Notes under the pieces: model-generated
Database searches by the model: none
What the model saw: the letters and a program-made list of their open reading frames with translations, nothing else
What the model was told of the DNA's origin: nothing
Program-made: the position numbers and the translations under genes
In this document: positions 1 to 24,093 of the stretch, one piece after another
Position numbering within the stretch: the stretch's first letter is position 1
Layout: every line of letters starts with the position of its first letter
Origin: a virus
IMG/VR virus record: IMGVR_UViG_3300018424_000256
Location: 1 to 24,093 of that record
Length of the DNA: 24,093 bases
Strand: one strand, 5' to 3'

Positions 1-251
1 GAACCGAACCCCGTTCTGTAATTAGATGGGTCGGGGTCACCTAGTCCCATCTTATTCATAAAATCATCCATACTGCCCTCCTGAATATCCTGCGCAGCAC
101 AACGGCGGGCTTTGTTTAACCAGTCTCTAGCAGTTGTGTATGACTTGGCAAGCTTCTCTGCCCAAACCATATCACTTAGTGGAACTTCCTCCTTGTTTGC
201 TATCTTCTTACAAATACTCTCTAGTCGTAGTCTGTATTGTGTGGAAAGCAT
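1..251 (-). CDS. Conserved cyanophage-type hypothetical protein, 3' end outside window
   Basis: This open frame starts with ATG at 251 and runs off the window edge after 83 codons without a stop. The visible part is basic and probably helical at first (MLSTQYRLRLESICKKIANK). It then has a helix rich in Lys, Arg and Ala and a charged segment (DDFMNKMGLGDPDPSNYR). No catalytic motif, signal peptide or membrane segment is visible. Its start lies one base beyond the stop of the preceding gene (253-255), so it is probably translated by coupling in the same late unit. The tone and length fit the small conserved hypotheticals of T4-like cyanophages, but I do not recognise a function. Confidence refers to coding, not to role. 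Confidence 0.75.
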   Translation of the reverse strand, partial: MLSTQYRLRLESICKKIANKEEVPLSDMVWAEKLAKSYTTARDWLNKARRCAAQDIQEGSMDDFMNKMGLGDPDPSNYRTGFG

Positions 252-252
252 G

Positions 253-450
253 TTACTCGTCTGTCAGATAGTGCTCTAATTGATTGATCCTTTGGAACTC
301 AGCATATGCTGCTTCCGAACGTAAATGAAGAATATCGCGAAGATCATCCATGATGAACGTCGGATCAACACCGTCTTCAAGGTACTTGTCAATGGCTTCT
401 TTGAGGTATCGGTATCTATGCCACTCTGCGGAATAGGGTTTGTAAGCCAT
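253..450 (-). CDS. Small hypothetical protein (65 aa)
   Basis: A complete 65-codon frame with ATG at 450 and TAA at 253-255. The product is acidic and aromatic-rich (seven Tyr, one Trp). It looks all-helical: residues about 7-25 (SAEWHRYRYLKEAIDKYLED) and 30-63 could form two or three helices. No Cys motif or membrane segment is seen. A TAAATA late-promoter motif lies 22 bases upstream (472-477), embedded in the last codons of the preceding gene. The gene is therefore probably transcribed late and followed directly by the partial gene at the window edge. Function unknown; it reads like a conserved cyanophage hypothetical. Confidence 0.75.
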   Translation of the reverse strand: MAYKPYSAEWHRYRYLKEAIDKYLEDGVDPTFIMDDLRDILHLRSEAAYAEFQRINQLEHYLTDE

Positions 451-466
451 GATAAAAGAGAGGGTG

Positions 467-673
467 TTAACTATTTAGTGAGTCCGTAGCGATGTTTTCC
501 TGACTGTCACTACCCGAAGAAGTTGGAGTGGGAAATCCAACCATAAATGCACCAGGGAAAGCCTTCTTAAAGTTAGAGCAAGCTCCCACTTGAGTGGCAG
601 CATAAACGTGACCTTTAAGACGTTTAGAATCTCCCTTGTAATAGTATTCAAAATCCCACCTTGTAGCACTCAT
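467..673 (-). CDS. Small hypothetical protein (68 aa)
   Basis: Complete 68-codon frame. Its ATG at 673 overlaps the TGA stop of the VWA/metalloprotease gene (670-672) as ATGA, so translation is probably coupled to that gene. The N-terminal half is aromatic and basic (RWDFEYYYKGDSKRLKGHVY). The middle contains the one Cys (residue 32) and a Gly/Phe/Pro stretch, and the tail is Ser-rich and acidic. There is no membrane helix or recognisable catalytic motif. Its last codons carry the late-promoter motif for the next gene. I do not recognise the family. Confidence 0.75.
   Translation of the reverse strand: MSATRWDFEYYYKGDSKRLKGHVYAATQVGACSNFKKAFPGAFMVGFPTPTSSGSDSQENIATDSLNS
472..477 (-). promoter_or_regulatory. 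Late-promoter motif CTAAATAG upstream of the 65-aa gene
   Basis: On the minus strand the sequence is CACTAAATAGTTAA. The TAAATA core matches the T4-like late -10 element (TATAAATA in T4, relaxed to NATAAATA/CTAAATA in cyanophages). It sits in the last codons of the 68-aa gene (Leu-Asn-Ser-stop), 22 bases before the next ATG. The same arrangement recurs in front of the virion genes. Confidence 0.55.
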
Positions 674-2853
674 GCAATTTGCTCCACAAACTTGTTCAAA
701 ATAGACTTGTTGGTCATCTTAGAATTCATGTGCTTCTTAAATGCACGAGTCAGTTCACCTGCAGTAGCAGATTCACCTTTCTGTTTGATCTCCAAGTCTT
801 GTTCTCCACCACCAATGTTGTTAGCAGGAAAGACGTACAGTTCGTCATATCCGTACTCAGTGATAGCACAGAACTTTTCCTTGGACCACTGCTTCTCATA
901 AGCATCCATATGATGCCAAGAGATTTGATGCAGGATCGTAGTGAGATCGTGTTTGTTCCCGATGCGAATACCAATCCAGTTGCAATCAGTAATATTATTG
1001 AAGAACGATACAATCTCTTTAGTGGTATAAGATGCATCGGGGTTCAGGCGAGCAGTATGTCGGGTTACAGGATCTCGCAGAATAAAGATCTTGTGGTATT
1101 GATGGCAAAGATAATCCATACGATACCAAGGACCTTCTTCCTGAAAAGAGTTGGTGTTCTCGCGATAACGATAGTTTTCATAAGAACACTCTCTCACATA
1201 GGAGAGGGGATTGGATTCCCCATCACTCAAGATAATAACATTAACTTTCTGAACTCCTTCAATCTTACGGAAAGATTTAATGATTTCAGTTGAGCACATA
1301 ACTGCTTCACCGAGAGGAGTCCCACCCAGACTATATCTTGGGTGGGGATTCAGGTGATAACCATTCATGCTCCAGACGTGAGTCCACAGATATTTCATCT
1401 GATTATCAAGTTCTGAAGTAGTCATCTTAGAGGAGAAGAACTCATACAGTTCAAATGTCTCATTCAAACCCAGAACATTGCTCTTCAGGTTGAACATCTT
1501 CTGCTCATTGAGTGGCAATTTGTGATAACCACTGTTGAAGGCATACACACGGAAGGGAATGTTGACTTTCTTACAGAACCAAATAAGGTTGTAAGTCTGC
1601 TTCAGAGTATCAGTCAGAAGAGTTCCTGTCGGGGTAGAGGAAGACATAGAACCAGACCAGTCAAGATACATGACCAGTCCATGATTCTTACCTTCAGGGA
1701 CCGTGACAACTTTCTTAAAGATGTCGTCAGTCAGTTTGTATTTGTACAGAGAATTGGTGTTGACAACGCCAGTACGAGAGACACCTGCACGAGCATAGAC
1801 ATCTGCAGACTTCTTCATCTCAAACTGCTTAACCATGTAGTTAACAGTTTTGAGTGACGAATGTTTGAACTCGTTAAACTTTTTGAACTGAAATGCAACT
1901 TGTTTTGTTTGATGCTGCATATCAATCTCACTTTCCCATTTACGGTTGAAGTGGGACTTCAAATCAGATACAACTTGTTTGTAAGGAGTGATGATTTCCT
2001 TGATATTCACTTGAGGAAGATCAAGATAGATCCACTCCTTAGCGTTGTCATCCACCAAATCTAACTGTGAACGTTGAGATGCAGCATCAGTGATGCTTTC
2101 CAGTTCATCAGTATCCCCACCAATATCACCACGCTCATAACTTGGGACATCCAGTTGAGCAGGATCGTTACTAGCGTCATCATCACGATCTTCAGTGTCT
2201 TCATCAGAATTATCAAATTCTGATGGATCGGAACTGGTGGGTTGTTGCTCTGCACCAGGACCAGACTGAGTGTTGGAGGGTTTGATATCTGGAAGATCAG
2301 TAGGTTCTTCAACCATCTTACTCTTTGCAAACTCATAGAGTTCGGAAGCAAGATTAACTACATCTCGGAACGTAACCGTTTTAGCAACACGCTCAATCCA
2401 GGGTTTCTCTTCATCCGAGAAAGGAATCTCAACAAAGGAACCAATCTTGAAGTGCAAATTGATACGATCAATCAGCGCAAGAGTATCCAGACTGCGGGCA
2501 TTGATACCGAAAAAGTCGCGGTCCATCAGTTCGGTATACCCACGATAGAAGGAACGCTTCAAACCAGGATAAGTGACTTTCATCTTACGCTCAATACGAG
2601 CGTCTTCCAGAACGTTCACAAAATCCTTTGGAGCGTCGCCAAAGTCTTCGTTAGGGGTATACAGAGCATGACCCACCTCATGACCAACCAGAAGGTCGTA
2701 CACGTCGTTGCTGACATCCACCCAGATGGGGAGTGCTAGGATGCGACGATCTACATCAAAGTATGCGGTGGTGATTTTACGGTGTTCAACATTGAGGTTT
2801 TCGGTTGCCAGAAGTTTGGCGAGTTGACCCTTGACCTCTGTGTTGACTGCCAT
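670..2853 (-). CDS. Metalloprotease-like and von Willebrand A domain protein (CobT/NorD-like architecture)
   Basis: A 727-aa protein (748 aa if read from a GTG at 2916; residue numbers below follow the long form). Residues 79-83 are HEVGH, a HExxH zinc-protease signature. It is followed by LEDARIE at 103-109, whose Glu could be the third zinc ligand. Residues about 203-295 are an acidic low-complexity linker. A C-terminal VWA domain has an intact MIDAS: D419-x-S421-x-S423 (LDWSGSMSS), T533 (GGTPLGEA) and D565 (LSDGES). HExxH plus ExxR followed by an acidic linker and a VWA domain is the layout of CobT/NorD-type partners of MoxR-class AAA+ ATPases such as CobS. Cyanophages commonly carry a cobS-like gene, though none is in this window. 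I chose the ATG at 2853 because a sigma70-like promoter lies immediately upstream and the GTG has no ribosome binding site. The protein has been called simply a peptidase in related phages. Substrate unknown. Confidence 0.85.
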   Translation of the reverse strand: MAVNTEVKGQLAKLLATENLNVEHRKITTAYFDVDRRILALPIWVDVSNDVYDLLVGHEVGHALYTPNEDFGDAPKDFVNVLEDARIERKMKVTYPGLKRSFYRGYTELMDRDFFGINARSLDTLALIDRINLHFKIGSFVEIPFSDEEKPWIERVAKTVTFRDVVNLASELYEFAKSKMVEEPTDLPDIKPSNTQSGPGAEQQPTSSDPSEFDNSDEDTEDRDDDASNDPAQLDVPSYERGDIGGDTDELESITDAASQRSQLDLVDDNAKEWIYLDLPQVNIKEIITPYKQVVSDLKSHFNRKWESEIDMQHQTKQVAFQFKKFNEFKHSSLKTVNYMVKQFEMKKSADVYARAGVSRTGVVNTNSLYKYKLTDDIFKKVVTVPEGKNHGLVMYLDWSGSMSSSTPTGTLLTDTLKQTYNLIWFCKKVNIPFRVYAFNSGYHKLPLNEQKMFNLKSNVLGLNETFELYEFFSSKMTTSELDNQMKYLWTHVWSMNGYHLNPHPRYSLGGTPLGEAVMCSTEIIKSFRKIEGVQKVNVIILSDGESNPLSYVRECSYENYRYRENTNSFQEEGPWYRMDYLCHQYHKIFILRDPVTRHTARLNPDASYTTKEIVSFFNNITDCNWIGIRIGNKHDLTTILHQISWHHMDAYEKQWSKEKFCAITEYGYDELYVFPANNIGGGEQDLEIKQKGESATAGELTRAFKKHMNSKMTNKSILNKFVEQIA

Positions 2854-2874
2854 CGGTTGCCTGCGGTTGTACCT

Positions 2875-2903
2875 ATCATACCATGCAGGGGACCTAGACG
2901 CAA
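2875..2903 (-). promoter_or_regulatory. Extended -10 sigma70-like promoter for the metalloprotease-VWA gene
   Basis: The minus strand carries TTGCGT (2898-2903) as a weak -35, a 17-base spacer and TATGAT (2875-2880) as the -10. A TGG immediately before the -10 gives an extended -10 (TGn). Predicted transcription starts near 2868, about 15 bases before the ATG at 2853. It lies inside the longer GTG-started reading frame, which argues for the shorter protein. Confidence 0.5.
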
Positions 2904-2918
2904 GGGGGTATGCCACTT

Positions 2919-3053
2919 TTATTTGTGTCTATATCTGTGCGGGTTCTTCAATGAGTCATGGCAGTAGAACGCAATCGGTGCGAACATGGATGTTGCCATG
3001 ACACAAATAACTATTGGATGCTGACTGACCCAGTGTACTACGTTATGGATCAT
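2919..3053 (-). CDS. Small one-helix membrane protein (44 aa)
   Basis: A 44-codon frame fills the otherwise empty gap between gp46 and the VWA gene. Its ATG at 3053 overlaps the last codons of gp46 out of frame, and it ends with TAA at 2919-2921. The product begins MIHNVVHWVSQHP, then has a hydrophobic stretch at residues about 14-30 (IVICVMATSMFAPIAFY), followed by a basic His/Arg tail. That is the profile of a single-pass small membrane protein. No clear ribosome binding site precedes it, so coupling to gp46 termination would be required. Coding is inferred from fit to the gap, the overlap with gp46 and the coherent hydrophobicity. It could still be chance. Confidence 0.5.
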   Translation of the reverse strand: MIHNVVHWVSQHPIVICVMATSMFAPIAFYCHDSLKNPHRYRHK

Positions 3054-4761
3054 AGGAAAGTTTAGAGAAATCGTTGACCTTTTCAAACTTAATAGTTCTC
3101 ATGAATTTGTCAACAAGGATCTCTCCTTTATGTGATATCACAAACAGATTGACCTTTTCCAAACCTCTAAGGATTTTTAGTAGTTCCTGGGTGGAAGAAT
3201 CATCAAGAGAACTATCAAATACCTCATCCAGAATCAACAGATTCGTAGAGGCAGAGTTCTTCATGCGAGCAACTTCACGCCAGGTAAACAAGAGTGCAAG
3301 ATCAATCTTCTGTTTCTCACCTTCAGAGAAAGATGAGTAAGAGAAGTCATCTCTAAAACGAGACTTAATGACTTCATTGAACTCATTGTCAAGGGTGAAG
3401 TTCACATAGAACTCCATACTTTGTAAATATTTATTGATCAATTGGTTGAAAACTGGAACATATTTGTTGATCACCGTAGATTTTATACCAGAATCTTTTA
3501 ACAAATAGGATACAGTTTGATATTCCGTCAGTTGTTTGTTGATTTCAGAACAATTCTTCTCAGTTTGTTGTAATTCATTCTTAAGAGAATCTAGAATTTC
3601 ATTTTCCTCTTGTACGTTAGGTTGAAATTCTTTTAGATTTTGTATTTGTTGTTGAAGTTTTAGATTTAATTTACCAAGATTGATAATGTCACGATCCTTC
3701 TGCGATACAGAGGTTTGGAGATCCATCAACTGACGATTGACCTGATTGATTTCACTCAGGTTCTTCACAACCAAATCAATCTGAGTCTCTAGTTTACCAA
3801 GACCATCAGTATACTTTGCACTCTCCTCAGTAAGAGAAGAACACTTGTGGTTCTTCAGATCATCCTCAATATCCTGACTACAGGTAGGACAGGTATTATT
3901 TTCAGTGAAGAACTTCAGTTCTCGTGAAACAGTATTATGCTTTGACTGAATTTTTGAGCGAAGATTCTTCAATTTGTCCAGATCCTTCTGAACAGAATCA
4001 TATCCCTCTACTTCCTTCTGCTTAACAGAGATCAACTCAAACAGTTCAGACTTCTCTGTCTCCAGACTCAGTGCTCGGTTCTCATTATTTACAATCTCAT
4101 CTTCTTTCTCACGCACACGCTCATCATTGATCTCTGCCAGTTTGGCAATGTGCTTCTCTTGAGTTTCAACCTTAGTCTCTGCCAAGGTCAACATGTGATC
4201 ACAGTCACGTCCACGCTCAGTCGCATCCTTGACACGATCTTTGAGCAAAGTGTTCATTACTGAAAAGATCTGGATGTCAAGTAGATCTTCAATAACTTCT
4301 CGTCGGTGAGCGGCAGGGAGCTGCATGAAGGGGACAAAAGTTGATGATCCAAGTATAACGACTTGAGTAAATGACTTGAAATTGAGTTTGAGGACTGACT
4401 GCTCCAGATACTTTTGGTAGTCTTTCGCTGCAGCATCTTGGTCAACCAGTTTGTCATTTTCGTAAATCTCAAATTTGCCAGGTTTAATGGTGCGCCGCAC
4501 CAAATAAGTCTTGCCGTTTGTTTCAAACTCTACTTCAACAACAGTGCCTTTCTCATTGACACTGTTAACCAATTGGGGTTTGTTGATCTTACGGAACGGT
4601 TTGTTGAACAAAACAAAGCACAGGGCGTCCAACATAGTAGACTTCCCTGCGCCGTTGGTTCCGATGACCAGAGTAGAACTGCAATCATTCAGAACAATTT
4701 CGGTGAACTGATCCCCTGTACTAAGGAAGTTCTTCCACCGAATCTTTTGAAAGGTAATCAT
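3043..4761 (-). CDS. gp46: gp46 recombination endonuclease subunit (Rad50/SbcC-like ATPase)
   Basis: A 572-aa SMC-type ATPase, close in length to T4 gp46 (560 aa). Walker A is GTNGAGKST at 34-42, and the Q-loop glutamine is in FTQVVILGSS near 133. Coiled-coil arms (about 175-285 and 300-425) flank the zinc hook CPTC at 291-294. The ABC signature is FSEGEKQKIDLAL at 478-490 and Walker B is LLILDEVFD at 508-516. With gp47 it forms the Mre11/Rad50-like complex that resects DNA ends for recombination-dependent replication and helps degrade host DNA. Its ATG at 4761 overlaps the TGA of the upstream 85-aa gene (ATGA). The sequence before it is C-rich with no Shine-Dalgarno, so translational coupling is likely. 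All catalytic elements are intact. Confidence 0.97.
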   Translation of the reverse strand: MITFQKIRWKNFLSTGDQFTEIVLNDCSSTLVIGTNGAGKSTMLDALCFVLFNKPFRKINKPQLVNSVNEKGTVVEVEFETNGKTYLVRRTIKPGKFEIYENDKLVDQDAAAKDYQKYLEQSVLKLNFKSFTQVVILGSSTFVPFMQLPAAHRREVIEDLLDIQIFSVMNTLLKDRVKDATERGRDCDHMLTLAETKVETQEKHIAKLAEINDERVREKEDEIVNNENRALSLETEKSELFELISVKQKEVEGYDSVQKDLDKLKNLRSKIQSKHNTVSRELKFFTENNTCPTCSQDIEDDLKNHKCSSLTEESAKYTDGLGKLETQIDLVVKNLSEINQVNRQLMDLQTSVSQKDRDIINLGKLNLKLQQQIQNLKEFQPNVQEENEILDSLKNELQQTEKNCSEINKQLTEYQTVSYLLKDSGIKSTVINKYVPVFNQLINKYLQSMEFYVNFTLDNEFNEVIKSRFRDDFSYSSFSEGEKQKIDLALLFTWREVARMKNSASTNLLILDEVFDSSLDDSSTQELLKILRGLEKVNLFVISHKGEILVDKFMRTIKFEKVNDFSKLSYDP

Positions 4762-5015
4762 ACAGGGGGGATAACTAGTTCATCGGGTTTAATTATACCA
4801 TAAGAGTATCCATATTGCACGCAATTTGCAACAACAATATCCAAATCAATCTCATGGATTTTTAGTTCTTCGTCCTCAGGATCTTCTCTTGCTTCCAACA
4901 GACCTAGATATCTCTCAGCGTCTTCCAACTCTTGAAATATCTGCACAACTTTTTTGGAGTCTTTAGTACGAACTGCATATACTCCGTCTGTTTTCTCGTC
5001 TACTAATATGAACAT
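4758..5015 (-). CDS. DUF3110-like small protein between gp46 and gp47
   Basis: An 85-aa acidic protein. The stretch FQELEDAERYLGLLEARED near 27-45, followed by a short beta/alpha segment (IHEIDLDIVVANCVQYGYSYGII), resembles the cyanobacterial and plastid family DUF3110. That family has a core of the form F..e.DA.RY...LEAqd, then an acidic helix ending in a Cys and a Gly-Tyr. The match is from memory and by eye. The start overlaps the end of gp47 by 13 bases and the stop overlaps the gp46 ATG, so the gene is locked into the gp47-gp46 operon. T4 also has small frames between 47 and 46 (47.1, 46.1, 46.2), but I see no resemblance to them. Function unknown; a regulator or partner of the nuclease complex is only a guess from position. 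Confidence 0.8.
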   Translation of the reverse strand: MFILVDEKTDGVYAVRTKDSKKVVQIFQELEDAERYLGLLEAREDPEDEELKIHEIDLDIVVANCVQYGYSYGIIKPDELVIPPV

Positions 5016-6034
5016 GCTTCTACATACAAAGACTTCATGATCGCTTTGATGCTGTTTTTGTCAGCCATAACGTCTATATCATCTATGTAGTTCTCTAGCA
5101 TGGTGAGAGTATCTTCGGTTTCCAGTATCTCAACTCCAGATTCCAAGTCAACACCAAGATCTTCAACAATCTTTAGATCTGCAGGTTCAGCATCTTGCAA
5201 CGCTCTGAGGGTATGATCAAACTTGATTTGTTCACCCTTCTCTTCAACAATAAGTTTGACGTAGGTGCCCTTGATCTGTTCAGGATCAAACTCCAAACCA
5301 TCTCGGTAATAGAGTTTGTAGAACATGTCAAAGGGATTACGATAGAAGGTAGTCTTCAACGTATCGGTATCAAAGATATGGAAACCACGCTTCTGTGCAT
5401 AGTCGTTCCAATACAACTGGTATGGGTTACCCAGATATTGAATATTTCCCTTCTTAGACTTCTGATGGAAATGACCTGAGAACACCTTCTTAAACTTACC
5501 AAAGATGTTTGGGTCCATGCCACCAGTCATCACCGCACCAGGATGAGCTTCAAACCCGTCAAGCTCAAGATGGCCCATGCAGACATCAGCAGAACTGTTT
5601 GAGATTTCACTGTAAGTTCCATCTCGGTTTCCATCACAAATCCAAGGAAGAAGAAGTATATTACAACCATCAAAGTCAACGCTAGTAACGGTATCGTAGA
5701 CTCGGATGTTGTTGTATTCTCCCAATAGTTCTCTTGGAGCATTGATGCGAAGAGTGTTCTTATAGTAGATATCATGATTCCCTACTAGCATGTGCATCGT
5801 GACACCCATACTATTGAGCGGTGAGAACCACATCTCTTTCGCTTCATCAAGTGACATAAAGTTGATACTCTTGCGTTTGTCAAAAGTATCGCCTAAGCAG
5901 ATCACATCTTTGATCCCGTAGTTCTTAATGAACGGGATTACAATTTCTCCATAAAACTTTTTATACATGTTGATGTACGCTTGATTGTCATTGCGTACAC
6001 CGAAGTGCTGATCGGTAATCAGTAAAATCTTCAA
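5003..6034 (-). CDS. gp47: gp47 recombination endonuclease subunit (Mre11/SbcD-like), TTG start
   Basis: A 343-aa calcineurin-like phosphoesterase (T4 gp47 is 339 aa). The metal-binding motifs are in order: D8 and H10 (TDQHFG), D49 (LGDTFD), N86-H87-D88 (VGNHD), H154 (MGHLE), and H188 and H190 (SGHFHQ). It is the nuclease partner of gp46. The frame begins with TTG at 6034, which encodes the start of the first beta strand (KILLITD). There is no in-frame ATG that would keep D8. A ribosome binding site AGAGGA (6042-6047) lies 7 bases upstream, supporting the UUG start. It begins two bases after the gp55 stop, and its 3' end overlaps the DUF3110-like gene. A weak initiation codon may hold gp47 below gp55 levels. 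Confidence 0.96.
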   Translation of the reverse strand: MKILLITDQHFGVRNDNQAYINMYKKFYGEIVIPFIKNYGIKDVICLGDTFDKRKSINFMSLDEAKEMWFSPLNSMGVTMHMLVGNHDIYYKNTLRINAPRELLGEYNNIRVYDTVTSVDFDGCNILLLPWICDGNRDGTYSEISNSSADVCMGHLELDGFEAHPGAVMTGGMDPNIFGKFKKVFSGHFHQKSKKGNIQYLGNPYQLYWNDYAQKRGFHIFDTDTLKTTFYRNPFDMFYKLYYRDGLEFDPEQIKGTYVKLIVEEKGEQIKFDHTLRALQDAEPADLKIVEDLGVDLESGVEILETEDTLTMLENYIDDIDVMADKNSIKAIMKSLYVEACSY

Positions 6035-6035
6035 A

Positions 6036-6518
6036 TCAATATCCTCTGGAGTTTATCTCAATGCGAGATTTGATTTGATTATACTCAGAGTTTGAATCAC
6101 CGTCAACCGCAAACACCTCACTAGCACCAGACTTTTCAATAATCTTATCGCGGATTTCCATCTGACGTTTCTCCTTTGCGATTCTTCTCAGAAAGGCAAA
6201 ATAAACAATCTGTGTAAAATATGCAAAAGGATTGCTAGATTTAGCAGGATCAAAATTGTCAATATACTGAATGCAGTTTTCAACTCCATCACAAATCATA
6301 TCGTCCTTGTACATATAGTTGATGAAGTTAGGACGATATGACAGGTGTGTTGCAATTTTTAAGAAACAACTGCCAATATAATTGTTGACTCTGGGTTTTG
6401 GTTGACCATTTATTTCAGCACGCTTTACTCTTGCCCTGTACTTTTCCAGTTCAGCAAGGAATTCTTTATTGTTTAGATAATGTTCTTTCTTCCTGGCGGG
6501 CATCGGTTTTGTATACAT
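6036..6518 (-). CDS. gp55: gp55 late-transcription sigma factor
   Basis: A 160-aa protein (T4 gp55 is 185 aa) identified by position between UvsW and gp47 and by a sigma-region-2-like core. The core runs through YIGSCFLKIATHLSYRP, a segment around YMYKDDMICDGVENCIQYIDNFDP, and NPFAYFTQIVYFAFLRRIAKEKRQ, the region that binds the RNA polymerase clamp helices and the -10 element. The N-terminus is basic, and the C-terminal tail may carry the clamp-binding element. In T4, gp55 with gp33 and the gp45 clamp directs host polymerase to TATAAATA promoters, which fits the TAAATA motifs found here. ATG at 6518 has an AAGG ribosome binding site about 5 bases upstream, and a near-consensus sigma70 promoter precedes it, so the gene is probably expressed before the late phase. 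Confidence 0.93.
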   Translation of the reverse strand: MYTKPMPARKKEHYLNNKEFLAELEKYRARVKRAEINGQPKPRVNNYIGSCFLKIATHLSYRPNFINYMYKDDMICDGVENCIQYIDNFDPAKSSNPFAYFTQIVYFAFLRRIAKEKRQMEIRDKIIEKSGASEVFAVDGDSNSEYNQIKSRIEINSRGY

Positions 6519-6540
6519 TGTGCCTTTATCATGTATTCAA

Positions 6541-6569
6541 ATGATAACAGATCTTTATAGAGTTGTCAA
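6541..6569 (-). promoter_or_regulatory. Near-consensus sigma70 promoter for gp55
   Basis: The minus strand shows TTGACA (6564-6569, perfect -35), a 17-base spacer and TATCAT (6541-6546, 5 of 6). A TGT preceding the -10 gives an extended -10. It lies about 23 bases upstream of the gp55 ATG, in the 109-base non-coding gap 6519-6627. A host-sigma promoter here would let the phage make its late sigma factor using unmodified host polymerase. Confidence 0.75.
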
Positions 6570-6584
6570 GCTTGACAGAACTCT
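6559..6584 (-). repeat. Dyad overlapping the gp55 -35 element
   Basis: TGTCAAGCTTGACA (6564-6577) is a perfect 14-base palindrome. The flanks AGAGTT/AACTCT extend a dyad over 6559-6584, with alternative pairing. One half-site is the -35 hexamer itself. There is no U-tract on the minus strand, so it is a poor terminator and looks more like an operator. Confidence 0.6.
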
Positions 6585-6627
6585 GTTTTCTCTGTAGAAT
6601 AACAATGTCAGTTGTGAAAGACTCTTA

Positions 6628-7089
6628 TTAGCTATCTTTGAAGAGATCTTCAAGTCTTTTACGAGCTTCTGCAATCTTGCCGAGGGATCCTTCTACCTCG
6701 CCCATGTCAACCTTGAATTGATCAGCAACTTTTTGTTTAGTGTCTTCATCACCAGGATTGCCTCCTGCTTTTTGAGTTGCAAGATAAGATTCATATACAA
6801 AGATCATCTCCTTTGAGAGAGATGCAATAGTAAGAACTGCATCCTCACTAATAATGAAAAACTCTTCATCAGAGAAGTTTTGCCATTTGGTAAAACCCAT
6901 ACCCTTTACAGCTCTATCACCTTCAATCTCTTTAGTGAAAGTCTGTACTAGAAGTGGTTCTTCAATATAGATAATGTCCTTGTTTGTTTCCTCATCTTGA
7001 GAAACAATTACTCGCCCAACGATTTCATCACCATTCATCAGTTTGATAGAACAGTGAAACTCTTCATCGTGTCTAACGTAATTCAGCAT
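6628..7089 (-). CDS. Conserved hypothetical protein between UvsW and gp55 (153 aa)
   Basis: A 153-aa acidic protein. The first 50 residues alternate strand-like segments: FHCSIKLMNGDEIVGRVIV, then DIIYIEEPLLVQTF. This loosely recalls the Sm/LSm fold, where a 'L.NG..I.G.V' strand pair is followed by 'I..P'. The second half is helical and charged (KKA/DEDTKQK/EARKRLEDLF) and may form a coiled coil. No catalytic residues or Cys cluster are visible. It starts 3 bases after the UvsW stop and is followed by a non-coding gap with the gp55 promoter, so it is probably the last gene of the UvsY-UvsW transcript. The LSm comparison is weak inference, and the function is not recognised. Confidence 0.8.
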   Translation of the reverse strand: MLNYVRHDEEFHCSIKLMNGDEIVGRVIVSQDEETNKDIIYIEEPLLVQTFTKEIEGDRAVKGMGFTKWQNFSDEEFFIISEDAVLTIASLSKEMIFVYESYLATQKAGGNPGDEDTKQKVADQFKVDMGEVEGSLGKIAEARKRLEDLFKDS

Positions 7090-7092
7090 AAG

Positions 7093-8553
7093 TTACCTTA
7101 GTTTTACGTCTATGATCTCATAATCAAATTTTTCCTCATTGTATACTTTGACTCTCTCAAACAAGTGATTCAAAGTATAGTTTCGGAAATTGTTTCTAGA
7201 AATGTCATCTGCAATGTCATACAACACTGCTTGATTTTTGTTTGCCCCTTTCCTCAGAACACGACCAATAGATTGAAGGTTCCTCACTCTGGACTTAGAA
7301 GGTGAAGCAAACACCACGTTATGTAATTTTTTGATGTTGATGCCTGTAGAGAAGGTGCCATAAGAGGCAACGATGATGGTGTTATCAGATTGTTCTGTTA
7401 GAGAACGAATCTCTTCTCTATCATCTACGTCAACACCTCCATGCACAAAATGCACAGGACGGTTGATACTACTATTTAGCAGGTCGTATAAAGGTTCCCC
7501 GTGCTTCTCTACATAGTTGAATAGCACAAGAGTGTTACCTGTCAAATCCTTTACGAGATTGCGGATAAATTTATTGCGAGATTCATTGCCAACAAGGTAC
7601 TCCATTTCATCCTGATAGGATGCAAAACTCTGGTACTCGTGCTTTAATACAAGTACCTTGACCTTCAGATCTGCAACCTGACCTCTCTTCATCAACTCTT
7701 TAGTTCTAGTAACCTGAGTGCATCTACCAAACACTCCTTCCAAAACTAGTTGATTAGTCTCGGTTCCATCAAGCGTACCTGTAAATCCAATTCTATACTT
7801 ACACTCATGCAACTTAGACATCAGAGAAGTAAGAGATTTAGCTTTGAACAGGTGCGCCTCGTCACCGATGACGACATCAAACCTGTCAAACCACTTACGC
7901 GGTTCCTTGTACACAGATTGCCAAGTGGTAATTACTACGCTATGGTCCGTATATTTTTCATGCCCCGCGTATATCTTGTGGCAATATTCGGACGCCATCC
8001 ATCCATATTCCTCAAAGTCTTTGTACATTTGCTCCACCAGAGAAGTGGTGGGTACAACGATGAGAACGTTTCTATTGGCATTGAGGTGGAACCTCATGAT
8101 CGCGTAAATCATCAAAGACTTACCGCTCGCAGTCGGAGACAGTAAGAGTCTGCGGTTGTGGCGCAGTGCTTCATAGATTCCAAGGAGTTGATAGTCCCTT
8201 GCCTTGAAAGGTAACCCTAGGGATTTTACAAAACCGTATACACCTTCTGGCGTAATTAGTTCATCCTCTTCTTTTGGGTGACCAAAGAATTTGCACTGCT
8301 CATATTCAAAACTATACCCCCTCTCAATGCACCAGTCTGTTAGGTAGTCAACTAGTCCAACATAGAGCTCTCCAGTTCCAGGAGAATACAATCTAATCTT
8401 TCCATCCCACTTTTTGTACCTGGCGTTCCGTTGCATGAACTTTGCCTGAGGCACATCAAACGTGAAATAATCTGCCAGTTCATAGTTGATATGAGGTTCT
8501 GCCTGAACTTTCAGATAGACTTCATTCTTCTTACGGATAATCAAATCAGACAT
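7093..8553 (-). CDS. uvsW: UvsW recombination DNA helicase (SF2)
   Basis: A 486-aa superfamily 2 helicase (T4 UvsW is 503 aa). From the ATG at 8553 the domains are: an N-terminal DNA-contacting domain (about 1-105, with KWDGKIRLYSPGTGELYVGL typical of UvsW); a Q-type RDYQ near 119-122; Walker A SPTASGKS at 139-146; motif Ib VVPTTSLVEQM; DEAH at 231-234; motif III FTGT at 257-260; and motif VI QSIGRVLRKG near 435-445. UvsW drives branch migration and fork regression, and in T4 it shuts off origin R-loops. A GTG at 8565 would add four residues, but ATG 8553 is preferred because it overlaps the upstream stop (ATGTCTGA). All motifs are intact. Confidence 0.96.
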   Translation of the reverse strand: MSDLIIRKKNEVYLKVQAEPHINYELADYFTFDVPQAKFMQRNARYKKWDGKIRLYSPGTGELYVGLVDYLTDWCIERGYSFEYEQCKFFGHPKEEDELITPEGVYGFVKSLGLPFKARDYQLLGIYEALRHNRRLLLSPTASGKSLMIYAIMRFHLNANRNVLIVVPTTSLVEQMYKDFEEYGWMASEYCHKIYAGHEKYTDHSVVITTWQSVYKEPRKWFDRFDVVIGDEAHLFKAKSLTSLMSKLHECKYRIGFTGTLDGTETNQLVLEGVFGRCTQVTRTKELMKRGQVADLKVKVLVLKHEYQSFASYQDEMEYLVGNESRNKFIRNLVKDLTGNTLVLFNYVEKHGEPLYDLLNSSINRPVHFVHGGVDVDDREEIRSLTEQSDNTIIVASYGTFSTGINIKKLHNVVFASPSKSRVRNLQSIGRVLRKGANKNQAVLYDIADDISRNNFRNYTLNHLFERVKVYNEEKFDYEIIDVKLR

Positions 8554-9094
8554 AAGGTGGTCCACTAAACCATGCTACAAGGGATTTTCTGACTCCAGAT
8601 CGTACGGGACGAACTCTGTGCCATGTATCGGAAAGGAAAAATAATGCTGTTCCTTCCTTCAACTTAAATGCTTTACTGCGGTTGTTATACTCTGGTTTAT
8701 ATAGGTCCAAATCAAACTCCCCTCCTTCATAGTCCTCATTGAGGAAGAGTGACATACTAATTTTACGAACCCTATCTCTCCTATTGTCATGCTGATCTGC
8801 GTGCCAACTATAGTGTCCACCTTCAGGATATATTCCAAACTGCACAGGTTCAATATGATTGATTGCAAGATTCCATCCCGCATCTTTATTCACCTGTTGA
8901 CACATAGAAAAAAGCATGGTCAAAAGACTTCTGTCATTCAACCATGCTATTTCGCTTTTTCTTATTGGATTATCTGAGTTATTTAATTGTGCGTCCTGCC
9001 ATTTAAGATCGGTTTTAGATATTGATCTATAAACCTGCTTCATTGCAGATTCATTAAAAACTACCGTACGATAAGGTTCACCATAAAATAACAT
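8546..9094 (-). CDS. 2OG-Fe(II) oxygenase (prolyl 4-hydroxylase-like) between UvsY and UvsW
   Basis: A 182-aa protein with the double-stranded beta-helix core of 2-oxoglutarate/Fe(II) dioxygenases. The iron ligands are H98-x-D100 (YSWHADQ) and H159 (DTWHRVRPV). R169 (RKSLVAWF) should bind 2-oxoglutarate. The strand FLNEDYEGGEFDL at 118-130 is characteristic of the P4Hc/PKHD-type phage enzymes. The substrate could be protein side chains or modified bases and cannot be told from the sequence. Its start overlaps the UvsY stop as TAATG, and its end overlaps the UvsW start, so it is co-translated with the recombination genes. Insertion of such an oxygenase here is known in cyanophages. Confidence 0.92.
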   Translation of the reverse strand: MLFYGEPYRTVVFNESAMKQVYRSISKTDLKWQDAQLNNSDNPIRKSEIAWLNDRSLLTMLFSMCQQVNKDAGWNLAINHIEPVQFGIYPEGGHYSWHADQHDNRRDRVRKISMSLFLNEDYEGGEFDLDLYKPEYNNRSKAFKLKEGTALFFLSDTWHRVRPVRSGVRKSLVAWFSGPPYV

Positions 9095-9522
9095 TAAAAT
9101 CCCGCCTTAAACTTTTCCCACTCAATCGCGTTCTTAATTTGATAACCGCGACCGTTAATCATGCGTATAACTGAATCCAAATAATTCAGACACACCTCTA
9201 TGTAGGACAGTTTAGAACGGCACTTTTGAATATCCTTGTCAGCATTGACAAAGGTCTCAATCTCATCTCTAGTTGTAAGTTTGAGATCAAATGGCATTTC
9301 GGCATACACTTTTGTTGGTGCTTTACCTTTGTAGTAAATCCACTTGTCTCGCAATAATGTATTCAGTTCAGACTCTCTTTCAATCTTCATCATAGCAAAG
9401 GTGTTGAGAAGAGAGTGGTATTTTGCGTGGAGGTTTGAAGTTTTAACCGACTCTTCGCAATAAAGGTCAGTGTCAATTTGACTGTCCTTCTCCCACATTT
9501 TTTGAAGTTCTTCTAGATTCAT
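9094..9522 (-). CDS. uvsY: UvsY recombination mediator
   Basis: A 142-aa protein matching T4 UvsY in size (137 aa), position (upstream of UvsW) and character: an almost all-helical, charged protein starting MNLEELQKMWEKDSQID, with the conserved KWIYYKGKAP and LNYLDSVIRMINGRGYQIKNAIEWEKF segments. UvsY loads the UvsX recombinase onto gp32-coated single-stranded DNA. An AGGA ribosome binding site lies about 8 bases before the ATG at 9522. The preceding gene overlaps its first 50 bases out of frame, unusually long for this window. Identification rests on context plus the W-I-Y-Y-K-G-K and GRGYQIKNAI-W-KF signatures. Confidence 0.93.
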   Translation of the reverse strand: MNLEELQKMWEKDSQIDTDLYCEESVKTSNLHAKYHSLLNTFAMMKIERESELNTLLRDKWIYYKGKAPTKVYAEMPFDLKLTTRDEIETFVNADKDIQKCRSKLSYIEVCLNYLDSVIRMINGRGYQIKNAIEWEKFKAGF

Positions 9523-9934
9523 TATGAAATCCTATTAGCGCGTCGTTCCAGTCCCCTGAGTGATCCCATGGGTCAGGTATCTGTATCGTAGTGCTTGGAG
9601 ATGCCATGCCTGCGCTAGACTCTTCGGTCCCTCGCTCAACAACCTCATTTCTAATGATGAGAGTTGGAAGGTCGGGCACGCTAGAAGGTCTTTCCTCCAC
9701 TGTGGTAGTTCTGGCGACATTCGTTTGCTCCTCCCACTGCTGTACGATTGATTTGGACTGCTGATCTACAGAGTCCATTTCCATTTCAATTTTACCATTA
9801 ACCCAATGTTTGTGCAACCAGTCAATTATACCTAAGTAAATTTGGTTCCAGGGATATTTTTGATTGTTTGCCCAGCGTTTAGATTTGGTATACCATGTAT
9901 CCTCACCACCCCACTGATGCTCAAATTTCATCAT
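9473..9934 (-). CDS. Hypothetical protein overlapping UvsY (153 aa)
   Basis: A 153-aa frame with ATG at 9934, overlapping the previous stop as ATGA. The first 60 residues look like a genuine folded segment rich in Trp and Tyr (seven Trp by residue 45, e.g. HQWGGEDTWYTKSKRWANNQ). The middle (about 55-120) is low complexity and rich in Ser, Thr and Glu. The tail carries another Trp-rich patch (PDPWDHSGDWNDALIGF). The final 16 codons read out of frame through the start of UvsY, and a one-base shift would end it at TAA 9522-9524, exactly touching the UvsY ATG. The C-terminus may therefore be an extension caused by an indel. Function unknown; it sits beside the tube-like protein and may be structural. 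Confidence 0.75.
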   Translation of the reverse strand: MMKFEHQWGGEDTWYTKSKRWANNQKYPWNQIYLGIIDWLHKHWVNGKIEMEMDSVDQQSKSIVQQWEEQTNVARTTTVEERPSSVPDLPTLIIRNEVVERGTEESSAGMASPSTTIQIPDPWDHSGDWNDALIGFHNESRRTSKNVGEGQSN

Positions 9935-10503
9935 GACTCTCTGCGTGTGCCTCTGTTAACGGAACGGATTTCGTAAAGCGTATATCTGAAAGTTACCTCT
10001 GCGGTAAAAAAGTTTGTGTCAGTTTGAGTGACATCAAATGCAAGCGTGGATAAAGAAGTTGGAAAAGCATCCTTAAATAAACACTCAAATGCACCTTGGA
10101 AATTATTGTTCAAAGCGATCAAAGTGATGTCACTGACTAGACTTTTATATGCATAAGTCTTCTGGACATTAGCGGGACGTTTCGCTTCAATCCATCTTGC
10201 TCTTTCATCCAAGTCGTTCGGTGTCCCCAAAGCACGCATCCAATTGTGAATCTCTAGATAATTTTCTAAATTTTCATCAACTAGAAACTCAACTGTAAAA
10301 TCTCCATACTTGATATTTCCATCAATGGGATATGGGACAAGTCCCCTGGTTGGAATATCCACTTCACCAACTTGGATTGTTGGGATGTTAGCGGTCTGGC
10401 AGAGGAATGCTGCCTTGGGTGCTTTTTCCAAGGTCAATTTGAAACCAATTGGTGCAAGGAAGTTTTTATTCTTTAACTCCTTTTCATACCATGTAGCAGC
10501 CAT
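9931..10503 (-). CDS. Tail-tube-fold protein, probable gp3-like tail completion/sheath stabiliser
   Basis: A 190-aa protein that shares the fold pattern of the tube gene at 17253-17843. Its ANIPTIQVGEVDIPTRG aligns with ANLPSAQMGIIEVPFRG of gp19, and FTVEFLVDENLENYLEIHNWMRAL with the gp19 segment WTVTIMNDSKFSLRNAFETW. The pattern 'FLVDENLENYLEIHNW' is typical of T4-type tube-related proteins. In T4, gp19, gp54, gp48 and gp3 share this fold. In cyanophages the copy between the capsid gene and uvsY is, as I recall, annotated gp3, which terminates the tail. It has a good GGAG ribosome binding site and a late TAAATA motif 19 bases upstream, as expected for a virion protein. The paralogue assignment (gp3 versus gp54) is inference. 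Confidence 0.78.
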   Translation of the reverse strand: MAATWYEKELKNKNFLAPIGFKLTLEKAPKAAFLCQTANIPTIQVGEVDIPTRGLVPYPIDGNIKYGDFTVEFLVDENLENYLEIHNWMRALGTPNDLDERARWIEAKRPANVQKTYAYKSLVSDITLIALNNNFQGAFECLFKDAFPTSLSTLAFDVTQTDTNFFTAEVTFRYTLYEIRSVNRGTRRES

Positions 10504-10520
10504 GTCTCTCCGCTTTTTAA

Positions 10521-12035
10521 CTATTTAGTGTAAATGTCGTCACCAACCACTACTGCATCCAGTTCGGTCTCATGCATTAGTTGCAGCGCCTCTATAGGCG
10601 ATCCCGCAATCGGAGCACCACCATTATTCAAAGAAGTGTTGAGGACCATTGGGATGCCTGTGAGACCCTCAAACTCGCTAATCAGTTGATAGTAGTCTTC
10701 ATGCTCTGGTTCCACAGACTGTGGTCTGCATGTGCCATCAAAGTGTGTGATAGATCCGAAGGAAAACTTGTCCTTGACATCCATTACATAAAGCATGTAA
10801 GGTGAGTCATATTCCCAATCAAAATAATTTGGTAGTTCATCTGAGAGAATTGATGCGCCAAAGGGACGGAACATCTCGCGATGCTTCACCTTCTCATTGA
10901 TAATATCTTTACCACCTTTGACACTAGGATCCATTAGAATACTTCTGTTACCAAGTGCTCTGGGTCCTACCTCGCCATGACCTTGATACCAACCAACAAT
11001 CTTACCTTCTGCCAACATCTCGGCAGTTTTTTTAATTGTAAGACTTGAAGGTCTGCGCTCAGGTGCTTCATCACTCTGCCAGAATGGGAATCCATCTCTA
11101 CTGAGTTTGGGTTCTTTATAATGTTTTCTGAGAACTTCTACAATACCAAGTGACAACCCCTCATCGTTGCAATGAGGAGGAACAACCAGTCCTGGTCTCT
11201 TAAGTTTGATTCTGCTATTGATAATAGTATTCAAAGCAATACCACCAGAGTATGTAAATACATCATCTTCCTTTGTATTCTCTAGAAAGTATGCCTCGTA
11301 GATATCCTCACTAACTTCATGTGCAAACTGGATGTGATCACATGCAAACTGCTGAGGTTTGTTTTTTACAATCTGCCCCAGTTTCCATAGGTCCCAGAAC
11401 TCACGAATGTCTGCGATAGTTAGTTCGTCAGTCTTTTGTGCCCGCTTCATGCGGTCCATATCTTCCTGACTATATCTGCCCATTGCTTTCAATGCCATGA
11501 CCTTACCTGCCATGTCATTGGAGATACCCTGCAAGTTTAAGATTGCGCCCACATCACCCATGGTAGAACCAAAACTCGGGTGGGTGTTATAAGTTACTGC
11601 AAACTCTCTTTGTCCATTTTTTAGTCTGGAGTGTGATAGTTTGTTGTCACCAAATCCATCAAACACAAAATCAATATCAGACTTATCGGTCAACATCCAC
11701 GCACTTTCTGCGTGTGCATAGTGGTGATCAATACGATAAATTGGACCCTTGTATCCCATGTCTCGGAACAACGGGATATCAATTTTTTCAAAAATATTAT
11801 TTTCGTCGTAGTTGATTGACTTGTATCGGAAACAATCCACTACAATTCCGATAGCATCAATCTTGGATAGAGGCACTCCCCATTTAGCAAAAGGTTTCAA
11901 CCATCCAGTTAAATTTTTATATCCCCAGTGTTTAATCTGGGAGTCTCTTTCACTCTTATAGTAATATACCTTCCCGTCTACGGTTAGTGTGATATTACTG
12001 TCGTGGTCACAAAGACGCAATCCTAAAAAGTTCAT
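10521..12035 (-). CDS. Carbamoyltransferase, NodU/CmcH/TobZ family
   Basis: A 504-aa enzyme with both domains of the family. The N-terminal ASKHA/Kae1-like domain has H11 (LCDHDSN), the HHYAHAESA metal-binding signature at 104-112, D126 (DGFGDN), and the nucleotide/phosphate-binding TYSGGIALN at 261-269. The C-terminal domain has GHGEVGPRALGNRSILMDP at 352-370. Family members transfer a carbamoyl group from carbamoyl phosphate, through carbamoyl-adenylate, to a hydroxyl of a sugar or antibiotic. The phage substrate is unknown; modified nucleotides, or a sugar on DNA or the virion, are possible. The ATG at 12035 is only 10 bases past the gp23 terminator, with no promoter visible, so expression relies on read-through. 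Its stop is built into the late promoter of the next gene. The length is near the usual 500-600 aa. Confidence 0.93.
   Translation of the reverse strand: MNFLGLRLCDHDSNITLTVDGKVYYYKSERDSQIKHWGYKNLTGWLKPFAKWGVPLSKIDAIGIVVDCFRYKSINYDENNIFEKIDIPLFRDMGYKGPIYRIDHHYAHAESAWMLTDKSDIDFVFDGFGDNKLSHSRLKNGQREFAVTYNTHPSFGSTMGDVGAILNLQGISNDMAGKVMALKAMGRYSQEDMDRMKRAQKTDELTIADIREFWDLWKLGQIVKNKPQQFACDHIQFAHEVSEDIYEAYFLENTKEDDVFTYSGGIALNTIINSRIKLKRPGLVVPPHCNDEGLSLGIVEVLRKHYKEPKLSRDGFPFWQSDEAPERRPSSLTIKKTAEMLAEGKIVGWYQGHGEVGPRALGNRSILMDPSVKGGKDIINEKVKHREMFRPFGASILSDELPNYFDWEYDSPYMLYVMDVKDKFSFGSITHFDGTCRPQSVEPEHEDYYQLISEFEGLTGIPMVLNTSLNNGGAPIAGSPIEALQLMHETELDAVVVGDDIYTK
10522..10527 (-). promoter_or_regulatory. 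Late-promoter motif CTAAATAG upstream of the gp3-like gene
   Basis: The minus strand reads ACACTAAATAGTTAAA. The final TAG of the carbamoyltransferase (10521-10523) is part of the motif. The core lies 19 bases before the ATG at 10503, with the ribosome binding site GGAG (10508-10511) between. Confidence 0.6.
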
Positions 12036-12045
12036 ACTAATCCAT

Positions 12046-12071
12046 AAAAAAAGAGGACCCGAAGGTCCTCT
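12046..12071 (-). terminator. Rho-independent terminator after gp23
   Basis: The minus strand reads AGAGGACC, TTCG, GGTCCTCT and then a run of T. This is an 8-bp perfect stem capped by a stable UUCG tetraloop and followed by a seven-T tract (12046-12052). It is the clearest intrinsic terminator in the window, about 25 bases after the capsid stop codon. Confidence 0.93.
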
Positions 12072-12078
12072 CTATATA

Positions 12079-12092
12079 TGCCCGTTTGGGCA
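12079..12092 (-). repeat. Small hairpin just after the gp23 stop codon
   Basis: TGCCC-AAAC-GGGCA forms a 5-bp GC-rich stem 4 bases after the gp23 TGA and immediately before the main terminator. It lacks a U-tract. It could protect the 3' end of the abundant capsid mRNA or be incidental. Confidence 0.5.
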
Positions 12093-12096
12093 GGGA

Positions 12097-13485
12097 TCAC
12101 ATCAGGTTGGCAACCTGAACGCGACGATAGTAGCGGTTGCTGTTGGCGGTCAGAGCGCCAGAACCCTGAGTAAGACCTTGAGCGAAGGGGTTGGAGACCA
12201 TGCCGTAGCGGGTCTTGAAGCCAATCTTCGGCTGGAAGGTGTCGGGGTTGATAGCACGAACCTGCTGCAGAGGAACGTAGGGGCAATAGAACAGACCAGC
12301 ATCATAGGCGCTGCTACCCTTGTAACCAGCAACGTAGAAGTGCTTATCAGCAACGTTGGCAGAATAAGGATCAACGTAGACCTTGATACGACCGTTCAGA
12401 GTACCGACCAGGGTGCTGGAGGTGTCATCGGGGATCAGACCGTTGTTGCCGTTCAGGGCAGGGGCGTAATCCAGAACACCAGCCATGGCGAGGGCGGAAG
12501 CAACGTCTGCAGAGCAGATCAGGATGTTGCCCTTCCCGCGACGAGTCTGATGACCGATAGCGTTAGCATCACGCTCAATCTGGAACAGAAGACCCTTGAA
12601 CTTCTCAACGCTCCAACGACCGTTGGAATCAACGTCAAGGTCAAAGATACCAGCGCTAGCGGTATTGTTCTGAGCACCAGCGACAGCGTTGGTGTAGACG
12701 GTACGAACAACCTCACGGTTGATTTCAGCAAGGATCTCAGTGCTGAGGATGTTGCTGAGTTCCTGCTCGGCATCCAGACCATGAATTGCCTTCAGGTCTT
12801 GGGCAAGCTCAAGGCTGTACTCAGCTTTCAGGGCACGGGACTTGGCAGTCACGGTGACCTTTTCAATGCTGAAGCCCATCTCGCGGAAATCAGTACCCGA
12901 TTCGCCAAGGCTCTCAGCGGCAGCGGTATTCATGCCAGTAGCATCGCCAGTCAGCTCATAGGTGCCAGCAGGGCTGTCATTGAGGAGACCAGGGTTGTTA
13001 CCTTCAGCATCGTTGTCGGTGCTGCTGGAAGCGCCAGGATCGTAGGTGGTAGACGTGTCGCCACCAGAGAAACCAGCGTTAGGCTCGTTGAAGAATGCTT
13101 CGTCGTAACCAGCGCCAGCGGGGTTGGTGCCAGTGCCGTAGTTGGAGCGCATTGCGAAGATCAGTCCAGTAGGACCAGTCATCGGTTGTACACCAGCGAT
13201 GTCATAAGCGATCAGCTGGGGCATGGAGCGTCTGATCAGGGAGATCAGAACGGGGTCAAAACCTGCGACAGGACCAGTAGCGGTAGCGCCGCCACCGAAA
13301 CCACCAGTGCCAGCGGCCATGGTAGGTGCCTCGGTCAGCATTTGTGCCTCTTCACGGGCAGCAAATTCTTGGTTTTCCAGAAGTTGAGCGACAACCGCTT
13401 TCTTATGAGAATCAGTAATCTCAGGGAGAGCTTCGTGATTCAGAACGGGTGCCCACTTCTCTTGGAGTTGTTTAAGATCAGCCAT
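12097..13485 (-). CDS. gp23: gp23 major capsid protein precursor
   Basis: A 462-aa T4-type major capsid protein, shorter than T4 gp23 (521 aa) as usual in cyanophages. Residues 1-52 form a helical propeptide ending in L50-T51-E52, a match to the gp21 protease consensus (L/I)-x-E, so cleavage before A53 is predicted. The mature chain has the conserved segment RRSMPQLIAYDIAGVQPMTGPTGLIFAMR near 86-114. It also has RALKAEYSLELAQDLKAIHGLDAE, the HK97-fold spine region, and ends in GFKTRYGMVSNPF. The start is supported by AGGAGA at 13489-13494. Two late-promoter motifs precede it and a strong terminator follows, matching the need for high expression. Its codon use is noticeably richer in GC than its neighbours, giving a long spurious antisense frame. 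Confidence 0.98.
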   Translation of the reverse strand: MADLKQLQEKWAPVLNHEALPEITDSHKKAVVAQLLENQEFAAREEAQMLTEAPTMAAGTGGFGGGATATGPVAGFDPVLISLIRRSMPQLIAYDIAGVQPMTGPTGLIFAMRSNYGTGTNPAGAGYDEAFFNEPNAGFSGGDTSTTYDPGASSSTDNDAEGNNPGLLNDSPAGTYELTGDATGMNTAAAESLGESGTDFREMGFSIEKVTVTAKSRALKAEYSLELAQDLKAIHGLDAEQELSNILSTEILAEINREVVRTVYTNAVAGAQNNTASAGIFDLDVDSNGRWSVEKFKGLLFQIERDANAIGHQTRRGKGNILICSADVASALAMAGVLDYAPALNGNNGLIPDDTSSTLVGTLNGRIKVYVDPYSANVADKHFYVAGYKGSSAYDAGLFYCPYVPLQQVRAINPDTFQPKIGFKTRYGMVSNPFAQGLTQGSGALTANSNRYYRRVQVANLM

Positions 13486-13515
13486 TGTTCTCCTAAAAGT
13501 TAGTTAAGTGGTTAG

Positions 13516-13542
13516 TATTTACAAATAATGACAAATTATTTA
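13516..13542 (-). promoter_or_regulatory. Tandem late-promoter motifs upstream of gp23
   Basis: Two TAAATA cores lie on the minus strand at 13537-13542 (TCTAAATAAT, containing the gp22 stop TAA) and 13516-13521 (TGTAAATACT). They are 21 bases apart, and 52 and 31 bases from the ATG. An inverted repeat AAATAAT/ATTATTT (13523-13541) lies between and over them. Confidence 0.6.
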
Positions 13543-14570
13543 GACCAGCGGGACAGGGCATCAACATACGCGCCCATAGCACCGTTGTACTGGGTCTCTT
13601 CTACCAGAGGCTCTACATCCTCGGTAGGATCTACACTGGGTGCAGACTCCTTACGGGTGAAATAAGACTCTTTGATAGTAGTGATTTTCTGACGAAAACC
13701 TTCTTCACTCTCAAACTCAACACCCTCGGCAAGAGAAGCAAGCTTCTCCTTTTGGGTCTCAGTCAAACCAAGACCGCACTCGTTCACGATCTCCATTTTC
13801 ATATAGGCACCAAGTTGCTTATTCAAAACAACATTGGTTTCAATTTGCTCGTTGAGTTTTCCTTCCATCTCATCAATCTGCTCAACCATGCCATCCAGCA
13901 GGTTGAACTTCTCTTCGGGAACACCAACATGGTGCTCTACGAAAAGGCTCTTGAGGCCAGACATGAACGACTCTGCAATCTCGTTCTTTACGCCATGCTC
14001 AACAGCGAGGGTATTCTCCTCCATCCACTGCTTAGCGGCGTATGACAGATAGTCGTCAACTTTGTTGGCCAATTCTGTTTTGATCTCCTCTACCTGTTCG
14101 GTGAGAGCAGATTCAAATGCTTCCTGTACAGCGGCAACCTCAGCATTAACCTTAGCGGTTACTGCTGCTTCAAAGATTGTTGCTGCACGCTCTCTGAACT
14201 CTTCTGAGAGTTCTTCACCAGCGACAAGAGCGTCAACATCTTCAGTAAAGTCGTATTCGGCAACAACTTCCTGCTCTTCGCCATCTTCTACTTCCTCCAT
14301 TCTAGCGGATGCATCAGAGGGCTTAGTCTTGATTGACTTATCGCCTTCATGGGAAACTGGGGCAGCGGCTTTAGCACCAAGATTGGTGGTGCCTTTTGCG
14401 CCTTCCTCAGTTTTGTTATCGGTTCCACCGATGACGGTATCCTTGGCACCCGAGGTGTCAATGGACTCACCAGGCTTAGCGCCTTTTTTGATAGCAGCGA
14501 CACCAGTTGCAGCTTCTTCTGCCACGTCTGACATCTGTGCCTCAAATTCTGCGTCGCGGTTATCGGACAT
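13536..14570 (-). CDS. gp22: gp22 prohead core scaffolding protein
   Basis: A 344-aa very acidic protein in the T4 gp22 position between prohead protease and major capsid. The first 110 residues are Ala/Gly/Thr/Lys-rich and disordered. Residues about 125-310 are long Glu/Ala-rich helices (EEVKTELANKVDDYLSYAAK and EEKFNLLDGMVEQIDEMEGK types) as expected for a scaffold core. Several L/I-x-E sites (LTEQ, LNEQ) fit later destruction by gp21. The longest frame begins at 14594, but the ATG at 14570 (MSDNRDAEFEAQM) has an AGGAG site 8 bases upstream (14579-14583), so I use it. The protein is longer than T4 gp22 (269 aa), mainly through the disordered N-terminal part. A TATAAATA late promoter precedes it. 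Confidence 0.93.
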   Translation of the reverse strand: MSDNRDAEFEAQMSDVAEEAATGVAAIKKGAKPGESIDTSGAKDTVIGGTDNKTEEGAKGTTNLGAKAAAPVSHEGDKSIKTKPSDASARMEEVEDGEEQEVVAEYDFTEDVDALVAGEELSEEFRERAATIFEAAVTAKVNAEVAAVQEAFESALTEQVEEIKTELANKVDDYLSYAAKQWMEENTLAVEHGVKNEIAESFMSGLKSLFVEHHVGVPEEKFNLLDGMVEQIDEMEGKLNEQIETNVVLNKQLGAYMKMEIVNECGLGLTETQKEKLASLAEGVEFESEEGFRQKITTIKESYFTRKESAPSVDPTEDVEPLVEETQYNGAMGAYVDALSRWSK

Positions 14571-14609
14571 TTTAGAATCTCCTGTAGTCAGCATTTGCTT
14601 TTCTATGAT

Positions 14610-14617
14610 TATTTATA
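14610..14617 (-). promoter_or_regulatory. T4-consensus late promoter TATAAATA upstream of gp22
   Basis: The minus strand carries a perfect TATAAATA, identical to the T4 late -10 consensus, 40 bases before the gp22 ATG. It abuts a 17-base palindrome on its upstream side. Confidence 0.8.
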
Positions 14618-14618
14618 C

Positions 14619-14635
14619 TTTACAAACTTTGTAAA
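14619..14635 (-). repeat. 17-base palindrome at the gp21-gp22 junction
   Basis: TTTACAAA-G-TTTGTAAA on the minus strand is a perfect 8-bp dyad with one central base. It covers the last codons and stop of gp21 and touches the TATAAATA late promoter. It could be an operator or an RNA hairpin at the 3' end of gp21. No U-tract follows. Confidence 0.6.
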
Positions 14636-15264
14636 AAGGATTTGAACGCGGAAATTTTCCGCTCTTGCAGGTTGATAATGGATGCGGTATCAATCTCTTT
14701 CTTAAGTTCAGCAATTTGTGCTTCCTTCAGAATTCCATTGTCCCATACCCACTCTTTACCTTCCATGATTCCGTCAACAAATGCATCAGGAGCAGAAGGA
14801 TCTGCTACAATGTCGGCAGCAGTAGCGAGCATAAAGTCATCCTCTACAATCGCCATGCCTTCTTCTTTGCGGATGGAACCCATACCGCGAGAAGAGACGC
14901 CAAGTTTCACACCTTCATCTAAAAGCGATTTTGCAATGTTACCCATAGGGGTGTCTAGCAGTTTCGCTCTACCAACAAAGTTGTTTCCTTCCTGCGTCAG
15001 GTTTACGATCTTATGTGAAACGCGATCAAGATTGATGGAAGGTCCATCGGGATGACCGAGTTCGCCAAGAGCGCGACCCTTCGTAATGAAGTTCTCATCA
15101 TATTTAGCAACTTCGCGGGCAAGAGTTTCTACAGGGTAGAATCTACCATTACGGTTCTTAATCCCGCCTTGAAGGAAAATCCCCTCAATGAAGTGAGATT
15201 TTTTGCCTTCGGTATCTTCGGTTAGGAATTCTACGTTAAGGATTTCCTCACTGATCAGTTTCAT
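14620..15264 (-). CDS. gp21: gp21 prohead core protease
   Basis: A 214-aa serine protease of the T4 gp21/herpesvirus-assemblin class (T4 gp21 is 212 aa). The catalytic signatures are H71 in GELGHPDGPSINLDRVSH and the serine in LGVSSRGMGS (S124/S125). H84 also lies in the conserved RVSHK. The early segment FLQGGIKNRNGRFYPVETLA is a hallmark of the family. It cleaves gp23 and the core proteins at L/I-x-E sites during prohead maturation. Its ATG lies within the end of the gp67-like gene (17-base overlap), so it is coupled to that gene and has no separate late motif. Confidence 0.96.
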   Translation of the reverse strand: MKLISEEILNVEFLTEDTEGKKSHFIEGIFLQGGIKNRNGRFYPVETLAREVAKYDENFITKGRALGELGHPDGPSINLDRVSHKIVNLTQEGNNFVGRAKLLDTPMGNIAKSLLDEGVKLGVSSRGMGSIRKEEGMAIVEDDFMLATAADIVADPSAPDAFVDGIMEGKEWVWDNGILKEAQIAELKKEIDTASIINLQERKISAFKSFLQSL

Positions 15265-15556
15265 TTTCGGGTTCCTCTTCGGGTGTTACTTCTGGTTCGG
15301 GTTCTTCAGAACTTGCCTCAGGAGATTCCACTTCAGGAATATCCGTATTGTCTGGAAGTTCGTCAGTCAATTCGTCAGCCACTGCCTGAGCAGTAGCATC
15401 GGGATCAAATCCCCACTGTTGTGCAAATTCAATTTTTTTCTGTTGAACTAAATCGTAAGAGGTGGCATTGAGTGCGTCTGCGACAGCATCAATTGCACCA
15501 GATTTATCATCAGCAAAAATCTTATTTACAATGTCAGTTGCAAGTTCTGAAGGCAT
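15248..15556 (-). CDS. gp67-like prohead core protein
   Basis: A 102-aa acidic protein between portal and protease, the slot of T4 gene 67 (PIP, 80 aa). It has the same two-part design. A helical half with AIDAVADALNATSYDLVQQK followed by KIEFAQQWGF parallels the T4 gp67 segment with TIDLIKEEKIAIARN. The tail is almost entirely Glu, Asp, Pro, Ser and Thr. T4 gp67 is an essential internal core component later cut to internal peptides. The assignment rests on position, size and this short alignment recalled from memory. A late TAAATA motif lies 24 bases before the ATG. The end overlaps the gp21 start. Confidence 0.8.
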   Translation of the reverse strand: MPSELATDIVNKIFADDKSGAIDAVADALNATSYDLVQQKKIEFAQQWGFDPDATAQAVADELTDELPDNTDIPEVESPEASSEEPEPEVTPEEEPENETDQ

Positions 15557-15579
15557 GATAAAATTTCAATGATATGTAC

Positions 15580-15585
15580 TATTTA
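15580..15585 (-). promoter_or_regulatory. Late-promoter motif TCTAAATAG upstream of the gp67-like gene
   Basis: The minus strand reads AATCTAAATAGTAC. The TAA stop of gp20 (15583-15585) forms the first three bases of the TAAATA core. It is 24 bases before the ATG at 15556. Confidence 0.6.
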
Positions 15586-17193
15586 GATTTCTCCACGCTT
15601 AGCATCTTCCGCACTTAACTCTTCATCTGAGAAAAGGGGTTGCTGCGCGGGAGCGCCACCTTCAGCGGGGGGCATTTCGCCACCACCTTCAGCAGCCATC
15701 ATATCTTCTTCGGCAGGATCTACAATCTTACCGTCTGCCATTTCCGCTTCAATTTGTTCATCAATTTCGGCAATCTCAGTATCAGATTGCTTAAGAACTT
15801 GACGGCGGATGTAATCAATACTAAAGTATTTACCCACGAATGGGTCCATAGTATTGACAAGGTTCATACGCTCATTGCGGATCTCAGTCTCTTTGAGTTC
15901 ATTGAAATAGTTATCTGCAATGTAGTTGATCTGAATATGTTCCTTGTATTCATCCCATTCTTCAATGGAGATGATACCCTTCAGGATCAACTGCGTCTTA
16001 ATAAGATCTATGAAGAGTTCACTGAATCTCTTACGAAGACGTGCGATGAATTTTTGGAATTTAACTTCGTCGCGAGTAATCTCTGCTGCGCGGCCGATGT
16101 TAAAGGTGGTCTCGGTTTCTAGTCTGGAGGTGGGGACGTTGAGAGATTTGTAGAGTTTTTTCTGGAAGTATTTGACATCCTCCAGTTCGCCCAGATTTTG
16201 ACCACCAGGGAGAGTAGTAATTTCCGTTCCTCTACCACCTTCACGGCGAGGTAGCCAAAAATCCTCAAGCATTGACATAAACTTTTTATCGTCTCTAATC
16301 TCGCCAGTGCTAGCATCATAAACCAGTTTATTGCGATAGCGACCCATAACCTCACGGAGGTATTGTTCGGCTTTCTGCTTAGGCAGATTACCCACATCAA
16401 TGTAGAAAATTCTTCGCTCTGGAGCACGGGACAAACGATAAATGACAAGAGAATCCTCAATCATGCGGAGTTGATTTACCGCCTTGATTGCCTTATGCAA
16501 ATGAGACAACACCATGTTCTTATTCAGATCCATGATGCCACTGTGGACATATGTAATGGAATCGGGTGCAATCTTGAGACCCTGGTTTCCAGTTTGTTTC
16601 AAACCTTTGGGGTTGTAAAGGAAGTATTCAACCTGTCTCTGTGATAAAGCGTCGTTAATATCTGACGCAGGACGGTTGGGTTTCTGCTCAACTTCCTGTA
16701 CTTTGCGAATCTTGCGGGGGTCAATATATCTAATATCTACCAGACCTGCCTTAGGATTCTTAGTGTCAATAACTTTGTGGTAAAAAAGTCTGCCGTCAAC
16801 ATACCAACGACGGAAGATTTCGTAAGAACGGTTCTCAAAATCCAACAGTCTTAGGACTGTATCAAACTCATCTCTGATAAGTTTTTTAATTTTATCGGAA
16901 ACCTTTAGGTTGGAGAGTTCAATCTCTACGGGCACATCATCAAAGTTACCGCAAATTGTTTCATTGACAATATCATCTACAGCAGAGTCGCACTCTGGTT
17001 GCAAAATCATGTCGCGGTAACGACCAATCAGTTCGTACTCGTTACGAACAACACCGTCAATGTCTACAGTATAACCATAATGAGCGCCACCCGAAACAGG
17101 ATACGATCCGTCCAGGTTATCTTTTTGCACGAATGAAGGCCCCTTTGGGGCCTTCTTCGCTCTTTCAATTGAAAATCCGAATAGTTGAGACAT
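15583..17193 (-). CDS. gp20: gp20 portal vertex protein
   Basis: A 536-aa T4-type portal (T4 gp20 is 524 aa). It forms the dodecameric ring through which gp17 packages DNA and to which the tail joins. Recognisable cyanophage portal segments are GRYRDMILQPECDSAVDDIVNE near 37-58; RRWYVDGRLFYHKVID near 108-123; IRYIDPRKIRKV; YRLSRAPERRIFYIDVGNLPK; and ETTFNIGRAAEITRDEVKFQKFI, the well-known region used in cyanophage g20 surveys. The C-terminal 60 residues are acidic, Gly/Pro-rich and probably disordered. I start at ATG 17193 rather than the TTG one codon before. A strong 9-bp hairpin lies in its first codons, and a hairpin plus late motif precede it. Confidence 0.97.
   Translation of the reverse strand: MSQLFGFSIERAKKAPKGPSFVQKDNLDGSYPVSGGAHYGYTVDIDGVVRNEYELIGRYRDMILQPECDSAVDDIVNETICGNFDDVPVEIELSNLKVSDKIKKLIRDEFDTVLRLLDFENRSYEIFRRWYVDGRLFYHKVIDTKNPKAGLVDIRYIDPRKIRKVQEVEQKPNRPASDINDALSQRQVEYFLYNPKGLKQTGNQGLKIAPDSITYVHSGIMDLNKNMVLSHLHKAIKAVNQLRMIEDSLVIYRLSRAPERRIFYIDVGNLPKQKAEQYLREVMGRYRNKLVYDASTGEIRDDKKFMSMLEDFWLPRREGGRGTEITTLPGGQNLGELEDVKYFQKKLYKSLNVPTSRLETETTFNIGRAAEITRDEVKFQKFIARLRKRFSELFIDLIKTQLILKGIISIEEWDEYKEHIQINYIADNYFNELKETEIRNERMNLVNTMDPFVGKYFSIDYIRRQVLKQSDTEIAEIDEQIEAEMADGKIVDPAEEDMMAAEGGGEMPPAEGGAPAQQPLFSDEELSAEDAKRGEI
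17135..17155 (-). repeat. Strong hairpin inside the 5' coding region of gp20
   Basis: GAAGGCCCC-AAA-GGGGCCTTC is a perfect 9-bp stem with a three-base loop, at codons about 13-20 (Lys-Lys-Ala-Pro-Lys-Gly-Pro). It has no T-tract on the minus strand. As RNA it would be very stable just downstream of the start codon. Confidence 0.85.
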
Positions 17194-17219
17194 CAACCGC
17201 TGGTCCTATATTATGATAT

Positions 17220-17225
17220 TATTTA
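17220..17225 (-). promoter_or_regulatory. Late-promoter motif CCTAAATAAT upstream of gp20
   Basis: The TAAATA core on the minus strand lies 27 bases before the gp20 ATG, directly after the GC-rich hairpin at 17226-17244. Confidence 0.6.
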
Positions 17226-17244
17226 GGGGGTCACGAGGACCCCC
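17226..17244. terminator. GC-rich hairpin between gp19 and gp20; U-tract only in plus orientation
   Basis: The plus strand reads GGGGGTC-ACGAG-GACCCCC, then C and TTTTT, a textbook intrinsic terminator for plus-strand transcription. In the direction of the genes (minus) the stem is followed by TAAATAAT instead of a T-run. It would act at best as a weak terminator, a 3'-end stabiliser of gp19 mRNA or an antisense stop. Confidence 0.6.
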
Positions 17245-17252
17245 CTTTTTGA

Positions 17253-17843
17253 TCAGGCGGTGATTCCGTTAGGAATTGCCTGCCAGTATTGTACTTGAAG
17301 TTCAACGGTGAACTCTTCTACAGCATCGTTGCTACCGAAATCAAGATCAATAGCGGAAACGTTGCTGGGGAATACGTCAGTGAACTTATAGGATCTCAGG
17401 ATGTTTGCCTTATCACCCTTGCTCGCATCACGAGAAAGTTGGTGAACAAACATGTCTGCGAAATAACCAGTTGCATCCTGCTCATCACCCAGACCAGTAA
17501 CCTGAGTAATGTTTTCGTTTGCAGCCTGGATTTTCTCTACCCAAGTTTCAAAGGCATTTCTCAGAGAGAACTTACTATCATTCATAATAGTAACAGTCCA
17601 AGGTTCAAAGGTTCTGTCGCCAGCGATCTTAAGAACGCGACCACGGAAAGGAACCTCAATGATGCCCATCTGTGCCGAAGGCAAGTTCGCAGCGCGAACC
17701 GTGAACTTACCCAGGTCGGAAAGACCCGACCCATTACTGATAACCTGAGTAGGAAAAGCGAGATCTACTTGGAATAGGTTAGGTCTCGCAAAATCTGATA
17801 CAACCGATGACTTAAAGTTGTCAATCGTTCCTCTTACTGCCAT
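17253..17843 (-). CDS. gp19: gp19 tail tube protein
   Basis: A 196-aa tail tube subunit (T4 gp19 is 163 aa) directly after the sheath gene, as in T4. Conserved family segments are FARPNLFQVDLAFP near 18-31; KFTVRAANLPSAQMGIIEVPFRGR near 46-69; GDRTFEPWTVTIMND; and LRNAFETW. It polymerises as stacked hexamers inside the gp18 sheath and forms the DNA channel. It has a strong GGAGG ribosome binding site (17853-17857) 9 bases before ATG 17843 and a late motif upstream, consistent with its high copy number. Confidence 0.95.
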   Translation of the reverse strand: MAVRGTIDNFKSSVVSDFARPNLFQVDLAFPTQVISNGSGLSDLGKFTVRAANLPSAQMGIIEVPFRGRVLKIAGDRTFEPWTVTIMNDSKFSLRNAFETWVEKIQAANENITQVTGLGDEQDATGYFADMFVHQLSRDASKGDKANILRSYKFTDVFPSNVSAIDLDFGSNDAVEEFTVELQVQYWQAIPNGITA

Positions 17844-17869
17844 TTTTGTTAGCCTCCGTGCTTAATTAT

Positions 17870-17875
17870 TATTTA
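17870..17875 (-). promoter_or_regulatory. Late-promoter motif TCTAAATAAT upstream of gp19
   Basis: The minus strand TAATCTAAATAATAATT follows the gp18 stop (17878-17880) by two bases. The core is 27 bases before the gp19 ATG. Confidence 0.6.
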
Positions 17876-17877
17876 GA

Positions 17878-20283
17878 TTACGAAGCAATTTCAGAGAACG
17901 AGACACCAGTTCTCGTTGCGGTGAAGGTCAACGTGATGTAGTTAATCGTACGGGTCGGCTTAACATAGATCTCAGCGTAGAATTCGCCGCGATCAACAGC
18001 ATCGGCGGGATTGTTCTCCTCGTCACACTTAACCAGGAAGTCGGTTACACCGCGACGACCTTGTACGTCACGCAGGTAAGGTTCAACCAAGTTACGGAAC
18101 AACGAACGGGAAGTCTCATCGTTCTGCTCAAAGAGTTGTGCCTTAGCAGACTCACCGATAACTCTCTCCAGAGTCAGGAACAGACGACGAACGTTGATGC
18201 GATCAAAAGCAGACTGATAACCCAGAGCAGTCTTATCACCGAACAGGACTACGCCCTGACCAGGGAAGGAGACGATGGGGTTAACACGCTCAGCATACAG
18301 TTTGTCACGCTGATCCTTATTGGGGGAATAAGCGAGTTTGATAGCGTTTCTCAGAACACCACGAGAGAAACCAGCAGGAGAATACCAGGGATCCTGATTT
18401 ACACCAGTCTCAAGGCAAAGACCTGCAACGTCACCATTACAAGGAATGTAACGATAGACATCATTGTACTTATCGTAGATATACTTGTAACCAGCATCCA
18501 GAACAGCGTAGGAAGTGGAAGAGATATCTTGGAAGTACGCCAGAACTCTTTCAGTGATCAGGTCGGAATTGGTCTGACCAATCACATCAGCACGCATGGG
18601 CGAGAAGAACGCAATGCAATCCTTACGGCTGTTGACGATGTTAAGGATAGCGTTTGCCTTAGCGACAGCAGCATCCTTAGTAACGCCCTGAGGACCAGAG
18701 AGAATGTAGTCAACCTGAACCGACTCAGCGTCAGAAACCAGATTGTAAGCGTTGCTAAAATCAGACGAGGTGTTAGCGTAATCGTCAGCACCTTGAGCGA
18801 ATGCAAACTTCAGCGAACCGCCTTGCTTACCGCCAATCATGTGACGACCAGAGGGCTCGTCATGGATAGACTTGTTAGACTGAATGCGGTTGAAGTTGCG
18901 GTTTGCAGCAACAGCACCCCAGGCACCCTCAGCGAGAGTAGCGTTAACAGAGAAAGTCTCGCTAGTGTGAGCACCAAAGTAGATGTAAGAAGACGACTGC
19001 TTCAGTACATTGGGATAGTAGTTGTTCTCACCAACAGTAGACTTTGCATCGGTAGCCTTGGACAGACCAACATACTTCTCAAGGAGAGTATTAGGAGTAC
19101 CAGTCAGAAGACCGTCACCATCAAGAATGATGATGTGAACTTCGTCGTTAAAACCACCTTTGTCGGAAGCATACAGCGAGGTGCCAGGGCGGGGAGCAAT
19201 GTTCACCCACTTCTTACCAGGCAGATACTCACGCTCGGGATACTCGTCGCGAACTGCGCTTACGGTAACAGCAGCGGCGTTCTCATCAGTAGTAGCATCG
19301 GTAGCAGCGAAAGCGGCAGAACCCTTAGTCAGAGCAACATGCAGTTCACGCTTAACACCGTCATCAGAAATGTTACCAGTAACAGTGCCCTGCTCAAGGG
19401 TCATGGTGTCATCAATGATACCAGTGATACCAGCACTAGGAATTGCGATTTCTACAACACGGTTGGTTGCATCCCATGCAATAATTTCTACGGTCTGATC
19501 AACGCCACCAATTTCAATGGTAGCAGCTTCTTCAGCACCAACGAACAACCAAGTTACGTTGTCATCAGATGCTTCACCAGAGGTGTGAGTAGGTGCGGTA
19601 GCACCAGCAACTCCTGCAGTCTGTGCAACATAAACGTTGCCACCATTGGAGACTCTTTGATACTGCTGATAATACGCAGCAGTTGACCAAGCCGCTTCTT
19701 TGGGAACAAAGTTGCCGACTACACCAGAGTCAAGAGTCAACTTGATGGTATAACGGAATACCTTACCAGATTTGTTACCCGAGGTCAGCGACTCGCCGAC
19801 AACGAATTCAAAATCATTACCCGAAGAGGGAGCAGTAAGGGAGAGGATTTGATCTGCACCTGCATCGGTCATGAAGACGCGAAGGGAATTGCCATATACA
19901 CCAGGGGTCTGGGCGGCAAAGGTCCAGTTGTTAGTTACGCCAGTCTCATAGCTGGTTTCGTAATTTTGCAAATTTTTAATTTTTACCGCAGCAGAATTGC
20001 TAACTGCATTTTTAAGATTGATGCCATCTGCACGGATGGTCTTAAGAGTACCACCATAGCTCAGGAACTGAGCGGCGGTAAACCAAAACTCGTAGTTGGT
20101 ATCGTTGGGTTTGCCATAAGTGGAAATGAGATTTCTCTCATTGTTGATATCAACAACCTGCTCAACAGGTCCACGTTCAAAGGGAGCGGCGAGCGCACCA
20201 ATATTAGCCAGAGCAACCGAGCTAACAGTGGTAAAGTCCCTCTCCTGAATAACAACACCTGGCGATAATTGTGACGCTGCCAT
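17878..20283 (-). CDS. gp18: gp18 contractile tail sheath protein
   Basis: An 801-aa tail sheath subunit, longer than T4 gp18 (659 aa). The N-terminus (SPGVVIQERDFTTVSSVALANIGALAAPFERGPVEQVV) and the C-terminal sheath domain are canonical. The latter has AYSPNKDQRDKLYAERVNPIVSFPGQGVVLFGDKTAL, DRINVRRLFLTLERVI and FYAEIYVKPTRTINYITLTF. The extra length is in the surface-exposed middle. Residues about 198-250 form a small module of the type 'YQ..QRVSNGGNVYVAQTAGVAG.TAPTHTSGE..D..VTWLFVG', which recurs in phage fibres and other virion proteins. ATG 20283 has AGGAG 9 bases upstream (20293-20297) and a TATAAATA late promoter. It is relatively GC-rich, like gp23. Confidence 0.96.
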   Translation of the reverse strand: MAASQLSPGVVIQERDFTTVSSVALANIGALAAPFERGPVEQVVDINNERNLISTYGKPNDTNYEFWFTAAQFLSYGGTLKTIRADGINLKNAVSNSAAVKIKNLQNYETSYETGVTNNWTFAAQTPGVYGNSLRVFMTDAGADQILSLTAPSSGNDFEFVVGESLTSGNKSGKVFRYTIKLTLDSGVVGNFVPKEAAWSTAAYYQQYQRVSNGGNVYVAQTAGVAGATAPTHTSGEASDDNVTWLFVGAEEAATIEIGGVDQTVEIIAWDATNRVVEIAIPSAGITGIIDDTMTLEQGTVTGNISDDGVKRELHVALTKGSAAFAATDATTDENAAAVTVSAVRDEYPEREYLPGKKWVNIAPRPGTSLYASDKGGFNDEVHIIILDGDGLLTGTPNTLLEKYVGLSKATDAKSTVGENNYYPNVLKQSSSYIYFGAHTSETFSVNATLAEGAWGAVAANRNFNRIQSNKSIHDEPSGRHMIGGKQGGSLKFAFAQGADDYANTSSDFSNAYNLVSDAESVQVDYILSGPQGVTKDAAVAKANAILNIVNSRKDCIAFFSPMRADVIGQTNSDLITERVLAYFQDISSTSYAVLDAGYKYIYDKYNDVYRYIPCNGDVAGLCLETGVNQDPWYSPAGFSRGVLRNAIKLAYSPNKDQRDKLYAERVNPIVSFPGQGVVLFGDKTALGYQSAFDRINVRRLFLTLERVIGESAKAQLFEQNDETSRSLFRNLVEPYLRDVQGRRGVTDFLVKCDEENNPADAVDRGEFYAEIYVKPTRTINYITLTFTATRTGVSFSEIAS

Positions 20284-20325
20284 GTGAATACACTCCTATA
20301 GAATACTGTGTCAGTTTTCTAAAAA

Positions 20326-20333
20326 TATTTATA
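20326..20333 (-). promoter_or_regulatory. T4-consensus late promoter TATAAATA upstream of gp18
   Basis: The minus strand reads ATTTATAAATATTTTT. The perfect TATAAATA octamer lies 43 bases before the gp18 ATG in the 71-base gap after gp17. It is the second exact T4-type late element in the window. Confidence 0.8.
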
Positions 20334-20354
20334 AATTTGAAGTTCTCTGATGCG

Positions 20355-22004
20355 CTATCGGTACTCCCACATGTACGCTTTATCCCCATATTCATCTACA
20401 TGCCAGAGGTCTCCGCTGTTATCTTTGAACGTATCATCACTCAAACCATCATCAATGAATCCAAACGGTGCCATGTCCTGTTCAATATTTTCCCGTTGAT
20501 CATCATAAATGCGCTGACGTACATCATTGTCATTCATTTCACGGAAATAATCTTGCAGTGCCAACCATGCAAATATTACTAGACACATAGCAAGGTCATC
20601 ATTACATCCTTCTTCAGCTTGGAATGATTGTCCCTTTTCAATAAAGGTTGTAAGTTCCGCAATAATATCGTAGTCGTGTATTAGTAGTTTATCTTCTTCA
20701 ATCAATGCCTTTAGGTTTGAGCATCCCACTTTCTTAACAGCGGTGCTCATCTTTACACCCATTTGAGTTTTATTGCCAGAGAAACCTTGACCAACAATTT
20801 GCCCAGCACGCCCTCGCATTGCTGCCATTAGAAGGTTGTCATACTCAAGATCAAAGTGTATAATATCTGCAACCTGACCACCAACATCATTTACCTCCAC
20901 CAGAATAAACGCACCATTATAGTGCCTTGCAGTTTGTACAATAATGTTTGGGAATAAAAGTGGTTTGATTGTATTGTTCTTATATTTTGCCACCATCTTA
21001 TATGGTAACGTTGTCGTATCTACCACAACAAACGCTGAATAGTCATTAGACACACCACGAGCAACGTCACATGCCATAACATATTGATGTCCCTTTATGG
21101 GTTGTTCAAAAATATCTAATCCAGCATTGCGTTTAATTGGATCTTCATACGCCATCACCTTTAGTTTTGACGGAGAGATCAACGTGTCAACCGATCCAAG
21201 GAACTCACACTCAAACTCAACCTTGAATTGTTGTTCCGATGTGTTTGCAATAGTCTGTGCTTTCCACTTGTCATCCCTACCTGGGATTTCTGACCAGTGA
21301 ACTTCCGTATTTACATACTCATTTTTACCGCGCTCCGAATCATGCCACAACTTGTAGAACATGTTCATGCCGTGAGGCGTGGAAATGATAATAACTTTGG
21401 TTGATTTACCAGATGAAATTGTAGGATATACAGAGGAGAAGAACTCGTCTGCAATGTGGTTTGGGACGAACGCAAATTCGTCCAGGAAGATAACGTTGAA
21501 TGACATACCACGAACAGCAGAACTGGACGTAGATGCTGCCATGATTTTAGAACCATTCTCTAGTTCTAGAGAACCACGGTTCCATTGAATGATGCCTTGC
21601 TGTAACCACTTTGGGAGATGTTCATACGACTTTTGCAATCTCTGCAACATCTCCCTAGAGGTTGCCGCTTTGTTTGCTAGAATAGCAACGTTAACTTCTG
21701 GGTTGAACAGAACGTACCACAACAGATAACTGGTAACAATAGTAGACTTACCAGACTGTCGCGGTAGTTTTGCAATATTGAATCTGTTGTCATGAAACTT
21801 TTGTACCATCTCCTCTTGAAAATGGTACATATCAAAAGGAATCAATCCCTTATCCAAAGACACAATTCGGACATAGTTTTTGATAAAGTATACTGGATCT
21901 TCCGCACAGCGAATAAATTCAGCAATCTGCTCTTTGGTAAAGTCCTGAGCAATGTTTGCTTTTTTAAGATTAGGATTACCTAGGTATACTTCGTTCTGCG
22001 CCAT
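20355..22004 (-). CDS. gp17: gp17 terminase large subunit
   Basis: A 549-aa packaging motor (T4 gp17 is 610 aa). The ATPase domain has the adenine-binding Gln near 63 (YHFQEEMV), Walker A LPRQSGKST at 80-88, Walker B VIFLDE at 171-176 and the coupling motif ISTPHG near 207-212. The RNase-H-like nuclease domain has D313 (ACDVARG), E370 (ILVEVND) and the DD pair at 469-470 (GCNDDLAM) as metal ligands. It cuts concatemers and pumps DNA through the gp20 portal. The ATG at 22004 lies one base from the preceding stop. There is no ribosome binding site, so it is coupled to the oxygenase gene. The small subunit gp16 is not recognised in the window. Confidence 0.97.
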   Translation of the reverse strand: MAQNEVYLGNPNLKKANIAQDFTKEQIAEFIRCAEDPVYFIKNYVRIVSLDKGLIPFDMYHFQEEMVQKFHDNRFNIAKLPRQSGKSTIVTSYLLWYVLFNPEVNVAILANKAATSREMLQRLQKSYEHLPKWLQQGIIQWNRGSLELENGSKIMAASTSSSAVRGMSFNVIFLDEFAFVPNHIADEFFSSVYPTISSGKSTKVIIISTPHGMNMFYKLWHDSERGKNEYVNTEVHWSEIPGRDDKWKAQTIANTSEQQFKVEFECEFLGSVDTLISPSKLKVMAYEDPIKRNAGLDIFEQPIKGHQYVMACDVARGVSNDYSAFVVVDTTTLPYKMVAKYKNNTIKPLLFPNIIVQTARHYNGAFILVEVNDVGGQVADIIHFDLEYDNLLMAAMRGRAGQIVGQGFSGNKTQMGVKMSTAVKKVGCSNLKALIEEDKLLIHDYDIIAELTTFIEKGQSFQAEEGCNDDLAMCLVIFAWLALQDYFREMNDNDVRQRIYDDQRENIEQDMAPFGFIDDGLSDDTFKDNSGDLWHVDEYGDKAYMWEYR

Positions 22005-22005
22005 G

Positions 22006-22608
22006 TCAAATCATCGGGAATGGTCTATTGTTAGGTTGCCCACATATCTCAGCATGTTGGATAACTTCCATCTCCTGTCCAGGAGTATATTGAAATACTG
22101 CGGAGAATCGCGCAACCCCTTCATGTTCTCTATTGGGTGCCTTTGCTCCATGAGGAATGGAACCAGGGAACACTACAACTCTTCCAGGTTTAGGAACAAT
22201 CGCATCTGTAACTTCACCATCACGAATGAAGACAGTTTCAGATCCCCACTTGTCCAACCACTTGGTATTTGGATAAACCATGAAACTCAAGGAGTCTTCT
22301 GATTCACCATCAATATGAAGATTAGGAGAATCCCCAAAACGGAAACAATTATATACCACTCTATGAAAGTCTGGAACTGGAATTCCAGATCTCTCATGGA
22401 AAGCACGAATACAAAACTCTTCAAAGTCACCAAAGTTGGGGTAATCAATAATTTGACCTAACGAATAACTGTTGAGATTCTGAGAGGGATCATCAAAGAT
22501 AAGTTGCCAACCATTGAAGAGGGTGAAATAATCTTCCATCCACCCAATCTCTTCTTCAGTAAACAAGTCATCTAGAACGAGGACTTGCTCACGTTTCATC
22601 ATTTTCAT
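22006..22608 (-). CDS. 2OG-Fe(II) oxygenase upstream of terminase
   Basis: A 200-aa dioxygenase of the 2-oxoglutarate/Fe(II) superfamily. The iron ligands are H98-x-D100 (NLHIDGES) and H153 (SIPHGAKAPN). R167 (ARFSAVFQY) is the 2-oxoglutarate contact. Supporting strands are LSFMVYPNTKW and GRVVVFPGSIPH. It is only distantly similar to the oxygenase at 8546-9094: the HxD spacing is the same but flanking sequences differ, so the two are unlikely to be recent duplicates. T4-like cyanophages often carry several such enzymes, and substrates are mostly unknown. It lies between the SNase gene and gp17, six bases after the former and one before the latter. The start could also be one of the next two ATGs. 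Confidence 0.88.
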   Translation of the reverse strand: MKMMKREQVLVLDDLFTEEEIGWMEDYFTLFNGWQLIFDDPSQNLNSYSLGQIIDYPNFGDFEEFCIRAFHERSGIPVPDFHRVVYNCFRFGDSPNLHIDGESEDSLSFMVYPNTKWLDKWGSETVFIRDGEVTDAIVPKPGRVVVFPGSIPHGAKAPNREHEGVARFSAVFQYTPGQEMEVIQHAEICGQPNNRPFPMI

Positions 22609-22614
22609 TACAAA

Positions 22615-23073
22615 TTAAACCAAAGTACCGTGTGCTCTGCGAATCTCTCTGAGTTCTTCAAAGTCTTTTTGTTTAGTACCACCGTCGTATGCCCATGCAT
22701 ACCCTTCAGTGATCATTTGTTCGTTGAGGGAGAGTTCGGCGTCTCCAATGTAGAGCCACCCGAGAAGTCTACCGTATTTACCAACACCGCCGACAAGCTC
22801 AGTACGAACAACAAGCTCATCATCGCCAGAGATAGCACCTTCAAGCTTGTCCTTAAGCCAGTTGGTGGCATCGTATCCCAATGCTTTCTCTTCAGCGTCG
22901 CGTGTTCGTTTCTCTGGGGTGTCAACCCCAGCGACTCTAACTCTTTCTTTTTTATATAGATCAAAACCGAGATCAATCGTGACATCAATCGTATCCCCGT
23001 CCAGCACCCTATCTATGCTGATCACTCGGAAGTTGTAACAACTCTTCCGACTCGGGGGGGTCATCGCTCCCAT
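22615..23073 (-). CDS. Staphylococcal-nuclease-like (SNase/thermonuclease) protein
   Basis: A 152-aa protein from ATG 23073 with a full SNase OB-fold and apparent catalytic set. The Ca-binding aspartates are in DGDT (about 26-29) and D51. R46 and E54 are in RVRVAGVDTPE, and R102 is in GKYGRLLGWLY; these correspond to R35, D40, E43 and R87 of the staphylococcal enzyme. The C-terminal helix pattern (LNEQMITEGYAW) is also conserved. It should cleave DNA or RNA, perhaps in host genome degradation. There is no signal peptide, so it is probably intracellular. I chose ATG 23073 because AAGGA lies just upstream; a TTG at 23091 opens the longest frame and an ATG at 23064 is also possible. The first 65 bases overlap the preceding membrane-protein gene in another frame. 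Confidence 0.9.
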   Translation of the reverse strand: MGAMTPPSRKSCYNFRVISIDRVLDGDTIDVTIDLGFDLYKKERVRVAGVDTPEKRTRDAEEKALGYDATNWLKDKLEGAISGDDELVVRTELVGGVGKYGRLLGWLYIGDAELSLNEQMITEGYAWAYDGGTKQKDFEELREIRRAHGTLV

Positions 23074-23206
23074 GATTTTCCTTTTCATCAATGCCTAGTA
23101 TATATGCGATAACGTAAATGACTCCAATCAAAAGGAGTACCATCATAATGATGATACTCCAGGTTACGTCATTAACGTCATTCAGTGGGCGGAGAAAGAG
23201 ATTCAT
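23009..23206 (-). CDS. Small membrane protein (65 aa)
   Basis: A 65-aa protein with one predicted transmembrane helix at about 15-38 (TWSIIIMMVLLLIGVIYVIAYILG). A short N-terminus precedes it, and an acidic Ser/Glu/Pro-rich soluble tail follows (EKENHGSDDPPESEELL). An AAGGA site lies just upstream. The ATG is one base after the stop of the 59-aa gene, and the 3' part overlaps the SNase gene. A GATAAATA sequence about 54 bases upstream could be a late promoter, but it is inside coding sequence. Function unknown. Confidence 0.75.
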   Translation of the reverse strand: MNLFLRPLNDVNDVTWSIIIMMVLLLIGVIYVIAYILGIDEKENHGSDDPPESEELLQLPSDQHR

Positions 23207-23207
23207 T

Positions 23208-23387
23208 TCATTTATCCTTCAATATTCGTTCTAGTTCGCGACGAACATTTTGAGATTTATATTTATCTCTCTCACAGTGTCTATATCCATACTTGCCATG
23301 AAAAATAGCGTGACCTTGATAAATCATGGTCACACCAAAAACAAATAATAGAATTGTGCCAATCAGTTCAATGTGATGGTTAGCCAT
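23208..23387 (-). CDS. Small membrane protein (59 aa)
   Basis: A 59-codon frame, ATG 23385-23387 to TGA 23208-23210, found by reading the gap between its neighbours. The product starts MANHHIELIG, has a hydrophobic helix at about 7-24 (ELIGTILLFVFGVTMIY), and then a basic cytoplasmic-type tail (GKYGYRHCERDKYKSQN, ending ERILKDK). It overlaps the preceding gene by 25 bases and abuts the next ATG with one base between, the same packing as its neighbours. Without it there would be an unexplained gap of about 156 bases. Function unknown. Confidence 0.7.
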   Translation of the reverse strand: MANHHIELIGTILLFVFGVTMIYQGHAIFHGKYGYRHCERDKYKSQNVRRELERILKDK

Positions 23388-23551
23388 GGGAAGATTGGTG
23401 GAATCACTCCAATAAGTCTTAGAAGACCCTCAGCGAAGAGAGCCAGGACAACCCACCCGACACACATACTGATGATAGAAGCATTGCGGTTGTGTTTGCG
23501 AATTGCGTCATCAATCATCTCCTGAACTTCGTCTTTAGTTACTGGGTCCAT
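23363..23551 (-). CDS. Small membrane protein (62 aa)
   Basis: A 62-aa protein with a soluble acidic/basic helix first (TKDEVQEMIDDAIRKHNRN) and one transmembrane segment at about 25-48 (SIISMCVGWVVLALFAEGLLRLIG). A short Pro-rich hydrophobic end follows (VIPPIFPWLTITLN). ATG 23551 has GGAT upstream and overlaps the end of the Cys4 gene by 17 bases; a GTG lies one codon earlier. I do not recognise the family. Confidence 0.75.
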   Translation of the reverse strand: MDPVTKDEVQEMIDDAIRKHNRNASIISMCVGWVVLALFAEGLLRLIGVIPPIFPWLTITLN

Positions 23552-23801
23552 CACTATCCATCTTAGTGTTGTCTAAATCTTCCAAACGCTTTGCCCAGGT
23601 ATCACCACCATCCATTCCTCTCTTGGGATTGATGCATTGGTGATTCCCCATTCTATTACACACTAGACCCGCAAGGTCCAATTCATTACCTTTTTTTCCA
23701 GTTCCAGACCAGTAGTGTTGTCCATTTATCCAAACTGCCCCACACTTAGGACATTCTGCCCGACTAACACTTAGGTCGGACATTTCCTTATCGTTTGCCA
23801 T
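23535..23801 (-). CDS. Cys4 zinc-ribbon-like small protein (88 aa)
   Basis: An 88-aa soluble protein. C17 and C20 (CPKC) with C48 and C56 (VCNRMGNHQC) give a CxxC...C...C arrangement typical of a treble-clef or zinc-ribbon knuckle. Between them is a Trp/Tyr/Gly-rich loop (WINGQHYWSGTGKKGNELD). The tail (GMDGGDTWAKRLEDLD) looks conserved in style. A TTG at 23837 would add 12 residues, but ATG 23801 overlaps the upstream stop like the other genes here. Zinc binding is inferred from the cysteines. Function unknown; it may be a conserved cyanophage protein. Confidence 0.8.
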   Translation of the reverse strand: MANDKEMSDLSVSRAECPKCGAVWINGQHYWSGTGKKGNELDLAGLVCNRMGNHQCINPKRGMDGGDTWAKRLEDLDNTKMDSDGPSN

Positions 23802-24003
23802 AAGTTTGATAGTGCTTCTTAAACGTGGTTGGTTCAATCCCGAGTTGCTTTTCCAACTTCCTTCGCATAAAGTATGCTCGGAAAATTACCCAGTGCCAGC
23901 GTACCTCAATATCTGCATAAGCGACAAGTCTCATCGTGTTGTCAATACCCGCATATGCTACGAGTAAAACGAACACCGCAACTAATAGATAAAATGAGAC
24001 CAT
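23788..24003 (-). CDS. Small membrane protein (71 aa), first gene of the cluster
   Basis: A 71-aa protein starting at ATG 24003. The frame is open from TTG 24024, but that is within the predicted transcription start region. Residues 2-20 (VSFYLLVAVFVLLVAYAGI) form an N-terminal membrane anchor. The remainder is a strongly basic, aromatic, probably amphipathic region (RWHWVIFRAYFMRRKLEKQL) and a soluble tail. It is preceded by a strong compound promoter and a palindrome that lies between promoter and start codon. Function unknown. Confidence 0.75.
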   Translation of the reverse strand: MVSFYLLVAVFVLLVAYAGIDNTMRLVAYADIEVRWHWVIFRAYFMRRKLEKQLGIEPTTFKKHYQTYGKR

Positions 24004-24007
24004 ACGA

Positions 24008-24022
24008 GTATCACGCTGATAC
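24008..24022 (-). promoter_or_regulatory. Palindrome between promoter and start codon (operator or RNA hairpin)
   Basis: GTATCA-GCG-TGATAC on the minus strand is a perfect 6-bp dyad with a three-base spacer, 4 bases before the ATG at 24003 and at about +1 of the predicted transcript. There is no Shine-Dalgarno outside it, so it could act as a repressor site or block the ribosome. Confidence 0.55.
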
Positions 24023-24026
24023 AACT

Positions 24027-24054
24027 ATTATAGTCACTATTTAACGCTTGTAAA
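24027..24054 (-). promoter_or_regulatory. Compound promoter: sigma70 -35/-10 with embedded TAAATA late motif
   Basis: The minus strand has TTTACA (24049-24054, 5 of 6 to the -35), a 16-base spacer and TATAAT (24027-24032, perfect -10). Within the spacer lies GTTAAATAG, whose TAAATA (24038-24043) matches the late motif. The cluster may thus be read by host sigma early and by gp55 late. Confidence 0.65.
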
Positions 24055-24055
24055 G

Positions 24056-24078
24056 CTACAAATGATTACAATTTGTAG
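24056..24078 (-). repeat. Inverted repeat upstream of the compound promoter
   Basis: CTACAAAT (24071-24078 on the minus strand) and ATTTGTAG (24056-24063) form a perfect 8-bp dyad around a 7-base loop, ending two bases before the -35. It is AT-rich with no T-run. It may be the 3' end structure of an upstream gene outside the window or a regulator site. Confidence 0.55.
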
Positions 24079-24093
24079 ATATATGAAGGAATC

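Follow-up and report, generated by a model that had tools for sequence, protein, structure and literature searches.

A metallopeptidase-VWA protein as the probable partner of the CobS-like ATPase in T4-like cyanophages

A protein of 727 aa, whose family is present in nearly all T4-like ocean cyanophages and usually labelled 'peptidase' or 'CobT', is probably the metallopeptidase-VWA partner of a phage MoxR-type (CobS/NorQ-like) AAA+ ATPase, with a predicted gluzincin-like domain, and not part of a cobaltochelatase. Comparison of sequences establishes a fixed pairing of the two genes, intact ATPase motifs, a MIDAS, an HExxH...E arrangement and a kinship of the N-terminal domain with cellular and plasmid HExxH-VWA proteins. 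Structural models support a VWA fold like that of NorD and an N-terminal domain of minimal-zincin type.

The cobS gene is one of 25 core genes in T4-like cyanophages (PMC3037559), where it is routinely read as a sign of vitamin B12 metabolism, although one paper states that what it does in phages 'remains uncertain' (PMC11288001). The latter source gives phage cobS and cobT the functions of the cobalamin synthase CobS and of the lower-ligand enzyme CobT, which have only their names in common with the cobaltochelatase subunits. Two published readings are in conflict. Liu et al. 2021 hold that phage CobT has been mis-annotated as a peptidase (PMC8651126). Iyer et al. 2021, in the part of their article available here, describe a MoxR-vWA pair in group 2.2 jumbo phages, in which the vWA protein bears an N-terminal metallopeptidase, and propose a function in virion assembly (PMC7824862). 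The idea is therefore already in print in pieces; the sequence tests presented below separate the two readings and favour a metallopeptidase-VWA protein working with a MoxR ATPase. New here are the pairing numbers, the contrast between an intact site in cyanophages and its absence from genuine CobT, the search for CobN in SAR11, the structural models (NorD-like for the VWA domain, minimal zincin for the N-terminal domain) and the homology of the N-terminal domain with bacterial and plasmid proteins.

The gene and its parts

The window, that is, the whole 24,093-nt stretch analysed, comes from a T4-like cyanophage: homologues of gp46, gp47 and UvsW lie on its minus strand, as do sheath, capsid, portal and terminase genes, these ORFs being judged by eye. 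The gene of interest (670..2853) is also on the minus strand, which the sequence-only reading had not specified, and runs from an ATG at 2853 to a stop at 670. Its product belongs to PHROG 459 ('peptidase'; T4-GC 146 in P-SSM4), whose profile matches residues 3-727 with an E-value of 1.2e-283. Scans of the protein with Pfam, NCBIfam and PADLOC returned no family above cut-off. A sequence search of the PDB, whether with the protein or with the phage profile, gave no true match; CobT was retrieved at an E-value of 8.5 through the acidic linker only. The upstream neighbour encodes a gp46/SbcC-like recombination nuclease subunit (3043..4761, minus strand), which is context and lies outside the proposed machine. 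Two small conserved genes (253-450 and 467-673; PHROG 1461 and 3120) lie between the 727-aa gene and cobS. Elsewhere in the window, a NolO-like carbamoyltransferase gene (PHROG 1601; 10521-12035) is directly flanked by the apparent major capsid gene (12097-13485) on one side and by an ORF at 9931-10503 on the other.

The sequence-only reading had placed HEVGH, LEDARIE, an acidic linker and a complete MIDAS in one chain, and all four were confirmed. The N-terminal domain (residues 1-183; 2305..2853), predicted to be zincin-like, contains HEVGH at residues 58-62 (2668..2682), with H58 and H62 as predicted metal ligands and E59 as the predicted catalytic residue. LEDARIE follows at residues 82-88 (2590..2610); its E83, 21 residues after H62, is a candidate third metal ligand. 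The linker (residues 184-248; 2110..2304) has 19 D/E and 3 K/R in 65 residues and is predicted to be disordered (pLDDT below 50). The VWA domain spans about residues 391-680 (814..1683) and carries the three MIDAS motifs: DWSGS at residues 398-402 (1648..1662), T512 in GGTPL (1318..1320) and D544 in LSDGE (1222..1224). HExxH alone occurs in 3.7% of shuffled versions of the protein, and the spaced pattern HExxH-x(18-24)-EDxRI in 0 of 20,000 shuffles, so that the motif pair is beyond chance.

Conservation and distribution

We aligned 89 homologues. H58, E59 and H62 are kept in all 87 that have data at these positions, and E83, D84 and R86 in 88 of 88; the family thus displays the gluzincin signature of HExxH with a downstream glutamate, and the conservation of the two histidines, set beforehand as a check, was borne out. 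The MIDAS residues D398, S400, S402 and D544 are present in all 89 sequences, and residue 512 is either T (79) or S (10). The six N-terminal residues also hold over 61 N-domains when cellular ones are included, and other, broader sets of homologues gave a consistent picture.

The family is carried by 463 public phage records, nearly all of them cyanophages; the others are Pelagibacter, Stenotrophomonas, Pseudoalteromonas and Ochrobactrum phages. We also found T4-like phage contigs within bacterial and archaeal genome assemblies (L092-L110), an isolate genome included; one is a 188 kb contig (L101) in Nonlabens xiamenensis 1Q3. They are probably contamination or co-assembled phage. The Pseudoalteromonas phage XG4, with a GenBank entry flagged UNVERIFIED, encodes its VWA module and its HEVSH module in two distinct ORFs whose order is inverted (L085:4679-5878 and L085:5890-6921); a cobS-like ORF that lacks an intact N-terminus comes after them. 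A genuine split would mean that the halves are able to function in trans.

Linkage with cobS

The presence of a MoxR/CobS-like gene in the genome was a point on which the sequence-only reading could have fallen. The record itself contains no cobS and stops about 0.6 kb short of it; a contig (L006) that is 100% identical over the shared gene encodes a 352-aa CobS 1.27 kb downstream, so the gene is there. Of the loci compared, 72 extend 2.5 kb or further downstream of the gene, and every one of these contains a cobS gene, a count that does not amount to 72 independent events, the loci being related to one another. This linkage backs the proposal that the 727-aa protein is the true partner of cobS. 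When all 101 loci with both genes are considered, the gap between them is 300 nt or less in 57; cobS lies upstream in two (L099 and L108), on the other strand in one of these.

Co-occurrence across cyanophages, also anticipated, proved exact in a survey of 50,697 phage records, where the tallies of the two genes are equal class by class: 365/365 for Synechococcus, 61/61 for Cyanophage, 24/24 for Prochlorococcus and 3/3 for Pelagibacter. The genes are adjacent in Mosig, HTVC008M, MED4-213, S-CRM01 and DLP6, of which Mosig and HTVC008M are SAR11 phages. In the Stenotrophomonas phage DLP6 the pair is located between primase-helicase and thymidylate synthase genes; its flanks are unrelated in S-CRM01 and DLP6, and the pairing persists.

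In the phage CobS, Walker A, Walker B, sensor 1 and arginine residues are intact. A profile search with this ATPase matched CobS (7.7e-47) and NorQ (8.6e-21) among PDB entries, as well as CbbQ. A 'MoxR family ATPase' that PMC9964418 regards as peculiar to S-CREM1 has 66.7% identity to the L006 CobS and is the ordinary core cyanophage cobS.

Predicted folds

In the full-length model (pLDDT 77.8) the linker is disordered and a VWA domain is present. With the modelled VWA domain as a Foldseek query, the top four PDB matches were the NorD VWA in NorQ-NorD complexes (E-values of 5e-6 to 1e-5). Modelled alone with AlphaFold2, the N-terminal domain reached a pLDDT of 90.7 and a pTM of 0.86, and its predicted layout of three strands, an HExxH helix (49-65) and an E83 helix (76-94) corresponds to a minimal zincin/gluzincin topology. 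Nearly all its best PDB matches in Foldseek are zincins (ArdC, jannalysin, abylysin, selecase, LTA4H, BlaR1 and IrrE among them). Because the E-values are weak, 0.058 at best, the assignment to a zincin fold is drawn from topology, motif and the consistent ranking. Structure prediction of the protein alone, one of the checks proposed with the sequence-only reading, thus points to a NorD-like VWA domain and an N-terminal domain of minimal-zincin topology.

According to the available parts of two structural studies (PMC13036017, PMC9976466), the VWA domains of MoxR partners insert a finger into the pore of their ATPase, and ATP hydrolysis is proposed to twist the VWA domain and stretch the linker. 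The model's secondary structure offers a candidate for such a finger, a strand-rich insertion after the MIDAS strand (residues 546-606; 1036..1218).

Cellular and plasmid relatives

A genome scan revealed bacterial proteins that combine HExxH...LEDxRI with a VWA domain, several of them encoded next to a Walker-A ATPase gene that shares their strand. The N-terminal domain of the phage family aligns with that of these cellular HExxH-VWA proteins in hhalign at 99.1% probability (E = 5.7e-19), and the cellular proteins themselves match CobT over their full length at 99.5%. Relatives of one of them (L123) occur on 1,221 plasmids, of which 977 are conjugative, and HExxH is kept in an IncC plasmid example (L137). 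RecT/Bet and exonuclease genes stand beside the HExxH-VWA gene in both L123 and L137. A DUF3150-type gene precedes it in three loci (L116:2570-3871, L123:2518-3990 and L137:3633-4910, annotated as such in the last). Furthermore, an HExxH-VWA protein is encoded in one Halomonas genome apart from a CobS-CobT pair that lacks HExxH; the presence of both in one genome indicates that CobS-CobT and HExxH-VWA are two systems.

Cutting or gripping

It is conceivable, if rather unlikely, that the HExxH domain is a pseudo-enzyme, which would bind a metal or a protein, cut nothing and only provide a remodeller with its second grip, like the NorD N-domain. NorQD does remodel through its N-domain and its VWA domain, according to the accessible portion of PMC13036017, and HExxH is absent in CobT. 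The motif has also been lost in a CobT-like protein of the Pseudomonas phage nickie (L086:2439-4523), where it has decayed to SEISK, which suggests that cutting is dispensable in some such machines; a relative of this protein in the E. coli phage CMS-2020a (L087:2374-4482) keeps HEVAH. Against a general loss of catalysis, H58, E59, H62 and E83 never vary among 87-88 sequences whose identity otherwise falls to about 26%. E59, the presumed catalytic base, would be dispensable for metal binding and is nevertheless conserved as strictly as the metal ligands, a pattern that speaks for catalysis over simple metal binding.

Genomic context and target

An unlikely alternative, in our estimate, is that the pair acts late as a chaperone or protease of virion assembly, as advanced for the group 2.2 jumbo phages (PMC7824862) and by analogy with the tail of the Acidianus two-tailed virus. 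The domain plan described there is the same, and large phages need proteolysis for maturation. However, in nearly all phages examined the pair is located among replication, recombination and repair genes: its neighbours are gp46/47, sigma-55, gp45/44/62 and primase or polymerase genes, not head or tail genes. No NATAAATA late-promoter motif was found within 200 nt upstream of the 727-aa gene in 18 homologues, although read-through from a late operon is possible; in the window, two late genes do have the late-promoter motif TATAAATA ahead of them. Our literature search returned no account of expression of the 727-aa gene during cyanophage infection. On the strength of the neighbourhood of the pair and the lack of a late-promoter motif just upstream, we place the target most likely in the replication/recombination phase, although gene neighbourhood is a weak guide to it. 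The evidence for an early/middle-stage target over virion assembly is suggestive only. The confidences attached to these readings partly overlap, as the pseudo-enzyme and late-assembly alternatives both keep the MoxR-VWA pairing and depart from the favoured reading in catalysis or target alone.

The cobaltochelatase question

Liu et al. 2021 (PMC8651126) proposed that the protein is CobT and that, with the phage CobS, it takes over the host CobN to raise cobalamin production. A VWA domain, an acidic linker and an AAA+ partner are indeed found in CobST, the cellular HExxH-VWA proteins are related to CobT over their full length, and the cyanobacterial hosts would offer a CobN to capture: in Prochlorococcus and Synechococcus genomes CobN is present and CobT absent. 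However, HExxH occurs in none of 27 genuine CobT proteins, compared to 87 of 87 phage homologues. A direct profile comparison of the phage family with CobT reached only 15.6%, and TIGR01651, the NCBIfam model of CobT, did not match the 727-aa protein at E<=1. The phage ATPases cluster in a clade of their own, which long branches separate from genuine CobS, and no CobN was found in 11 phage genomes. One CobT locus (L140) does contain an HEPAH, which was discounted, as it lies in an upstream extension of a 951-aa frame, ahead of a CobT of about 630 aa.

SAR11 phages also carry the pair. As we found no direct statement in the literature on the absence of CobN from their hosts, SAR11 genomes were tested directly. 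Two genomes were identified as SAR11 with four 16S probes and were considered together with 58 others of the same family; none of the 60 encodes CobN/ChlH. A viral cobaltochelatase is thus improbable overall, and a chelatase role is unlikely even in Prochlorococcus and Synechococcus hosts. The earlier preference for protein remodelling over cobalamin biosynthesis is favoured by the HExxH-free CobT, the separate CobS clade and the lack of CobN in 11 phage genomes and in 60 genomes of a SAR11 family.

Proposed mechanism and implications

If the metallopeptidase-VWA protein works with its ATPase as NorD does with NorQ, one copy would dock on the ATPase hexamer with its strand-rich finger in the pore, and the MIDAS and the N-terminal domain would grip a target protein in two places. 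Hydrolysis of ATP might then turn the VWA domain against the N-terminal domain, stretching the acidic linker, and the predicted metallopeptidase would cut, or merely grip, the opened target. Its gene neighbours and the missing late-promoter motif suggest, as the most likely target, a protein of the phage or of its host that acts in the replication/recombination phase. Such a machine would make no cobalamin.

We tentatively suggest, as a possibility that falls short of even odds, that the 'cobS/cobT' auxiliary metabolic genes of marine viromes, in Kyanoviridae and relatives, are non-metabolic and encode a phage-core, ATP-driven protease or remodeller with a replication-stage target, of a kind also present on IncC-type conjugative plasmids and other bacterial elements. 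The label 'auxiliary metabolic gene' for this family in marine virus surveys then appears doubtful, and if the true partner of cobS is a metallopeptidase-VWA protein, inferences on B12 drawn from virome cobS counts need revision.

Comparison with known systems

Within PHROG 459/T4-GC 146 the 727-aa protein is a full member of a family that has been named and not assigned a mechanism. The pair from group 2.2 jumbo phages, which can be likened to ours by description, has the same domain order and an adjacent MoxR ATPase and is phage-borne; the available part of PMC7824862 sets it in group 2.2 and does not mention cyanophages (group 2.1) or a link to cobS.

The likeness to CobT and NorD put forward from the sequence holds for the VWA part and the overall plan, whereas HExxH proves to be a difference from CobT and not a common trait. 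CobS-CobT (PDB 9uka; TIGR01651) has in common with the phage pair an AAA+ partner, a MIDAS-bearing VWA domain and an acidic linker, and CobT retains a weak E-x-A-R-x-E echo of LEDARIE. However, the N-terminal domain of CobT is of another type, without HExxH and with HHD..H..P and EQARxEA, which is not found in the phage protein. NorQ-NorD (PDB 9qh6 and 9qhd; PMC13036017, in the part consulted) provides the best structural match to the phage VWA fold, together with a disordered linker between N-domain and VWA and a MoxR partner; the four Foldseek matches to NorD are confined to the VWA region, and that part of the paper reports no protease for the N-domain. Finally, the bacterial and plasmid HExxH-VWA proteins (L116, L123 and L137) have N-terminal domains homologous to that of the phage protein and conserve its H, E, H, E, D and R residues; unlike it, they are cellular or plasmid-borne and, over their full length, more CobT-like.
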